Positions 1 through 64,000 of a stretch of DNA of 64,000 nt are shown here, one piece after another (position 1 is the first letter of the stretch; the number at the start of each line of letters is the position of its first letter). The notes beneath the pieces were generated by a model, which worked only from the letters and a program-made list of their open reading frames with translations, had not been told where the DNA came from and ran no database searches. The DNA lies in the NCBI RefSeq assembly GCF_003781945.1, contig NZ_RJJW01000003.1, positions 114,673 to 178,672 on the forward strand, in the 5' to 3' direction. The stretch is from Halorubrum sp. CSM-61. Lineage in GTDB: Archaea > Halobacteriota > Halobacteria > Halobacteriales > Haloferacaceae. The translations under genes and the position numbers were made by a program.

Positions 1-191
1 GCGGTGCTGGCGAGGATGAGCGGCGGGTACGCCATATCGAGCGTGCCCTTCGTCGCGATGATGCTCATCTTCTTGCCGTCGTCCTCGCCGGTGGCTTCTG
101 CGAGCGCGTCCTCCAGTTCGTCGACGCGTGCAGCCAGTTCCGCACGCGAGGGCGCGTCGTCGGCCGACGCGTCGGGTGTGTCCGTGCTCAT
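1..191 (-). CDS. DsrE/DsrF/DrsH-like family protein (3' part outside window)
   Basis: Only the N-terminal 63 codons are inside the window; the gene runs off the left edge. It opens with MSTDTPDASADD, then a short acidic helix (about residues 17-33), then KMSIIATKGTLDMAYPP and LILASTA, which match the first beta strand and helix of DsrE/DrsH-like proteins. DsrE-family proteins pass sulfane sulfur between carrier proteins in the cytoplasm. The gene follows tusA on the same strand with a 2-nt gap, so the two are probably co-transcribed. The TusA neighbour supports the assignment. The active-site cysteine, if present, lies beyond the edge. Confidence 0.75.
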   Translation of the reverse strand, partial: MSTDTPDASADDAPSRAELAARVDELEDALAEATGEDDGKKMSIIATKGTLDMAYPPLILAST

Positions 192-193
192 CG

Positions 194-439
194 TTACTCC
201 GTCTTGCGCACGTAGTGTTTGTACACGTCGTCGCCTTCCTCCTGGTCGACGAGCTCGACGCCCTCGGTTCCGGCGGCCCACCCGTCGATGTCGCTCATGC
301 TGCCCGAATCGGTGGCCAGCACTTCGAGGATCTCGCCGGCGGCGAGGTCGTCGATGGCGCCTTTCGTCTTCACCACAGGCATCGGGCACGATGTACCTTT
401 CACGTCGAGCGTCTCCGCGATGTCGTATTCAGCACTCAT
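194..439 (-). CDS. tusA: TusA-family sulfurtransferase
   Basis: An 81-aa protein, the usual length for TusA/SirA. The signature DVKGTSCPMPVVKTKGAI (about residues 13-30) carries the Cys-Pro-x-Pro motif whose cysteine holds the persulfide. The rest fits the small alpha/beta fold (GEILEVLATD, then a C-terminal strand). TusA proteins relay sulfur to DsrE partners, to tRNA thiolation, or to oxidation and assimilation pathways. It leads a leftward tusA-dsrE pair, divergent from the rhodanese/MBL gene. A dyad GTATTG-N11-CAATAC sits 19-41 nt upstream of the start codon and probably controls it. Confidence 0.9.
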   Translation of the reverse strand: MSAEYDIAETLDVKGTSCPMPVVKTKGAIDDLAAGEILEVLATDSGSMSDIDGWAAGTEGVELVDQEEGDDVYKHYVRKTE

Positions 440-457
440 TGGTTATCTGCTCCGTCT

Positions 458-480
458 GTATTGGAGCTATCGCACAATAC
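458..480. promoter_or_regulatory. Operator-like dyad upstream of tusA (GTATTG-N11-CAATAC)
   Basis: A perfect inverted repeat: GTATTG at 458-463 and CAATAC at 475-480, separated by 11 nt. It lies just upstream of tusA, near the expected transcription start, with a T-rich TATA-like stretch (minus strand, about 491-499) behind it. The same half-sites with the same 11-nt spacing recur at 615-637 and, with one mismatch, at 6625-6647, both before other genes of the sulfur island. That makes a shared transcription-factor site likely. The binding protein is unknown; the winged-helix gene at 8065 is a candidate. Confidence 0.55.
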
Positions 481-614
481 CCCCTACCCGAGTAAAAGAT
501 TGTCGGTTCTTGTGCTTACTGCAAACTACTAATTAGTGTAGGATACCCGAACAACAGCTCTATTAACGTTTATTCGAGTAGTTTAGGAATATATGACGCA
601 TTCTCCTTCAGACA

Positions 615-637
615 GTATTGTTTAATTGGGGGAATAC
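615..637. promoter_or_regulatory. Operator-like dyad upstream of the rhodanese/MBL operon
   Basis: GTATTG (615-620), 11 nt, then GAATAC (632-637): the architecture of the tusA site with one changed base. It is also readable as AGTATT-N13-AATACT, which is fully symmetric (614-619 and 633-638). It lies 48-70 nt before the ATG of the rightward operon, in the promoter zone. The two sites in the tusA/operon divergent region suggest that both directions are controlled together. Confidence 0.5.
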
Positions 638-684
638 TATGAAAATCCTTTTGTACATCCGGCCGGTAGAAGTGATTGCACAAC

Positions 685-1878
685 ATGGACGCTGATGACT
701 TTCCGACTCCCGACGTCGACGTCGCGTCGGTCGAGCCGGAAACGCTGAAGGACCGTATCGACGCCGGCGAGGACGTTACCCTCCTCGACGCGCGCATGCA
801 ATCCGACTACGAGGAGTGGCGCATCGACGGCGAGAACGTCACGTCGGTCAACGTCCCGTACTTCGAGTTCCTCGACGACGAGATCGACGACGACGTCCTC
901 GAGCGGATCCCCGACGACCGCGAGGTGACCGTCCTGTGCGCGAAGGGCGGCGCCAGCGAGTACGTCGCGGGCACGCTCGCGGAGCGCGGGTACGACGTGA
1001 ACCACCTCGAGGACGGGATGAACGGCTGGGCGACCGTCTACGAAGCCGTCGAAATCGAGCGCTACGACGGCGCCGGCACGCTCGTTCAGTACCAGCGCCC
1101 CTCTTCGGGCTGTCTCGGCTACCTGCTCTACGACGACGGCGAGGCCGCGATCATCGACCCGCTGCGGGCGTTCACCGACCGCTACTTCGACGACGTCGAC
1201 GACCTCGGCGTCGACCTCCAGTACGCGCTGGACACCCACATCCACGCCGACCACATCTCGGGGCTGCGTGACCTCGCCGACGAGGGCGTGGAGGGCGTCA
1301 TTCCCGAGGCGGCCGTCGACCGCGGCGTCACGTACGCGGACGAGCTGACCACGGCCGATGACGGCGACACCTTCCAGGTCGGCGACGCCACCATCGAAAC
1401 CGTCTCCACGCCCGGTCACACGACCGGGATGACCTCGTACCTCGTCGACGGCAGCCTGCTCGCGACCGGCGACGGGCTGTTCGTCGAGAGCGTCGCTCGC
1501 CCCGACCTCGAGGAGGGCGACGACGGCGCACCGGACGCGGCCCGCATGCTCTACGAGTCCCTGCAAGAGCGCGTGCTGACGCTGCCCGACGACACGCTCG
1601 TCGGTGGCGCACACTTCAGCGACGCCGCCGAGCCCGCCGGGGACGGTACCTACACCGCACCTATCGGCGATCTCGTCGAGGAGATGGGCGCGCTCACGAT
1701 GGACGAACAGGAGTTCGTCGACCTGATCCTCTCGGACATGCCGCCGCGGCCGGCCAACTACGAGGACATCATCGCGACGAACCTCGGGCAGAACGCCGTC
1801 GACGACGAGGAGGCGTTCACGCTCGAACTCGGCCCCAACAACTGCGCGGCGAGCCAGGAGTCGCTCGCGGGTGACTAA
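685..1878 (+). CDS. Rhodanese / metallo-beta-lactamase fusion (persulfide dioxygenase-like)
   Basis: A 397-aa, two-domain cytoplasmic protein. Residues 1-120 are a rhodanese domain with the active-site loop LCAKGG (Cys85). The remainder is a metallo-beta-lactamase fold with the metal motif THIHADH (184-190), STPGHT and GGAHFSD. MBL domains of this kind include glutathione-persulfide dioxygenases (ETHE1-like) that oxidise sulfane sulfur to sulfite; fusion to rhodanese links sulfur transfer with oxidation. Here the rhodanese is N-terminal. I chose the ATG at 685; an in-frame TTG at 676 is less likely. It heads a rightward operon with two YeeE genes. The low-molecular-weight thiol used in vivo cannot be read from sequence. 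Confidence 0.85.
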   Translation: MDADDFPTPDVDVASVEPETLKDRIDAGEDVTLLDARMQSDYEEWRIDGENVTSVNVPYFEFLDDEIDDDVLERIPDDREVTVLCAKGGASEYVAGTLAERGYDVNHLEDGMNGWATVYEAVEIERYDGAGTLVQYQRPSSGCLGYLLYDDGEAAIIDPLRAFTDRYFDDVDDLGVDLQYALDTHIHADHISGLRDLADEGVEGVIPEAAVDRGVTYADELTTADDGDTFQVGDATIETVSTPGHTTGMTSYLVDGSLLATGDGLFVESVARPDLEEGDDGAPDAARMLYESLQERVLTLPDDTLVGGAHFSDAAEPAGDGTYTAPIGDLVEEMGALTMDEQEFVDLILSDMPPRPANYEDIIATNLGQNAVDDEEAFTLELGPNNCAASQESLAGD

Positions 1879-1886
1879 CGACGCCA

Positions 1887-2444
1887 ATGGTGACTGATCC
1901 AGTCCCGCTCCAGCTTGCCGCCGAGCTGTTCCCGAACGGCATCAGCCGGTACGCCGTCGGGGGACTACTCGTCGGCCTCGGGACCGTCCTGATCTACGTC
2001 GGGACGGGCATCCCCGCCGGAGCGAGTACGTTCCTCGAATCGACGCTGTCGTACGTCTCCGGCCAGTCGCGGTTCCAGCAGTACGTCGGCTCGCGGGACT
2101 GGCGGCTCGTGTTCACGGCCGGCATCGTCCTCGGCGGGCTCGCCTTCGCCGCGACGTTCCAGTCCGGCCTCGTCACGAGCTCCCTATACGAACCCGGGAA
2201 CACCGGCCAGCTGTACGAGGTCGCCGGCGTGACGCTCTGGACGACCGACGTCCAGCCGTGGCGGCTGTTCCTCGGCGGCATCCTGGTCGGTATCGGTACC
2301 CGGATCGGGAAGGGCTGTACGTCCGGGCACGGCGTCTGCGGCGTCGGTTCGGCGTCGAAGACGTCGCTGGTCGGCGTAGTGACGTTCCTGACGGTAGCGA
2401 TCGGGACGGCACAGGTCGTCGCCGCGCTGGGGGTGAGCCCATGA
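1887..2444 (+). CDS. YeeE/YedE family membrane protein, first half-transporter
   Basis: A 185-aa integral membrane protein with about four hydrophobic segments. Near the C-terminus it has the signature GTRIGKGCTSGHGVCG, typical of the Sulf_transp (YeeE/YedE, DUF395) family, where conserved cysteines line the path for thiosulfate in TsuA. Bacterial TsuA is one long chain; here two half-length genes (this one and 2566) probably form a heterodimeric equivalent. It starts 8 nt after the rhodanese/MBL gene. Expected role: uptake of thiosulfate or another reduced sulfur compound. Confidence 0.85.
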   Translation: MVTDPVPLQLAAELFPNGISRYAVGGLLVGLGTVLIYVGTGIPAGASTFLESTLSYVSGQSRFQQYVGSRDWRLVFTAGIVLGGLAFAATFQSGLVTSSLYEPGNTGQLYEVAGVTLWTTDVQPWRLFLGGILVGIGTRIGKGCTSGHGVCGVGSASKTSLVGVVTFLTVAIGTAQVVAALGVSP

Positions 2445-2565
2445 GCTGCGAGACGCGAGGGGCGAACGGAGTGAGCGCCTCGGCGGGCGAACGGCGAACG
2501 GACGTGAGCCGTGAGCAGCGAGGGTCTCGAACTGCGCGAACGGGAGCGACCGGAGGGAGCGACAC
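2445..2565. other. Spacer between YeeE halves made of short reiterated words
   Basis: This 121-nt gap inside an otherwise compact operon is built from near-copies of words such as GCGAACGGAGTGAGC, GGCGAACGGACGTGAGC and GCGAGGGTCTCGAAC. An open frame runs through it from 2441, but its product (SCETRGANGVSAS...) looks like translated simple sequence, not protein. No dyad or T-run terminator is seen. Confidence 0.5.
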
Positions 2566-3027
2566 GTGAGCGACGACCGCCACCCGCTGTTCAAGCCGCT
2601 GATCTTCGTCGGCGGTATCGTCTTCGGGTTCGGGCTCGGGTTCAGCCACATGGCGCGCCCGGAGGTCGTGCTGAACTTCCTCCAGTTCGACGATCTCGGG
2701 CTGCCGTTCGTCATGTTCGGCGCCGCCATCGTCTCCGGGGTCGCGTTCGCCCTGCTACCCCGAATTCGGGACGCCGCGCCCCTCACGGGCGACCCCTACG
2801 AGCGTCGCCTAAAGCCGTTCGACCGAAACGTTCTGGTCGGCGGCGCCGTCTTCGGCGTCGGCTGGGGGCTCTCCGGTATCTGCCCGGGCGCGGCGTACGC
2901 GAGCCTCGGCGTCGGCAACGTCACCATCCTCTGGGCGCTCGCCGGGATGTTCCTCGGCGCGTACGCGCAGGGCTACTGGCGGAGCCGCAGCCGAACCGGC
3001 GACACCGCCCCAGCGGGCGCCGACTAA
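2566..3027 (+). CDS. YeeE/YedE family membrane protein, second half-transporter
   Basis: A 153-aa membrane protein with about four hydrophobic segments. It carries the second-half signature GLSGICPGAAYASLG with the conserved Cys-Pro, complementary to the first half at 1887. I chose the GTG at 2566 because the hydrophobic core begins about 10 residues later and no upstream alternative is convincing. The two halves together have the motif content of one full-length YeeE/TsuA. It is 13 nt from the PiT-family permease, so probably the same transcript. Confidence 0.85.
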   Translation: MSDDRHPLFKPLIFVGGIVFGFGLGFSHMARPEVVLNFLQFDDLGLPFVMFGAAIVSGVAFALLPRIRDAAPLTGDPYERRLKPFDRNVLVGGAVFGVGWGLSGICPGAAYASLGVGNVTILWALAGMFLGAYAQGYWRSRSRTGDTAPAGAD

Positions 3028-3040
3028 CGTCACCCTCTCA

Positions 3041-4216
3041 ATGGACCCCGCCCTCATCGCCCTCTTCATCGGGGCGGCGCTCGCCAGCCTGTTCATGGCG
3101 TGGGTTATCGGCGCCGGATCGAGCGGTGCAACTCCGTTCGCTCCCGCCGTCGGCGCGAACGCCATCGGCACGATGCGGGCCGCGCTGCTGGTCGGGATTT
3201 TCGGCTTCGTCGGCGCCGTAACGCAGGGCGGGAACGTCTCGGAAGCCGTCGGGAGCGGACTCGTCGGCGGGATGAGCATGCCCGTCACCGGCGTCATCCT
3301 CGTGCTGGTGTTGGGTGCCGGCCTGATGGCGGTCGGCGTCGTCACCGGGTATCCGATCGCGACGGCGTTCACCGTGACCGGCGCCGTCATCGGCGTCGGT
3401 CTCGCCCTCGGCGGGACGCCGATCTGGTCGAAGTATCAGCAGATTGCGGCCGTCTGGGTGTTGACGCCGTTCGTGGGCGGTGGCATCGCGTACGCAATCG
3501 CGAGTCTGCTCCCGCGGTCTGACGTCCCCGAACGGTACAGTATCCCCGTCCTCGTCGGTCTCGTCACCGCCGTGCTCGTCAACATCGAGTTCAGCTTCCT
3601 CGGAGGGGAAAGCTCCGCGGGAACCCTTCGAGGCGTCGGACAGCAGATACTGGCAGTCGACGGACGCGCGTCGGCGCTCGTCTTGACCGGTGGTGCGGCC
3701 GTGGTCGTCGCCGCTGTGGTCTGGTGGGACGTCGGCAGTGACCAACGCGGAGGGCTGCAGCGCGTGTTGCTCGCGCTCGGCTCGCTCGTCGCGTTCTCCG
3801 CGGGCGGTAGCCAGGTCGGCCTCGCGGTCGGGCCGCTGATTCCGCTCCTCGAAGGAGCCGAGATCGTGTCGATGTTCGCGGTGCTGGTCGGCGGTGGCCT
3901 GGGGATGCTTGCGGGTTCCTGGACGGGCGCTCCCCGGATGATCAAGTCACTCGCGCAGGACTACTCGTCGCTCGGGCCGCGTCGCGCCATCTCGGCGCTC
4001 GTGCCGTCGTTCCTCATAGCGCAGCTTGCCGTCCTGCTGGGCGTGCCCGTCTCGTTCAACGAGATCGTCGTCAGCGCCATCATCGGGAGCGGTGCCGCTG
4101 TCGGCGGTCGAGAAGCGGTGGATGCGCGGAAAATCGGTATGACGCTTGGAGCGTGGGCAGGGTCGTTCCTGCTCGCGTTTGCGCTCGCATACGCTACCGC
4201 GTTCCTCCTACTGTAA
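3041..4216 (+). CDS. PiT-family (PHO4) anion permease, possibly sulfate-type
   Basis: A 391-aa, very hydrophobic protein with about ten membrane spans. It has two family repeats: an N-terminal GAGSSGATPFAPAVGANAIG and a C-terminal half with SAIIGSGAAVG. This is the inorganic phosphate transporter superfamily, which also contains the CysP sulfate permeases. No phosphate genes are adjacent. It lies between the YeeE pair and an MFS carrier in a sulfur operon, so sulfate or a related oxyanion is the more natural substrate. That is inference from context; the fold is clear, the substrate is not. Confidence 0.75.
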   Translation: MDPALIALFIGAALASLFMAWVIGAGSSGATPFAPAVGANAIGTMRAALLVGIFGFVGAVTQGGNVSEAVGSGLVGGMSMPVTGVILVLVLGAGLMAVGVVTGYPIATAFTVTGAVIGVGLALGGTPIWSKYQQIAAVWVLTPFVGGGIAYAIASLLPRSDVPERYSIPVLVGLVTAVLVNIEFSFLGGESSAGTLRGVGQQILAVDGRASALVLTGGAAVVVAAVVWWDVGSDQRGGLQRVLLALGSLVAFSAGGSQVGLAVGPLIPLLEGAEIVSMFAVLVGGGLGMLAGSWTGAPRMIKSLAQDYSSLGPRRAISALVPSFLIAQLAVLLGVPVSFNEIVVSAIIGSGAAVGGREAVDARKIGMTLGAWAGSFLLAFALAYATAFLLL

Positions 4217-4248
4217 TCCACAAATAACGCAACTGAAATCCATTACCA

Positions 4249-5535
4249 ATGAGTACCACAACAGAACGCAGACAGGGGATCCGCGAACACCTCGGGCAGT
4301 TCTCGTTGCACGTCCTGCTCGTCTTCGCGACCGGGCTGACCATCGGTTCCGAACGGACCGTCGTTCCCGTGCTGGGGGAGGACGTCCTCGGCGTCGAGTC
4401 GTTCCTCGTGATCGGCTCGTTCGTCGTTTCGTTCGGCGTCGTGAAGTCGATCCTCAATCTCTACGCCGGCAAGTGGGGCGAGGAGTACGGCCGCAAGCCC
4501 GTCCTCGTCGCCGGGTGGGCGACGGCGCTTCCCCTCCCAGCCATCCTCATCTTCGCGCCGAGCTGGGGCTGGATTACGGTCGGGAACGTCCTGCTGGGTG
4601 TCAACCAGGCGTTGACGTGGAGTATGGCGATCAACGCGAAGATCGACCTCGCGGGCCCCGATCAGCGCGGCCTCGCGGTCGGCATCGACGAGGCGTTCGG
4701 CTACACCGGCGTCGCCGTCGGAGCCTGGGTCACGGGCGTCATCGCAGGCCAGTGGAGTCTGCGGCCCGAGCCGTTCTACTTCCTCGCAGTGGTCGTCGTG
4801 CTGGCGTTCCTCATCTCGATCTTCCTGATCAAGGAGACCGTCCAGTACGCCCAAGCCGAGGGTGACGACGACCATCACGACGCGAACCTTCCGTTCAATG
4901 AGGTGCTGAAGCGCGCGACGTACGGCGACCGGACGCTGTTCGCGGCGGCACAGGCCGGCCACATCGAGAACTTCGTGGACACGCTGTTCTGGATCGCCGT
5001 CCCGCTGTACCTCACGAGTCAGGGCCTCGGTATCGCGGCGGTCGGGGTCGTCGTCGGCGTCCACAGCGCGATGTACTTCCTCCAGATCGCGACCGGGGGG
5101 CTCGCGGACCGCATCGGCCGCCGTCCGCCCGTCATCGCCGGGATGTTCCTCGCGGGCGCGGGCGTCCTGGGGATGGTGCTCGTCGATAGCTACCTCCCGT
5201 GGGCCGTGCTGGCTGGGGTTTCCGGTCTGGGGATGGCGCTGCTGTATCCGAACCTGATGACGGTCCCCAGCGACGCGGCCCACCCGACGTGGCGGTCGGC
5301 GGGGATGGGCGTCTACCGGATGTGGCGTGACTCCGGGTACGCTGTCGGCGCGGTCCTGATCGGACTCTCGATGGAGTTCGCGAACGTTGAAGCCGCGTTT
5401 TACCTGACCGCTGGTCTGATGTTTGTTTCCGGGGCGGTGGTGTATCTCTGGATGGAGGAGACTCATCCCGAGTTCGGTACTCACGAGCCACCCGCGCCTG
5501 CGAGGGCCGGAAGGGGAAGCGTCACTGAAGACTGA
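4249..5535 (+). CDS. MFS transporter
   Basis: A 428-aa major facilitator with about 12 membrane spans. It has the loop 2-3 motif GKWGEEYGRKPV and its C-terminal-half equivalent GGLADRIGRRPP. A charged central loop (about residues 197-225) contains the acidic/His cluster GDDDHHDAN. The C-terminus is a short cytoplasmic tail. It starts 32 nt after the PiT-like gene and is probably the last gene of the sulfur operon. The substrate is not evident; export of sulfite or another oxidation product is possible from context only. Confidence 0.8.
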   Translation: MSTTTERRQGIREHLGQFSLHVLLVFATGLTIGSERTVVPVLGEDVLGVESFLVIGSFVVSFGVVKSILNLYAGKWGEEYGRKPVLVAGWATALPLPAILIFAPSWGWITVGNVLLGVNQALTWSMAINAKIDLAGPDQRGLAVGIDEAFGYTGVAVGAWVTGVIAGQWSLRPEPFYFLAVVVVLAFLISIFLIKETVQYAQAEGDDDHHDANLPFNEVLKRATYGDRTLFAAAQAGHIENFVDTLFWIAVPLYLTSQGLGIAAVGVVVGVHSAMYFLQIATGGLADRIGRRPPVIAGMFLAGAGVLGMVLVDSYLPWAVLAGVSGLGMALLYPNLMTVPSDAAHPTWRSAGMGVYRMWRDSGYAVGAVLIGLSMEFANVEAAFYLTAGLMFVSGAVVYLWMEETHPEFGTHEPPAPARAGRGSVTED

Positions 5536-5630
5536 ATGCTCCGTGAGGGCCCGTCTCGTGTGCCCCCACGCGTCCTGAGAGCTAGCATGGGCTACCGCCC
5601 GACAATATCGCAGCCCTGGTGTTGTCTCTC

Positions 5631-6473
5631 TCAGACTGCTCGGGGCGGCGGAACGAGGAAGACGTTCCCCGTCGCCTGCGCGACAATCTCCTCTGAAACG
5701 CTGCCCAACAGGAGTCGCCGGATACGGCTTCGCCCCTTCGACCCGACGAGGATCGTCGACGGCATCACTTCTGCTTCGACGTCGAGGATTTCGTCAGCGG
5801 GATCGCCGTGGCGGACCTCGATCCGTGTCTCGATGTCCCAGTTTTCCAGCGTACTCGCATGCTCAGCCAGTTGTTCCCGCGGGCTCTCATCGTCGGCGCC
5901 CTCGTCTTTCGGCGACCGCACGTAAACGAGCGTGACTTCTTCGGTCGCGTGACGGAGGTACGAGAAGGCGTCGAACGCTCGATCGGCGTTCTCCGAAAAG
6001 TCCGTCGCGAAGAGAATTCGCTGAAAGAGATGTTCTCGGAGGACATCGGGGTCGTCCGTCGCCCGCTCGACGCGATTGACCAATAACGGCACGACGGTCG
6101 TCCGCGCGAGGTTGCGTGCGGTCGAACCGATAACGCGGTTCTCCAGCGGGCTCTGCCCACGCGATCCGACGACAGATAGATCGGCGTGTACGGTCTCAGC
6201 GATGCCGTTGATTCGTCGATACGGAGTTCCGCGGACGACGTGCGTCTCGACGTCGAACCCTGCGGTTTCGATCACCTGCCGATATTGGTCCAATCCCTGT
6301 CGGCGCCGCTCCTCGAAGTTCACGCCGGGCATTCCGGAGTGGACGTTCGCCGGGACGACCGTCACGAGATGGATCGTGTCGACGCCGACACGGCCCAGAC
6401 ACCCGAGACGGGTTTCGTTCTCTATCGCAGCCTCACTTGCAGCCGAGAGGTCGGTCGCGCACAGGGCCCTCAT
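5631..6473 (-). CDS. Universal stress protein, tandem UspA domains
   Basis: A 280-aa cytoplasmic protein with two UspA domains (about 1-140 and 150-280). The ATP-binding glycine loops are visible as VVGSRGQSPLENRVIGSTA in the first and LVGSKGRSRIRRLLLGSVS in the second. I chose the ATG at 6473 (MRALCATDLSAASEAA), which fits the family; an upstream frame extension to 6503 looks spurious. It is convergent with the MFS gene and divergent from the small membrane protein/TauE pair, sharing the promoter region that holds the 6625-6647 dyad. Its role in the sulfur island is not clear. Confidence 0.88.
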   Translation of the reverse strand: MRALCATDLSAASEAAIENETRLGCLGRVGVDTIHLVTVVPANVHSGMPGVNFEERRRQGLDQYRQVIETAGFDVETHVVRGTPYRRINGIAETVHADLSVVGSRGQSPLENRVIGSTARNLARTTVVPLLVNRVERATDDPDVLREHLFQRILFATDFSENADRAFDAFSYLRHATEEVTLVYVRSPKDEGADDESPREQLAEHASTLENWDIETRIEVRHGDPADEILDVEAEVMPSTILVGSKGRSRIRRLLLGSVSEEIVAQATGNVFLVPPPRAV

Positions 6474-6624
6474 GTCGACACCTTCGCCGACCGAGGACAA
6501 CACAGTTTTGGGGATCTGAGTGGCAGTCTACTCTCGGGACGTACGCCGGTTCGTTTTGGAGCTGACGGAGTTCGATATGTTCATTGTAAGTTATCGGTAC
6601 TCCACCTGAGGTTACCTGAATATA

Positions 6625-6647
6625 GTATTGTGTAGTAACCCCAAAAC
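6625..6647. promoter_or_regulatory. Operator-like dyad in the usp/TauE divergent region
   Basis: GTATTG (6625-6630), 11 nt, then CAAAAC (6642-6647), one mismatch from the perfect tusA site. It lies directly before a TATA-like GTTATAG (6649-6655) that would drive the small membrane protein and TauE genes. This is the third site of the same architecture in the island. Confidence 0.45.
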
Positions 6648-6733
6648 TGTTATAGGCACGAGGGGGGTAGGAGATATCGAGCAGAAATGTGCCAACACCG
6701 AATTACCGGATTCGAAAGCCGGAGGATGAATCG

Positions 6734-6898
6734 ATGGCAGGACTAGAGATTCCCGCGTGGGACCCGGAGACGGCCCTGCTCATCGGCGCGATTCTACTGG
6801 AAGCGATCGTGCTGTACGTGGGCTACGGCGGTCTCGAACGGCTCTTCGGTCCGTATCTCATGAAACTCCTGGTCGGAGGTGAAGCGAGTGCTCAGTAG
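6734..6898 (+). CDS. Small (54-aa) membrane protein paired with TauE
   Basis: A 54-aa protein with one strong membrane helix (LLIGAILLEAIVLYVGYGGL), a short amphipathic end and LVGGEASAQ at the C-terminus. The start at 6734 is set by a GGAGG eight bases upstream; a GTG at 6689 would add an unlikely tail. It overlaps the TauE-like gene by 11 nt, so the two are translationally coupled. I know of no function. Its position suggests a small accessory subunit or stabiliser of the exporter. Confidence 0.75.
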   Translation: MAGLEIPAWDPETALLIGAILLEAIVLYVGYGGLERLFGPYLMKLLVGGEASAQ

Positions 6899-7946
6899 TC
6901 TCCTCGACGGGATCGGAATCCTGGGGACGAGCCCCGAGATGCTGGTGCTGTTCGTCGGGTTCGGCCTCGTCGTCGGCGTCCTGTTCGGGTTCTTCGGCAT
7001 GGGCGGGTCGTTCCTCGTCACCCCCGCCTTGCTGATGCTGGACTATCCGGCGCCCGTCGCGGTCGGCAGCGGGATGGCGTTCGTCTTCGGGACGGCGGTC
7101 ATCGCGACCCTCAAACACCACGATCTCGGGCAGGTCGACTACAAGCTCGGCGCGATCATGATCACCGGGACGACCATCGGCATCGAGGCCGGTCGCGCGA
7201 GCGTCTACTACCTCGAATCGATGGGACTCGCCGGCGGTGTCATCAGCGTCGCCTACGTCGTCCTGCTCGGCGGTGTCGGCGCGATGGTGACTCGTGACGC
7301 CTTGAACAACGACGGCGGAGGGGGGATCGACCACGAGGCGACCGACCGGGACCTCGACGAGTACGAGATCCCCGAAATCGCGAAGACGGTTCAACAGACC
7401 GTTCGCATTCCGCCGATGGTGACCCTCCGCGGCGACGTCCGCGTCTCCGCGTGGGTCATCACGGTCGTCGCCTTCGCGACCGGCGTCCTGTCCGGGTTCC
7501 TCGGCGTCGGTGGCGGCTTCATCCGGATGCCGGCGATGATCTACGCGATCGGCGTCCCGGTGCCCGTCGCCGTCGGCACCGACCTCTTCGAGATCGTCTT
7601 CTCCGGTGGCCTCGGGAGCTACCTCTACGGACAGGGCGGCGGCGTCAACCTAAGCATCGTCGCCCCGCTGCTGTTCGGAAGCGCACTCGGTGCGCGTATC
7701 GGGTCCGCCGCGACCGCCGTCGTCGACGCTGACGGCATCAAGATTTACTTCGGCGGCATGCTGTTGATCGGTGCCATTGCTGTGGGTATCGGCGAAGTTG
7801 GGTCCTACCTCGGCAACCCGACTCTCGAGCTACTCGGGCTAGTCCTCGTCATCGGCGCGGCAGTCGTCGTCGCCTTCGCGATCCTCTACACGACGATCGC
7901 TTCGCTCCGTAAGACGCGTCGTCAGGCGGCTACAGCCGCAGACTAA
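6888..7946 (+). CDS. TauE/SafE-family sulfite/organosulfonate exporter
   Basis: A 352-aa membrane protein with 8-9 spans in two homologous halves. The family motifs are GFFGMGGSFLVTPALLML in the first half and GFLGVGGGFIRMPAMIYAIG in the second, each followed by an AVG segment (PVAVGSGMAF, PVAVGTDLFE). The halves are joined by a long polar loop (about 135-175). TauE/SafE proteins export sulfite, sulfoacetate or similar anions. I prefer the GTG at 6888 because GGAGG lies seven bases upstream; the GTG at 6879 would overlap that ribosome site. In this island, sulfite from the rhodanese/MBL enzyme is a plausible cargo. Confidence 0.88.
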   Translation: MLSSLLDGIGILGTSPEMLVLFVGFGLVVGVLFGFFGMGGSFLVTPALLMLDYPAPVAVGSGMAFVFGTAVIATLKHHDLGQVDYKLGAIMITGTTIGIEAGRASVYYLESMGLAGGVISVAYVVLLGGVGAMVTRDALNNDGGGGIDHEATDRDLDEYEIPEIAKTVQQTVRIPPMVTLRGDVRVSAWVITVVAFATGVLSGFLGVGGGFIRMPAMIYAIGVPVPVAVGTDLFEIVFSGGLGSYLYGQGGGVNLSIVAPLLFGSALGARIGSAATAVVDADGIKIYFGGMLLIGAIAVGIGEVGSYLGNPTLELLGLVLVIGAAVVVAFAILYTTIASLRKTRRQAATAAD

Positions 7947-8006
7947 TCTGTTTTAGGTCAATCCGCTATTCGGTCGCCGTGTCAATTTACTCGGCTCACC
8001 ACAAAA

Positions 8007-8023
8007 TTGTACAATCCGTACAA
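8007..8023. promoter_or_regulatory. Palindrome at the promoter of the winged-helix regulator
   Basis: TTGTAC (8007-8012), 5 nt, GTACAA (8018-8023): a perfect inverted repeat. A TATA-like TTTTAA (8029-8034) follows immediately, and the gene starts at 8065. A repressor here would block TBP/TFB access, so autoregulation of the 8065 gene is the simplest reading. It differs in sequence and spacing from the GTATTG-N11-CAATAC sites. Confidence 0.5.
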
Positions 8024-8064
8024 AAGTCTTTTAACGGCTGCTGACCTACGTGGTATTGATTACA

Positions 8065-8469
8065 ATGCCAGATTCGATGGCCGAACAGCTCCGTCAAGAC
8101 ATGGAGTGTGAGGGGCTACTGGAGTGCTTCCACGGGCTCAAGGATCTCGACAGAGAGTGCTTCCGAGCACTCGTCGAGGCAGAGGAACCGCTGACCGTTG
8201 ATGAACTCGCGGAGCGCGTGGACCGAGAGCGCTCGACTGCGTATCGGGCCGTCCAGCGCCTGCTCCAGACGGGGTTCATCGAGAAAGAGCAGATCAACTA
8301 CGACCAGGGCGGCTACTACCACGTCTACTCGCCGACGGACCCGTCGAAGATCACCGATGACATGCAGCGGATGCTCAACGACTGGTACGCGAAGATGGGC
8401 CAGCTCATCCAGGAGTTCGAAACAAAGTACGAGCAGTCCGATACTCCGGCTCCCGCTGCAGAAAGCTAA
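8065..8469 (+). CDS. TrmB/MarR-like winged-helix transcriptional regulator
   Basis: A 134-aa protein. Residues about 25-95 form a winged helix: CFRALVEAEEPLTVDELAERV, then the recognition segment DRERSTAYRAVQRLLQTGF, and a wing with GGYYHVYSPTD. An amphipathic C-terminal helix (MQRMLNDWYAKMGQLIQEF) probably dimerises. The N-terminus has two cysteines (MECEGLLECF) and another follows at DRECFRAL, possible redox or metal sensors. The ATG at 8065 is preferred over a GTG at 8050. It closes the sulfur island and is the obvious candidate local regulator. Confidence 0.8.
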   Translation: MPDSMAEQLRQDMECEGLLECFHGLKDLDRECFRALVEAEEPLTVDELAERVDRERSTAYRAVQRLLQTGFIEKEQINYDQGGYYHVYSPTDPSKITDDMQRMLNDWYAKMGQLIQEFETKYEQSDTPAPAAES

Positions 8470-8733
8470 CCTCACACTTTTTCACTCGGACGAGCCGTTG
8501 CAGCAGCGATTTACCTTATTACGGAAGTCCAATGAGAAAGCCCCACCCTTCAGGACGGGGAAGATGTCAATCGCGCAGTAGCGTGCTCGAATACCACGCC
8601 TAGCAGTATATTGTGCAGTATTGTAACTACTACACAAATTATTGTGAAGAGCAACCAATTTGCGAGACGTTAACCGATCCACCGACTTGCGAGACGTACT
8701 CCCCGCATCGATCGCGGCATCTCCGGGACACTC
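8470..8733. other. Intergenic region with insertion-sequence relic
   Basis: There is no gene here. The first 60 nt include a T-run after the regulator stop. The rest is AT-richer than its surroundings and contains the IS200/IS605-like end at 8536-8570 and a run with GTATTG (8618-8623) and several TTGT/ACAA words resembling a decayed form of the sulfur-island operator. Two direct copies of TTGCGAGACGT follow at about 8658 and 8689. Confidence 0.45.
8536..8570 (+). mobile_element. Orphan right-end-like remnant of an IS200/IS605 (TnpB) element
   Basis: GAAAGCCCCACCCTTCAGGA, followed by CGGGG and AAGATGTCAA, resembles the 3' end seen behind tnpB genes in haloarchaeal IS200/IS605-family elements. 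It can fold as CCCC..CCT-TC-AGG..GGGG. No transposase frame is present on either side, so this would be a solo end. The match is from memory of family ends, not from a search. Confidence 0.45.
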
Positions 8734-9741
8734 TCAGTCCCGGACTCCCGAGAGTCGCTCAATCCGGTCCGGCAGCGCGGGGAGCGCCACGACGACGACG
8801 ACGGCGGCGGTCGTCGCGGCCAGCGTCATCGGGAGCGTCCCCGCGAGGGCGTACGCGCCGACCCAGAGCCCGCCGGTGACGGCGAGCGCGGGGACCGCGA
8901 TCCGGACGGGCACGGGGGGCTCGTCGCCGTCGATCAGCCGCCAGCCGATCGCGCCGCCCGCACCGGTGGCGATCCCGATCCCCGCTTCGACCACCTCGTC
9001 GGTGTGCCCGCTCGTGACGGCGACGGCCAGCGCGCCGGTCGAGACGACCGCCGCCAACAGGAACGGGAGCGTGGGATCGAGCCCGGCGGTGGCACCGCGG
9101 GGATCGGGCCCGGCCCCCTCGTCCGCGGTCCTGCCTTCACTCCGCCGGATCCGCGGGTCGCCCGCGAGCCACAGCGCGCCGAGCACGACGCCGCTCCCCA
9201 CGGCCAGCCCCGCGAGCACGTCGACGACGTAGTGGACCCGGATGACGACCCGCGAGAGCGCGACGGCGACGGCGACGGTACCGGCGGCGAGGAGCCGCTT
9301 CCGTGCGGTCCACGCCCGGTCGTACGCGAGCGCCAGCGCGAGGTACGCCGCCGCGCCCCCGGTGGCGTGACCGCTCGGGAAGCCGAAGCCGTCGGAGAGC
9401 ACCTGCGCCTCGTACCACGCCGACAGCAGGCCGGGGAGCCACGTCGGCACGTCCGCGGGACCGACCGCGCCGGGCGGGCGGGGGACCGCGAACCACGCCT
9501 TGCCGAGCGCCGTGGCGGCGTACGCGCAGGTGACGACGGCGATCGCGGTCGCGCCGGCGCGACGGGGCGCGGCCGCGACCCGGTCGGTCGCGAACCAGTA
9601 GCCGACCGCCAGCAGTCCGAAGAGGAACCACGGGTCCGCGAGATGGGTGACCGCGGCGAAGGCGACGACGACGAACTCCGGGAGCACGTCGACGAGCGGC
9701 GTCTCGCCGATCCCCCGCTCGGCGGCGACGAGTCCGGTCAC
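8734..9741 (-). CDS. PAP2-family phosphatase
   Basis: A 335-aa polytopic membrane protein with the complete lipid-phosphatase active site: K81-x6-R88-P89 (KAWFAVPRP), P122-S-G-H125 (FPSGHATGG), and S163-R-x5-H170-x3-D174 (SRVVIRVHYVVD). H125 is the expected proton donor and H170 the nucleophile. Six or more helices surround these, and the C-terminal third adds four more hydrophobic segments with an acidic linker. Family members dephosphorylate phosphatidate, undecaprenyl/polyprenyl pyrophosphate or similar lipids. The start is GTG at 9741. It is 15 nt downstream of the BrkB gene on the same strand, so the two are probably co-transcribed. Confidence 0.9.
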   Translation of the reverse strand: MTGLVAAERGIGETPLVDVLPEFVVVAFAAVTHLADPWFLFGLLAVGYWFATDRVAAAPRRAGATAIAVVTCAYAATALGKAWFAVPRPPGAVGPADVPTWLPGLLSAWYEAQVLSDGFGFPSGHATGGAAAYLALALAYDRAWTARKRLLAAGTVAVAVALSRVVIRVHYVVDVLAGLAVGSGVVLGALWLAGDPRIRRSEGRTADEGAGPDPRGATAGLDPTLPFLLAAVVSTGALAVAVTSGHTDEVVEAGIGIATGAGGAIGWRLIDGDEPPVPVRIAVPALAVTGGLWVGAYALAGTLPMTLAATTAAVVVVVALPALPDRIERLSGVRD

Positions 9742-9756
9742 GAGCCGATCACTCGA

Positions 9757-11079
9757 TTAGTCGTCGCCCCGGTCGCGGGCGTAGTCGATCGCCTTGCCGG
9801 GCGTTTCCAGCAGGTTGAGGCCGATGCCGACGACGATGAAGAGCGTGTACAGCCCCAGCGTCGACAGCCCGAGGATGAGCATCGCGGCGATGGCGTAGAG
9901 CCCGTTGAGAAAGGAGAACGCGCCGAGGATCAGCACCGTGCCGTAGAGGAGCACGAGGTACGGCCCCCAGCCGCGGGCGTGGCCGCGACGCATCCGCGAG
10001 CGGACGTACCGCTTCAGCTCCGACTCGACGGCCGGCTTGTCGACGGTGCGTCGCTCGACGTCGTCTTCGAACGCGTCGAACTCCGCCCGCAGCCGGCTCA
10101 CCTCCTCCTGTAGCGCCGCCACGTCCGGCGCGCCCGCCGGGCGTTCCTCGTCGCCGGCGTCGTCCGCGCCGTCCGACTCACCGTTCATACCCGGCGGTCG
10201 GTCGCTGGCGTGTTGTAACTGCCGGTCCGTTTCGCGTCCGGTGCGGTCATCGCGGTCGCCGTGACCGTCGTCGGGCGTTGCGTTCCCGCCGCTCCGTCCC
10301 GCGAGGACGACGTTGACGACGCCGCCGACCACGACCACGGCGGCCGCGAGGTACAGCCACGTGACGAGAAGCAGAATGCCGCCGATCACGCCGTACACCT
10401 GATACCGTCCGGCGCTCGCGGCGTACACCTGAAAGCCGGCCTGCAGCAGCGTCCAGCCGACGGCGGCGAAGACGGCCCCGGGGAGCGCTTCCCGGATCCC
10501 GATCGCCGGCTGGGGGAGGACGTAGTACATGGGGAGGAAGACGACGGCGAGAAAGGCGGGCAACGCGAGGACGCTCGCGGCATCCACGAGCGGGACCGCG
10601 TCCGCGGCCGCGACGAACGCGCCGACGGCGACCATCACGCCGATGCCGACGCCGACGCCGAGGACGACGGAGGCGGCGTCGGCGAGCTGCTTGAGGAAGG
10701 CCGGCGACTCGTCGCCGCCGTACAGCTCGACGAAGGCGGTGTCGAGCCCGCGGAACACCTTCAGCGTCGACCAGAGCAACACCGCCAGCCCGAGCACGCC
10801 CGCACCGGTCCGTCCGCCGGCGGAGGAGATCGCCTCGACGACGGCCTCCTCGCCGGCGGGCGTGAGGAACCCCCCGGCCGCCGCCACGAGCTCGGCGGCG
10901 ATCGCCTCGCCGAAGACGGCGGTCGCGACGACGACGAGCAGGAGCAGCGCGGGGATCAGCGAGACGAACGCGTAGTAGGCGATGGCGGCGGAGAGGAACG
11001 TCACCTGCCGGTCTAACGCGACGTCGACGACGCGGCGGACGGTTCCGAGCGCGGTGGTCGAGTGACGGGGCACGCTCAC
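9757..11079 (-). CDS. YihY/BrkB family membrane protein with C-terminal extension
   Basis: About 440 aa. Residues 1-270 are the BrkB/YihY (formerly called RNase BN) membrane domain with six helices: FLSAAIAYYAFVSLIPALLLL, LWSTLKVFRGLDTAF, and GAVFAAVGWTLLQAGF plus YGVIGGILLLVTWLYLAA. An acidic disordered linker follows, then a short coiled coil (VAALQEEVSRLRAEFDAFED), a basic stretch and two or three further membrane helices near the end. The extension is not part of classical BrkB proteins. The start is uncertain: GTG at 11079 (MSVPRHSTTALG) is preferred; TTG at 11100 is possible. Confidence 0.82.
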   Translation of the reverse strand: MSVPRHSTTALGTVRRVVDVALDRQVTFLSAAIAYYAFVSLIPALLLLVVVATAVFGEAIAAELVAAAGGFLTPAGEEAVVEAISSAGGRTGAGVLGLAVLLWSTLKVFRGLDTAFVELYGGDESPAFLKQLADAASVVLGVGVGIGVMVAVGAFVAAADAVPLVDAASVLALPAFLAVVFLPMYYVLPQPAIGIREALPGAVFAAVGWTLLQAGFQVYAASAGRYQVYGVIGGILLLVTWLYLAAAVVVVGGVVNVVLAGRSGGNATPDDGHGDRDDRTGRETDRQLQHASDRPPGMNGESDGADDAGDEERPAGAPDVAALQEEVSRLRAEFDAFEDDVERRTVDKPAVESELKRYVRSRMRRGHARGWGPYLVLLYGTVLILGAFSFLNGLYAIAAMLILGLSTLGLYTLFIVVGIGLNLLETPGKAIDYARDRGDD

Positions 11080-11172
11080 GCGTTCGGGCGACGGCGACAA
11101 AAAACGGGGCGTATGGGAGCGGATTCGGATCGGTGAGGCGAGGAGGACGGGGGCGGAGACGAACCGGCGGCG

Positions 11173-12300
11173 TCAGACGCCGTCCTCGCCGAGGACCGCC
11201 TCCCGCATCTCCGGGATCGAGGCCGTGCTCTTGACCGCCGTGCCGCGGTAGTGCGCGCGGCTCGCCTCGTACCCGGCCCCCTTCAGGCGCTCGACGAACT
11301 CGTCCATCCCGATGGCGGGCTCGCCCCACTCCTTGTACAGCCGGTGCTGGTCGTAGTGCGTGGGGGTGTCGAGCTCGCGCGCGACGGTCCCGAGGAGCTT
11401 CCGGGCGCGCTTCGCCTCGCCCATGTCGTCGGTGACGCGCTCCCGGACCGCGCGCGTGAAGTCGGGGTCCGCGACCGCGCCGAGCCAGAGCGGGCCGGCG
11501 GTGAGCACGCGGTCGCTCCCGCAGACGGGGCAAGCGTCGACGGGGTCCGCGATCAGCCCTCGGGTCGGTTCCCGCCAGAGGCAGTCCTCACAGTGGTCCA
11601 CGTACCCGAGCTCGTCGATACAGCCGTCGGCCGCCCGCGCGCCCGACTCCAGTTCGAGGTAGGTCCGCGCGTAGTGGCGGGAGACGTGCGAGACGATCGG
11701 GCGGGCCGCCTTGTCGTAGCGCGCGGCGGTCCGGACCAGCGCGGAGATCAGCGTCCGGAGCCCCATTTCGGGGTGGTAGTCGGTGTTGCGCGGGACCGCG
11801 CCGTACTTGCGGATCCCGCTGTTCAGGTGGGCGCCACAGAGGGGAGCGGTGTCGGTGGCGGTGACGCAGACGAGGTTGCGCGCGTTCGCCAGCGCGGCGT
11901 CCGCGAAGGGGATCGGCGTCCCGTACGGGTCCAGGTCCACCACGTCGAAGACGCTCTCGTACAGCAGGGCGTTGACGTCGCGGTGAACGGTCTCGCCGTC
12001 CAGATGGTTGGCGGCGAGGTTCTCGTCCGCGAGCTCGACCGCGTCGGGGTCCACGTCGGCGCAGGTGACGTCGTACCCCTCGGCGGCGGCGCGGACGCCG
12101 CGGATCCCGGAGGCCGCCATCGCGTCGAGGTACGACGCCGCGCGCGGCTCGCGGTCGCGGTACGCGCGCAGCACCGCGACGGTCACGTCGCGGTTCAGCT
12201 CCTGCGTGGGGTTGAAGAAGACCCCGCCGCCGGTGCCCTCGCTGGCCCCGTCGCGGGCCTCCGGAACGGAGACGGTGAGACCGCCCTCCTCGATGTCCAT
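11173..12300 (-). CDS. trm1: tRNA (guanine(26)-N(2))-dimethyltransferase Trm1
   Basis: 375 aa, the normal archaeal length. It methylates G26 of tRNA using S-adenosylmethionine. The N-terminus has [14 protein letters not shown], typical of Trm1. The SAM-binding region follows with [15 protein letters not shown], then the catalytic [13 protein letters not shown] zinc ribbon, CEDCLW...CPVCG, lies in the C-terminal domain, which also carries tRNA-binding residues such as [14 protein letters not shown]. The ATG at 12300 is chosen because the Trm1 fold begins within ten residues; the open frame continues upstream without homology. Confidence 0.95.
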
Positions 12301-12522
12301 ACCCCGCGTTCGGCCATCCGCCACAAAAGGACCCCGCTCCGCGCGCCGGGCCGATCGCCCGCGTTCATCCCCGACCGATCGCGTTCGCCCTCGACCGCGA
12401 AGCGGGAGATTTAGCCCGCCAGCGAGGAAAGAGAGATACATGACTACTACGCGGAGCCGAAGATCGGTTCTCGGTGGCGGAGCGACTCCCGGACGCGGCG
12501 CGGCCTCGGCGGAGGGCCGGCG

Positions 12523-13380
12523 ATGGTGAGCCCCGCCCGCGTCGACGCGATCACCGACATCGCCTACGGCGCGCTGATCGCGTTGGCGATCGTGCTCATC
12601 GCGACGCTCGACGTGAACGACATCGGCGTCGCGTTCGGGATCGGCGTGTTCGCCTCCTACGTCGTCCACGTCGTCTGGAAGATGGCCCGGTTCGACCCGG
12701 ACTGGATGACCCGCGAGGTCGCCGATCAGGTCGGCAAAGAGGTCGAGAAGAGCGTCGGTGAGACGGTCAACAAGGAAGTGGAGAAGGGCGTGGGCGAGAC
12801 GGTCAACAAGGAGGTCGAGAAGACGGTCGGCGACACGGTCAGTAAGGAAGTGGAGAAGAGCGTGGGCGAGACCGTCAGCAAAGAGGTTGAGAAGACGGTC
12901 GGCGACACGGTCAGCAAAGAGGTCGAGAAGACAGTTGGCGACACGGTCAGCAAGGAGGTCGAGAAGAGCGTGGGCGAGACCGTCAACAAGGAGGTCAGCG
13001 AGGTCGCCGACACGGTCAGCGAGGAGGTCTCCGGAAAGGTCGAGGAGACGGTTGGTGAGAAGGTCGAGGAGACCGTCGAGAAGACCGTCGAGGAGACGGT
13101 TGGCGAGAAGGTCGAGGAAACGGTCGAGAAGACCGTCGAGGAGACGGTTGGCGAGAAGGTCGAAGAGACCGTTGAGGAGACGGTCGGTGAAACGGTAGAG
13201 GAGACGGTGGACGAGAAGGTCGAGGAAACCGTGGACGAGAAGGTCGAGGAAACCGTGGACGAGAAGGTCGAGGAAACCGTGGACGAGAAGGTCGAGGAAA
13301 CCGTCGACAAAAAGGTCGAGGAGACGGTGGAGGAGACCGTCGAGCAGACCGTCGACGAGAAGCAGTCCGACGACTCCTAG
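12523..13380 (+). CDS. Membrane-anchored coiled-coil repeat protein (KEVEK/EETV repeats)
   Basis: 285 aa. Residues 1-60 hold two membrane helices ([16 protein letters not shown] and [17 protein letters not shown]). From about residue 66 to the end the protein is almost wholly a low-complexity helix: first [20 protein letters not shown]-type units of about 12 residues, then [17 protein letters not shown] and [12 protein letters not shown] units. The DNA is repeated nearly exactly (36-bp units), so the array grew by tandem duplication. Valine spacing fits a hydrophobic stripe. I do not recognise a function; a membrane-tethered filament or spacer is plausible. ATG 12523 has GGAGG upstream. Confidence 0.75.
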
Positions 13381-13829
13381 TCGGCCTCCCGCGGACGGAC
13401 GCAGCCCGGACCGCTATTTCTCCCGACCTTCCGCGATCGACCCAGAGAGTCCGACGCCGTTTGAGGCGACACCGCCGCACACGCGCGGAGTACCGGCCCG
13501 CCGCGTCGGTCGCGGATGGGGGCCGCTCGGCGGAGGGGTGACCGATCGCCGATCGCGCGCGACACGTCGCGCGCGATGAACGGCTCTCGGAGACGGGCGG
13601 TGACCGTCGCAGACGTCGTTTGGCCGTCCACTACAGAAATAAGAAAGTACGAATTTAGAGACAGTCATAAACATTCTAATTATCTCTCAACAGTTTTTAA
13701 ACGGTCGGTGAAACCGGTGAACGGTCCGAAACTCACCGGAGATATCGTTAATCCGGCTGAAGACGCGGCAACGCTCTGGCCCTTATATGCACCCGGCGCT
13801 CCACGCGTCGAGCGAAGACGGTGTTCCCC
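13381..13829. other. Intergenic region with AT-rich stretch and palindrome
   Basis: No gene is visible in these 449 nt. A near-perfect palindrome, TCGCGCGCGAC-AC-GTCGCGCGCGA, lies at 13553-13576. An unusually AT-rich stretch runs from about 13625 to 13700 and includes TTTTTAAACGG. The promoter TATA of the next gene is at 13783-13788. Rightward and leftward open frames in the region have no protein character. Confidence 0.5.
13783..13788 (+). promoter_or_regulatory. TATA box of the 13830 operon
   Basis: TTATAT in a GC-rich context, centred about 44 nt before the ATG at 13830, giving a predicted start near 13812 and a short leader. It would drive the 13830 and 14096 genes, which overlap. Confidence 0.5.
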
Positions 13830-14099
13830 ATGTCAAGCCAAACGTCCCCCTCATCTGTCCGGGCGCCGATTCGGATCGGGTCCAGCCTGTCGACCGCCTG
13901 CCGGAACAAAGCGATCGCGGGCGTTCGCGCCGCGGCGTTCTGGGCGGCGGTCGTTCTCCCCCTCGCGTACGTCCCCGCGGCGTACGGCGCGATGGGCTTC
14001 GAGACGTGGAGCGCGCTCGCACTCATCGCCGTCCACATGGCCTGCGTCGTAGTCGGTCACGAGCACAACGCCGCCGACGACACTCCCTCCCACGCATGA
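13830..14099 (+). CDS. Small haloarchaeal membrane protein, function unknown
   Basis: An 89-aa protein with a polar N-terminus (MSSQTSPSSVRAP), then two hydrophobic helices (AAAFWAAVVLPLAYVPAAYG and ALALIAVHMACVVVGHEH) and a His/Asn/Asp-rich tail. The ATG at 13830 is preferred over a GTG at 13821. Its stop codon overlaps the start of the winged-helix gene (ATGA), so the two are coupled. I do not recognise a family with known function. Confidence 0.65.
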   Translation: MSSQTSPSSVRAPIRIGSSLSTACRNKAIAGVRAAAFWAAVVLPLAYVPAAYGAMGFETWSALALIAVHMACVVVGHEHNAADDTPSHA

Positions 14100-14389
14100 G
14101 TACCACTCAACCCCTCCCGCAGACGACCGAGCGGTCCGCCGAATCGGACGCATCGGATGAATCGACCGAATCGCCCGCCTCCAAGGCCGACCGCCTCGCC
14201 GCGTTCCTCCGCGAGGAGGCGGCCGATGGCGAGACGTACTTCAAGGCGAAGTTCATCAGCGACGACGTGGGGCTCTCGCCGAAGGAGATCGGCGCGCTGA
14301 TCGTGCAGCTCCAGGACTCCGTCCAGGACCTCGAGATCGAGAAGTGGTCGTACACCGGCGCGACCACGTGGCGCGTCTCGACGGCGTAG
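14096..14389 (+). CDS. Small winged-helix protein, haloarchaeal
   Basis: 97 aa. After a polar Ser/Glu-rich N-terminus (about 30 residues) comes a compact winged-helix-like domain: KADRLAAFLREEAADGETYF, then AKFISDDVGLSPKEIGALIV and LEIEKWSYTGATTWRVS. It resembles a family of short haloarchaeal HTH proteins often annotated only as a domain of unknown function. DNA binding is inferred from fold. It overlaps the upstream membrane-protein gene by 4 nt. Confidence 0.7.
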   Translation: MSTTQPLPQTTERSAESDASDESTESPASKADRLAAFLREEAADGETYFKAKFISDDVGLSPKEIGALIVQLQDSVQDLEIEKWSYTGATTWRVSTA

Positions 14390-14647
14390 CTCTCTCCGGA
14401 ACCGGCTCGAACGACGACCTGATGCGGACCACAACTACCGACATGGGTGGTGCCCGTAGACGGAGTCGATCGTTCAGACGCACCAACGAACGGTTCTGTT
14501 AGCTCTGTTGAAATCCGTCCAGTCGGAGACGGTTTTACCTGAACTCGCTGATGGCTAGAGAGTGCTTTTTGATCGATAGCGGGAGTGGGTATAGCGAATT
14601 GGTGGAACGGGTTTTTAGAAGCGATCGAGTGATGTTGCTGGCGGCTG

Positions 14648-14952
14648 TTTTTAAGCGATCGGCGACACTGCGGTGACGGCCTCCAAAGCCCCAGTCGCTG
14701 TGGACGGCGCACGCTCGCTGCGCGCCTCACTCGGTCGCGTTGCTCCCTCGTTGCGGTGCTTACGTCGCCTGCGCCGCCCACAGCGACTGCCCCTTTGAAT
14801 CCCACCCGCACAACACCGCAACCGCGCCTCACGCCTCCCCAGCCTCGTCGCTGGCGGCGATAGCCGCCAGCGACTCCCTCGCGCGTGCTCCTCGCGGCCT
14901 GTCGGCCGCTCGGAGGCACGCGCCAACCGCATCGTTCTTTATAAGCGATCGT
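14648..14952 (+). repeat. Structured intergenic repeat, copy R1
   Basis: Begins with TTTTTAAGCGATCG and ends with TTTATAAGCGATCG. The conserved start CCTCCAAAGCCCCAG is at about 14680. Hairpin A arms are 14692-14711 (CAGTCGCTGTGGACGGCGCA) and 14770-14789, pairing 19 of 20. Hairpin B is a perfect 12-bp stem with a GATA loop (14847-14858/14863-14874). Hairpin C spans 14881-14923 (GCGCGTGC with GCACGCGC outside, GCGGCC with GGCCGC inside). Linkers TGCCCCTTTGA and CCTCACGCCTCCCCAGCCTC are shared with the other copies. Homology with copy R3 extends outward to about 14569-15017. Confidence 0.85.
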
Positions 14953-15145
14953 CGCCGTCGCTCACCGTTTTAAATACTGAAGCACTGCAACCGATCTGCA
15001 ACATTTGCTCCCGAAACAGCCCATCGCCACGTCTGTCGAAATCCCCAGAACGTGGAACGTCTCATCCGGTGATGGCCAATACGGGTAGCACCGACCTCGC
15101 GGTTCGGACACCGAGAATTATCCCTCGGTCCGTTGTACTGGGGCC

Positions 15146-15985
15146 ATGGCACTCTCGGACCCCGACCTCTCGGGCTCGACGGCGTTTATCACGGGAACGA
15201 CGCGTGGAATTGGCAAACGGCTCGCGCTCGCGCTCGCCGACCGCGGCTGTAACGTCGTCTCGACCGGCAAGACGACCGATAGTGACGACTCCGATCTGGA
15301 GGGATCGATCGAGCAGACGGCCCGCGAGGTTCGCGACCGCGGCGCCGAGGCGCTCGCGCTCGAACTCGACCTCCGCGACGAGGCCCGGGTCGAGGAGGCG
15401 ATCGACCGCTTCGGCGAGGTCGACATCGTGATCAACAACGCGAGCGCCATCCAGCTCGCCAATATCGCCGACCTGCCGGCCGACCGGTTCGACCTCCTGA
15501 CCGACGTGAACGTCCGCGGGACCCACCTCGTCGCGCACGCGTTCGCCGACCACCTCGCGGGGCTCGACGAGGCGTGGCTGCTGTCGAACTCGCCGCCGAT
15601 CGTGACCGACCGCTCGCCGGGGAAGGCGCCGTACGCGTGGTCGAAGCTCGGGATGTCGTTCGTCACGCTCTCGCTCGCCGAGGAGCTGGCGGGCGACGAC
15701 GTGGGCTGTAACACGTTCTGGCCGGTGACGACGATCGACACCCGCGCGACCCGCTACTTCGGGCTCGGGACCGCGGACGACTGGCGCACCCCCGAGGTCG
15801 TCTCCGACGCGGTGCTCGAAATCCTCGCGCGCGACCCCGCCGAGTGCACGGGCAACAGCTTCTACGACGAGGAGCTGCTCCGCGAGGCGGGCGTCACCGA
15901 CTTCTCGGCGTACAACCTCACCGACGGCGACCCGGCGCCGATGTCGGCGCGGCTGTTCGATCCGGCGTTCGAACGCGAGGCGTGA
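15146..15985 (+). CDS. Short-chain dehydrogenase/reductase (SDR), HSDL2-like
   Basis: 279 aa, a cytoplasmic Rossmann-fold oxidoreductase. The cofactor motif is TGTTRGIG (16-23), with NNAS at 97-100. The catalytic pair is Y163-x3-K167 (YAWSK), with the serine expected near SNSPP (147-150). The N-terminal form 'STAFITGTTRGIGKRLALALADRG' in overview, and the ending with SFYDEELLREAG, resemble the HSDL2/peroxisomal SDR branch. Substrate unknown. It stands alone between repeat R1 and the threonine-synthase-like gene, which follows 77 nt downstream on the same strand. Confidence 0.85.
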   Translation: MALSDPDLSGSTAFITGTTRGIGKRLALALADRGCNVVSTGKTTDSDDSDLEGSIEQTAREVRDRGAEALALELDLRDEARVEEAIDRFGEVDIVINNASAIQLANIADLPADRFDLLTDVNVRGTHLVAHAFADHLAGLDEAWLLSNSPPIVTDRSPGKAPYAWSKLGMSFVTLSLAEELAGDDVGCNTFWPVTTIDTRATRYFGLGTADDWRTPEVVSDAVLEILARDPAECTGNSFYDEELLREAGVTDFSAYNLTDGDPAPMSARLFDPAFEREA

Positions 15986-16062
15986 CTCCGCTGGCGGCGT
16001 CGCGGGCACCGCGGGCGCCGCGAACCGGTCAACGCTTTGCGTGTCGGTCGCGATCGGCAGGC

Positions 16063-17280
16063 ATGGACCGACTGGCGTGTTACGACTGCGGCGAGACGTA
16101 TCCGTTCGGGGACGCCGCTCGGTGTTCCTGTGGGGAGCCGCTTTGGTTCGAAACCGACGCCGACGCGGTTTCTTGGCCCGATGCGGGCGGACAGGACACC
16201 GACGGAACCGAAGGAGCCGAAGGAGACGTCGCCGGACGTGGGAGCCTCTGGCGCTACGAGTCCGTCCTCCCCGCGGCGACGCCCGTCGGTCTCGCCGCGG
16301 TCGCCGGCGGCACGCCGCTCCTGCGAGCACCGTCGATCGAACCGGCGAGCGGCCCGCGAATGCACCTCAAACTCGAGGGTACCAACCCGACGGGGAGCTT
16401 CAAAGACCGTGGGACGGCCGTCGGGATCGGTCGTCTCGACGGGCCGATCGGGACCGTCTCGCACGGAAACATGGCGCTGAGCGTCGCGGCCCACGCGGCG
16501 GCGGACGACCGGGAAGCGGTGATCCTCGTCTCCGAGGACACGCCGGACTCCCGGCTGGCGATGATCGCTCAGCACGACCCGCACCTGTTCCGGGTCCGCG
16601 GCGACTACGGACGGCTGTACGACGACACCCTCGAACGCGACCTCGGCGTCGCGTTCCTGAACTCGGATAGTCCCCTGCGGGTCGCGGGACAGAAAACCGT
16701 CGCGTACGAGATCTGCGAGGCGTTCCGTCCGGACGCGCCCGACGCGATCGTCCTGCCGGTCAGCAGCGGCGGGCAGGCGAGCGGCGTCTGGAAGGCCCTT
16801 CGAGAGTTGCGCGGAGCGGGACTGATCGAAACGACGCCCCGGATCTACCTCGCGCAGGCCGCGCGCTGTGACCCGGTCGCGCGAGCGTTCCGACGCGGAG
16901 CGGCACGCGTCGAGCCCGTCACCGGAGCGCCGACCGCCGCCGTCTCGATCAACAACGCCGACCCGCCGAGCGGGAACCGAGCGCTGGCGGCGGTGGACGC
17001 CACCGACGGCGCGGTTGTGTCAGTCTCGGAGGACGCGTTACTGGCCGAGACGGACCGGATCGCGTCCGACGCCGGACTCTCCGTCGAACCCTCTTGCGCC
17101 GTGGCGACGGCGGGCGTTCGCGAGCTCACGGAGTCCGGCGAACTCGATCGCGACGAGGACGTCGCCGTAATCGTGACCGGGTCGGGATACAAGTACGGGA
17201 CGCCCGGTGCCGAGGCCCCGCCGGTCCGCGAGATCGATCGCGAGGACGTTCCCGCCGCGGTTCGAGAGCTTTCCGCGTGA
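16063..17280 (+). CDS. Threonine synthase-like PLP enzyme
   Basis: 405 aa. An N-terminal zinc-ribbon-like segment (CYDCG...CSCG, residues 6-24) leads to a fold-type II PLP domain. The Schiff-base lysine is K114 in NPTGSFKDRG; the phosphate loop is SSGGQASG. Archaeal threonine synthases often carry the N-terminal ribbon. The closely related family of threonine dehydratase/other beta-replacement enzymes cannot be excluded, and a haloarchaeon usually has more than one such paralogue. The acidic insert (about 45-58) is lineage-specific. The ATG at 16063 places the ribbon at the N-terminus as expected. Confidence 0.82.
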   Translation: MDRLACYDCGETYPFGDAARCSCGEPLWFETDADAVSWPDAGGQDTDGTEGAEGDVAGRGSLWRYESVLPAATPVGLAAVAGGTPLLRAPSIEPASGPRMHLKLEGTNPTGSFKDRGTAVGIGRLDGPIGTVSHGNMALSVAAHAAADDREAVILVSEDTPDSRLAMIAQHDPHLFRVRGDYGRLYDDTLERDLGVAFLNSDSPLRVAGQKTVAYEICEAFRPDAPDAIVLPVSSGGQASGVWKALRELRGAGLIETTPRIYLAQAARCDPVARAFRRGAARVEPVTGAPTAAVSINNADPPSGNRALAAVDATDGAVVSVSEDALLAETDRIASDAGLSVEPSCAVATAGVRELTESGELDRDEDVAVIVTGSGYKYGTPGAEAPPVREIDREDVPAAVRELSA

Positions 17281-17519
17281 GTCGGTCGAGGCTGCAGTGA
17301 ACGGCGGAATCGCCAACGAACCGAACCGGAGCGGAGCGTTTCACCTCGCGTGATGATCGAGCTGACGGTGCCGTTCGTAGACCGGCCGAAGGGCGTCCGA
17401 TCGATATCGGACGGACCGGTGGCGTCGGCGTATTCCAACTTCGGGAAGATCCGATCGGACGGCTACAGACGGTCCGAAATACCGGATTCGTACGGTTGCA
17501 GTCCGTGCGTACTACGTAT
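17281..17519. other. Intergenic region, nothing recognisable
   Basis: This is the first part of the 519-nt gap between the threonine-synthase-like gene and the 17800 gene. No coding or structured signal is seen until the tRNA-like sequences begin at about 17520. Confidence 0.4.
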
Positions 17520-17620
17520 GGTTGGGGCGGATTCGAACGCTGGCGGACTTCCTTCGGTCGTCCGCTGCTTCCCGCCTCGCTCCGCTCGGCGGGAACGCCG
17601 ACCTGCTCCATAGCTCCTTC
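17520..17620 (-). pseudogene. Broken duplicate of the tRNA-Val 3' region
   Basis: GGTTGGGGCGGATTCGAAC at 17520-17538 repeats exactly the T-arm/acceptor end of the intact tRNA at 17643-17661. After about 57 nt of unrelated hairpin-rich sequence (including CCCGCC...GGCGGG), a second tRNA-like piece follows: GCCGACCTGCTCC and AGCTCCTTCACGAA, a degraded anticodon region. So this looks like a tRNA-Val copy split by an insertion, or the scar of an element that used the tRNA 3' end as its target. Confidence 0.5.
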
Positions 17621-17640
17621 ACGAACGTCAGGAAAGCGGA

Positions 17641-17715
17641 TGGGTTGGGGCGGATTCGAACCGCCGACCTGCTCCGTGTGAAGGAGCCGTCATAACCTGG
17701 CTAGACCACCAACCC
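17641..17715 (-). tRNA. tRNA-Val (anticodon CAC)
   Basis: 75 nt. The acceptor stem GGGTTGG pairs with CCAACCC, followed by discriminator A. The anticodon stem GCTCC/GGAGC encloses the loop TTCACAC, giving anticodon CAC for GUG codons. The T arm carries GGTTCGAATCC and its stem pairs CGGCG... with the CGCC side. CCA is not encoded. It lies alone between two protein genes, with a broken copy 20 nt to its left. Confidence 0.93.
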
Positions 17716-17799
17716 GCTCGCCTCGACGTATCCGACCGCTGGCCTTAAGGGTTACCTTACGGCGAAGAGGCTTTCGTCGAGCGCCCGAACCGCCCCATC

Positions 17800-18309
17800 A
17801 TGACCCACGAGCTCCGGTTCCTCGAACGCCTCCGTCAGCACGCGACGAGCCTGCTTCACCTCCCGCTGTCGGCGATCGGCCTCTACGCGGAGCGGGAAAC
17901 GCCCCGCGATCAGTACGCGTTCACGCTCCGGGAGCCGTATCCGGTCGTCGAGGCGCGGCTCCACCGGCTCGGGTTCGTCCGGAATCTCGTCTCCTCGCTC
18001 AAGTTCCGCGAGTACGCGACGCCGCCGGAAACGTCGGTCGCGAGCTGGGTCCGGTATCCAGAGGGCGCGCTCGCGAGCGACCAGCAGCTCCACCTCGCGC
18101 TGTTCGTCGGCCCGAACCGCGAGACGACCGACGTGTACGCCCACTGGGAGCCGTCGTGGATCCGCCACCCGATCCGGCACTACCGCACGACCGACGTCGA
18201 CGCCGAGGCGGGAATCGAGCGTGCGAGGGCGCTGTTCGAGCGCGCCGGCATCGAGTACACCGTCGTGCCGGCGACCGAGCGGCTCACCGGCGGAGGCGAC
18301 GGATCGTAA
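17800..18309 (+). CDS. Conserved haloarchaeal protein, function unknown
   Basis: A 169-aa soluble acidic protein. It begins HELRFLERLRQHATSLLHLP and contains a Tyr/Arg-rich middle (YAERETPRDQYAFTLREPY) and conserved-looking WVRYPEGALASDQQLHLALF and WEPSWIRHPIRHYR. There is no signal peptide or membrane helix. The His-rich strand pairs do not match the HxT motifs of LigT-like phosphoesterases. I do not recognise it. ATG 17800 follows the tRNA by 85 nt. Confidence 0.7.
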   Translation: MTHELRFLERLRQHATSLLHLPLSAIGLYAERETPRDQYAFTLREPYPVVEARLHRLGFVRNLVSSLKFREYATPPETSVASWVRYPEGALASDQQLHLALFVGPNRETTDVYAHWEPSWIRHPIRHYRTTDVDAEAGIERARALFERAGIEYTVVPATERLTGGGDGS

Positions 18310-18336
18310 AAACCGATACGCTCCCGTCAGACCGCG

Positions 18337-18615
18337 CTACTCCGCCTTCGCGGCGTCGCGACCGCGGTACTCGGCGACGCGCTCGCGCGCCGACGCCACC
18401 GCTTCGCGGGCCTCGCCTTCCGCGCGCGCCTCTAGCCGCTTCAGGTCGGCCTGCAATCGGTCGAGCCGCGAGGCCTCCGGCTCCTCCTCCTCCTCGATGC
18501 CGACGAGGTCCTTCACCCGCGCTTCGACCGGCTCCAGCTCCTCTTTCACGCCCGCCTTCGCGTGTTCCGCCGCGCGACCGAGGTAGTACCGTGCGTCTTC
18601 GAAGTGTTTGCTCAT
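18337..18615 (-). CDS. Small coiled-coil haloarchaeal protein
   Basis: 92 aa, almost wholly helical and highly charged. It starts MSKHFEDARYYLGRAAEHAK and continues with a heptad-like segment (EEELEPVEARVKDLVGIEEE, RLQADLKRLEARAEGEAREA). This N-terminus recurs in short haloarchaeal proteins without known function. It is convergent with the 17800 gene and stands alone; a scaffold or dimerisation role is only a guess. Confidence 0.7.
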   Translation of the reverse strand: MSKHFEDARYYLGRAAEHAKAGVKEELEPVEARVKDLVGIEEEEEPEASRLDRLQADLKRLEARAEGEAREAVASARERVAEYRGRDAAKAE

Positions 18616-18785
18616 ATCTGTCCTTTGGAATGCGACGGATATATCCTTTGTGGCCGTTCGCCGGGGACAGATTGGTGCTGTCTCGCCACCGTCGGCGAGT
18701 CGGGATCGCCGGATTCCCGCGGCTGCTGAGGGGAAGGGCGACGGAATCGCGGAAACAGCAGTGAAAAGGTGCGGAGGGAAGACCC

Positions 18786-19319
18786 TCAGTAGGAGGGCGA
18801 CTCCTCGGGCTCGCCGTCCCGCGCGTTCGCGACGCGACCGAGCGTGAACAGCAGGTCCGAGAGCCGGTTGAGGTAGGTGACGACCGTCTCGTTGATCGGC
18901 TCCGACCGCGCCAGTTCGACGACCCGACGCTCCGCCCGTCGAGTCACCGTGCGGGCGTGGTGGAGCCGGGCGCCCGCCTCGCCGCCGCCCGGGAGGATAA
19001 AGGAGCGCAGCGGCTCCAGCTCCTCGTCGAGCGCGTCGATTCGTTCCTCGAGCGCCTCGACGTGCTCGGACTCGACCGCGGGGTCGTCGGGGTCGGGATC
19101 GGGGTTCGCCAGGTCCGCCTGCACGACGTGGAGATGGTTCTGGACCGTCTCCAGCAGGTCGTCGAGGTCGTCGTGGCCTGTCGGGCGCACCGTCCCGATC
19201 AGCGCGTTCGCCTCGTCGACGGTCCCGTACGCCTCGATCCGGGGGCTCGCCTTCGACACCCGGCTCATGTCTCGGAGGTCGGTGTCGCCCTCGTCGCCGC
19301 GTCCGGTGTAGATGGTCAC
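18786..19319 (-). CDS. pduO: Cob(I)alamin adenosyltransferase, PduO type
   Basis: 177 aa. It transfers the adenosyl group from ATP to cob(I)alamin to make adenosylcobalamin. Signatures are the N-terminal IYTGRGDEGDTDL, the ATP-binding strand, SFILPGGGEAGARLHHARTV and TRRAERRVVELA, and NRLSDLLFTLGRVAN near the C-terminus. The start is GTG 19319, whose TG overlaps the stop of the glutaredoxin gene (GTGA), so they are translationally coupled. Haloarchaea need adenosylcobalamin for ribonucleotide reductase and methylmalonyl-CoA mutase. Confidence 0.93.
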   Translation of the reverse strand: MTIYTGRGDEGDTDLRDMSRVSKASPRIEAYGTVDEANALIGTVRPTGHDDLDDLLETVQNHLHVVQADLANPDPDPDDPAVESEHVEALEERIDALDEELEPLRSFILPGGGEAGARLHHARTVTRRAERRVVELARSEPINETVVTYLNRLSDLLFTLGRVANARDGEPEESPSY

Positions 19320-19555
19320 GCGAGGCTCTTCTCCACGTACTCCACGATGTTCGCGCTCTCCGCCATCGTCACGCCGCGCTCGTCGTCGACAAGAACGGGT
19401 ACCCCGCGCTGGCCGCTGACTCGCTTCACCTCGTTCCGGTCGGAGTGGAGCGCGTCGACCCACTCGGTCTCGTACTCCACCCCGGCCTCGTCTAACGCCT
19501 CGGCGGCCTTCTCACACCACGGGCACCCGTCGAGGGCGTACAGTCGAACGGACAT
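19316..19555 (-). CDS. Glutaredoxin-like / GST N-terminal domain protein
   Basis: 79 aa with a thioredoxin fold. The redox motif CPWC is at residues 11-14 (LYALDGCPWCEKAAEALDEA), the cis-Pro is in RGVPVLVDDE, and TMAESANIVEYVE forms the last helix. This suits a dithiol glutaredoxin that in haloarchaea would work with gamma-glutamylcysteine. ATG 19555 is preferred over an upstream ATG at 19582. It overlaps pduO. Confidence 0.88.
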   Translation of the reverse strand: MSVRLYALDGCPWCEKAAEALDEAGVEYETEWVDALHSDRNEVKRVSGQRGVPVLVDDERGVTMAESANIVEYVEKSLA

Positions 19556-19703
19556 ACCCGACCGATCGGCGCGGGGCGGCAAGAAGGTAGGGTGTCGCGG
19601 ATGAGTAGACGCAAGCGGGGGAGATGCGGGCGAGGAGACGCGAGCGGGAGAGACGCGAACGACGAGCGCGGAGCGACCGGACGGATGAACCGCTCTCGGC
19701 CGG

Positions 19704-20102
19704 TCAGATCCCGTGGTACGACTCGATGGCCGACCGGTACTCCTCGGGAATCGGGGCGGGCTCGCCCGCGTCCGGATCGAGGGCCACGAGCGTCGTCTCC
19801 GCCTCGGCGACCAGCTCGTCGTCGGTGCGAACGTCGTAGGCCATCGTCACGCTGGAGGTGCCGAGTTCGGCGACGTCCATCGCGACGGTGACGGTCCCGT
19901 CCGTCAGTTCGACCGGTCGCCGGAACTCTATCGACAGCGACGCCAACACCGTCGCCAGCGCGGAGAGGTCGGCGTCGAGCACGTCCCGATAGTACTCGGC
20001 CCGCGCCTGCTCGAGGTACGTCGCGTAGACGGCGTTGTTGACGTGGCCCATCGCGTCGATGTCGCGGAACCGAACGTCGATCTCGGTGGTGTAGGTGTTC
20101 AC
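19704..20102 (-). CDS. Acyl-CoA thioesterase (4HBT hotdog family)
   Basis: 132 aa, a single hotdog domain. The motif RFRDIDAMGHVNNAVYATYL carries the likely catalytic Asp16 and the conserved GHVNN; helix EQARAEYYRD follows. The 4HBT family hydrolyses acyl- or hydroxybenzoyl-CoA thioesters in the cytoplasm. The start is GTG 20102. It lies 10 nt downstream of phoU on the same strand; the two functions are unrelated. Confidence 0.9.
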   Translation of the reverse strand: MNTYTTEIDVRFRDIDAMGHVNNAVYATYLEQARAEYYRDVLDADLSALATVLASLSIEFRRPVELTDGTVTVAMDVAELGTSSVTMAYDVRTDDELVAEAETTLVALDPDAGEPAPIPEEYRSAIESYHGI

Positions 20103-20112
20103 GTGGAAGCGA

Positions 20113-20787
20113 TCAGTACAGCAGTTCGTCGTCGTTCTCGATCATGTACAGCGAGCGCGCCGCGATGTTGACCGCGTGGTCGCCGACGCGCTCGAGGTCG
20201 CGGATCGTGAGCAGGAGCCGCGAGACGTTCCGCATCGTCCCCTCCACGTCCGCCTCCTCGCGGAGCTCGTCGCGCTCGATCAGGTCGCGCACGACGAGTT
20301 CGCTCGCGGCCTCGCAGGCGGCGTCGACGTCGTCGTCGGCCTCGGCGACCTCGAAACAGCGCTCGGGGTCCGAATCGGCGTAGGCGTCCATCGCGTCGTC
20401 GAGCATCGCCAGCGTGTCGTCGCCGATGCGTTGGACGTCAACGTCGGGGAACACCTCCCGGTCGGCCTGTTTGGCGTATCCCCCGAGGTTCGTCGCGAGG
20501 TCGGCGATCCGCTCGAGGTCGGTGATGATCTTGAACGAGGCGGCGATGAACCGCAGGTCGCCCGCCACCGGCTGCTGGAGCGCGATGAGGTCCGTGCACT
20601 TCCCCTCCAGCTCGAGGTACAGGTCGTTGATCTCGGCGTCGCCCGTGATGACTTTCTCGCCCAGCTCGGCGTCCTGCCGCTCCAGGGCGTCGAGGCCCAT
20701 CCGGAGCCGCTCGGCGACGAGCTCGCTCATGTAAAGCACGTCGTCGCGGAGCCCCTCCAGCTTCGTCTGGTACTCTTCGCGTGGCAT
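20113..20787 (-). CDS. phoU: Phosphate uptake regulator PhoU
   Basis: 224 aa with two three-helix PhoU repeats. In the first, VITGDAEINDLYLELE and PVAGDLRFIAASFKIITDLE are the metal-binding helices, followed by RIADLATNLG. In the second, TIRDLERVGDHAVNIA matches. PhoU dampens Pst transport and phosphate signalling. No pst genes are next to it here. The ATG at 20787 (MPREEYQTKLEGLRDDVL) fits the family start. Confidence 0.93.
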   Translation of the reverse strand: MPREEYQTKLEGLRDDVLYMSELVAERLRMGLDALERQDAELGEKVITGDAEINDLYLELEGKCTDLIALQQPVAGDLRFIAASFKIITDLERIADLATNLGGYAKQADREVFPDVDVQRIGDDTLAMLDDAMDAYADSDPERCFEVAEADDDVDAACEAASELVVRDLIERDELREEADVEGTMRNVSRLLLTIRDLERVGDHAVNIAARSLYMIENDDELLY

Positions 20788-20876
20788 CGTGTTGCCGTAT
20801 CACCCTCACCGGACGTATAAAAACACGTCGCCGATCGGCGGTCCGACGCGGCGCTCGAACTTCCACGGGTCTTCTG

Positions 20877-21491
20877 TCAGTCGTCGGCGTACAGCGAGCT
20901 GAGGATGAACTCGTCGATCGCCTTGCGAGCCTCCTCGGGCGCGTCTTCGTGCCCGAGCGCCATCCGGCGTCCGCGCGCGGCGTGGATGACGTCGGTAATG
21001 AGCTGCCCCATCCGCTCGGCGTCGACGGGGGCGAAATCGCCCCGTTCGATCCCCTCCTCAACGACCTCGACGATGCTCCCGCGAACCCGGTCGTAGTGCT
21101 CGTTGAAGATCTCCCGGTGGTCGCCGTCGTTCTGCGCGTGGGTGTACAGCTCGTGGTACACCTTCATGCGGTCCCAGTGGCCGAACTCCTCGAACTCCGG
21201 CCCGAAGAGGCACTGATCGATCCGCGCGTCGAGCTCGGACCGGGGGTCGTCGCTCCCGTCGACCTCCACGCTGCCCTCGTACTGGTCGATGACGTACTCC
21301 AAGAACGCGGACAGCAGGTCGTACTTCCCGTCGAAGTGGTAGTGGATCACCTGCCGCGTCAGGTCCATCTCCTCGCCGATATCTCGCATTCGGAGGTCTT
21401 TGTACCCGTGCTTGCTCAGCGCACGGAACGTGGCCTCCATGATCACCTCCTCGGTGTCCTTGGAGGAGACCGTCTCGCGGGAGTCGCTCAT
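20877..21491 (-). CDS. TetR/AcrR family transcriptional regulator
   Basis: 204 aa. The N-terminal HTH (about residues 12-58) reads EEVIMEATFRALSKHGYKDL, then MRDIGEEMDLTRQVIHYHF with DGKYDLLSAFLEYV, a classic TetR domain. The C-terminal ligand/dimer domain is helical with the acidic/His segment HELYTHAQNDGDHREIFNEH. It is divergent from the amidohydrolase. A palindrome at 21536-21551 and a second one at 22988-23005 have the same layout and are likely its operators. Confidence 0.9.
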   Translation of the reverse strand: MSDSRETVSSKDTEEVIMEATFRALSKHGYKDLRMRDIGEEMDLTRQVIHYHFDGKYDLLSAFLEYVIDQYEGSVEVDGSDDPRSELDARIDQCLFGPEFEEFGHWDRMKVYHELYTHAQNDGDHREIFNEHYDRVRGSIVEVVEEGIERGDFAPVDAERMGQLITDVIHAARGRRMALGHEDAPEEARKAIDEFILSSLYADD

Positions 21492-21535
21492 ACGACCCCC
21501 TCCGGCGGTGAGGCATATAAGCGATCCCACCGTAC

Positions 21536-21551
21536 TTTACCAAGCAGTAAA
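21536..21551. promoter_or_regulatory. Operator-like palindrome between tetR and the amidohydrolase
   Basis: TTTAC (21536-21540), 6 nt, GTAAA (21547-21551). It lies 34-50 nt before the amidohydrolase ATG, at the core-promoter position, and 45-60 nt before tetR. An identical arrangement recurs at 22988-23005. Confidence 0.6.
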
Positions 21552-21585
21552 CTTTTACCCTCATGGTCAAACGGTACACTCACAC

Positions 21586-22940
21586 ATGACACGAAAGATC
21601 ATTCAGAACGGGACGGTCGTCACGCTGGATCCGGATATCGGGGACCTCGACGAGGCGGACGTACTGATCGAGGACGGAGAGATCGTCGAGGTCGGGCACG
21701 GGCTCTCGACGGAGAACGCGGAGGTCATCGACGCCGCCGACCAGATCGTCGTTCCCGGCTTCGTCGACTCGCACATCCACCTCGCGCAGACGCAGGTCAG
21801 GGGCATCGCCGGGGACTGGTCGCTGATGAACGAGTACTTCGACCACATGCTCGGCAACATCACCGGGCTCTACCGGCCCGAGGACATGTACCTCGGCGGC
21901 CTCTTCGGCGCCTTCGAGAAGCTCCACACGGGGACGACCACCGCGCTGGACTGGTCGTACCCCAACACGCTCGAACACGGCGAACGCGCCGTCGACGCGC
22001 TGAAAGACGCCGGACTGCGCGCGGTGTACACCTACGGGCCGCCGGGCGACGACTCGGCGAAGTGGTGGTACGAGAGCGACGTGGGTCTCCCCGAGGAGAA
22101 CATCCGCCAGCTCCACGAGGAGCGGATCCGCGACGACGACCTGCTCAGCCTGGCGCTCGGGCTCCGCGGGCCGGACTTCTGTACCGACGAGACCGCCCGG
22201 GCGGACTTGGAACTGGCGCGCGATCTGGGGGCGCTCTCGACCATCCACATGGGCGCCGCGCGTGGCCCTCCTCGGAGTACGGCGGCGACTACCAGGGGTT
22301 CGGCTGTATCGAGGACATGCTCGGTCCCGACGTCAACGTCGCCCACGGCAACCACTTCTCGCAGGAGGACATCGATCACGCCGTCGAGCAGGGCGTCTCG
22401 TTCTCGTCGACGCCGGAGGTCGAGATGCAGATGGGTCACGGCATCCCCGTCACCGGGAAGGTGCTCGAAGCGGGCGGGCGCCCGACGTGGGGCGTCGACG
22501 TCTGCTCGAACGTCAGCGGCGACATGGGCAGCCAGATGCGGATCGGGATGCAGCTCCAGCGCATGTTCGACAACCAGGCGGTCCTGGAGGGCGACGAGGA
22601 GGTCACCGAGGTGAGCATCTCCGCGCGCGACACCCTCGAGATGGCCACCGTCGAGGGCGCGAAGGCGCTCGGGCTGGACGACGAGATCGGGACGATCACC
22701 CCCGGAAAGCGCGCGGACCTCGTTTGCTTCGACGCGAACGACTTCATGACGGCACCCTCGCACTCCCCGGTCCAGACCGTCGTGTTCCAGGCGGACACAT
22801 CTCACATCGACACCGTGCTCGTCGACGGCGAGGTCGTCAAGCGCGACGGCGAGCTGACGAACCCGAAGGTCGGCGAGGAGTTCGACCGGTTCGTCGAATC
22901 GGGATGGCGCCTGCTCGACGAGGCCGGGATCGACCTGTAG
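21586..22940 (+). pseudogene. Amidohydrolase-superfamily gene interrupted by a frameshift
   Basis: The reading starts MTRKIIQNGTVVTL and follows an amidohydrolase/deaminase (SsnA, MTA/SAH deaminase, chlorohydrolase) fold: metal ligands H63 and H65 in DSHIHLAQ, a later TIHMGAA, then VAHGNHFS and WGVDVCSN. At about 22261-22263 the frame breaks: GCGCCGCGCG is followed by TGGCCC, and one base appears to be missing. The downstream frame continues with WPSSEYGGDYQGFGC to DEAGIDL at 22940. Restored length is about 451 aa. It is either a recent inactivation or a sequencing error. It is divergent from tetR, which probably regulates it. Confidence 0.8.
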
Positions 22941-22987
22941 GCCCGCCGATCCGGGACGCGATCCGCAGGCGAATCGGACGACACGCG

Positions 22988-23005
22988 TTTTACGAGCCGG
23001 TAAAA
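22988..23005. promoter_or_regulatory. Second TetR-type palindrome, before the DoxX-like gene
   Basis: TTTTAC (22988-22993), 6 nt, GTAAAA (23000-23005): the same half-sites and spacing as 21536-21551. It lies 120 nt before the DoxX-like start and 48 nt after the amidohydrolase stop, and suggests that the TetR protein also controls that gene. Confidence 0.55.
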
Positions 23006-23125
23006 CTTTAGCCGCCTCGGGCGCACGTACGGCTGTATGTCACTTCTGAACGGGACGGTAAGCGGTTCGTACCGGAGCGAGGTCGGCGCGTGCCGGACGG
23101 ATGGACGCACCGGGGTGGTGTCGGC

Positions 23126-23536
23126 GTGACCGACGGCGAGTCGACCGGCGACTCGAAATCGGCAGGTGACCCCCCGTCCGCGATCGGCCGCGCGCTGTAC
23201 GGCGGCGTCCTCGCGTACATGGCGCTCGACGGGTTCAAGAACAACGAGAAACGGGTCGAGGTCGCCGAAGCGAAGGGCGTTCCCATGCCGGACGTGCTCG
23301 TGCCGTTCGTCACCGGAATGTTGTTCGTCGCCAACCTCGGCGTCGTCTTCTGGAAGTTCCCGCGTGCCTCGGCCGGCGCGCTGATCGCGTTCTTCCTCGG
23401 GACGACCCCCGCGATCCACGACTTCTGGACGATGGAGGGGAAGGAACGCCACGGCAACAAGATCAACTTCCTGAAGAACCTCGCGCTGCTCGGCGGCGCG
23501 ATCACGCTTCTCGACGCCGCCGACAACGAGGAGTAG
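23126..23536 (+). CDS. DoxX-family membrane protein
   Basis: 136 aa with four hydrophobic segments. RALYGGVLAYMALDGFKNNE, KGVPMPDVLVPFVTGMLF and PAIHDFWTMEG (the conserved HDFW) followed by FLKNLALLGGAI are typical of DoxX/SURF4-like proteins. These sit in the membrane, and some couple thiol or quinone redox reactions; the function here is unknown. The GTG at 23126 is preferred; the open frame extends to 23090. Confidence 0.8.
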   Translation: MTDGESTGDSKSAGDPPSAIGRALYGGVLAYMALDGFKNNEKRVEVAEAKGVPMPDVLVPFVTGMLFVANLGVVFWKFPRASAGALIAFFLGTTPAIHDFWTMEGKERHGNKINFLKNLALLGGAITLLDAADNEE

Positions 23537-23592
23537 TCGCCGGCGACTTGGTCGCCGGCTGCCAGAGGAGCGTAGCGCCTCGCTGCCGCTCG

Positions 23593-23910
23593 CTTATAAG
23601 CGGCTGACAGTCGATCGACGGCGAACACCTCCAAAGCCCCAGCCGCGAGGACTCGATGGGCTCGCTGCGGTCCTCGGTCGGTCGCTATCACTCCCTCCTT
23701 GCGGTCCTTGCGTCGCCCGTCTTCGCCCTCGCGGCTGCCCCTTTGAGTCCCACCCGACCGCACCGTAACCGCAGCCTCACGCCTCCCCAGCCTCGTCAGT
23801 CGTCCTCCGCGTTGCTCCGGACGACTGACTCCCTCGCACGCGCTTCTCGCGCCCGGTGGGCGCTCGAAGGCGCGCGCCACCGCACCGACCTGTTCATTTA
23901 TAAGCGATCG
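23593..23910 (+). repeat. Structured intergenic repeat, copy R2
   Basis: Starts with CTTATAAGCG and ends with TTTATAAGCGATCG. The conserved ACCTCCAAAGCCCCAG is at about 23627. Hairpin A is shorter here: 23640-23650 (CAGCCGCGAGG) with 23727-23737. Hairpin B is a perfect 11-bp stem, GTCAGTCGTCC (23795-23805) with 23819-23829. Hairpin C has the inner stem GCGCCC/GGGCGC with the flanking change TTC/GAA, where copy R1 has TCC/GGA. It fills the gap between the DoxX-like gene and the helicase operon. Confidence 0.85.
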
Positions 23911-24048
23911 CCGCTGCTGCTCACGATCAGTTAAATATTGTATCACTGAGGTTGGTGATGGAGTCCGTGATCGGCGGGGTCCGCGACCGACAACGGTTCG
24001 GGGGTGGACGTGATAGAGCCCGAACCGACGAACCGTCGACTTCGATCA

Positions 24049-24885
24049 ATGAAAGAAGCGCGCACACGCGACGACGAGATCCCGGACCGACTGACGCTTC
24101 ACGTCGGGGGCGAAGAGCGGCTGTTCGAGCGGGCTCGCGCTCGCCCGCGCCCGAACGAGCTCGTCGTCTCCCCGGTCGAACTCCACCAGCGGAACGTCCA
24201 GCGCCGGCTCCGCGAGGCGCGGCTGCCGAGCGACGCCTTCCGCTTCGCGGACCCGGTCGAGATCTGTCTCCGCGCGTTGGAGGCGGCGGGGCGACCGACC
24301 GCGGCCGTGGACCGCGTCGACCGCCTCGCGCTGATCCGGTCGATACTCGACGCCGCGGCGGCCGACGACTCGACGGACCCCTCTCGTTCCACCGACCTCC
24401 CCCTTCCGACGGGGGCGTCGTCGCGGGACCCGCGGCGCGTCGAGCAGATCCGGACCGAAGTCGAGGCGATCACCAACTTCCACTCGGAGCGGATCGCGGC
24501 GTGGACGGAGACGGCCGGCGGGCTCGACGGCCCGATCGACGAGGGGGCGGCGGAGCTCCTCGACGCCGCGCTCGCGATCGAACGCGAGCTGCGGGACCGA
24601 ACCGCGGAGGCGGTCTCCGAGACGGCGCTCCTGCGCCGGGCGACGCGAGCGATCGCCGCGACGAACGGGTCGGCATGGGACGAAGCGTATCCGGGGATCG
24701 AGCGGATCACGCTCCTCGGGCTCTCCAGCCTGTCCGCGCCGCACACCGACCTCCTCAACGCGCTGCTGGCCGTCACGCCCGTCGCGGCCCACGTCCACTT
24801 CCGAGAGGGGACCGGCGAGTACCTCCGGCGTCGGGTCCCCGACCTCCTCGCCGTCGACGACCCCGGAACGGAGGCGTTCGAATGA
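24049..24885 (+). CDS. AddB/RecC-like helicase-fold subunit, N-terminal half
   Basis: About 278 aa. It begins with DRLTLHVGGEERLFERARAR and continues with PRPNELVVSPVELHQRNVQR, FADPVEICLRALEAAGR and, near the end, ERITLLGLSSLSAPHTDLLN and PVAAHVHFREGTG. This is the order of elements in the N-terminal half of AddB-type subunits, an inactivated superfamily 1 helicase; no Walker A P-loop is present. The start is uncertain: ATG 24049 is chosen, GTG 24004 or 24010 are alternatives. Its stop overlaps the next start (ATGA). See the findings for the split. Confidence 0.65.
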   Translation: MKEARTRDDEIPDRLTLHVGGEERLFERARARPRPNELVVSPVELHQRNVQRRLREARLPSDAFRFADPVEICLRALEAAGRPTAAVDRVDRLALIRSILDAAAADDSTDPSRSTDLPLPTGASSRDPRRVEQIRTEVEAITNFHSERIAAWTETAGGLDGPIDEGAAELLDAALAIERELRDRTAEAVSETALLRRATRAIAATNGSAWDEAYPGIERITLLGLSSLSAPHTDLLNALLAVTPVAAHVHFREGTGEYLRRRVPDLLAVDDPGTEAFE

Positions 24886-26162
24886 CGGGGGCCGACCGGC
24901 TCGCGCTCTCGGCGCCGATCGAGGCGCCCGACGCCCCCGTGATCGAGATCGCGTCTCCGACGCGCCGGGACGAGGCGCGCAGCGCGCTGGCGGTCGCGAC
25001 CGCGCTCCGAGACGCGGACGTTCCGGTCCGAGACGTCGCCGTCGCGGTCCGCGACCTCGATCCCTACGAGGAGCCGCTGTTCCGGGCGGCGCTCCGGCAC
25101 GGGATCGCGCCCGTGTTCTGGACCCAACTCCGCGTGACCCGGACCCGCCCGTACGCCCTCGTCGAGTCGGTGTGCGAGGCGCTGGCCGGAGAGGCCGTAG
25201 ACCGCGAGGCGCTGCTCCGTCCCCTCGAAATCCGGTGGTCGCCGGCGGCTCCCCCCGGCTCCGATACGCAGCCGACGGAGTGGCCGATCGAGCCCGAGGC
25301 GATCCACCGGGTCCGAGAGTCCCTCCCGGACGGCTCGCGATCGATCCCGGAGTGGATCGAAGTGATCGAGGCGATCGACGCGACCGAGGGCGTCGACGAC
25401 CGGTTCCGGCGGTTCGCCCAGTGGCTCGAGGACTCCCCGGCGCCGGAGCCGGCGTCGGTCGCCTCGCTGCTCGGCGAGGTGATCGAGGGATACGCCGACC
25501 GCGGGCTCCCGGAGACGAAGGCCGCGGACGCGCCGGCGCTGCTCGACACCGAGACCGACGCCCGTGCGGTCGTGCGGGTCCGCACCCTCGTCCGACAGCT
25601 GCGCCGCAAGTTCGCGGACCGGCTCGACGAGGGGACGCTGGAGCGCTCGTGGGACGCCGCCGCCGATCTGGCCGGCGAGATCGCCACGCAGCGCCCCGGT
25701 CGCCGGGAGCACTCGAACGCCCGCGCGCTCGACGTCTTCGAGGCGAACGACGTCTGGGCGCTCGACGTCCCCTACGTGATCGCCGTCGGACTGACGGCCG
25801 AGGAGTGGCCGCGGCCGACGCGGTCCGCGTTGCCGCCGGAGTTTCAGGAGGCGGTCCTCCGGGGCGGTGAAGGGTCCGAGACGCTCGCGCCGCGGCCGGC
25901 GTGGGTCGGCGGTCGCGACCGCGACCAGTTCGTCGACGCGCTCCGGGCGGCGGGGGACTGCGTCGTCGTCACCCGCCACACGCGGACCGCCGGCGGCGAC
26001 GACGTGGCCCGCTCCCCGCTGCTCGACCACGTCGAGACGCGGCGGGTCTCCGAGGCGTCTCGACGGCGGTTGGTCGGGACCGATCGGGAGCTCCCGCCGG
26101 CGCTGCGGGAGGTCGTCGGCGACGGTACCGAAAGCGGCGCCGCCGCGGAGGAGGGACCGTGA
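24882..26162 (+). CDS. AddB/RecC-like helicase-fold subunit, C-terminal half
   Basis: 426 aa. SPTRRDEARSALAVATALRD, DVAVAVRDLDPYEEPLFRAA and GIAPVFWTQLRVTRTRPYAL match the second RecA-like lobe of AddB/RecB-type proteins (motif IV region). Later, WALDVPYVIAVGLTAEEWPR and RDQFVDALRAAGDCVVVTRH fit the motif V/VI zone. No PD-(D/E)xK nuclease is seen in this chain. Coupled by 4-nt overlaps on both sides. With the 24049 gene it makes one AddB-like unit of about 700 aa. Confidence 0.7.
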   Translation: MTGADRLALSAPIEAPDAPVIEIASPTRRDEARSALAVATALRDADVPVRDVAVAVRDLDPYEEPLFRAALRHGIAPVFWTQLRVTRTRPYALVESVCEALAGEAVDREALLRPLEIRWSPAAPPGSDTQPTEWPIEPEAIHRVRESLPDGSRSIPEWIEVIEAIDATEGVDDRFRRFAQWLEDSPAPEPASVASLLGEVIEGYADRGLPETKAADAPALLDTETDARAVVRVRTLVRQLRRKFADRLDEGTLERSWDAAADLAGEIATQRPGRREHSNARALDVFEANDVWALDVPYVIAVGLTAEEWPRPTRSALPPEFQEAVLRGGEGSETLAPRPAWVGGRDRDQFVDALRAAGDCVVVTRHTRTAGGDDVARSPLLDHVETRRVSEASRRRLVGTDRELPPALREVVGDGTESGAAAEEGP

Positions 26163-29100
26163 GTGACGGTCTCGGCGACGCCGAGCCCCTCAGGCTGCGA
26201 GGCGCCCAGCGGGAGATCCGGGACGCGTACTTCGCGGCCGACGCCGGGCTGTTCACTCTCGACTGCGTTCCGGGGGCCGGCAAGTCGGTCGTCGCCCACC
26301 ACGTCGCCGCCGAGGACCTCCTCCGCCGATACGCGTCGGGCGACCCGACGCCCGAACAGCACGTCGCGGTGGTCTCGTTCAACCGCGACGAGGCGGCCGA
26401 GATCGTGCCGGCGATCTGCGACCGGCTGCGGGCGATCGTCGAGGGCGACCTCGTCCCCGCCGCGGCCGACGTCTCCGAGGCGGAGCTCCGATACCTCCAA
26501 CAGCGCGTTCGACAGGCTCCCTACGCGGGCACCGTCGACGGGTTCCTGCGCGGGATGTTCCGGGAGTTCGCGGGCGACGTCGGCTTCGACGAGACGCCGT
26601 CGGTCGGGAACGACGCGCTGATAAAGCGGGTCCACCGCGACTGCTACGAGTCGCTCCGCGAGGACCCGGAACAGGCCCGGCGGCTCCGCGACCTCGAGGC
26701 CGCGTATCCGGCGGGCGAGTACGACGCGGGCGTCGACGAGATGCTCGCGGACGCGCTGACGTACTGCCGCGATCGGCGCCTCTCGACCGAGGCATTTCGG
26801 TCGGAGATAACCAAGACCCGCGACTCGGTCTATCCGGGCGGGAAACCCGGCTCGTTCGACGATATCGTGCGGTCGGTCGAACTATTCGTCGAGGGAGGGG
26901 AAGCGAGCGATGGAGGAGCCGCCGACCGCGCCCGCGAGGCGGTGTCCGGCTCGGACCGAGCGCGCCTGCTCGACGCCGACCGCGAGCTGTACGACGCGTG
27001 GGACGCGCGCATCGACGACTTCTGCGCCGTCCTCTCGGCGTACCGCGCCCGCTACCGAGAGGCGGTCCGCGAGCGCGGCGCGGTCTCGCACACCGACGTC
27101 GCGTACCTCGTGGACGCGTACTTCGAGGAGTCGGACTCGCGGTCTGACCTGCCGGAACCGTTCCGTTCGGTCGACGACGCGCGCCGCGATCGGCTGCTCC
27201 GAACGTACCGCTCGCGGATCCGGAGCCTGGTCGTCGACGAGGCGCAGGACGTCTCCGCCGTCCAGCACGCCGCGCTCTCGCACGTCGTGACGAGCGACGC
27301 GCGGGTGTTCGCCTGCGGCGACCCCCTGCAGGGGATCTACCTGTGGCGCCACGCCGACCCGCGGTGGTTCGTCGCGGCGACGGCGGAGGGGACCTACCTC
27401 GGCGTGGACTGGGCGGTCCACGAGAACCGGACGGCGACCACCACCTACCGGTGCGTGCCCGACGTCGCCGCGGCGACAAACGCGATCGCCGAGCCCATAT
27501 TCGACGATCCGGCGCGCGGCGATATCGGCGACCTCGACGCCTCGTACGCGCGGTTGGACGCGGCCCGCGGCGGCGGCGAGAGTGGTGTGAAGGACGACGA
27601 TCAGGACGGCGGCGATTCCCCCGCCGTCCACGTCGCGTCGTTCGCCGGCGTCGGTCGCCCCGGCTCCGCGACGTGGGCGAATCCCGACGGCGAGGGCGGG
27701 GAGGCGAGCGTGCTCGCGACCCTCGTCTCGCGGGGGCTCGCCGACGGGACGTTCCGCGACGCCGACGGCGACCCGCTGGGCGTCACGGTGCTGTTCCGGC
27801 GCGGAACGCGGATGCCCGAGTACGAGGCGGCGTTCGCCGCCGAGGGGCTCCGCGTCCGCACCGCGACCGACGCGCTGTTCGACTCCCCCGCCGTCGAGGC
27901 GGTCCTCGCCGTCTGCGAGTGGCTGATCGCGCCCGGGTCCCCGGAGCGCACCGCCGAGCTCCTCACCGAGTCCCCGCTGAGCGCCCCCTTCGACGCGGCC
28001 TCCTCCGATCCGACCCCGTTCGAGGCCCGGTCCTGGGACCTCGACCGGGTGCTCGACGACGACCCGGACTCCCTCTCGGTCGCGCAGCGAGAGACGCTCC
28101 GCGGGCTCGTCCGGCTTCGCGACCGGTGCGACGCCTTCGCCCGACTCCCGGCGAGCGCGTACGTCGAGGACGTCATCGAGGCGCTCGCGCTACGGGCCGA
28201 TCCGAGCGGGTGCGTCACCGACGCGGATCCGGACCAGCGGGTCGCCAACCTGGACGCGCTCGTCGAGACGGTCTCCGAGTGGGAGGGGGACGACCGCTTC
28301 TCGCCCGCGGAGCTGATCGACCTCGCGGAGCCGTTCCGGGAGGACCCCGCAGTCGGCCCGTCACAGCCGAGCGCGGCCGGGGCCGCCTACGACGTCGAGT
28401 TCCGCACGGTCCACCGGGCCAAGGGAGACCAGGACGACGTGGTCGTCGTCGCAGACCCCGGGTTCGACATATGGTCGCGCGGCCCCCACACCCGTCGGTT
28501 CGTCGCGCAGGGAGAGATCGCGGGGCTCGCGCCGCCGACGGACACGGACGTGCCCGAGGATATCGCTATCCCTCCGTTCGACGGGGGACTGTACGGCGCC
28601 GGGGACGGCTGGGGCCGCGACGTCGGGCTCCGCTGGGCGACGGCTCGATGGCGGGACGCCGCGGGCGACTTCGCCCCGGGGTCCGCCGACTCCGACGCGC
28701 TCGTCGGCCCGGAGCGGCTCCGCCGCGTGGCCGAAAACGAACGCGCCGAGGCGTGGCGACTGCTGTACGTGGCGCTGACGCGAGCCCGGGACCACCTCGT
28801 CGTTCCGCTCCCTCGCTCGTCCGGTGGAGAGGACCGGCCCCGGGACCGGTGGCTCGACGCGCTCCGCGACGGGCTAGCGTTCCCGCGCGACGGCACCGAG
28901 TCCTACGAACTCCGGCTCGACGCGGACCGGAACCGGGACACGAACCGGGACGCGATCGAGGTCGGAGTCAACGACGTGGACCTGTTCGCGGGGCGCGACG
29001 AGCCGACGACGGCTCAAACCGGCCGCGGTCGCGTCGCCGCCTCCCCGACGCGGCGCGACCGACTCGACCCGTGGGTCCCCCGGTTTCTGAGTCCCAGCAC

Positions 29101-29794
29101 GATGTACCCGCTGACGGAGGACGCGGACCGGTACGCGCTCGCCCACCTCCTGAACGAGCCGCTGCACACGACCACCAACGAGGTCGCCCACGATCTCCCG
29201 CTGCGGTTCGACCGGCTCGGTCCCGAGGAGGTCGGGACGTGTCTCCACGACGCGCTCACGAAACTGGTCACCCGTGGCGTCGGCGAGCGGGCGATCCGGA
29301 CGACGGACCCCGAGGTGCGCGCCGCCTTCGACGACGCCGTGAACGCGCTCTCGGAACCCGTCGACGAGACCGAACGCGAGGGGATGTTCGCGTTCTTCGG
29401 GAGCGTTCTCGACGACTTCCTCGGCTCGGACCTTTGGGACCGGATCGCGGACCCGGCGACCGAGGTCGGCGTCGAACGCCCGCTGGACGGGCTGGCCGAG
29501 GTCGGCGACCTCGAGGTCGAGATCCACGGGCGGGCGGACTTCGTCGTCGAGTACCCGAACGGAGAGCGGTTCGTGACCGACGCGAAGATCGCCCTGGCCG
29601 AGCCGACTCCCGAGACGCGGCGGCGGTACGAGCTCCAGATCGCGGCGTACGCGTTCCTCGCGGACCAGCGCGGCGCGCGCGATGCGCCCGTCCGCCGGAC
29701 CGTCGAGACGTTCGGCGTCGCACGCGAGACGACGACGGCCTCGTGGCCGGCCGACATCGTTCACCGGCGGCTGCGACGGCTCCTCGACCGGTGA
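26159..29794 (+). CDS. UvrD/AddA-like ATP-dependent helicase with C-terminal PD-(D/E)xK nuclease
   Basis: 1211 aa. Helicase motifs: Walker A VPGAGKS (37-43), Walker B LVVDEAQDVS (about 357-366), RTVHRAKGDQDDVVVVAD (motif V) and RLLYVALTRARDHLVVP (motif VI, about 867). The C-terminal nuclease shows GTCLHDALTKL, GRADFVV with TDAKIAL (about 1124-1140) and ELQIAAYAF (QxxxY). The layout, helicase then nuclease in one chain, is that of AddA/RecB. The start is GTG 26159, overlapping the previous stop (GTGA). Expected role: end processing of double-strand breaks. Confidence 0.88.
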   Translation: MSDGLGDAEPLRLRGAQREIRDAYFAADAGLFTLDCVPGAGKSVVAHHVAAEDLLRRYASGDPTPEQHVAVVSFNRDEAAEIVPAICDRLRAIVEGDLVPAAADVSEAELRYLQQRVRQAPYAGTVDGFLRGMFREFAGDVGFDETPSVGNDALIKRVHRDCYESLREDPEQARRLRDLEAAYPAGEYDAGVDEMLADALTYCRDRRLSTEAFRSEITKTRDSVYPGGKPGSFDDIVRSVELFVEGGEASDGGAADRAREAVSGSDRARLLDADRELYDAWDARIDDFCAVLSAYRARYREAVRERGAVSHTDVAYLVDAYFEESDSRSDLPEPFRSVDDARRDRLLRTYRSRIRSLVVDEAQDVSAVQHAALSHVVTSDARVFACGDPLQGIYLWRHADPRWFVAATAEGTYLGVDWAVHENRTATTTYRCVPDVAAATNAIAEPIFDDPARGDIGDLDASYARLDAARGGGESGVKDDDQDGGDSPAVHVASFAGVGRPGSATWANPDGEGGEASVLATLVSRGLADGTFRDADGDPLGVTVLFRRGTRMPEYEAAFAAEGLRVRTATDALFDSPAVEAVLAVCEWLIAPGSPERTAELLTESPLSAPFDAASSDPTPFEARSWDLDRVLDDDPDSLSVAQRETLRGLVRLRDRCDAFARLPASAYVEDVIEALALRADPSGCVTDADPDQRVANLDALVETVSEWEGDDRFSPAELIDLAEPFREDPAVGPSQPSAAGAAYDVEFRTVHRAKGDQDDVVVVADPGFDIWSRGPHTRRFVAQGEIAGLAPPTDTDVPEDIAIPPFDGGLYGAGDGWGRDVGLRWATARWRDAAGDFAPGSADSDALVGPERLRRVAENERAEAWRLLYVALTRARDHLVVPLPRSSGGEDRPRDRWLDALRDGLAFPRDGTESYELRLDADRNRDTNRDAIEVGVNDVDLFAGRDEPTTAQTGRGRVAASPTRRDRLDPWVPRFLSPSTMYPLTEDADRYALAHLLNEPLHTTTNEVAHDLPLRFDRLGPEEVGTCLHDALTKLVTRGVGERAIRTTDPEVRAAFDDAVNALSEPVDETEREGMFAFFGSVLDDFLGSDLWDRIADPATEVGVERPLDGLAEVGDLEVEIHGRADFVVEYPNGERFVTDAKIALAEPTPETRRRYELQIAAYAFLADQRGARDAPVRRTVETFGVARETTTASWPADIVHRRLRRLLDR

Positions 29795-29854
29795 GATCGC
29801 CCCTGGTGCGGCTCTGACGCGAGGCTTTATCCCCCTCCGACGACAATAGTGTAT

Positions 29855-30250
29855 ATGAATCCCAAGACTGAGTCCGAGAACACCGAGTCCGCTGACGACG
29901 CGTCCGCAGGGAACGCCGGCGCGGAGGTCCGACGACCGACGTCCCTCGACGACGCGGAGGCGCTTGACGCGTTCGTCGCCGACGCGGACGCCGCCCTCGT
30001 CGAATTCTACACGGACGGCTGCGGCATCTGCGCGAGCATGGAGCCCGTCCTCGGCAACGTCGCCCGCGAGCTCGACATCCCGGCCGCGCTCGTGAACCCC
30101 CGCGACGACCCGCCGCTCGTCGAGCGGTTCGACGTGCGGAGCGTCCCGCTGTTCGTGCTGTTCGTCGACGGCGAGCCCGTCGCGCGGCGCGCGGAGGGGT
30201 TCGTCCCGGGCGACGACCTCGCCGCGTGGATCACGGAGCACCTCGCGTAA
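29855..30250 (+). CDS. Thioredoxin-family protein with CGIC motif
   Basis: 131 aa. A polar N-terminal tail (about 25 residues) precedes a thioredoxin fold: ALVEFYTDGCGICASMEPVL with the redox pair C56-G-I-C59, cis-Pro in RSVPLFVLFVDGE. CGIC differs from the classic CGPC, so redox potential may differ. ATG 29855 has a TATA-like AATAGTGTATAT nearby. It is cytoplasmic, with no signal peptide. It is monocistronic. Confidence 0.87.
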   Translation: MNPKTESENTESADDASAGNAGAEVRRPTSLDDAEALDAFVADADAALVEFYTDGCGICASMEPVLGNVARELDIPAALVNPRDDPPLVERFDVRSVPLFVLFVDGEPVARRAEGFVPGDDLAAWITEHLA

Positions 30251-30346
30251 CGGCCGATCGGATCGCACAGCTGGCACTCTCCGAACGGGGAACGGTCGGA
30301 CGCGAAAAAGCCGTGGTCGCGTCGTCTGCGGGGAGAACGGAGTCGC

Positions 30347-30613
30347 CTAGAGGCGACCGACGTTCTCGACGGCGACGGACTCGACGCCGTCGACCTCGTT
30401 GAACGCTTCCTCGACGGCCTCGGTGCCGCCCGCGCCGTCGGGGACGATGACGGTGGGCAGGAGGGCGACGAGTCCGAACGCGACGTCGTCGCGCTGGAAG
30501 CCGCGGATCTTCGCGCCCTGCGGGAGCGACTCCTCGAGCCGGTCCTGCAGGTCGTCGAGGTCCACGTCGGGGCTGTTCGGCATGACCTTGATCTTGGCGG
30601 CGACGTCTCCCAT
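30347..30613 (-). CDS. aef1b: Translation elongation factor 1-beta (aEF-1beta)
   Basis: 88 aa. It is the guanine-nucleotide exchange factor for aEF-1alpha. [20 protein letters not shown], a central [20 protein letters not shown] and [22 protein letters not shown] (in overview) form the compact alpha/beta fold, and length is typical. ATG 30613. It directly follows the zinc-finger microprotein gene with a 2-nt gap on the same strand. Confidence 0.94.
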
Positions 30614-30615
30614 GG

Positions 30616-30795
30616 TCAGGGCCCTCGGAAGCCGCAGTCGGGACACTCGTAGAGGTTGCTCTGCTTCCGGCACTTGGCGCACCGGTGGATCGTCTCGCCG
30701 CAGTCGGGGCAGGAGAACCGCGCGGCGTTCATCCCGGCCACCTGAATGCCACAGGAGACACACTGCCGGGTGCCCTGCGTTTCACTCTCGCTCAT
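30616..30795 (-). CDS. Zinc-finger microprotein, HVO_2753 family
   Basis: 59 aa with four CPxCG-like pairs: C12/C15, C29/C32, C39/C42 and C51/C54, in [34 protein letters not shown] and CPDCGFRGP. It closely matches what I recall of Haloferax HVO_2753, a two-zinc-site microprotein with a solved NMR structure whose loss affects biofilm and swarming. ATG 30795 gives the same length. It is co-located with aEF-1beta, and a common transcript is likely. Confidence 0.92.
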
Positions 30796-30879
30796 ACAGT
30801 GAACCACCACCGCGCGACTTTTAACCGTTGTTCTTTGCCCTCGCTCTCCGTGCCGCCGATTGCGACGAGGTACCGTGGT

Positions 30880-32115
30880 TCACCCGAGCATGAGCGGCCC
30901 GATCAGCACACCCATCAGGTGGACCCGGCGCGCGCCGACCCGCGGCGGGACGAGCCCTAACGCCCCGGCGACGGCGAACACGCCGATCCCGAACGTCCCC
31001 GCGAAGGCGTACGAGATCCCCGCGAGCAGCACCAGTACGCCGATCGACAGCCGCGTGTAGTCCGCGTTCCCGACGACGCGGAGGTACGCGTCGCCGATGA
31101 CCAACACGAGCGCGAACCCGCAGGCCGCGGCGGTCGCGGCCGAGACGAGCAGGATCGGGAGCGCGAAGGGGACCTCGGCGCGGTCGATCGCGACGGTCAC
31201 GCCCGTTCTGGGCGTTCCGAGCGCGACGAGCGCGAACAGCGCGAATATAGTGTTCGCCGTGTTCGCGCCGCTCGTGGCGACGACGAACCCGCGGTCCGAC
31301 TCGTCGCGCGGGACCGCCGGCAGCGCCGCGACCGCCGCGATCGCCGCGGAGACGCCCGGCACGTAGCCGACGACCGCGCCGGCGAGCGACCCGCCGCCCG
31401 CGCTGACGCCGAGCCCGCGTCGGCTCATCGCGATCCGCGCGTCGGCCTGCGGCGGCACGCCCCCGCCGCCCATCGCGTCGACGAGCACCGGCGCGCCGAA
31501 CAGCCCGGCGAAAAGCGGCGCGAGGACGCCGCCCGCGTCGAGCGGCGCAACGGGTTCGACGTCGAGCGTCGCGAGGCCGAGCGCGGCGCTCGCGAGGAAG
31601 GCGACGAACCCGCCGAGCGCGGCCCGCCTCGACGACTCGGTGAGCACGAGGAAGGCGACGACGCCGCCCAGGAGCAGCGGGAGGTGCTCCCTGACGACGG
31701 GGTAGCCGCGCACCATGACCCACGTGATCGGCACCGCCAGCGGAACCGCGAGCGCGACCGCCAGCCCCGATCCGACCGCGGAGAGCCGGACCGCCTCGCG
31801 GCCGCGTCCCGCCACCACGAGCCGGTGACCCGGCAGCGCGGCGACCGCCGTAGCGGCGTCCGGGACGCCGAGCGCGAGCGCGGGCACGATGTCGAGGAAG
31901 GAGTGGACCACGCCCGCGCCGAGCATCGCGACGCCGACGAGCAGCGGGTCGGCGGAGACCGAGGGAGCGAACCCGGCTAAAAGCAGCGCGAAGTTGTTGG
32001 CGTGGAGCCCCGGGACGAGCCCGCTCGCGGTCCCGAGCGCGACGCCCCCGCACAGGAACGCCAGCGCCGCCGCCGCGAACCCCGGGTCGACGACCGGCCG
32101 CACGAGCGCGTCCAT
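30880..32115 (-). CDS. TctA-like (tripartite tricarboxylate transporter) permease
   Basis: 411 aa with about ten membrane helices. SGLVPGLHANNFALLLAG near the N-terminus, VPDAATAVAALPGHRL, the repeated GAVVGYVPGVSAAIAAVAAL and a SGANTANTIFALFALVALG helix match the TctA/DUF112 family. No TctB or TctC subunit is nearby, which is usual for haloarchaeal relatives. Substrate unknown. The frame 30821-32053 in the other phase is a shadow. Confidence 0.85.
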   Translation of the reverse strand: MDALVRPVVDPGFAAAALAFLCGGVALGTASGLVPGLHANNFALLLAGFAPSVSADPLLVGVAMLGAGVVHSFLDIVPALALGVPDAATAVAALPGHRLVVAGRGREAVRLSAVGSGLAVALAVPLAVPITWVMVRGYPVVREHLPLLLGGVVAFLVLTESSRRAALGGFVAFLASAALGLATLDVEPVAPLDAGGVLAPLFAGLFGAPVLVDAMGGGGVPPQADARIAMSRRGLGVSAGGGSLAGAVVGYVPGVSAAIAAVAALPAVPRDESDRGFVVATSGANTANTIFALFALVALGTPRTGVTVAIDRAEVPFALPILLVSAATAAACGFALVLVIGDAYLRVVGNADYTRLSIGVLVLLAGISYAFAGTFGIGVFAVAGALGLVPPRVGARRVHLMGVLIGPLMLG

Positions 32116-32235
32116 CGCGACGAGGTGGCCGCGGCTTCCGGCATAAACGTGCGGAGGCGGGAGCTCGTCGCCATCGACACCGACGAAGCCGCGGCTCGAT
32201 TGTGGGAGAACGAACCGACAGAAACTCGAACCCGC

Positions 32236-32430
32236 TTACGCCTTCTGGGCCGCCTGCGCCTTCTTCTGGGTGACGTAGCCGGCGATCCGGTTGCGGACGC
32301 CCTTCGACTCGACGGTCGTCAGCGCGGTGACGCTGTCCTTGTTCGTCTCGAAGTCCGTGTTGAACGAGTCCGGGTACCGCTCAAGCAGGACGTTCCCGAG
32401 CTGCTTGATGTACTTGGGTTTGATGGCCAT
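32236..32430 (-). CDS. rps17e: 30S ribosomal protein S17e
   Basis: 64 aa, the archaeal length. MAIKPKYIKQLGNVLLERYP and DFETNKDSVTALTTVESKGV, then RNRIAGYVTQKK, are diagnostic. A basic surface protein of the small subunit. It is monocistronic with a short spacer to the next leftward operon. ATG 32430. Confidence 0.96.
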   Translation of the reverse strand: MAIKPKYIKQLGNVLLERYPDSFNTDFETNKDSVTALTTVESKGVRNRIAGYVTQKKAQAAQKA

Positions 32431-32516
32431 ACCGAGCGATACCGCCGGCCCGAACTAAAAGGGTTCGTTACGCCGCGAGCGGGCCGCAGGCGCGTTCGCG
32501 TCGATCGATTTCTCGG

Positions 32517-33158
32517 TCACGCCCCTCCTTCCTCCCCGCTGTCCCCCGCCCGCTCCCGCCACCCGGTCGCCTCGTCGATCGCGGCGAACGCCTCGCGCTC
32601 AGCCGGGCCGCCGCACCGCTCGACCACGTCCGCGAAGTACCGCAGGCGTTCGAGGAGTTCGTCTGTGTCGAACCCCGGAACGTCCAGCCGCGAGACGGCC
32701 ACCGTCGCGTCGACGACCGCGCCGAACCCGCGGTTGATCGTCGGAACGCGCTCTCTCACGACCGCGCGCTCGACCGGGTCGAGCGCCCACGTCCGGACCG
32801 TCGTGTCGCCCTCGGTCTCGCTCCGGATCTCCTCGACTGTCACCTCGACCCACGCGTCGGCGGTCGGGAGCACCGGATCGTCGACCTCGCGAATCGTCAG
32901 CGCGGCGTCGACGAACGTCCGCGGGTCGGTCGTGAACTGGACGACGCCGCCGCCGCGCTCCGCGAAGTTCCGCCACGTCCGAGTTCGGCCGTACGTCCGC
33001 GCGGTGACGGGCTCGCTCGGGTCGTCCGGTGCGTGAAGCCCGAGCGCCGCGACGTTCCAGCGGTCGTTCGGCCCGAGCGTCGTCACGACCGACTCGGTGA
33101 CCCCGCGGAGGGCGACCGGCCAGTCAGGAGGCGCGGAAGAGGCGCCGTCGTCGCTCAC
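32517..33158 (-). CDS. DUF447 family protein (flavin-reductase-like fold)
   Basis: 213 aa. WPVALRGVTESVVTTLGPND and WNVAALGLHAPDDP with TARTYGRTRTWRNFAERGGG match the DUF447 family, which has a split-barrel flavin-reductase-like N-terminal domain. The C-terminal third is helical. It is the last gene of a four-gene operon (cofD, Dus-like, CitG-like, this) and overlaps the CitG-like stop (GTGA). Context suggests a cofactor-linked role. Confidence 0.8.
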   Translation of the reverse strand: MSDDGASSAPPDWPVALRGVTESVVTTLGPNDRWNVAALGLHAPDDPSEPVTARTYGRTRTWRNFAERGGGVVQFTTDPRTFVDAALTIREVDDPVLPTADAWVEVTVEEIRSETEGDTTVRTWALDPVERAVVRERVPTINRGFGAVVDATVAVSRLDVPGFDTDELLERLRYFADVVERCGGPAEREAFAAIDEATGWRERAGDSGEEGGA

Positions 33159-34147
33159 GGCGCCACCTCCGCACCCCGCCGGAGGGCGACGTACAGCGCC
33201 GCGCAGGTGAGGTCGGCGGTCGTCCCGGGGTTGATCCCCTCGTCGACGAACTCGACCGCCAGCTCCTCCGCGGCGTCGAGGTCCGCGACGTGGACCGCGT
33301 CGGCGTCGATCTCGGCCCCCTCGACGCCGGCGAGCGCGTCGGAAGCCGGATCCGCTCCGCCCAGCAGCGCGGCCGCCCGCTCGCTGGCCTCGCGGGCCGT
33401 CTCCGGGCCGCGGTTCGCCGCGATCAGCGTGTCGGGCTCGGCCGCGAGCAGCCCCAGAAACGCCCGGGCCGCGCGGTCGGTCAGGGGCCCCTCGTCGCTC
33501 CGGATCCACTCGGCCGCGCGGAACGTCCGCGGGAACCCCTCGACCCACTCCCGCGCGTTGCGGTCGGGGACCCCGTCGGACTCGGGCGGATCCGCGGAGA
33601 GCGCCATCACGTCCCGCAAGGTCGCGTCCCGTTCCCGGAGCGCGGGGGCCGCGTCGCCCCCGCGTCGCACGTCGAGGTCGGCGGCGTCCGCGGGCGGGTC
33701 CGCGACCGCGACGTCGACGTGCTCGAACGCGCGGTAGAACGCGATCGCGTCGTCGACGGTCGTCCCTCGGGCGACCCGATCGACGGCCGCGGGGGTGAGA
33801 TCGCCGTCCGTCCCCCCGCCCGCGACCGTCGCCCGCACCAGCGGGACGAGCAGCAGGAGGCAGCCGAACTGGGTGTTCGTCCCTGCCCGGGCCGCCATCC
33901 CCTCGACGCCGCGCTCGAAGGCGCGGCCGACCGTCGCCGCTTCGTCCGCGCCTGCTTCTCCGTCCGCGCCCGTTCCTCCGTCCGCGGCCAGTTCCAGCCC
34001 CTCGCGGGCGCCGACCGCCCCGCCGAGGAACGCCTCGAACCGGAGGTCGGCGAGGTCGCGGTGCCGGTCGACGTTGCCGGGCTTCGGCGTCCCGGCCACC
34101 TCCAGTAAGAGCGCGAGCGTCGCGTCGTCGACGGGGTCCCGTCTCAC
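33155..34147 (-). CDS. CitG-like protein (triphosphoribosyl-dephospho-CoA synthase family)
   Basis: 330 aa, all-helical. The N-terminal DDATLALLLEVAGTPKPGNV has the conserved PKPGNVD motif, followed by RHRDLADLRFEAFLGGA. Further family blocks: AARAGTNTQFGCLLLLVPLV and GINPGTTADLTCAALYVAL. In bacteria CitG makes the citrate-lyase prosthetic group precursor; haloarchaea lack that enzyme, so another phosphoribosyl transfer is likely. The start is GTG 34147, overlapping the Dus-like stop. Confidence 0.82.
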   Translation of the reverse strand: MRRDPVDDATLALLLEVAGTPKPGNVDRHRDLADLRFEAFLGGAVGAREGLELAADGGTGADGEAGADEAATVGRAFERGVEGMAARAGTNTQFGCLLLLVPLVRATVAGGGTDGDLTPAAVDRVARGTTVDDAIAFYRAFEHVDVAVADPPADAADLDVRRGGDAAPALRERDATLRDVMALSADPPESDGVPDRNAREWVEGFPRTFRAAEWIRSDEGPLTDRAARAFLGLLAAEPDTLIAANRGPETAREASERAAALLGGADPASDALAGVEGAEIDADAVHVADLDAAEELAVEFVDEGINPGTTADLTCAALYVALRRGAEVAP

Positions 34148-34974
34148 GGCGGTGCCTCCGGCGGGTCCGCGTCGCCCGCCGCGAGCAACTGCCCCTTCCG
34201 CCACACAGCCACCGCGTCGGCGACTCGGGAGAGGGCCGGCGGGCGCTCGCTTGGCCGGCCGACGCTCACGGCGTCCGCGCCGTAGGCGGCGTACTCCGCG
34301 ACGGTCGCCCGGCCCCGTACGCCGTTGTTGGCGATCACGGTGAGGCCGTCGCGGGGGCGCTCGGCCTCGCCGGTCGTCCGACCGGCGGTCAGTTCCTGGA
34401 CGACCGCCTCCGAGTCCATCGCGTCGACGTGGAGCCAGTCGGCGCCAGCGTCGGCGACCGCGTCCGCGACGGCGACGAGGTCGACGTCGGGGACCTCCGC
34501 GCGGACCTTCACGCTCGTCGTCGCGCCGGTCTCGGCGGCGGCGGAGACGTACTCGGCCAGCCGGTCCGCGTCCCGGAGGAGCGACTCGCCGCAGCCGACC
34601 GCGCGCAGTTCGGGCTGTCGGCAGTGCGCGTTCACCTCGCAGACCGCGCCGCGCTCGGCGCAGATCTCCGCTGCCTCGCGGACCGGGTCGACGGTCGCGC
34701 TCCGGACGTTGACGCCGGGTCGGAGCGAGTCGTCGGCGAGCCGGTCTAGCTGGCGAGCGATCCACGCGAGCGGGTCCTCGGGGAGGAACTCCGAGCGGTC
34801 GCGGGCGACGAGGTCGCGCGCGGCGGCCCGACTCGCCGGGTCGAGCGCGATTCCCCCGAGGACCGCGGCGTCGACGTGCGGGGCCGCGGCCCGCGCCCAG
34901 TCGGCGTCGGACGCGCCACTGAGGCTGGCCGCGACGAGGAACGGCGGGGCGGACTCGGCGTCGCTCGCCGTCAC
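34144..34974 (-). CDS. Dihydrouridine synthase-like (Dus) FMN barrel
   Basis: 276 aa TIM barrel. [20 protein letters not shown] occupies the place of the Dus catalytic-Cys segment (NxGCP in classical Dus), and later [33 protein letters not shown] and GADAVSVGR match the FMN-phosphate site. The catalytic motif is altered, so it may not be a true tRNA modifier. GTG 34974 overlaps the cofD stop (GTGA). Confidence 0.72.
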
Positions 34975-36011
34975 TCCGCCACCTCCGGGTCCGCTTCCGG
35001 TCCCGTCTCCCCGTCCGTCACCGCCGCCAGCGCGCGCTCGCACGCCCGGGAAACGCGCTCGGCGTCGTCCGCGTCGTCGATGCGGGTGTCGGTGCGCTCG
35101 ACGTGTCGGTCCGGCAGCTCGGTCGGGTCGCCGTCGTCGAGGACGAACGCGTCCGCGAACGGGTACGCGTCTGCGACGCCCGCGGTCGAGGGCTCGCGGC
35201 CGACGCCTTCCATCAGGTCGGCGGCGGGCCCGGAGAAGACCTCGTCGCCGACGAACGGCGAGACGGCGACCACGGGGGGAGCCTCCAGCGCCGCCTCGAC
35301 GCCCGGGAGCGCGAGCATCGGCCCGACGCTCGTCACGGGGTTGGAGGGGCCGATGACGACCGGGTCGGCGAGAGCCTCCTCGACGGCGGGGGTGGGCTCC
35401 GCGTCGTCCGCGCCCCGGAACTCCACGTCGGCGACGGCGGGATCGCCCCGGCGCGCCACCCAGTACTCCTGGAAGTGGACCGTCTCGCCTGCCTCGGTGT
35501 GGATCAGCGTCGCGACCGGGTCGTCGGACATCGGGTGGAGGTCGACGTCGAGGTCGAAGGCGTCCGCGAGGACCCGGATCGCCTCGGTGAGCGTCTGGCC
35601 CTCGTCGAGCAGGCTCGTGCGCGTGACGTGGACCGCACGGTCGCGGTCCCCGATTTCCATGAACTCGCCCACGCCCGAGAAGCGCCGCCAGCGCGCGATC
35701 TCGCGGCCCGCCGTCTGCGCCGCGTCGCCGAGGTAGCGGGGGCCCGTCTCGAGTCCGGCCGCCTCGGTGAGCCGGCGCAGCTCCTCGTGAGTCGCCGTCG
35801 TGTCCTCCGCGATCCCCCACCACGTCTCGCGGTCGAGGACGCCGCCGCCGGCGAACAGCACGGTGTCGACGTCGGGGCAGACGAGGTGGCCGCCGAGCTC
35901 GACGTCGTCGCCCGTGTTCGCGACGACCGCGATCTCGGCGGGCTCGAACACGCGGGTCGCCCCGTCGAGGAGCTTCGGCGTCCCCGTGCCGCCGGCGAGG
36001 AACGTGACCAT
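34971..36011 (-). CDS. cofD: 2-phospho-L-lactate / enolpyruvyl transferase CofD
   Basis: 346 aa. It attaches the activated lactyl/enolpyruvyl phosphate to FO in coenzyme F420 synthesis. [20 protein letters not shown] is the family N-terminus with the nucleotide loop; then [23 protein letters not shown]-like [10 protein letters not shown] and [18 protein letters not shown], all diagnostic. It is the promoter-proximal gene of the operon. ATG 36011 borders repeat R4. Confidence 0.95.
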
Positions 36012-36090
36012 ACCCGAAGAAGACGACCGGCGGATTTGTATCCTCGCCTCCGAGGGCGACGAGACGGATCCGGGTGGATGTAACGGATCT

Positions 36091-36464
36091 ATTTATAAGG
36101 GATCGACGACGATCAACCGATCTTCACGGTCGGCGCGTGCCTCCGAGCGCCCACCGGGCGCGAGGTGCACGCGCGAGGGAGTCGCGAACGAAGTGAGCGA
36201 CGAGGCTGGGGAGGCGTGAGGTGCGGGGCGGTGCTGTGCGGGGCGGGACTCGAAGGGGCAGCCGCGAAGCGGGCAGAGGGAGTAAGGACCGCAACGAAGG
36301 AGCGATAGCGACTGAGTGAGGACCGCAGCGAGCGTCTGCCCGCTTCGCGGCTGGGGCTTCGGCGGTGTTCGGCGTCGATCCGCAGTCAACCACTTATAAG
36401 TGAGCGGCTGGGGCTTCGGCGGTGTTCGGCGTCGACCTGTCGACAGCGATTACTTATAAGCGAT
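36091..36464 (-). repeat. Structured intergenic repeat, copy R4 (reverse orientation)
   Basis: Read on the minus strand, it starts with CTTATAAGTAATCGC at about 36462 and ends near TTTATAAGGG (36091). The leader GCCGAACACCGCCGAAGCCC occurs twice (about 36404-36430 and 36348-36373), each behind a CTTATAAGT. Hairpin A is perfect over 19 bp: 36335-36353 with 36259-36277 (CAGCCGCGAAGCGGGCAGA). Hairpin B is short (GTCGC/GCGAC, about 36181-36201). Hairpin C is at about 36132-36174. The stop codon of the isoaspartyl peptidase lies inside its end motif. Confidence 0.85.
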
Positions 36465-37385
36465 GCTCGTCTGCATCCCGTCCGTGTTGAACGCGCTCCC
36501 GGCCCCGTCCTCCCCGAGCACGATCACACCCGCACCCGATCCGGTGATCGCGTCGAACTCGCTAATCGCTCGCTCGGCCGCGGCCTGCGCGTCGACCCCG
36601 TCGTCGAGATGTCCCACGGCCCGCCGCGAGAGCGTGACGCGCGCGATGTCCTCGCCGGCGCCCGTCGCGCTCGCGCCGCCGGCCTCGGTACAGAAGAATC
36701 CCGACCCGACCTGCGGCACGTCGCCGACGCGCCCCGCGAGCGCGAACGAGCGGCCGCCCGTGGAGGTCGCCGCGGCGAACGTCTCGCCGTCGGTCGCGAC
36801 CGCGCCGACCGTGTCGTGGTCGGGGGCGTCACGCTTCCGGTCGTCCCCCTCCCCGCCGTCTCCCTCCCCGCCGCCCTCCGACCTCCCGCCCGCCCGATCG
36901 TCGCCCGATCCGAACCGCGTCGCGAGCCAGTCGAGGTGCTCGCGGGGACCGCCCCGCGGCGGGTCCTCCGCCTCGTACCGCTCCCGCGCCTCCTCGGTGA
37001 GCAGGTCGACGCCGGTCTCGATCCCGAACTCGCTCGCGAGCTCGACCGCGTGCTCCCCGGAGACGAAGATGTGCGGCGTCTCCGAGTGAACGACGCGGGC
37101 GACGCTCGCCGCGCGCTCGACGCCGGGCATCGAGCAGGCCGCGCCGATCTCTCGATCGGAGGTCATCGCGCCGGCGTCGGTGCGGACGACGCCGTCGGAC
37201 TGGACCGCGCCGCCGACGCCGGCGTTGAACCGCGGGTCCGACTCGAGGACGCCGAGCGCCGCCTCGACCGCGCCGAGGGGCGTGTCGGCGTCGACGCCGC
37301 GGCGGGTCGCTTCGTCGAGCGTCGCCTGTCTGAGAGCCGGCTCGTCCGGACGCCCGCCGGCGCCGCCGTGAGCGATGACGCGCAT
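36450..37385 (-). CDS. iaaA: Isoaspartyl peptidase / L-asparaginase (Ntn hydrolase)
   Basis: 311 aa. It is a plant-type asparaginase precursor that self-cleaves before a catalytic threonine, here T192 in HDTVGAVATDG. HGGAGG and ESDPRFNAGVGGAVQSDG are in the alpha part; GGRSFALAGRVGDVPQVGSG and EDIARVTLSRRA in the beta part. An acidic, Gly/Asp-rich insert (about 158-190) precedes the cleavage site. The final codons (SIAYK) are encoded by the end of repeat R4. ATG 37385 is preferred; the frame extends to 37520 without homology. Confidence 0.93.
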   Translation of the reverse strand: MRVIAHGGAGGRPDEPALRQATLDEATRRGVDADTPLGAVEAALGVLESDPRFNAGVGGAVQSDGVVRTDAGAMTSDREIGAACSMPGVERAASVARVVHSETPHIFVSGEHAVELASEFGIETGVDLLTEEARERYEAEDPPRGGPREHLDWLATRFGSGDDRAGGRSEGGGEGDGGEGDDRKRDAPDHDTVGAVATDGETFAAATSTGGRSFALAGRVGDVPQVGSGFFCTEAGGASATGAGEDIARVTLSRRAVGHLDDGVDAQAAAERAISEFDAITGSGAGVIVLGEDGAGSAFNTDGMQTSIAYK

Positions 37386-37495
37386 ACGCGGGAGTCTCGC
37401 GGCGCTCCAATAAGCGCCCGGAAAGCGGGTGGACCGATCTGTCTCCCTCCCGCCGCCGCAAGACCTATTTCCGCTCCTCGGGGAGTCGTCACCAC

Positions 37496-39067
37496 GTGAC
37501 CGAACGACGAGACGCCGCAAGCGACGACACCGGATCCGAAGTCGGCGCGCCCGGATCCCCGGTCTCCGCCCGCCTCCGCGCCGCGCTCCGCCGCCGGATC
37601 GGGATCGACGTGCGCGCGCTCGCGGCGTTCCGGATCGCGCTCGGCGCCGTCCTCCTCGCCGACCTCGCGCTGCGCGCCCGGAACCTGACGGCCTTCTACA
37701 CCGATTCTGGGGTGCTCCCCCGGTCGGCGGTCCCGGAGCCGTACGCCCTCGGGACCCGCCTCTCGCTGCACGCGCTCTCCGGCGAGGCGTGGGTCGTCGG
37801 CCCGCTGTTCATCGTCGCCGGTCTCGCCGCGATCGCTCTCGCGGTCGGCTACCGCACCCGGCTCGCCGCCGCGGTCTCGCTGGTCCTGCTCGCGTCGCTG
37901 CAGGCGCGGAACCCGTTCGTGCTCAACGCCGGCGACACGCTGCTCTGGCAGCTGCTCGGGGCCGGCCTGCTGTGTCCGATCGGCGCGCGCTGGTCGGTGG
38001 ACGCGGTCCGGAGACGGGGGCAGGGGGCCGCTCCGGGAGCGCACCCGCCGACCGAACGCGCCCGGTTCGCCGGCCCCGCCTCGGCGCTCCTGTTGGCCGT
38101 CGTCATCGCGGTCTACGTCTCGAACGCGGTCGTGAAGCTCCGCGGCGAGGCGTGGCCCGCGGGCGAGGCGGTCGAGACCGTCTTCCGGCTCACGTACCTC
38201 CACGGCCCGCTCGGAGGGCTGGTGCCCGAGAACGCGGCGCTGCTCGCGGCCGCCGCGTACGGCTGGCTCGGGCTGCTCGTCGCCTCGCCGCTGCTCGTCG
38301 CGAGCGCCGGGCGGGTCCGGGCCGCGCTCGCCGGCGTCCTCGTCGCCGCCCACCTCTCGATGACGCTCACGCTGCAGATCGGCGTCTTCTCGGTCGCGTC
38401 GGCGACCGCGTTGCTCCCCTTCTTCCCGCCGTTCGTCTGGGACCGGATCGAGTCGCTGGCCGCGCCCGCGACCGAGCGGTTTCGGTCGGCGGTCGAGGTT
38501 CGGTCGGCGGCCGAGGGTCTCCCCGCGCCGCCGCGATCCGGGTCGTCATTCGGGGACTCGCTCTCCGATATCGTCCCCGCCGGAGCGACCCGCGGCCGCG
38601 CCCTCGCCGCCGTCGCCGCGGTCCTCCTCGTCTCGGCGCTCGCGTGGAACGCGGTGGGACTCGGCGTCGTCGCCGCGCCCGACCCCGTCGCGGCGGTGTC
38701 CGACCCGGGCGACAGCGACTGGGACATGTTCGCGCCCTCGCCGCCCTCGACCGATTCGCTCGTGCTCGCGACGGCGACGACCGCGGACGGCGACCGGATC
38801 GACGCGCTGTACGGCGACCCGGTCGCGGCCGATCGCCCCCTGGCCGACGCCCGAGGCTATCCCACCGCCCGCTGGCGCAAACACTTCTCGCTGCTGCCGC
38901 CCGACGACCCGGACCGCGTCGACGCGACGCTCGCATACCTCTGTGACCGGGCGGCGGGTCTCTCGGGCGCGGAGATCGAGTCGGTGACGGTCTCGTCGGT
39001 CGAGGTCGACGTCTCCGGGAGCGACGAGGTCCGAGTCCGGGAGATCGGGACGCGCGAGTGTCGGTGA
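37496..39067 (+). CDS. HTTM domain membrane protein
   Basis: 523 aa. After a polar N-terminus comes a helical membrane domain of the HTTM type, related to vitamin-K gamma-carboxylase: GIDVRALAAFRIALGAVLLA, FYTDSGVLPRSAVPEP, NPFVLNAGDTLLWQLLGAGL and WPAGEAVETVFRLTYLHGP. The C-terminal third is soluble and Asp-rich, with DWDMFAPSPPSTDS. Function unknown in archaea. The start is GTG 37496. It is followed by a glycosyltransferase on the same strand. Confidence 0.85.
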   Translation: MTERRDAASDDTGSEVGAPGSPVSARLRAALRRRIGIDVRALAAFRIALGAVLLADLALRARNLTAFYTDSGVLPRSAVPEPYALGTRLSLHALSGEAWVVGPLFIVAGLAAIALAVGYRTRLAAAVSLVLLASLQARNPFVLNAGDTLLWQLLGAGLLCPIGARWSVDAVRRRGQGAAPGAHPPTERARFAGPASALLLAVVIAVYVSNAVVKLRGEAWPAGEAVETVFRLTYLHGPLGGLVPENAALLAAAAYGWLGLLVASPLLVASAGRVRAALAGVLVAAHLSMTLTLQIGVFSVASATALLPFFPPFVWDRIESLAAPATERFRSAVEVRSAAEGLPAPPRSGSSFGDSLSDIVPAGATRGRALAAVAAVLLVSALAWNAVGLGVVAAPDPVAAVSDPGDSDWDMFAPSPPSTDSLVLATATTADGDRIDALYGDPVAADRPLADARGYPTARWRKHFSLLPPDDPDRVDATLAYLCDRAAGLSGAEIESVTVSSVEVDVSGSDEVRVREIGTRECR

Positions 39068-39141
39068 GGGAGAGCGGTGTGGAGATCGAGCGACCGGACG
39101 CCGACTGACCACTTATCAACCCCGCACGCGAAACGGACGAC

Positions 39142-40080
39142 GTGACTAGCACGGATCAGGACCGCACGCCGACCTCCGTCCTCCTCCCGACCGTGCGCTG
39201 GACCGACGCCTGCGACGAGGTGGCCGGACAGCTCGGCGAGCGCGACGAGCTGCTCGTGATCTGCGACGCGGCCGACGACCCGGTCGCCGATCGCCGGGGG
39301 ACGACGCCGGACGGCGTCCGGATCGTCCTCGCGGGCGAGCCCGAGGGCTGCTCCGGGAAGGCGAACGCCATCGCCGCGGGGATGGAGGCGGCCGCGAACG
39401 ACCGGATCGCCTGGACCGACGACGACTTCGCGCACCCGGACGACTGGCTCGCGACGCTCGAGGCCGACTACGAGAGACAAGGGCCGACGACGGAGATTCC
39501 CGTCTTCGTCGGGACGGACCCCCTCGCTCGGCTGTTCGAGCCCGCGTACGCGATCGGCGGGACGGCCGCGGTGTTCGCGGGCGGGATCGCCTGGGGCGGC
39601 GCGGTCGTCTTCGAGCGCGACGACCTCCGGAACGGACAGGACGGGTTCCTCGCGGACCTCCGCCGGACCGTCAGCGACGACGGGACGCTCACCGAGTACC
39701 TCGACGTGACCGCCGCGGACCGGACGCGGACCGTCCCGTGCGGCGGGTCGCTCCGGGGATCGCTGGAGCGGTTCGTCCGGTTCTTCCGTATCATGCGGTT
39801 CCACACGCCCCGAGCGGCCGCGTTCGACGTCGCCTTCGCGGTCGCGGTCGCCGCGCTGTGTCTGTTCGCGCCGGTGGTCGGCGTGGCGGTCGTCACCGCG
39901 ATCTCGGCCGCGGTGTACGCCCGGTTCGGGATCCGCCGGGCGACGTTCCTGCTCGCGGGGCCGTCGGTGCTCGCCTCGCCGGTCTTCCTCGCGTACGCGC
40001 TGGCGCGGCGGACGTTCGTCTGGGGCGGCCGGCGCTACCGGTGGCGGTCGCTGTTCGACGTGGAGGTGCTCCCCGCGTGA
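39142..40080 (+). CDS. Family 2 glycosyltransferase
   Basis: 312 aa. The GT-A domain has SVLLPTVRW, the acceptor segment GCSGKANAIAAGMEAA and the metal motif WTDDDFAHPDDW. Two or three C-terminal membrane helices (about 225-290) anchor it. It resembles GT21/ceramide-glucosyltransferase-like GT2 proteins that glycosylate lipids. The start is GTG 39142. It lies 74 nt after the HTTM gene and may act on the same cell-surface or lipid substrate. Confidence 0.85.
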   Translation: MTSTDQDRTPTSVLLPTVRWTDACDEVAGQLGERDELLVICDAADDPVADRRGTTPDGVRIVLAGEPEGCSGKANAIAAGMEAAANDRIAWTDDDFAHPDDWLATLEADYERQGPTTEIPVFVGTDPLARLFEPAYAIGGTAAVFAGGIAWGGAVVFERDDLRNGQDGFLADLRRTVSDDGTLTEYLDVTAADRTRTVPCGGSLRGSLERFVRFFRIMRFHTPRAAAFDVAFAVAVAALCLFAPVVGVAVVTAISAAVYARFGIRRATFLLAGPSVLASPVFLAYALARRTFVWGGRRYRWRSLFDVEVLPA

Positions 40081-40204
40081 GGGCGTGCTTCCGGTGAGGA
40101 TGGTTCTCGCGTAGGTCCGGCAAAACACGCCGATTTCGGGGGTTCGAGCGCTCAGACGCAAAGCGGCAGGCACTTTACGCGGGTCCGACAACGCACGAAC
40201 GTTC

Positions 40205-41467
<1,263 letters not shown>

Positions 41468-41624
41468 GCGAGCTTTTCGAGCGCCCGGAAATCCCCGATT
41501 TCCGGGAATATCGACGAGCCGGCGTAAGCGTCGGTTAATCGCATCGGCGTCAGCGTCGACGATTTTCATTATTTTCCTGTTGGGATCTCATCTGGACTAG
41601 CCACCGTCAGAGTTTTTATATAGT

Positions 41625-41655
41625 TTCCTAATAGGAATTGTATGCCTAATAGGAA
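41625..41655. promoter_or_regulatory. Tandem operator-like palindromes at the MNT/HEPN start
   Basis: TTCCTA-A-TAGGAA (41625-41637) is a perfect palindrome between the TATA box (TTTTTATATA, 41613-41622) and the ATG. The word CCTAATAGGAA repeats at 41645-41655 inside codons 2-5, 18 bp downstream. An imperfect copy, TTCCTGTTGGGA, lies at 41574-41585. This is the layout expected for autorepression of a toxin-antitoxin operon. Confidence 0.65.
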
Positions 41656-42307
41656 AGGGTCGATCTCGATAGAGCTGAAATATCCGTTTCCGGAGGATCG
41701 AGTGTTCCGATACCAAGCGATGCAGGACGTTCTCGACGTGCTTATCGATCAACCGTATGCGACGTACTCGATGAGCGAACTCGCGAACCTCACAGGGGCA
41801 AATCAAGGAACGATCTCAAAGGCGGTTAGGCTACTTTCCGATCTCGATGTCATCGAGACTGCACGGGACGGGCGGACCCAGCAGGTACGGATCAACCGAG
41901 AGCGGCTCACAAAACCGGACCCGATTCTCTCGATCCCGCAGGACGAGTTTCACCAACCGGTCCGGGCATTTTTGCAACGACTCCAGGACGAGTTGGACGA
42001 GGTAGTCGGGGTCGTCCTGTTCGGAAGTGTCGCACGGGGGGAAGCGGACAGGACCAGCGACATCGATGTATTGGTAATTGTCGACGAGGATAGAACCGCA
42101 GGTCGCCGGAGTGTTCAGTCGGTCGTCAGTGACCTCGAAGACCAACGGTTCGAGGGGAACCGATACACGTACCAGCCGCTCGTCGAATCGACGGATAGCG
42201 TCCGACGAATTGGTGACCAACTCCGCCCCCAGTTCGACGACGGAATTACGCTGGTCGGCTCTGACCAACTCTCCGAGCTCCGGACCGAGGTGTACACCGA
42301 TGAATGA
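41642..42307 (+). CDS. HTH-nucleotidyltransferase (MNT-type antitoxin)
   Basis: 221 aa. Residues about 20-90 form a winged helix (MSELANLTGANQGTISKAVR), residues 115-200 a minimal nucleotidyltransferase with G128-S129-x10-D140-x-D142 (LFGSVARGEADRTSDIDVLV). In MntA/HepT systems this class AMPylates the toxin. The HTH is a natural autorepressor, and the palindromes at its start support that. It overlaps the HEPN gene by 8 nt. GC content is lower than in neighbouring housekeeping genes. Confidence 0.85.
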   Translation: MPNRKGSISIELKYPFPEDRVFRYQAMQDVLDVLIDQPYATYSMSELANLTGANQGTISKAVRLLSDLDVIETARDGRTQQVRINRERLTKPDPILSIPQDEFHQPVRAFLQRLQDELDEVVGVVLFGSVARGEADRTSDIDVLVIVDEDRTAGRRSVQSVVSDLEDQRFEGNRYTYQPLVESTDSVRRIGDQLRPQFDDGITLVGSDQLSELRTEVYTDE

Positions 42308-42878
42308 CGATATCCGAGACCGATTGGAGGAGGCCGAGCGAACCTTCGAGGGCAGCCCCGGAACGATCGAGGAGGGATTGGACGTCGACGACGCGGAGTT
42401 GGTCCAACTTCGCCGTGCCTGCCGGCTGTTGGAGGTCGGATCGACTCTCCTCGATCAAGGGTACTACACGGTCGTGATCGAGTCGGCGTTCGTCGCCATC
42501 GAGCGCACGATCCAGTTCCGGTTGATCCACGACGGGGCCATGTCCGCAGCAGAGGTCGTCAGCAGCCACCGACGACTCTACCAGCGTGGTGCCGAGATTG
42601 GCCTCTACGACGACGCGTTTGGGGAGGACCTTGCCGAGCTGTGGAACCGGAATCGAACGAAGACCTACTACAGGCTTGGTATCGCGACGAAGGAACAGGC
42701 CGAAGCGATGTACCGGCTTGCCGACGACATTCACCGAGATCTCGTCGACATGACTCGGGTGTCACACGAGCCTCTGCCGGAGGTGACTGATAGATACTCC
42801 GCGGCTGAGGATGTCATAGAACTCTTGCGACGATGTTTATTTCATGATCCCGAAACCGATTCAACCGTGAGGGCCTGA
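42300..42878 (+). CDS. HEPN-domain protein with altered catalytic motif (toxin partner)
   Basis: 192 aa, all-helical, with the HEPN core in residues 30-160 (LEVGSTLLDQGYYTVVIESA, FVAIERTIQFRLIHDG). At the position of the R-x4-H-x-Y ribonuclease motif the sequence reads R117-NRTK-T122-Y-Y124: His is replaced by Thr, while the Tyr that MntA would AMPylate is kept. So RNase activity by the usual mechanism is doubtful. It is translated from an ATG overlapping the MNT stop (8-nt overlap). Confidence 0.82.
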   Translation: MNDDIRDRLEEAERTFEGSPGTIEEGLDVDDAELVQLRRACRLLEVGSTLLDQGYYTVVIESAFVAIERTIQFRLIHDGAMSAAEVVSSHRRLYQRGAEIGLYDDAFGEDLAELWNRNRTKTYYRLGIATKEQAEAMYRLADDIHRDLVDMTRVSHEPLPEVTDRYSAAEDVIELLRRCLFHDPETDSTVRA

Positions 42879-42962
42879 CTGCTCCTTGATCGGTATCGGG
42901 AGTAGGTCTCGCACGTTTGTGGCGTGGTGGTTTATACGTCGGATTGGGATGTTGCTGTCGGC

Positions 42963-43274
42963 CATTTATACGTGATCGACGGTGCTGCGGTAAAGACCTC
43001 CAAAGCCCCAGCCGCGAGGCGGGCGCACGCTCGCTGCGCTCCTCGCTCAGTCGCTAACGCTCCTTTACTGCGGTGCTTGCGTCGCCTGCGCCCGCCTCGC
43101 GACGCCCCTTTGAGTCCCGCCCGTCCGCAACAGCACCGCAGCCTCACACCTCCCCAGCCTCGTCGGCCGACGCTTATAAGCGCCGGCCGACTCCCTCGCG
43201 CGGCGCTGTCTCGCGGCCGCCGAGGGCGGCCGCTCGCAGGCGCGCGCCACCGCACCGATCTTTCTAAGCGATCG
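42963..43274 (+). repeat. Structured intergenic repeat, copy R3
   Basis: Starts at CATTTATACG and ends at TTTCTAAGCGATCG. The conserved ACCTCCAAAGCCCCAG is at about 42996. Hairpin A is perfect over 15 bp: 43013-43027 (CGCGAGGCGGGCGCA) with 43087-43101. Hairpin B, GTCGGCCG (43162-43169) with CGGCCGAC (43184-43191), encloses the 12-bp palindrome CGCTTATAAGCG. Hairpin C (43201-43246) has the inner stem GCGGCCGCC/GGCGGCCGC. Similarity to R1 continues outside the core to about 42886-43343. Confidence 0.85.
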
Positions 43275-43437
43275 TCGCTGTCGCTCGCGGTCGGTTTAAA
43301 TACAGTCTCGGAACCGATGATCTGCAACACTCACTCCCGAAATCGCTTATCGCTGTGTCTGTACTGAGCAGTCGAGGGTATGGAAATGCCAATTGCTAGA
43401 ATTTGAACAGAGCCCCATTTTCATGAGCAGCCGTCGC

Positions 43438-43851
43438 CTACCCCAGCCGCTCGTCGAGGATCAGCCGCGTCTTCGTCGACTTGACCTCGTCCATCTCCCT
43501 CGCCTGCGAGATGAGCTCGTTGACCGCGCGCGTGTCGACGGCGTCGACGACGAGCACGATGTCGTCCTCGCCGGAGACCTGCCAGACGAAGTCCACCTCC
43601 TCCCAGTCGACCATGCGCTCGCCGACGGCGGCGGTGTCGACGTTCATCTCCACCGATATCTCGATCATCGCCTTCACGTTGCCGGTGCGGGTCGTGACGG
43701 TGAACCGCTCGATGATCCCCTCTTCGGTCATGCGGTCGACGCGGTTGCGCACGGTCCCCTCGGAGGTCCCCACGCTGTCCGCGATCTCCGTGTAAGGGGT
43801 CCGCGCGTCCCGTCGCAGTATCGAGAGGATCCGGCGATCGAGGTCGTCCAT
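43438..43851 (-). CDS. Lrp/AsnC family transcriptional regulator
   Basis: 137 aa. N-terminal HTH: DDLDRRILSILRRDARTPYT, EIADSVGTSEGTVRNRVDRM. C-terminal RAM/AsnC domain: VKAMIEISVEMNVDTAAVGE, DFVWQVSGEDDIVLVVDA. It is divergent from carA. A perfect palindrome at 43879-43901 overlaps its own promoter region and lies upstream of carA. An amino acid or pathway end-product may be its ligand. ATG 43851. Confidence 0.92.
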   Translation of the reverse strand: MDDLDRRILSILRRDARTPYTEIADSVGTSEGTVRNRVDRMTEEGIIERFTVTTRTGNVKAMIEISVEMNVDTAAVGERMVDWEEVDFVWQVSGEDDIVLVVDAVDTRAVNELISQAREMDEVKSTKTRLILDERLG

Positions 43852-43878
43852 ACCCGACCCTTTCGCCGCGGTGACTTA

Positions 43879-43901
43879 CTCGTTACGAATATCGTAACGA
43901 G
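43879..43901. promoter_or_regulatory. Perfect 23-bp palindrome, likely Lrp operator
   Basis: CTCGTTACGA-ATA-TCGTAACGAG, fully symmetric. It lies 28 nt before the lrp start codon, over its core promoter, and about 57 nt before carA. The carA TATA (ATTTATTA, 43916-43923) is placed for a leaderless carA mRNA. The half-word TCGTAA recurs right before the carA ATG. Confidence 0.65.
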
Positions 43902-43947
43902 GCTACGAACGACGCATTTATTACCCTTTGCGCGTACGTTTCTCGTA

Positions 43948-45009
43948 ATGTCGGACGCCTACATCGCGCTGGCCGACGGACGCGTGCTCGAAGCGCGCGC
44001 TCGTGCGCCGGGGCGCACCCGTGGCGAACTGGTGTTCACGACCGCGTACACCGGCTACGAGGAGTCGCTCACCGACCCCTCCTACGCCGAACAGATCCTC
44101 ACCTTCTCGTACCCCCTGATCGGGAACTACGGCGTCCGAAGCGAGCGGTTCGAGTCCGACTCGGTCCAGCCCCGCGCGGCGATCGCCCGCGAGCTGACCG
44201 ACGACGTCGCCGAGTGGCTCGCCGACGAGGACGTGCCCGCCGTCGACCACGTCGACACCCGCGAGATCGTCACCACCGTCCGCGAGGAGGGCGCGATGGC
44301 CTGCGGGATCGCCGCCGGCCCCGACGCGACCCCCGAGGACGCGGTCGAGGAGATGGAGGCGTGCGAGCCGATGAGCGACCACGTCGACATCGGCGCGCAG
44401 GTGTCGGTGACCGAGCCGACCGTCCACGAGGGCGACGGCGTCGCCGACGTTGCCTTGCTCGACTGCGGCGCGAAGGGCTCGATCATCTCCTCGCTCACCG
44501 AGCGCGGCGCGGACGTGCACGTCCTCCCGTACGACGCGACCCCCGAGGACGTGGCCGACGTGGACCCCGACGTCCTCTTCGTCTCGAACGGCCCGGGCGA
44601 CCCGGAGAACTTCGTCGCCGCGCAGGAGGTCGTCGACGCCGTCGCCGGCGACCTTCCGATGGCCGGCATCTGCCTCGGCCAGCAGGTGATCACGAGCGCG
44701 CTCGGCGGCTCGACCGAGAAGATGGCGTTCGGTCACCGCGGCGTCAACCAGCCCGTGAAGGACCTCCGCACCGACAAGGTCGTGATGACCACGCAGAACC
44801 ACGGCTACACGGTCGACGACACCGGCCCGCTTGAGGTGACGCAGGTGAACGTCAACGACGACACCGTCGAGGGGCTCGACAGCGAGGAGCTCGACGTCAT
44901 CACCCGCCAGTACCACCCCGAGGCGAACCCCGGCCCCCACGACTCGCTCGGCTTCTTCGACGAGGTGCTGGAGCTGGCGCACTCGACGCCGCACGTCGCG
45001 GCCGACTGA
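43948..45009 (+). CDS. carA: Carbamoyl-phosphate synthase small (glutaminase) subunit
   Basis: 353 aa. It supplies ammonia from glutamine to CarB for pyrimidine and arginine synthesis. Class I amidotransferase: the nucleophile C242 in AGICLGQQ, H323 in YHPEANPG. The N-terminal domain has YIALADGRVLEARARAPGRT and FTTAYTGYEESLTDPSYAEQ. carB is not adjacent downstream; the next gene is surE, 236 nt away. ATG 43948. Confidence 0.95.
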   Translation: MSDAYIALADGRVLEARARAPGRTRGELVFTTAYTGYEESLTDPSYAEQILTFSYPLIGNYGVRSERFESDSVQPRAAIARELTDDVAEWLADEDVPAVDHVDTREIVTTVREEGAMACGIAAGPDATPEDAVEEMEACEPMSDHVDIGAQVSVTEPTVHEGDGVADVALLDCGAKGSIISSLTERGADVHVLPYDATPEDVADVDPDVLFVSNGPGDPENFVAAQEVVDAVAGDLPMAGICLGQQVITSALGGSTEKMAFGHRGVNQPVKDLRTDKVVMTTQNHGYTVDDTGPLEVTQVNVNDDTVEGLDSEELDVITRQYHPEANPGPHDSLGFFDEVLELAHSTPHVAAD

Positions 45010-45127
45010 CGCCGGCTTCGGTTTCCTGCGGCTCCGCCTCCCGCGCACGACCCCTCCCGATCCCCGGGCCCTCTCGCTGACCACCCGAGTACCATCCGGC
45101 CGACGCCCGCGGTCCTTTTCACTCTCT

Positions 45128-45200
45128 TCCGCCCTCGCCCGTCGGCTCTCTCCGCCCTCGCCCGTCGGCTCTCTCCGCCCTCGCCCGTCGGCTCTCTCCG
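45128..45200. repeat. Tandem array of three 23-bp units before surE
   Basis: The unit TCCGCCCTCGCCCGTCGGC+TCTC is repeated exactly three times (45128-45150, 45151-45173, 45174-45196) and begins a fourth. It lies between carA and surE, 46-118 nt before the surE start. There are no spacers of the CRISPR kind and the units are contiguous. Confidence 0.85.
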
Positions 45201-45245
45201 CCCGCGACCGGCGACGTTTTCCCCCGCCCCCTCGCAGTGACGGCC

Positions 45246-46163
45246 ATGACGACGGAGATCCTCCTCACCAACGACGACGGCGTCGACGCCGTCGGGATCC
45301 GGGCGCTGTACGACGCGCTCTCGGACGACTACGAGGTGACGGTGGTCGCGCCCGAGAGCAACCAGTCCGGCGTCGGCGGCGCGCGCTCGTGGTGGGACAC
45401 GACGGTGGAGTACGCCGAGACCGACCTCGGCTACGCGGTCGAGGGGACCCCCGCCGACTGCGTCGCCGTCGCGGAAGTCGCGCTCGGGCTCGACCCCGAC
45501 GCGGTCGTCTCCGGCTGTAACCACGGGCCGAACATCGGCGCGCACATCCTCGGGCAGTCCGGCACGGTCGGCGCCGCGATGGAGGCGTCGTTCCTCGGCA
45601 CCCCGGCGATCGCGGTGTCGCTGTACGACCGCGGCAACCTCCCCGTTTCGCCGACGCTCGACACCGGCGACTTCGCGGTCGCCGGCGAGGTCGTCGCGGA
45701 CCTGCTCGACCGCGCTGAGATCGGGGACAAGGGCGCCGACGACGACGGTGCCGGCCCGCGCCTCCCGTTCGGCGCCGACGTGCTGAACGTCAACGTTCCG
45801 GCGGCCGACGACGAGGCGGCCGACGACCCGACCTACCGGTTAACCGAGCCCGCGCGCGGCTTCGACGTGATCGAGTTCCGGCCGGGCGAGGAGGGTCCGG
45901 ACGAGGAGAACGTCCCCGAGGACTGGAAGTTCAACGAACGTCGCGGGGAGATGGGGATGGAGCTCCGCGACCGCTTCTGGCGGGAGTTCCTCCGCGGCGA
46001 CGTCGCCGACGACCCGGGTTCCGACCGGCTCGCGGCCGTCGAGGGCGAGGTGAGTATCTCGCCGCTGTCGTCGTCGCGATCGATCGCGGGCGACCGCACC
46101 GGCGAGGTCGTCGAGGGCCGGTCGGCGCCCGAGTCGGCGGCCTCGCGGGTCGAACAGGACTGA
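45246..46163 (+). CDS. surE: 5'/3'-nucleotidase SurE
   Basis: 305 aa, longer than bacterial SurE (about 250) because of acidic inserts. It removes phosphate from nucleoside monophosphates using a divalent metal. ILLTNDDGVDAVGIRALYDA carries N9-D10-D11; the metal site is completed by VVSGCNHGPNIG and the SGTVGAAMEASFLG block follows. ATG 45246 places the TNDDG motif as in the family. Confidence 0.94.
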   Translation: MTTEILLTNDDGVDAVGIRALYDALSDDYEVTVVAPESNQSGVGGARSWWDTTVEYAETDLGYAVEGTPADCVAVAEVALGLDPDAVVSGCNHGPNIGAHILGQSGTVGAAMEASFLGTPAIAVSLYDRGNLPVSPTLDTGDFAVAGEVVADLLDRAEIGDKGADDDGAGPRLPFGADVLNVNVPAADDEAADDPTYRLTEPARGFDVIEFRPGEEGPDEENVPEDWKFNERRGEMGMELRDRFWREFLRGDVADDPGSDRLAAVEGEVSISPLSSSRSIAGDRTGEVVEGRSAPESAASRVEQD

Positions 46164-46199
46164 CGGACGAAAATCCTCCTCGGCGCCGCCGCCGCGACC

Positions 46200-46427
46200 T
46201 CAGCGCCGCCGTCCCGGCCGACGCGATCCCTCGGTGAACTCTCTGCCCAACCGTCCGAGGTACCACACGACGACCAGCCCCAGCGCGACGCCGACGCCGA
46301 GCGCGGCGAGCAGTTCGATCGTCGAGGGGTCGAACTGGAGCGCGATGAGCGGCGGCGACACCGCCACGATGAGGAGGATGACGGCCTTTATCCGCCGGTT
46401 CCCGGCGTCGCGCTCCGCGTCCGACAT
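46200..46427 (-). CDS. Small two-helix membrane protein
   Basis: 75 aa. A polar N-terminus (MSDAERDAGNRRIK) is followed by two membrane helices (VILLIVAVSPPLIAL and AALGVGVALGLVVVWYLGRL) and a basic tail (SRRPGRRR). It is convergent with surE. No function is recognised. ATG 46427 is preferred; a longer frame to 46496 has no character. Confidence 0.6.
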   Translation of the reverse strand: MSDAERDAGNRRIKAVILLIVAVSPPLIALQFDPSTIELLAALGVGVALGLVVVWYLGRLGREFTEGSRRPGRRR

Positions 46428-46794
46428 GGGGCCTACCACGCAGATCCCTCCGCGGTCCGCGGTCGGCCTCCGGTCGCTCCGGTGTTCATGGGCCACCCAC
46501 GGTTCGCTCGGATATCAACCCGGCGGAGCCGATCGGGCGCCCGGCCGATCGCCGTTCGTATTGGAAACGATCCGCATACCTACGCCGCCGCGTCCGCATA
46601 AGTCTCTCGACCGTTCACGCCCGTAACGGGGGCGTTCCGCCGTGAACGGTCTCGGCCGTTTAAGTCGGTTCGGGCGGAGATGACGTCTGCCCCTACCCGC
46701 GGACCCGTCCGCGGCGTCCGACCGCGCCCCGGCGAGGCGTCTCCTCGGCCGCCGTTCCGCGGCGCTTTTGAGCCGACCCCGACAACCGGTGAGC
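46428..46794. other. Intergenic region and long leader of the glutamyl-tRNA synthetase gene
   Basis: An inverted repeat, GACCGTTCAC (46609-46618) with GTGAACGGTC (46642-46651), precedes a TATA-like TTTAAG (46659-46664). Predicted transcription would start near 46690 and leave a leader of about 105 nt before gltX, unusual where most mRNAs look leaderless. Apart from this I see no gene in the 367 nt. Confidence 0.45.
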
Positions 46795-48567
46795 ATGGAC
46801 GACGAACTCCGCGAGCGCGTCGAGGCGGCCGGCGAGGCCGCCGCGCTGTTCAACGCGCTCAAACACGGTAACGACCCGGACGTGGGCGCCATCATGGGCC
46901 CGCTCATGGGCGAGAACCCCGAGTTCCGACCGCACGGCGACGAGATCCCCGGCGTCGTCGCGCCGGTCGTGAACCGGATCGCCGACATGGACGAGGCCGA
47001 GCGCCGGGAGCGTCTCGGCGAACTCGCGCCCGACAAGCTCGCGGAGCTCGAGGCGGAAGACGAGGCGGACGACCACGTCCTCCCCGACCTCCCGAACGCC
47101 GAGGAGGGGGAGGTCGTGATGCGCGCCGCGCCGAACCCGAACGGCCCGTGGCACGTCGGACACGCGCGCATGCCCGCCGTGATCGGGACGTACAAGGAGC
47201 GCTACGACGGCGAGTTCATCTGCCGGTTCGACGACACGGACCCGGAGACGAAACGCCCCGATCTGGACGCGTACGACGCCATCCTGGAGGACATCGAGTA
47301 CCTCGGGTTCGAGCCCGACCGCGTGCTCCGGGCGTCGGACCGACTGGAGACCTACTACGACCACGCACGCGAGCTGATCGACGCCGGCGGCGCCTACACC
47401 TGCTCGTGCTCCGGCGACGACTTCTCGGAGCTGAAGAACGCGGGCGAGCCGTGCCCGCACCGCGAGAAGGACGGCGAGACGGTCCACGAGGAGTTCGACG
47501 CCATGATCGACGGCGAGTACTCGGCCGGCGAATTGGTCTTACGCGTCCGGACCGACATCGGGCACAAGAACCCGGCGCTCCGCGACTGGGTCGCCTTCCG
47601 GATGATCGACACGCCGCACCCGCGCGAGGAGGCGGCAGAGTACCGCTGTTGGCCCATGCTCGACTTCCAGTCCGGCGTCGACGACCACCTCACGGGCGTC
47701 ACGCACATCATCCGCGGGATCGACCTCCAGGACTCCGCGAAGCGCCAGCGGTTCGTCTACGACAACTTCGGCTGGGAGTACCCCGAGGTGCTCCACTGGG
47801 GCCACGTGCAGGTCGACGAGTACGACGTGACGCTGTCGACGTCGACGATCAAGGAGCTCATCGAAACGGGCGAGCTGACCGGCTGGGACGACCCGCGCGC
47901 CCCGACCATTCGGTCGATGCGTCGTCGCGGTATCCGGGGGCAGGCCCTCGTCGACTCGATGACCGAACTGGGGATGTCCACCTCCGACGTCGATCTGGCG
48001 ATGTCCTCCGTCTACGCCAACAACCGCGACCTGGTCGACGACGAGGCGAACCGCTACTTCCTCGTGCGCGACCGCGAGGACGCGCCCGCCGTGGAGCTGC
48101 CGATCGTCGACGGCGACGCGCCGGCGCCCGAGGCGGGCCACCCGCCGCTCCACCCCGACCACGCCGACCGCGGCGACCGCGAGGTGCCCGCCGGCCGGAT
48201 CGCCGTCGAGTCGCCCGACCTCCCGAGCGAGGGCGAGCGCGTCTGGCTCAAGGGGTACGGCTGCGTCCGGTACGAGGGCGACGAGCTGGTCTTCGTCGAC
48301 GCCGACATCGACGTGGTCCGCGACGGCGGCGTGGACGTTGTCCACTGGGCGCCGGTCGAGGAGGGGCTCGACACGCTCCTCCGCACCGTCTCCGGCGACG
48401 TGCGCGGTATCGCCGAGCCCGCGCTCGCCGAGGTCGACCCCGACACGGTCGTCCAGTTCGTGCGCGTCGGCTTCGCTCGGATCGACGCGTTCGATCCCGA
48501 GGCGACCGACGAGCCGGACGGCCCGAACGGCGAGGAGGACCTGCTGGCGTACTACGCGCACCCCTAG
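46795..48567 (+). CDS. gltX: Glutamate-tRNA ligase (archaeal GluRS)
   Basis: 590 aa. It charges tRNA-Glu, and non-discriminating forms also charge tRNA-Gln. MDDELRERVEAAGEAAALFN and the archaeal N-terminal extension precede the HIGH motif in PNPNGPWHVGHARM (about residue 120). In place of KMSKS it has VTLSTSTIKEL, as in archaeal/eukaryotic-type GluRS. The C-terminal beta-barrel anticodon domain has GERVWLKGYGCVRYEGD. ATG 46795. Confidence 0.95.
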   Translation: MDDELRERVEAAGEAAALFNALKHGNDPDVGAIMGPLMGENPEFRPHGDEIPGVVAPVVNRIADMDEAERRERLGELAPDKLAELEAEDEADDHVLPDLPNAEEGEVVMRAAPNPNGPWHVGHARMPAVIGTYKERYDGEFICRFDDTDPETKRPDLDAYDAILEDIEYLGFEPDRVLRASDRLETYYDHARELIDAGGAYTCSCSGDDFSELKNAGEPCPHREKDGETVHEEFDAMIDGEYSAGELVLRVRTDIGHKNPALRDWVAFRMIDTPHPREEAAEYRCWPMLDFQSGVDDHLTGVTHIIRGIDLQDSAKRQRFVYDNFGWEYPEVLHWGHVQVDEYDVTLSTSTIKELIETGELTGWDDPRAPTIRSMRRRGIRGQALVDSMTELGMSTSDVDLAMSSVYANNRDLVDDEANRYFLVRDREDAPAVELPIVDGDAPAPEAGHPPLHPDHADRGDREVPAGRIAVESPDLPSEGERVWLKGYGCVRYEGDELVFVDADIDVVRDGGVDVVHWAPVEEGLDTLLRTVSGDVRGIAEPALAEVDPDTVVQFVRVGFARIDAFDPEATDEPDGPNGEEDLLAYYAHP

Positions 48568-48622
48568 TCGGGGGCCGGCCGGCTCGCGCGGCGCTCTCGC
48601 GGCCGCCTGCCGCGGGGGTTAA

Positions 48623-49566
<944 letters not shown>

Positions 49567-49584
<18 letters not shown>

Positions 49585-51891
49585 CCGCTCCCGCTCTTCG
49601 AGCGCGAAGCCGGTCCCGTACCGCTCGACGAGGGGCTCGTAGGCGTCGCCGAGCGCGCGCATACACGCGCCCGCCGACACGTACCCGAGTTCGTCCGCGA
49701 CCGACTCGCTCGGGTAGCCCTGCAGGACCTTCCGGACGAGCAGACGCTTCTCACGGGCGTCGAGGACCGCGTCGCAGTCGCCCGTCTCTTCCCTCTCGTC
49801 GCCCTCGATCAGCGCCGCGAGCGCGAGGTCACGGAAGGCTCCGGGCGCGCTGTCGTACATCCCCGGGCCGTACGACGCGCCGACGACGGAGCGCCACTCG
49901 ATCTCGGTCAGGTCCACGGAGACCGGGGCCGGGCAGGCGCGGAGCGCGCCGACGACCACGTCGGGGTCCACGTCGCGGTGGGCGTCGGAGAGCCCGTCGC
50001 GCTCGCGGTCGCGGAAGGCGGCGGCGTGGCGGTCGAGGAGGGCCTTCCCCGGTCTGCCCTCGCCGGCCCCGATCGTCGGCCGGAGCATGATCGCGGAGTG
50101 CTCGCCGGAGGCGTCGTTGCGGGAGGTCGAGAGGTGGACCGTCCGGTAGCCCGCCCGTCGCCAGAAGCGGAGGAGTCGCGGGGTCGCGCCGTAGCCGACC
50201 GAGAAGTAGTCGACGGCGTCGGAGTCGCCGTCGACCCTCTCACCCTCCCCGCCGAACTCCGCGTGCACCTCGTCGAGCAGGCGCGTGCCGAACCCCTCGT
50301 CCCTGAGCGCGTGATGGGTCGCGATCCGGACCGTCCGCAGGCCCCGCGGCTCGGCGGCGGCCTCGTCGCGGAGCTGGCTCGTGAGCACGTCCGGCACCAT
50401 GTTGCCGCGGACGCGCTCGCCCTCGTACATCCGCCGGCGGGTCTCCGCGTCGAGCCCGCCCTCCCGCGCGAGCAGCGCGACCGCGACCACCCGCCCCTCG
50501 GCCACCAGGGCCCGCGCGGTGAGGTTCGGCGCGTCGAGCAGGCGAGCGAGGTCGTTCGGCTCGGTGCGATAGTGCGCGGCGACGAGCAGCCCGAACGCCT
50601 CCCGGAGCAGCGACTCGTCCGCGAGCAGGTCGGCGGCCGGGAGCGCGCGGTACGTCGCGTCCCCGACCGCAGACCCCGCGACCGCCTCGTCGACCGCGGG
50701 GCGCGCGTCTAGCAGGAGCGCCCGCGACGTCCACGCCTCCACCGGGTCGTTCCGCGCGTACCGGATCGGCTCGTCGAGCCGCACGTCTCGCACCGAAAAG
50801 CGGCTCGCGCGCAGCCGCTCCTTGAACCGGATCGAGAACCCGCGGCCGGCCCCCTCGTAGCCGTGGACCGTCGTGCAGAACGCGACCGCGGGCGCGTCGA
50901 GGAACCGTTCCAGCAGCCGCACCGGGAGCGCGGCCGCCTCGTCGACGATCACCGCGTCCGGGCCGTCGGGGAGGGCGGCGGCCTCGGCGGGCGTGAGAAA
51001 GCGGACCCGTCCGCCGCCCGGCGCGTCGAGGCGGCGGGGAGCGGTCTCAGAATCGGTCCCCCCTTCCCCGATCAGCTCGCTCGCCCGAGCGAACACCTCC
51101 GCCGCGTTCCGGAACGCCGGCGCCGTGACGAGCACGTCGGCCCCGGCGAGCGCGAGCGCCCCCGCCGCGATCCCCGCCGCGCTCGACTTCCCGCGCCCGC
51201 GGTCCGCCTCGGCGACGACCGCGTTTCCGGGGGTCGCGAGCGACTCGAACGCCCTCACCGCCCGAACCTGATCGCTCGTGAGACAGGCCTCGTAGGCGGC
51301 GTCCGGGAAGGTCGCGTTCGGTGGGGCGGTCGGCGGGGCGGTCGTCTCTGTGGTCGCCGCTTCCGGGAAACCAACGAGTCCGTCTCGCTCGATCGCGTCG
51401 CCCTCGGGCCCGTCCGCGCCGAGCGAGACGATCGCGATTCCCGGATGCGACCGGAGCGTCTCGACGAGGCGCTCGCGGAACCGCCCCGTCACGTCGTCGA
51501 CCTCGTACGGCGGGACCGCGAGCGAGTCGTCGAAGCGGTCGCGGACCGCGGGCCACGCGTCGAGGTCGGGCGTCAGGAGGACGAGGAGGCCGCCGCCGTC
51601 GACCGCGCCGACGCACCGACCGAGCGCGTTCGGGACGAACCGCTCGTGGCAGTCGAGGACGACGACCTCCCGGGTGCGACCGAGCAGCTCGTCGGCGTTC
51701 CGCGGCCGATGTTCCTCGAACCGGAACCCCTCTCGCGTGGAGACGATAGCGGTCGACGCGGGGTCGACCGCCTCGATCGCGTCGTAGGCCGCGTCGACTC
51801 CCCGGTCGCGGTCCCCGGCGAGCACGAGGACGCGCCGCTCGTTCGCCGCCTCGGCCTCCCGCTTCGCGTCCCGCGCCAGCCCCGCGATCAT
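49567..51891 (-). CDS. tmcA: tRNA(Met) cytidine acetyltransferase TmcA
   Basis: 774 aa. It acetylates C34 (ac4C) of elongator tRNA-Met, and in archaea probably other RNA, using ATP and acetyl-CoA. Domains: N-terminal DUF1726-like region, a RecA-like ATPase with EADRGRGKSSAAG (Walker A) and VIVDEAAALP (Walker B), a GNAT acetyltransferase (NMVPDVLTSQLRDE, HALRDEGFGTRLLDE) and a C-terminal tRNA-binding domain. ATG 51891 (MIAGLARDAKREA) is preferred over 52059. The end (FISDL) is encoded by repeat R5 motif. Confidence 0.93.
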
Positions 51892-52018
51892 CGTTCGCTC
51901 GTCGTTGCCGGGGGGTGCAGATGTGTCTTGCCCTCCGGACGCGGGCGTCCCTCGCGACCGATCGCCTCGCGCTCCGCGAGGCGGGACGCTTACGGACGCT
52001 CGGCGCGTCGCTCCGGGT

Positions 52019-52468
52019 ATGACCACGGTCACGCTCATCGGCACGCGGCTCGCGGACACCGGCCGCGAGTTCGTCTATCAGGGGGAGTCGCCCGACTGCG
52101 AGGGGTGTCCCTACCGGAGCCAGTGTCTCAACCTCTCCGAGGGGACCCGGTACCGCGTGACCGGGATCCGCGAGAACGCCCAGACCCTCGACTGCGCCGT
52201 CCACGACGCCGGCGTCCGCGCGGTCGAGGTCGAGCCCGCGCCCGTCCCCGCGAACGTCCCGTCGAAGCAGGCGTACGCCGGCGGGCGCGTGTCGCTCGCC
52301 GGGCCGTGCCCGCACACCGAGTGCCCGAGCCACGGGTACTGCGTCCCCGACGGCGCCGACTTCGACGACGAGCGCGTGATCGATCAGGTGCTCGGCGAGC
52401 CCCCGCACGACACCTGCGCGCTCGACCGAGACCTGACGCTGGTGGAGTTCCGGGCGGAAGACGGGTAG
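52019..52468 (+). CDS. UPF0179 family protein
   Basis: 149 aa. FVYQGESPDCEGCPYRSQCL carries three cysteines in a CxxC-x5-C pattern; a fourth set lies in GPCPHTECPSHGYCVP. These are consistent with a metal or iron-sulfur site. It matches the archaeal UPF0179 family of unknown function. ATG 52019 is close to the divergent tmcA start. Confidence 0.9.
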   Translation: MTTVTLIGTRLADTGREFVYQGESPDCEGCPYRSQCLNLSEGTRYRVTGIRENAQTLDCAVHDAGVRAVEVEPAPVPANVPSKQAYAGGRVSLAGPCPHTECPSHGYCVPDGADFDDERVIDQVLGEPPHDTCALDRDLTLVEFRAEDG

Positions 52469-52491
52469 GGGGTCGATTTTCGAGCCGACGC

Positions 52492-53217
52492 CTATAACGC
52501 CGTGACCGCGTTCAGCGTGATCCGGATCGCGCGTTCGACGTTGTCCTTGGCCTTCTCCGGCAGCTCGTCGTCCGAGTCCGCGCCCTTCTGGGTGCCCGCG
52601 ACGAGGTTGCCGTCGACGGTGCAGATCGCGCCGGCGCGGAGCCCCTTGCGGCGCGCGAGCGCGAAGACGGTCGCCGCCTCCATCTCGACTGCGAGTAGGT
52701 TCGCGTCGTTCCACTCTGCGACGCACTCGTCGTCCTCGTTGTAGAACGCGTCGTCGGAGACGATCGGCCCGACGTGGATCTCCTCGCCGTTGTCCTCGGC
52801 GGCGCCGACGAGCTCGCGCAGCGCGTCGTAGTCGGGGACCGCGGGGTACTCGACCGACTCGTAGCGCTTGCTCGTCCCCTCCTCCTTGGCCGCGCCGGTC
52901 GCGACCACCATGTCGCCGACGTCCATGTCGGCCTGTAAGGCGCCGCAGGTGCCACACCGGAGGAACGTCTCGACGCCGACCCGCGAGAGCTCCTCGACCG
53001 CGATCGCGGCCGACGGGCAGCCGATCCCGGTCGAGCAGATCGTGAGGTCGGTCCCCTCGTAGCTCGCGTTGACGACCTTGTACTCGCGGTTCTGCGCGAC
53101 GAGCTCGCTGTCGTCACAGAGGTCGGCGATCCGGTCGACGCGCCCCGGGTCGCCGGGGATGATCGCGATCTCGTGTACGTCGCCCTCCTCGACCAGCAGA
53201 TGCGGCTGTTTCGCCAT
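52492..53217 (-). CDS. udp: Uridine phosphorylase-type nucleoside phosphorylase
   Basis: 241 aa, NP-I family. EIAIIPGDPGRVDRIADLCD (phosphate site), ICSTGIGCPSAAIAVEELSR, TFLRCGTCGALQADMDVGDM and LLAVEMEAATVFALA (catalytic MEAA) identify a purine/uridine phosphorylase for salvage. Uridine is the likely substrate, though adenosine or guanosine cannot be excluded by sequence alone. ATG 53217 is preferred. Confidence 0.93.
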   Translation of the reverse strand: MAKQPHLLVEEGDVHEIAIIPGDPGRVDRIADLCDDSELVAQNREYKVVNASYEGTDLTICSTGIGCPSAAIAVEELSRVGVETFLRCGTCGALQADMDVGDMVVATGAAKEEGTSKRYESVEYPAVPDYDALRELVGAAEDNGEEIHVGPIVSDDAFYNEDDECVAEWNDANLLAVEMEAATVFALARRKGLRAGAICTVDGNLVAGTQKGADSDDELPEKAKDNVERAIRITLNAVTAL

Positions 53218-53290
53218 ACGCGCCGAGACAGCCGCCGCGCGCAAAAACGGACCGGTCGGGCGGCGGGTCGGCAGCCGATGATAACATTTG

Positions 53291-53326
53291 ATATCGCGGA
53301 ATAGGATTTATAGCTGTCATATCGCG
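53291..53326. promoter_or_regulatory. Direct repeat ATATCGCG around a TATA box
   Basis: ATATCGCG occurs at 53291-53298 and 53319-53326, with TTTATA (53307-53312) between them. The region lies between udp (leftward) and the small membrane protein (rightward); it could serve either. The symmetric surround suggests regulation. Confidence 0.35.
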
Positions 53327-53404
53327 ATTGATCGGCTCGTTTCGGCGATCGCGCCGACGGCGTCGGATCGGCCGGTTTATCGGCCGTCCTCGCCAGGTTC
53401 GACC

Positions 53405-53602
53405 ATGAGCGACTCCGACGAACAAGCTCTCTCGCTCGCCGCGTCGATCGGCGCGCTCGTCGTCACGTTTCTTCTCATTACGCCGATCGCCGGGACGCTG
53501 CTCGGCTTTAACTGGACGCAGGCCGTGTTGATCGGCGGGTTCTCTGGGTCCGTCGCCGTCCTGTCGGCGTGGCTGACGGCGCGGCGAGCGGGCGGCGGCT
53601 GA
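53405..53602 (+). CDS. Small two-helix membrane protein
   Basis: 65 aa: polar start (MSDSDEQALS), then helix SIGALVVTFLLITPIAGTLL and helix AVLIGGFSGSVAVLSAWLTA, ending RRAGGG. A typical haloarchaeal two-helix membrane microprotein with no recognised family function. ATG 53405; it is 96 nt before the pilin-like gene. Confidence 0.65.
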   Translation: MSDSDEQALSLAASIGALVVTFLLITPIAGTLLGFNWTQAVLIGGFSGSVAVLSAWLTARRAGGG

Positions 53603-53697
53603 CTCTCGGCGGCTCCCGTCCGCCACCGCACGGGCGGTTATCGCGACTGAGAGGCCGGACGGAGGATTTTATACCCGCCCGGCGTCGACATCTCCTA

Positions 53698-55053
53698 ATG
53701 CGCTTCAGTCGCGACCGTCGGGGCCAGTCGGTCGTGATCGGGACGGTGATCCTGTTCGGGTTCCTCATCCTCGCGCTCTCGCTGTATCAGGTGCAGGTCG
53801 TGCCGCAGGAGAATGCACAGGTGGAGTTCCAGCACTTCGAGGACGTTCGTAACGACCTCGTCGATCTCAGGGCAGGGGTCCTACAAGCCGGGAGCACCGA
53901 TCGGCCGCAGTATCAGACGGTTCGGCTGGGCACTACCTATCCGTCTCGCGTGTTCACGATTAACCCGCCTTCACCAGCCGGGACGCTCCAAACGACTGAG
54001 TCCTATCCGGTCGTGATCTCGAACGGGACGCCCGAGGGAACCGTAACCGTTCCCACGCGGTTCCTCCAATACCGGCCGGGCTACAACGAAATCGACCAGT
54101 CGTCGACGTGGTACGACGCGTCCGTGCTCTACGTGGACGCTCGCGATCGGGGGAGCGGGATCGCGGTGATCGAAGATCAAGAGCTCGTCAGCGGCGACGG
54201 GGAGGTACGGATCGTCGCCCTCCAGAACGAGTTCCGTCGAAGCGGAACTGGTCGGGTGACGCTCGAACTCCGTCCGGCAGAGAGCGTTACTGAGACGCTT
54301 CCTGAAGGTGATCTCACCGTCACCGTTCCGACCCGGTTGAGCGAGGGCGACTGGGAAACGAAGACCGATCTTCCGACGGACAGCGAGGTCTACGGCGGCG
54401 TTACGGACGACACGAACGGCGACGGCGTCTACAACCTGACGCTCAACACGACGGCTGACGATCTGACAGTGGACACAGTTGGCGTGCAGGAAGCGCCGGA
54501 AGACCCGACGCAGAATACCGACGGGGCAGTCGGTAGCGGTGGCGGCGGTGGAGACGGCGGGGACGGTGATAGTGGTAGCGACGGGGGAGATGGTCCTACT
54601 CAAGCATCTGGAATAGTCTCGAACGATGACGCGAGTACATTCTGGGGAACTAGTGGCGTCCAATTTAGTGTCAGGAACGACGGTAGTGGGGTCGCCGAGA
54701 TAGAGAGTATTTCAATTGATTCGACCACGTCGCAGGCCGAGGTACTCAAGGAACAGAATGGCGGCGCAGGTGCAGGACAACGTGAAATCTATGTTGCGTC
54801 CTCATCGAGCGAGGGATTCCACGAAGCGGGTGACACTGGGCAAGACCGCTACTTTATCGGAACGCAAGTCACACTCTCGTCGGATGTCGGTATTGCTACG
54901 GATGACGACGCGACGATCACGCTAGCATTCTTCCAAACAGACGGTGCCGGTGGATCTGGCGATCGAGTGGATATGACCGGTGAGGATATTGATATCACAT
55001 TGTATTTCGCCGACGGAAGCCAGAAATCACTCGTCATCTCCGTTCCGAACTGA
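53698..55053 (+). CDS. Pilin-like secreted protein with Gly/Asp linker
   Basis: 451 aa. The N-terminus RRGQSVVIGTVILFGFLILA with a single hydrophobic helix resembles archaeal type IV pilin/secretion N-termini, preceded by RFSRDR. Residues 30-275 form a beta-rich extracellular region with many Thr/Asn. A glycine/aspartate linker (about 279-300) joins a second beta domain (300-451). The second domain is encoded by DNA of clearly lower GC and may be of different origin. TATA-like ATTTTATA is about 27-30 nt upstream of the ATG. Confidence 0.72.
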   Translation: MRFSRDRRGQSVVIGTVILFGFLILALSLYQVQVVPQENAQVEFQHFEDVRNDLVDLRAGVLQAGSTDRPQYQTVRLGTTYPSRVFTINPPSPAGTLQTTESYPVVISNGTPEGTVTVPTRFLQYRPGYNEIDQSSTWYDASVLYVDARDRGSGIAVIEDQELVSGDGEVRIVALQNEFRRSGTGRVTLELRPAESVTETLPEGDLTVTVPTRLSEGDWETKTDLPTDSEVYGGVTDDTNGDGVYNLTLNTTADDLTVDTVGVQEAPEDPTQNTDGAVGSGGGGGDGGDGDSGSDGGDGPTQASGIVSNDDASTFWGTSGVQFSVRNDGSGVAEIESISIDSTTSQAEVLKEQNGGAGAGQREIYVASSSSEGFHEAGDTGQDRYFIGTQVTLSSDVGIATDDDATITLAFFQTDGAGGSGDRVDMTGEDIDITLYFADGSQKSLVISVPN

Positions 55054-55140
55054 GCGCTTCTAGATCGTGAACCAAAATTTCCACGATCGACGTAAAGGGC
55101 CATCGACAAAACCATATGCCGGCCGCATGAAGAACCGTTC

Positions 55141-56484
55141 ATGACCGAAGTCGGCATCGACGCCGTCGAGATCTGGACCGGAAAGCTCAAGCTCGACTTG
55201 CCGGGCACGTTCGCGCCGGAGAAGGGCGACGACCCGGAGAAGTACACGAAGGGGCTCGGGCTCAACAACTCCTCGTTCCCGGACGTGTACGAGGACATCG
55301 TCACGATGGGCGCGAACGCCGCGAAGGGGCTGATGGACCGGAAGGGGCTCGAACCCGAGGACATCGGCCGGATAGACGTCGCCACCGAGTCGGCGTTCGA
55401 CCACTCGAAGCCCGTGTCGACGTACATCGCGGGCTGTCTCGAACAGGTGTACGACGGCGACTTCACCCACGCCAACAAGGGCGAGCGCAAGTTCGCGTGC
55501 CTGGCGGGGACGCAGGCGATCGACGACGCCTATAACTGGATCCGCGCCGGGCGAAACCGCGATCGGCCCGCGATCGTCATCACGACCGACACCGCGCTCT
55601 ACGCCCGCGGGGACCCCGGCGAGGCGACGCAGGGGGCCGGCGCCGTCGCGATGCTGATCGACGAGGACCCCTCGATCGTCGCGCTTTCGACCGAGCAGGG
55701 GTACGGCTCGAAGGACGAGACGGACTTCCTGAAGCCGAACCAGCAGTTCCCGAGCGTCGACGGGAAACGCTCCGTACAGGTGTACCTCTCCCGGATGCGG
55801 GAGGCTCTCGAAGACTACGAGTCAGTCACCGACGACATCGAGCTCGACGACTTCGCGTACGCCCCGTTCCACACCCCGTTCCCCGGGATGGTCCGGAAGG
55901 CGGCCCTGCTCGCGTACCGACACGTCATCCGCGACACGGAGCACGAGGACGCGCTCGCCGACGAGATCGGTCGGCAGCCCCGCGAGGACGACTACGCGGA
56001 CCGAGAGGCCTACGAGGAGGCCATCCGCGACTACATGGACGAGCTGAAGACCACCGAACAGTATCGGACGTGGTACGACACCGCCGTGGAGCCGACGCTC
56101 GGGCTCTCGCGAGAGGTCGGAAACTGGTACACCAGCTCGGTTCACATCGCCCGCGTCAGCGCGCTGCGCGACGCCCTGACGCGCGACCGGTCGTTCGTCG
56201 ACGACACGCTGCTCGTCGCCTCCTACGGCTCCGGCGCGCAGGCCGAGATCCACGCGGAGACGATCCGCGAGGGCTGGCGCGCGGAGATCGAGGAGCTCGA
56301 CATCGACGACCAGCTCGCGGCCCGATACGACCTCACGTGGGACGAGTACGAGGACGTGCACGATGTCCACGAGTACGACATGGACGTGGAACGCGAGATC
56401 GAGGAGTTCACGCAGCCGGAGGCGGAGTTCGTCTTCACCGGCTGGGGCCGGATGAACGAGCGGAAGTACGAGTACGTCGAGTAG
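55141..56484 (+). CDS. hmgB: Hydroxymethylglutaryl-CoA synthase
   Basis: 447 aa. It condenses acetoacetyl-CoA and acetyl-CoA in the mevalonate pathway for isoprenoid lipids. TEVGIDAVEIWTGKLKLDLP, E-containing VATESAFDHSKPVSTYIA, catalytic C120 in KFACLAGTQA and FHTPFPGMVRKA with the His acid. The length is that of the haloarchaeal enzymes. ATG 55141. It stands alone with its own promoter. Confidence 0.95.
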   Translation: MTEVGIDAVEIWTGKLKLDLPGTFAPEKGDDPEKYTKGLGLNNSSFPDVYEDIVTMGANAAKGLMDRKGLEPEDIGRIDVATESAFDHSKPVSTYIAGCLEQVYDGDFTHANKGERKFACLAGTQAIDDAYNWIRAGRNRDRPAIVITTDTALYARGDPGEATQGAGAVAMLIDEDPSIVALSTEQGYGSKDETDFLKPNQQFPSVDGKRSVQVYLSRMREALEDYESVTDDIELDDFAYAPFHTPFPGMVRKAALLAYRHVIRDTEHEDALADEIGRQPREDDYADREAYEEAIRDYMDELKTTEQYRTWYDTAVEPTLGLSREVGNWYTSSVHIARVSALRDALTRDRSFVDDTLLVASYGSGAQAEIHAETIREGWRAEIEELDIDDQLAARYDLTWDEYEDVHDVHEYDMDVEREIEEFTQPEAEFVFTGWGRMNERKYEYVE

Positions 56485-56589
56485 CCGTTCGGCGAAGCGT
56501 CCACGGCGAGAGATCGTGCTCCCGATCCCGTTTCTCTGACTCCGCTACCCGTGAAAACGGGTCACACGACGCCTCTCGAATACGATGGG

Positions 56590-56595
56590 TTTAAA
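56590..56595 (+). promoter_or_regulatory. TATA box of rps19e
   Basis: TTTAAA centred 28 nt before the ATG at 56621, the spacing for a leaderless transcript. It also argues for that start against the ATG at 56585 upstream. Confidence 0.6.
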
Positions 56596-56620
56596 CGACG
56601 TTAGGCTGAATTTCACCTCA

Positions 56621-57076
56621 ATGGTAACCATCTACGACGTGCCGGCCGACGCCCTCATCGAGGAGGTCGCCGCACGGCTCGAGGACCGGATCGACGAGCC
56701 CGACTGGGTCGAGTTCGCCAAGAGCGGCGCCGGCAAGGAGCTTCCGCCGGAACAGGAGGACTTCTGGTACGTGCGCTCCGCCAGCCTCCTCCGGAAGGTC
56801 GCCCAGAACGAGCCGGTCGGCATCGAGCGGCTCGCCACCGAGTACGGCTCGAAGAAGCGCGGCTCGAACCGCTACTCCGTCCGCCCGGGCGAACACGAGG
56901 GCGGCTCCCGCAAGCTCATCCGCGCGTCGCTGCAGGCCCTCGAAGACGACGGGCTCGTGACGACCGCCGCCGGCGAGGGCCGCCGCGTCTCCGACGAGGG
57001 CGAGGCCTTCCTCTCCGAGGTCGCCGCCGACGTCTTCGAGGACCTCGATCGACCGGAACTCGAACGCTACGCGTAG
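56621..57076 (+). CDS. rps19e: 30S ribosomal protein S19e
   Basis: 151 aa. MVTIYDVPADALIEEVAARL, KELPPEQEDFWYVRSASLLR, KKRGSNRYSVRPGEHEGGSR, and KLIRASLQALEDDGLVTTA are diagnostic of S19e. ATG 56621, not the upstream 56585, because the TATA box lies in between. It is monocistronic, next to the convergent ppc gene. Confidence 0.95.
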   Translation: MVTIYDVPADALIEEVAARLEDRIDEPDWVEFAKSGAGKELPPEQEDFWYVRSASLLRKVAQNEPVGIERLATEYGSKKRGSNRYSVRPGEHEGGSRKLIRASLQALEDDGLVTTAAGEGRRVSDEGEAFLSEVAADVFEDLDRPELERYA

Positions 57077-57344
57077 ATCGACGGTTCGCTTTTCGCGGTA
57101 TCGCTTGCTCTCCGAGCCGCGGCTCCCGGAGCTGCATCTAATTCCCGGATACTCGGCCGTTGTGCGGTTTTTGTCCCACGCTGCCGTTCGGTGATGAACC
57201 CCCGGATTCACCGGCGTATATCTCATATCGCTATATAAAATACGAAGCGAGCCGACCAACGCCGCTTGTCGCGACCCATCGTCAGCGCCTCGACTTGCGG
57301 TCGATTCGAGAGAAAAAGCGGCGTTCAGGCGACCGGAAACCGGG

Positions 57345-60047
57345 CTACCCGGTGTTTTTCATCCCGGCGGCGATGCCGTTGACGGTGAGCCGGAGGGTGC
57401 GCTCCTCCTCGTCGGTGCGGTGGGTCCGCCCGAGCAGGTCCGCCTGCAGCAGGTTCAGCGGATCGACGTAGGGGTTCCGTCGGTCGAGGCTCTCTTCGAG
57501 CCACTCGCGGCGGATCAGGTCGTCGCGGCCGCTGATCTCCAAGACGAGTTCCCGGCCGCGTTCGTACTCGCCGATGAGTTCGGGGAAGAAGCGCTCGCGG
57601 AGCTCGTCGTCCGCGAGGTCGGCGTACTCGGCGGCGATCTCGGGGTCGGTGCGGGCGAGCGCGAGCCCGGCGTTGTCGAGGGTGGTTCGGAAAAAGGGCC
57701 ACTCCTCGTACATCTCCCCGAGCGTTTCGAGACCCTCCTCCTCGCCGACCGCGTCGAGGTACGCGTCGATCCCGGACGCGAGCGAGTACCAGCCCGGGAG
57801 GATGAGCCGGGTCTGCGTCCACGAGAACACCCACGGGATCGCGCGGAGGTCCTCGACGGTGCGCTCGCCGGATCGCGAGGCGGGCCGCGAGCCGAGGTTG
57901 AGGTTCTCGACGACCGAAATGGGCGTCGCCTGTCCGAAGTAGTCGACGAACCCGTCGGTGTTCAACAGATCGCGGTACGTCTCGCGGGCGACGGGCGCCA
58001 TCGTCTCCATCGCGTCGACCCACTCGTCGGGCACGTCCTCGGTGGGCTCCTCGTTGGCCTCGTGACGCGCGCGGATCTGCGCATCGAGCATCTGTTCGAG
58101 TTCGCGCTCGGCGATCCGCGGGTTGGCGTACTTCTCCGCGATCGCCTCGCCCTGCTCGGTGAACTTCACCTGTCCGGTGACGGTCTCGTTGGGCAGCGCG
58201 AGCAGCGCCTCGTTCATCGGGCCGCCGCCCCGCGAGATGGAGCCGCCGCGGCCGTGGAACAGCCGGAGGGTGACCTCCTCCTCGCGGCAGAACCGCGCGA
58301 TCCGGCGCTGGTTCTCGTAGAGGTCCCAGTTCGCGGCGAGGAACCCGTTCTCCTTGTTGGAGTCGGAGTAGCCGAGCATCACCTCCTGGATCTCGCCGCG
58401 GACTTCGAGGGCGGTCGCGTACGCCTCGTTGTCGAACAGCGCTCCGAGGATGCGCTCGGCGCCGTTGAGCGCGGACTCGGTCTCCAGTAAGGGAACCACG
58501 TCGAGCCCGCAGTGGTCCGGCAGCGAGACGACGCCGACCTGATCGGCCAAGAAGAGCACTTCGAGCACGTGGCTCGGCTCCTCGGTCATCGAGATGCAGT
58601 AGGTGTCGATCGCCTGCGCGCCGTACTCCTCTTGCCACTCGGCGAGCTCCTGGAACCGGCGGAGCACCCGATCGGTGGTCTCGGAGACGTCCCCGGGCTC
58701 GTCGGCGTCGACGACCGAGTCCTCCTGGAGGATCGCCTCGGTGAGGAACTCCTGTCGGGCGTCCTCGTCCATATCCTCGTAGTCGACGCCCTCGTTCGCG
58801 ACCGCCTCGGCGACGGCCTCGGTGTGGTTCTCGCGGTGGTCGCGGAGGTCCAGCGACGCGAGCGTGAACCCGAAGGTGTCCACCTGTCGGCGGAGCGGCT
58901 CGACGAACGACTCGCGGACCGCGTCCTGTCCGTCGGCCGCCAGCGAGTCGGCGATCACGTTCAGGTCCGCGAGGAACGCGTCGCCGTCGGGGTACTCGCC
59001 GGGGCGCACGTCGTCGACGCGGTCGAGCCGCTCGCGCATCAGGCGGAGCTTCTGGCGGTACGGCTCGTCGGGGTAGCGCTCGCGCGCCTCCTCGACCACC
59101 GTCGGGAACCGCTCGGCGTCGGCCGCCAGCGACTCCGCGAGCGCGTCGTCGATCGCGTAGCGCTCGCCGTCTTGGCTCAACACCGCGGAGAGCCGCTTAC
59201 ACCGGTCGCGGTACTTCTCGACGGCGACCTCGCGCTGGCGCGCCAGCGTCTCGTCGGTGACCTCGGGCGTGACGAACGGGTTGCCGTCGCGGTCGGAGCC
59301 CGCCCACGAGCGGAACTCGAAGAGCTTGGGGCAGTCGACGTCGTCGTACTCCTTGGAGATGGTCTCCTCGAACTCCTCGTAGGCGTCGCCGACGACGTCG
59401 AAGAGGGTGTTCTCTAGGTACCACTGGACGTTTCGCGCCTCGTCTTCCGGCTCCGGGCTGCGCTGGCGCACCTGCCGGGTGCCCCAGAGGCTGGTCACCT
59501 CGGCGGTGACGTCGCGCCAGATCCCGTTGCGCTCGCGCTCGGTGAGGTTGCGCTCGTCGAGCTCCTCTAGGTGGTTAGCGATCGACCGGAGCTTCGCCTT
59601 CACCGTGGCTCGCCGGGCCTCGGTGGGGTGGGCGGTGAACGTCGGTTCGATGAGTACGTCCTCCAGCAGCTCCCGGAGCTCGCCGGGCCCGACGCCGGCC
59701 TCCGCGAACTCGGCGATCGTGGCGTCGAAGGAGTCGTGGAGCGCCCCCTCCTCGTCGGCGCCCCGGATGGCGCGGACCCGCTCGCGCTCCTCGGCGAGGT
59801 TGATCAGCTCGAAGTAGGTCGTGAACGCGCGGGCGACGATCTCCTCCCGGGTCGTCGTCAGTTCTCCGACCGACTGGTGGAGGGCGTCCCGGCTCGCCGC
59901 GTCGCCGCGCCGGTAGTCGATCGCCGCGTTTCGGAGGTCCTCGACGGTCTCGTACGCCTCGGTCGAGGCCTGCGCGGCGAGGACGTCTCCCACGAGCGCG
60001 CCCAGCTCGCGCACGTCCGTCCGCACGTCTCGGTTGTGTAATACCAT
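57345..60047 (-). CDS. ppc: Phosphoenolpyruvate carboxylase
   Basis: 900 aa. It fixes bicarbonate onto PEP to give oxaloacetate. Catalytic His in FTAHPTEARR; FRSWAGSDRDGNPFVTPEVT; GYSDSNKENGFLAANW; FHGRGGSISRGGGP; and the strictly conserved C-terminus ending MKNTG. The full domain order of bacterial-type PEPC is present. ATG 60047 is chosen; the open frame goes to 60221 without homology. The next gene (Rieske) is divergent. Confidence 0.96.
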   Translation of the reverse strand: MVLHNRDVRTDVRELGALVGDVLAAQASTEAYETVEDLRNAAIDYRRGDAASRDALHQSVGELTTTREEIVARAFTTYFELINLAEERERVRAIRGADEEGALHDSFDATIAEFAEAGVGPGELRELLEDVLIEPTFTAHPTEARRATVKAKLRSIANHLEELDERNLTERERNGIWRDVTAEVTSLWGTRQVRQRSPEPEDEARNVQWYLENTLFDVVGDAYEEFEETISKEYDDVDCPKLFEFRSWAGSDRDGNPFVTPEVTDETLARQREVAVEKYRDRCKRLSAVLSQDGERYAIDDALAESLAADAERFPTVVEEARERYPDEPYRQKLRLMRERLDRVDDVRPGEYPDGDAFLADLNVIADSLAADGQDAVRESFVEPLRRQVDTFGFTLASLDLRDHRENHTEAVAEAVANEGVDYEDMDEDARQEFLTEAILQEDSVVDADEPGDVSETTDRVLRRFQELAEWQEEYGAQAIDTYCISMTEEPSHVLEVLFLADQVGVVSLPDHCGLDVVPLLETESALNGAERILGALFDNEAYATALEVRGEIQEVMLGYSDSNKENGFLAANWDLYENQRRIARFCREEEVTLRLFHGRGGSISRGGGPMNEALLALPNETVTGQVKFTEQGEAIAEKYANPRIAERELEQMLDAQIRARHEANEEPTEDVPDEWVDAMETMAPVARETYRDLLNTDGFVDYFGQATPISVVENLNLGSRPASRSGERTVEDLRAIPWVFSWTQTRLILPGWYSLASGIDAYLDAVGEEEGLETLGEMYEEWPFFRTTLDNAGLALARTDPEIAAEYADLADDELRERFFPELIGEYERGRELVLEISGRDDLIRREWLEESLDRRNPYVDPLNLLQADLLGRTHRTDEEERTLRLTVNGIAAGMKNTG

Positions 60048-60252
60048 ACCACAGGTACACCAATCGCGGTCGGTTAAAGGCGATGCCTGAACGAATGTTT
60101 GCCTCGGTTCCGAGTAAACGTATTGATCGATCGTTCGACACCTCTCGGCGGAGCGGACCGTCGACGGGCCAGCCGCCGAGCGTTCCCTACCCCTTTCCCG
60201 CTCCGGTGGAGGGTTCGTCACCCTTTTTACCGGTCCAACCCGAACGACGCGT

Positions 60253-61089
60253 ATGAGTCAGTCCGACAAGTATCCGGCCGAGTCCGGCCGGCGCCGCTTC
60301 GTCAAGGGCGTCGTCGGCGGCGCGGCCCTCGCGGGGGTCGGCGCGATGGGGTCGGCGACGGTGAACACCCTGACGACCTCCGGCGGCGTCGGCGGCGGGT
60401 CGACCGTCGCGATGTCGATCGCCCACACCGGCGGCCCGGCGCCGCGCGGCCTCCCGCAGATCCCGGTCGAAGTCACCGACGACGGGTACATCCGCGGAAT
60501 CTGGCCCGAGACGCAGACCGTCACGCAGGAGGGCCGAGAGATCGAGGTCGCACAGGAGCAGCTCGGCGGCCGGACCTACTCCGGCGAGTGGTTCCAGTAC
60601 TGCGGCGTCGAGTCGCAGGAGAACATCGAGCCGAACTTCGAGTCGGACAACCTGTTCCGGGCGGCCCCCGGCAAGTACGACTGGCAGGACGAGACGTACG
60701 AGGACGGCGACCAGATCCACGTCGACGACTTCCAGGACTACGCCGAGTGGGGCAACGGGATCGGCGACGACGGCGTCGGGAAGCCGGCGTCCGTCACGTG
60801 GCGGTCCGAGGACGCCGACGCCGACCTCAACGCCATCGTCATCCGCTCGCCGCTGATCGAGGAGGCCGCACAGGACGACGAGTGGGTCTCCGCCTCGACG
60901 GACCAGGGGTTCCTGGCGTACCTGAACGTCTGCACGCACTTCTGTTGTATCCCTGACTACAAGGTGCTCGAAGAGTCGGCCCGGTACGACGCCGAAAACG
61001 GGACCTACTGCGTCTGTCACCAGTCGACGTACGACCCGTTCACCCTCGAAGAGTCGCTGTTCATCGCCCGGCCCCGTCCGGACGAATAA
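60253..61089 (+). CDS. Rieske 2Fe-2S protein with Tat signal
   Basis: 278 aa. The N-terminus GRRRFVKGVVGGAALAG is a Tat signal/anchor helix. Rieske box I: C227-T-H229-F-C-C232, box II: C-V-C-H with CxxH spacing (about 253-256). It matches the iron-sulfur subunit of a cytochrome bc/ quinol oxidase-type complex, outside the membrane. No cytochrome b or c genes are near. ATG 60253. Confidence 0.9.
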   Translation: MSQSDKYPAESGRRRFVKGVVGGAALAGVGAMGSATVNTLTTSGGVGGGSTVAMSIAHTGGPAPRGLPQIPVEVTDDGYIRGIWPETQTVTQEGREIEVAQEQLGGRTYSGEWFQYCGVESQENIEPNFESDNLFRAAPGKYDWQDETYEDGDQIHVDDFQDYAEWGNGIGDDGVGKPASVTWRSEDADADLNAIVIRSPLIEEAAQDDEWVSASTDQGFLAYLNVCTHFCCIPDYKVLEESARYDAENGTYCVCHQSTYDPFTLEESLFIARPRPDE

Positions 61090-61177
61090 CCGAGGGACCC
61101 GGCGGAATCGACGGTATCGCGAAACCGCGCGCCCGACGGGCGCCGCGCTTTTCTCCCCGCTTCGCGTACACCTCTCC

Positions 61178-61537
61178 ATGAGCGACGACGAGGTTCCCGC
61201 GGACGGAGCGGCGGCCGACGACGCTCCGACCGACGACGACCCGTTCGCTACCGAGATCGACCGCGCTCGCGACCTCCTCGACGGCGAGGGGATCGAGGCG
61301 GTCCACGTCGGCGTCGTCCGCGACGGCGAGGTCGACACCACCTTCGCCCAGCGGAGCGACGGCGATTCGGGAGACGAGGGCGACGGCCTCCGCGCGCTCG
61401 CGCTGTTGGCCGCGCACGTCCGGCTCGTGGCGAACGAGGCGGGCGTCGAGGCGTCCACCGTCGCGGGCGATGCGGCGACGCTCGCGGGACAGGTCGAGCG
61501 CATCCCGGCCAGCACCGACGACCTCCCCGAGGAGTAG
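61178..61537 (+). CDS. Conserved haloarchaeal protein, acidic, function unknown
   Basis: 119 aa. An acidic N-terminal tail (about 25 residues) leads to a small alpha/beta domain: IDRARDLLDGEGIEAVHVGV, VRDGEVDTTFAQ, then a helix LRALALLAAHVRLVANEAGV. There is no signal peptide. The segment order suggests a small domain that occurs across haloarchaea, but I recognise no function. ATG 61178 follows the Rieske gene by 88 nt. Confidence 0.65.
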   Translation: MSDDEVPADGAAADDAPTDDDPFATEIDRARDLLDGEGIEAVHVGVVRDGEVDTTFAQRSDGDSGDEGDGLRALALLAAHVRLVANEAGVEASTVAGDAATLAGQVERIPASTDDLPEE

Positions 61538-61553
61538 CCCCGCCGAGGACGAC

Positions 61554-62021
61554 TCAGCCGGTAGGCTCCTCTTCCCCGCCGCCCCCCTCGCTCCGGCGGA
61601 TCCGGTACAGCTGGTGGGCGACGCCCGCGAGCGCGACGAGCAGCACCGCGAGGTTGAACGCCGCGAGGGCGATCGGCTGGTAGGCCGGGTCGAGCCACGT
61701 CCGGATCGCGCGGCCCGCCTGACTGTAGAAGCTCCAGCCGGCGATCAGCGCGAGCAGGATCAGCGCCGCCAGCCCGATCCGGTCGATGAGCCCGCGGAGG
61801 TCGTCGGTCGAGAGCCGACCGAACCGGGCGTCGCTCTCGTTCGCGTCGTTCTTGCGGTCAGTGGTGGGCGATGCGGGGTCGTCGGTGGAAGTGTCGTCGG
61901 TAGCGGTGTCGGTCATGGGTCCGGTTGGCGCGTCGGTGGTGTCGTCCGTATCGAGGTCGTCCGCGTCATCGTTCGAGTCGTCCGAGCCGTTCCAACCGCC
62001 GCGGTCGTGCTCGTCCGTCAT
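61554..62021 (-). CDS. Membrane protein with acidic N-terminal region
   Basis: 155 aa. A disordered, Asp/Thr-rich first half (about residues 1-65) is followed by two membrane helices (IGLAALILLALIAGWSFY and PIALAAFNLAVLLVALAGVA) and a short cytoplasmic end. It overlaps the PGF-CTERM gene stop (ATGA), so they are coupled. Function unknown; it may assist or regulate the surface protein. Confidence 0.7.
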   Translation of the reverse strand: MTDEHDRGGWNGSDDSNDDADDLDTDDTTDAPTGPMTDTATDDTSTDDPASPTTDRKNDANESDARFGRLSTDDLRGLIDRIGLAALILLALIAGWSFYSQAGRAIRTWLDPAYQPIALAAFNLAVLLVALAGVAHQLYRIRRSEGGGGEEEPTG

Positions 62022-63037
62022 GGTCGCCTCCGTGCCACGAGGGCCGCGCCGACCAGCGCGACGAGCGCGACGAGGGGGCCGAAGCCGGGCGTCGAGTCTC
62101 CGGATCCGTCCTCGCCGCGATCGCGGTCGGCGCCGGCGCCGTCCGCCGCGTCGTCGCCGCCCCCGCCTCGCGTGAAGTCCTCGACGGTGAACTCCACCTC
62201 TTCGACGGTCTCGTCGGCGCTGATCGTCTCCCGGGGGTTGAGGTTGGCGACGCCCTGCGTCTCGTCGATGAGCACGTCGTCGCTCCACAGCGCGGCGTCG
62301 ACGTAGTAGTTGTAGTTCGCGGGTACCTCGACGGTCGTCGTCACGGTGTCGGTCCGGCCGGGTCGGACCTCGCCGACCGTCTCGCTCGCCTCGTCGGCGA
62401 TCACGTTCGACTCGGACTGCCGGAGCAGCACCCGGAGGTCGAGCGGCTCCGAGGGGCCGTCGCCGCGGTTCGTCACCGAGATCGACACCGACAGCGTCGC
62501 GGTCTCGTTGTCGGCCTCGCGCACGCTGACCGCGACGGTCGGCCAGACGTTGCCCTCGGTGAAGCCGACGCGCGAGTCGGCGTAGTCCGGGGTGAGCGCC
62601 GCGACGCCGCCGACGCGGGTCGTCTGGGACGCGCGCCGCTCGCCGTCGGCGAAGACGACGGTCTCGATCCGGTAGCCGCCTTCGCGGTCCACGTCGACGG
62701 AGCCGTTTATCGTCCGCTCGCCGCCGCCGTCCACGCCGCCGACGTCGACCGTCGTCTCGTCGACGAGCAGTCCCGAGTCGGCGCCGATCGCGCGGTGGCG
62801 GACGGTGACGTTCTCGACGGGCGAGCCCCGGTGCTGGAGGTCGACTCCGAGCCGGAGCTCCGCGGTCTCGCCGCGCACTTCACCCGGCGAGACGACCGTG
62901 TCGACGATGCGTACGTCGCCGGGGCGCTCGTCGGCCTCTCGGGGGTCGACGATCGCGTCCGGCGCGGCGACGGCGCCGACCGCGCCCGCGAGCAGGAGCG
63001 CGGCGGCGGCCGCCAGGAGGGCAGTTCGCGTGTCCAT
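62018..63037 (-). CDS. PGF-CTERM-anchored surface protein
   Basis: 339 aa. A signal peptide (TALLAAAAALLLAGAVGAVA) is followed by two beta-sandwich regions (about 40-160 and 160-290) with NRG-type segments such as ISVTNRGDGPSEPLDLRVLL. An acidic Gly/Asp linker precedes TPGFGPLVALVALVGAALVA and RRRP, the tripartite PGF-CTERM signal for archaeosortase processing and lipid attachment. The domains are commonly labelled unknown in haloarchaea. ATG 63037. Confidence 0.88.
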   Translation of the reverse strand: MDTRTALLAAAAALLLAGAVGAVAAPDAIVDPREADERPGDVRIVDTVVSPGEVRGETAELRLGVDLQHRGSPVENVTVRHRAIGADSGLLVDETTVDVGGVDGGGERTINGSVDVDREGGYRIETVVFADGERRASQTTRVGGVAALTPDYADSRVGFTEGNVWPTVAVSVREADNETATLSVSISVTNRGDGPSEPLDLRVLLRQSESNVIADEASETVGEVRPGRTDTVTTTVEVPANYNYYVDAALWSDDVLIDETQGVANLNPRETISADETVEEVEFTVEDFTRGGGGDDAADGAGADRDRGEDGSGDSTPGFGPLVALVALVGAALVARRRP

Positions 63038-63099
63038 ACTCGACACGTCTGAACGACAATATAAGTGCTTTGTCAGGGATCGGGGCGAGAATCGCCCCC

Positions 63100-63630
63100 T
63101 CAGAGCGCCCGGTACCGCCCGCCCGACTCGGAGAGCTCCCCGCGACGCGCGAGCCGCGTCAGGATCTCGCGGGCCCGCTCGGGCGGAACGCCGTGCTCGC
63201 TCGCGTGCGCGACGACGCTCTCCTCGGTGGGCTCGTCGACCGCCTCCACCGCGTCGCGGACGATCTCGGTCCGGCTCCGCGACCCCCCGCCGCCGCCCTC
63301 GGCGCGGGCGCCCGCCTCGCCGACCGCGTCGGCGTCGATCCCGGAGGCCTCGAGGTACTCGCGGTCGTCGATCCCCGCCTCGTCGACGGCGCGTTCCAGC
63401 TCCGAGACGTGGTCGATCTCGGCGAACGCCGCGCTCTCGTCGCGCTTCTTCGCGAGCAGCGCGGCCCGGGCCTCGCGGGCCGCGTCGCGGTCCTCCGACT
63501 CGAAGAACCGCTTGAGCTTCGCCGTCCGATGCGTCTTCCCGCAGCGGGGACACCGCGCGCTGTCGCTCGTCCGCGGGTCCGCGAGGAGCCACATCGCCGC
63601 GCACTCGTTGCAGCCGACGACCGCGTACAT
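63100..63630 (-). CDS. Zinc-ribbon / winged-helix protein (DUF5817-like)
   Basis: 176 aa. The N-terminal ribbon CNECAAMWLL...CPRCGKTH (C8, C11, C28, C31) is followed by a helical middle (RTAKLKRFFESEDRDAAREA) and a C-terminal winged-helix segment (TEESVVAHASEHGVPPERAR, EILTRLARRGELSES). This is found widely in haloarchaea. Function unknown, probably nucleic-acid binding. ATG 63630. Confidence 0.8.
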   Translation of the reverse strand: MYAVVGCNECAAMWLLADPRTSDSARCPRCGKTHRTAKLKRFFESEDRDAAREARAALLAKKRDESAAFAEIDHVSELERAVDEAGIDDREYLEASGIDADAVGEAGARAEGGGGGSRSRTEIVRDAVEAVDEPTEESVVAHASEHGVPPERAREILTRLARRGELSESGGRYRAL

Positions 63631-63800
63631 GCGGCGCGGTTCGTCGCCCCCGGATTTGAACCCTCGGACCCGCGCCGCCGGGACGGTCGGCGTGCGCCCG
63701 GTCCGCCGCGTTCGGTCCGGTTCGGTCCGGTTCGGTCCAATAGCGGTATTGTGTGTTCCGTTCAAAACCATTATCCGCGTGGGACGCGTAGGGAGACGCG

Positions 63801-64000
63801 ATGAGTTCAACCGACGCCGCCCCCACGGAACCGATTCGGCTGGCCGACCCCGACGAGTTCGACGACCGCGTCGCCGACGGCGTGGTCCTCGTCGACTTCC
63901 ACGCGGACTGGTGCGGCCCCTGTCAGATGATGGAGCCGGCCGTCGAGGCGGTCGCGAGCGACACCGACGCGACCGTCCTGAAGGTCGACGTCGACGAACA
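63801..64000 (+). CDS. trxA: Thioredoxin (3' end outside window)
   Basis: Only the first 66 codons are inside. LVDFHADWCGPCQMMEPAVE has the classical WCGPC active site (about residues 34-38). It continues DATVLKVDVDE at the window edge. The N-terminal tail is about 12 residues longer than in bacterial thioredoxin. ATG 63801 fits. Confidence 0.92.
   Translation, partial: MSSTDAAPTEPIRLADPDEFDDRVADGVVLVDFHADWCGPCQMMEPAVEAVASDTDATVLKVDVDE

Follow-up and report, generated by a model that had tools for sequence, protein, structure and literature searches.

A probable compact AddAB-type helicase-nuclease operon with a split AddB-like scaffold in haloarchaea

Introduction

Three consecutive genes at positions 24,049 to 29,794 of a 64,000-nucleotide stretch of Halorubrum sp. 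CSM-61 DNA (hereafter, the window) raise the question of whether this haloarchaeon encodes a DNA helicase-nuclease of the AddAB or RecBCD kind, and of what such a machine would do there. A preliminary description of the locus had proposed an AddAB/RecB-like operon of bacterial type, additional to the usual archaeal end-processing enzymes and perhaps also serving defence or plasmid degradation. Archaeal addAB genes were reportedly mentioned by Cromie in 2009, and our search of the literature found no description of haloarchaeal AddAB; to our knowledge, no Chi sequence is known for haloarchaea. In Haloferax volcanii, end resection has been credited to Mre11-Rad50, with HerA-NurA absent (PMC7776575), and fusions of an SF1 helicase to a PD-(D/E)xK nuclease, termed UvrD-Cas4-like, occur in mesophilic archaea, either alone or next to restriction or Dcm genes (PMC5704561). 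In this work we analyze the gene structure, predicted folds, phylogeny and genomic distribution of the three genes, here called A, B and C.

Results

The three genes lie on the forward strand and are joined by overlapping stop and start codons. Gene A (24,049 to 24,885; 278 aa) runs from an ATG at 24,049 to a TGA ending at 24,885 and shares the tetranucleotide ATGA (24,882 to 24,885) with gene B (24,882 to 26,162; 426 aa; ATG at 24,882, TGA ending at 26,162), which in turn overlaps gene C (26,159 to 29,794; 1211 aa; GTG at 26,159, TGA ending at 29,794) through GTGA (26,159 to 26,162). Both overlaps have GGAGG upstream, and the location and 4-nt overlaps given in the preliminary description are correct. 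Codon-position GC of about 0.77/0.52/0.91 in the three frames is of the coding type, as in real haloarchaeal genes. All 18 split operons examined retain the A/B overlap in the form of ATGA or GTGA, most of the closest relatives of the window have a GGAGG-like sequence ahead of it, and the stop/start overlaps of split operons persist across 40-80% identity. The three-gene operon is real, its gene structure and conserved motifs being far beyond chance. The conserved overlap, often with GGAGG before it, suggests translational coupling, through which the products of A and B, putatively two halves of one scaffold, may be held at equal dose.

Protein C joins an SF1 helicase to a C-terminal PD-(D/E)xK nuclease, with Pfam matches to UvrD-helicase (1.1e-15), UvrD_C and PDDEXK_1 (3.7e-9). 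Its Walker A motif, GAGKS (26,273 to 26,287), Walker B or motif II, DEAQD (27,236 to 27,250), motif VI, WRLLYVALTRARDH (28,754 to 28,795), and the nuclease motifs GTCLH, E...GRAD, TDAK and LQIAAYAF (29,234 to 29,656) are all encoded on the forward strand, and every element previously read in this gene, QxxxY included, is present. The Walker A lysine is residue 42 of C, and the Asp and Lys of the nuclease are residues 1141 and 1143. Across 23 homologues the G, G, K and S of Walker A, the whole of DEAQD and the core residues of motif VI are invariant; the cores of Walker A, DEAQD and motifs III, V and VI are conserved down to 34% identity, and the nuclease residues H, E, D, D/E, K, Q and Y in 23 of 23 aligned sequences. 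The best NCBIfam model is addA_Gpos at 51.7 bits (3.3e-14), with recB close behind at 49.7 bits; the curated cut-offs lie much higher, at 707.65 and 696.05 bits, respectively, and C is therefore divergent. A canonical haloarchaeal AddA (L067), at 350 bits, likewise falls under the AddA cut-off.

Structure models were built on 22-23 sequences. The AlphaFold2 model of C (residues 12-1211, pLDDT 80) has Bacillus AddA as its top four PDB chains in Foldseek (4cej_A, 4cei_A, 4ceh_A and 3u44_A; E 3.7e-31 to 1.9e-28), followed by RecB (1.5e-23) and then UvrD (9.6e-20); over the whole chain the model deviates strongly from AddA (global rmsd ~22 Å), probably because the domain arrangement differs. The tree gathers the C family into a single clade (100/100), with the AddA-like subunits of a set of long haloarchaeal operons, L058-L061, as its sister group (99/96). 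Canonical haloarchaeal AddA, E. coli RecB and UvrD all fall elsewhere; long branches in some bacterial reference rows make the deep placement of the C family tentative. Structure prediction and phylogeny, the approaches suggested in the preliminary description, thus place the fold of C nearest to AddA and its family in a clade of its own beside long haloarchaeal AddAB. Judged by sequence and predicted fold, C is AddA-like and not RecB-like, so that of the AddAB/RecB-like label the first half stands on the folds and the second is not upheld, AddA ranking first and the tree lying apart from RecB. The C-terminal region does contain the nuclease (PDDEXK_1, 3.7e-9), and C does not group with UvrD, being apart from it in the tree and closer to AddA and RecB in the Foldseek ranking. 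A helicase-only identity of the UvrD/Rep/PcrA kind is ruled out by the nuclease domain and the tree separation from UvrD.

Neither Pfam nor NCBIfam has a curated family that matches protein A or B, and RefSeq plasmids label the scaffold subunit 'hypothetical protein'. In a sister clade, a single gene of ~670-720 aa precedes C (L048-L053, L055, L056; plasmids of Haloferax gibbonsii and Haloarcula sinaiiensis), and A aligns to residues ~14-260 and B to residues ~285-690 of these fused homologues. The model of one of them (L052, 690 aa, pLDDT 86), taken as a stand-in for A and B themselves, has AddB chains as its top five PDB matches (6.3e-17 to 2.5e-15), with UvrD, AdnA and RecC below, and the A/B break falls in its low-confidence linker, residues 262-276. 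In hhalign, the A+B / fused AddB-like profile matches long haloarchaeal AddB-like proteins at 6.5e-38 and Fe-S-type AddB proteins at 2.1e-7 (probability 93.6). The one-gene form in the sister clade and the AddB-first fold lead us to read A+B as a split AddB-like scaffold, with A as the N-terminal half up to the inter-domain linker and B as the C-terminal half. None of the AddB-like proteins checked, that of gene A included, has a P-loop or GK(S/T) motif, and the C-terminal Fe-S PD-(D/E)xK nuclease of AddB was found in none of them: they stop at ~680 aa, give no PDDEXK match and have few cysteines. The fused relatives are equally devoid of this nuclease, with their frames intact. Sequence and model together identify A+B as a predicted AddB-like scaffold, split at the inter-domain linker and without P-loop or C-terminal nuclease, which leaves a machine with one nuclease and one evident motor. 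In the AddB-like tree the split form makes up one clade of 18 (98/99) plus the basal row L037, so the split arose once or twice, or was followed by one re-fusion. At G078:C2:99488-99901, an AddB-like fragment interrupted by two TGA codons in frame is apparently the remnant of a lost operon.

With thresholds of > 500 bits for C and > 240 bits for A/B, each of the two components was found in 21 of 145 Halobacteria genomes, and the two sets of genomes are identical. Outside Halobacteria, a phylum sample of 295 genomes gave no relatives at E <= 1e-30; because every member of the family in the sampled genomes belongs to Halobacteria, a direct bacterial origin is not supported. Matching plasmid records number 17, all haloarchaeal, of which 15 cover at least 80% of C and the last two are of a more distant type. 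Phage records gave no match to the operon, and a viral origin was rejected, the matches in viral contigs being short UvrD motifs only.

The closest named relatives of the operon are in Halorubrum species (C is 86% identical in H. halophilum). Throughout the window's Halorubrum subclade, in at least eight species, the operon adjoins the same genes, which we take to encode a thioredoxin-like, an EF-1-beta-like and a 411-aa membrane protein; the site is also flanked by a presumably phoU-like gene. In G013, a Halorubrum without the operon at this site, the phoU-like and thioredoxin-like genes are ~140 bp apart, forming an empty site, and a plasmid carries a 49% identical copy. The distribution is patchy: many copies are on plasmids, and a Halorubrum subclade has the operon at a single conserved position in the chromosome. 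The plasmid copies, the conserved site and the empty site in G013 mark the operon as accessory and sometimes mobile, but maintained.

Several local variations were also observed. In the window, genes for a TetR-like regulator, a deaminase-like amidohydrolase and a small protein (20,877 to 23,536) lie between the phoU-like gene and gene A; they are missing in L033, L035 and L057, where gene A directly follows phoU. Another Halorubrum (G097, contigs C16 and C19) carries the operon twice: one copy occupies the syntenic site, and the other, 64% identical, lies elsewhere. On a Halobaculum marinum plasmid (L146, NZ_CP119991.1), ~7 kb of unrelated genes for sulfur and metal metabolism separate the AddB-like from the C-like gene.

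The genome that carries the window has no second C. It encodes a NurA family protein (60.3 bits) and DUF87/HerA-like ATPases, beside which the operon stands as the additional machine that had been proposed. Two Rad50 models found no match in this genome and none in the Haloferax control either. The NurA family PF09376 scored above its cut-off in Haloferax volcanii, in contrast with the absence of HerA and NurA stated for that organism (PMC7776575).

Discussion

Compared with known systems, the operon most resembles Bacillus subtilis AddAB (3u4q, 3u44, 4ceh, 4cei, 4cej), the top structural match of both its subunits, with which it shares an AddA-like helicase-nuclease beside an AddB-like helicase-fold scaffold and the addB-addA order. 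It differs in that the AddB-like subunit is in two pieces and lacks the P-loop and the C-terminal Fe-S nuclease. The features of AddAB found here are thus the SF1A motifs with a C-terminal PD-(D/E)xK nuclease and, in the form of A+B, an adjoining SF1-fold AddB-like partner; those not found are the second (AddB Fe-S) nuclease and scores above the curated AddA and AddB cut-offs. E. coli RecBCD resembles the operon in having a single nuclease on its main motor subunit and, in RecC, a partner scaffold without ATPase motifs, but the operon has no gene resembling the SF1B helicase RecD (the next gene is the thioredoxin-like one), C and A+B match AddA and AddB above RecB and RecC, and its tree position is separate from RecB. 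Mycobacterial AdnAB is also a two-subunit SF1 helicase-nuclease, with structural matches ranking below AddAB; unlike the operon, it carries a motor and a nuclease on each subunit.

Within haloarchaea, the long AddAB operons (L058-L061) share the two-gene AddB-AddA order and form the sister clade (99/96), and canonical AddAB (L062, L063, L065-L067) has the same order and is more distant kin. In both groups, by contrast, the AddB partner has 1056-1177 aa, and the canonical AddB proteins tested (L062, L067) have a full PD-(D/E)xK nuclease with Fe-S-type cysteines, missing in A+B. Another rearranged AddAB-like operon (L064, G073:C33, 2539-9293) encodes a 735-aa UvrD-like scaffold, a 1205-aa helicase-nuclease and, from a further gene, a 314-aa protein whose CxxC...C pattern is Fe-S-like and which could be a detached nuclease. 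Two-gene pairs of a PD-(D/E)xK protein and a UvrD helicase were also noted near toxin-antitoxin genes on plasmids of Sphingomonas (L162) and Picosynechococcus (pAQ6, L165); AddAB-like pairs may thus be more widespread on plasmids.

The alternative that fares best is that the operon is primarily a defence or plasmid-competition system degrading foreign linear DNA, and not a repair enzyme, a reading to which we grant somewhat less than even chances. Its patchy distribution with many plasmid copies, a tree suggesting transfer between families and the link to defence genes that fusions of UvrD with a Cas4-like nuclease show elsewhere (PMC5704561) speak for it. The neighbourhood, however, does not: a PADLOC and Pfam scan of 93 neighbour proteins detected no recurring defence gene and only scattered matches, mainly to TnpB/Cas12f-like transposon proteins, leaving the proposed role in defence or plasmid degradation unsupported by adjacent genes, and the operon of the window's Halorubrum subclade has core genes around it at its conserved site. 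The PADLOC matches of C to Gabija (GajAB) are generic UvrD motifs of GajB, with no match for A or B, and Gabija, in which the helicase GajB is paired with the OLD-type nuclease GajA, was rejected as an identity.

That C is a stand-alone UvrD-Cas4-like helicase-nuclease, with A and B as unrelated neighbours, is very improbable. Such fusions are known in mesophilic archaea (PMC5704561), A and B match no curated family, and the two genes are ~7 kb apart in the Halobaculum plasmid; against this, an AddB-like partner is present in every genome with C (21 of 21), setting it apart from UvrD-Cas4-like fusions, the stop/start overlaps are conserved, AddB tops the structural matches of the fused A+B homologue, and AddA and RecB come ahead of UvrD for C. 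We give equally little credence to a relic AddAB on its way out, in which AddB has lost its nuclease and decayed into a split gene. The missing nuclease domain and P-loop, the two pieces and the G078 fragment with its two stop codons would fit decay, but the split form is a clade of 18 with intact frames (98/99), its overlaps are preserved at 40-80% identity, the catalytic residues of C are invariant, and fused relatives without the nuclease are nevertheless intact. Least credible of all is the production of A+B as one protein by programmed frameshifting. The existence of fused homologues and the conserved overlap would be in keeping with it, but the break sits in a linker that is disordered, and the overlap is a simple ATGA/GTGA stop-start, preceded in the closest relatives by a GGAGG-like site and showing no slippery run shared among the operons.

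We therefore favour, with considerable confidence, a compact AddAB-type DNA helicase-nuclease acting as an accessory end-processing machine, for which complex formation, polarity, activity and cellular role are what we infer. The products of A and B would come together as an AddB-like scaffold, whose SF1-helicase fold would be inactive and has neither P-loop nor nuclease domain, and would bind the AddA-like C. At a double-strand end, C would grip the 3'-ended strand and, by analogy with AddAB, its SF1A motor would move 3'-to-5' by ATP hydrolysis, unwinding the duplex against the scaffold, while its single C-terminal nuclease would cut the unwound strand or strands, with end resection or degradation as the outcome. 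The machine would work beside the host's own end-processing pathway, its role perhaps lying in repair, plasmid upkeep or defence, and may spread on haloarchaeal plasmids, megaplasmids and a few chromosomal sites. More speculatively, and with the balance tilting against it, the family may be a distinct plasmid-mobile AddAB subfamily, with three chains, one motor, one nuclease and no AddB nuclease, that provides haloarchaea with long-range resection or foreign-DNA degradation.

It appears to be new that the hypothetical proteins A and B are recognized as an AddB that is split and devoid of its nuclease, that they pair one-to-one with C, and that the family forms a separate clade. The scaffold subunit of a compact AddAB-type machine had been invisible to family databases, and naming A+B as the partner of C makes the pair testable together. 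The operon shows which parts of AddAB can be lost, namely the nuclease and the ATP site of AddB, with the active sites of AddA remaining invariant. Little is known of how long 3' tails arise at DNA breaks in haloarchaea, and the operon provides a testable candidate for the processing of broken or foreign DNA in these organisms.
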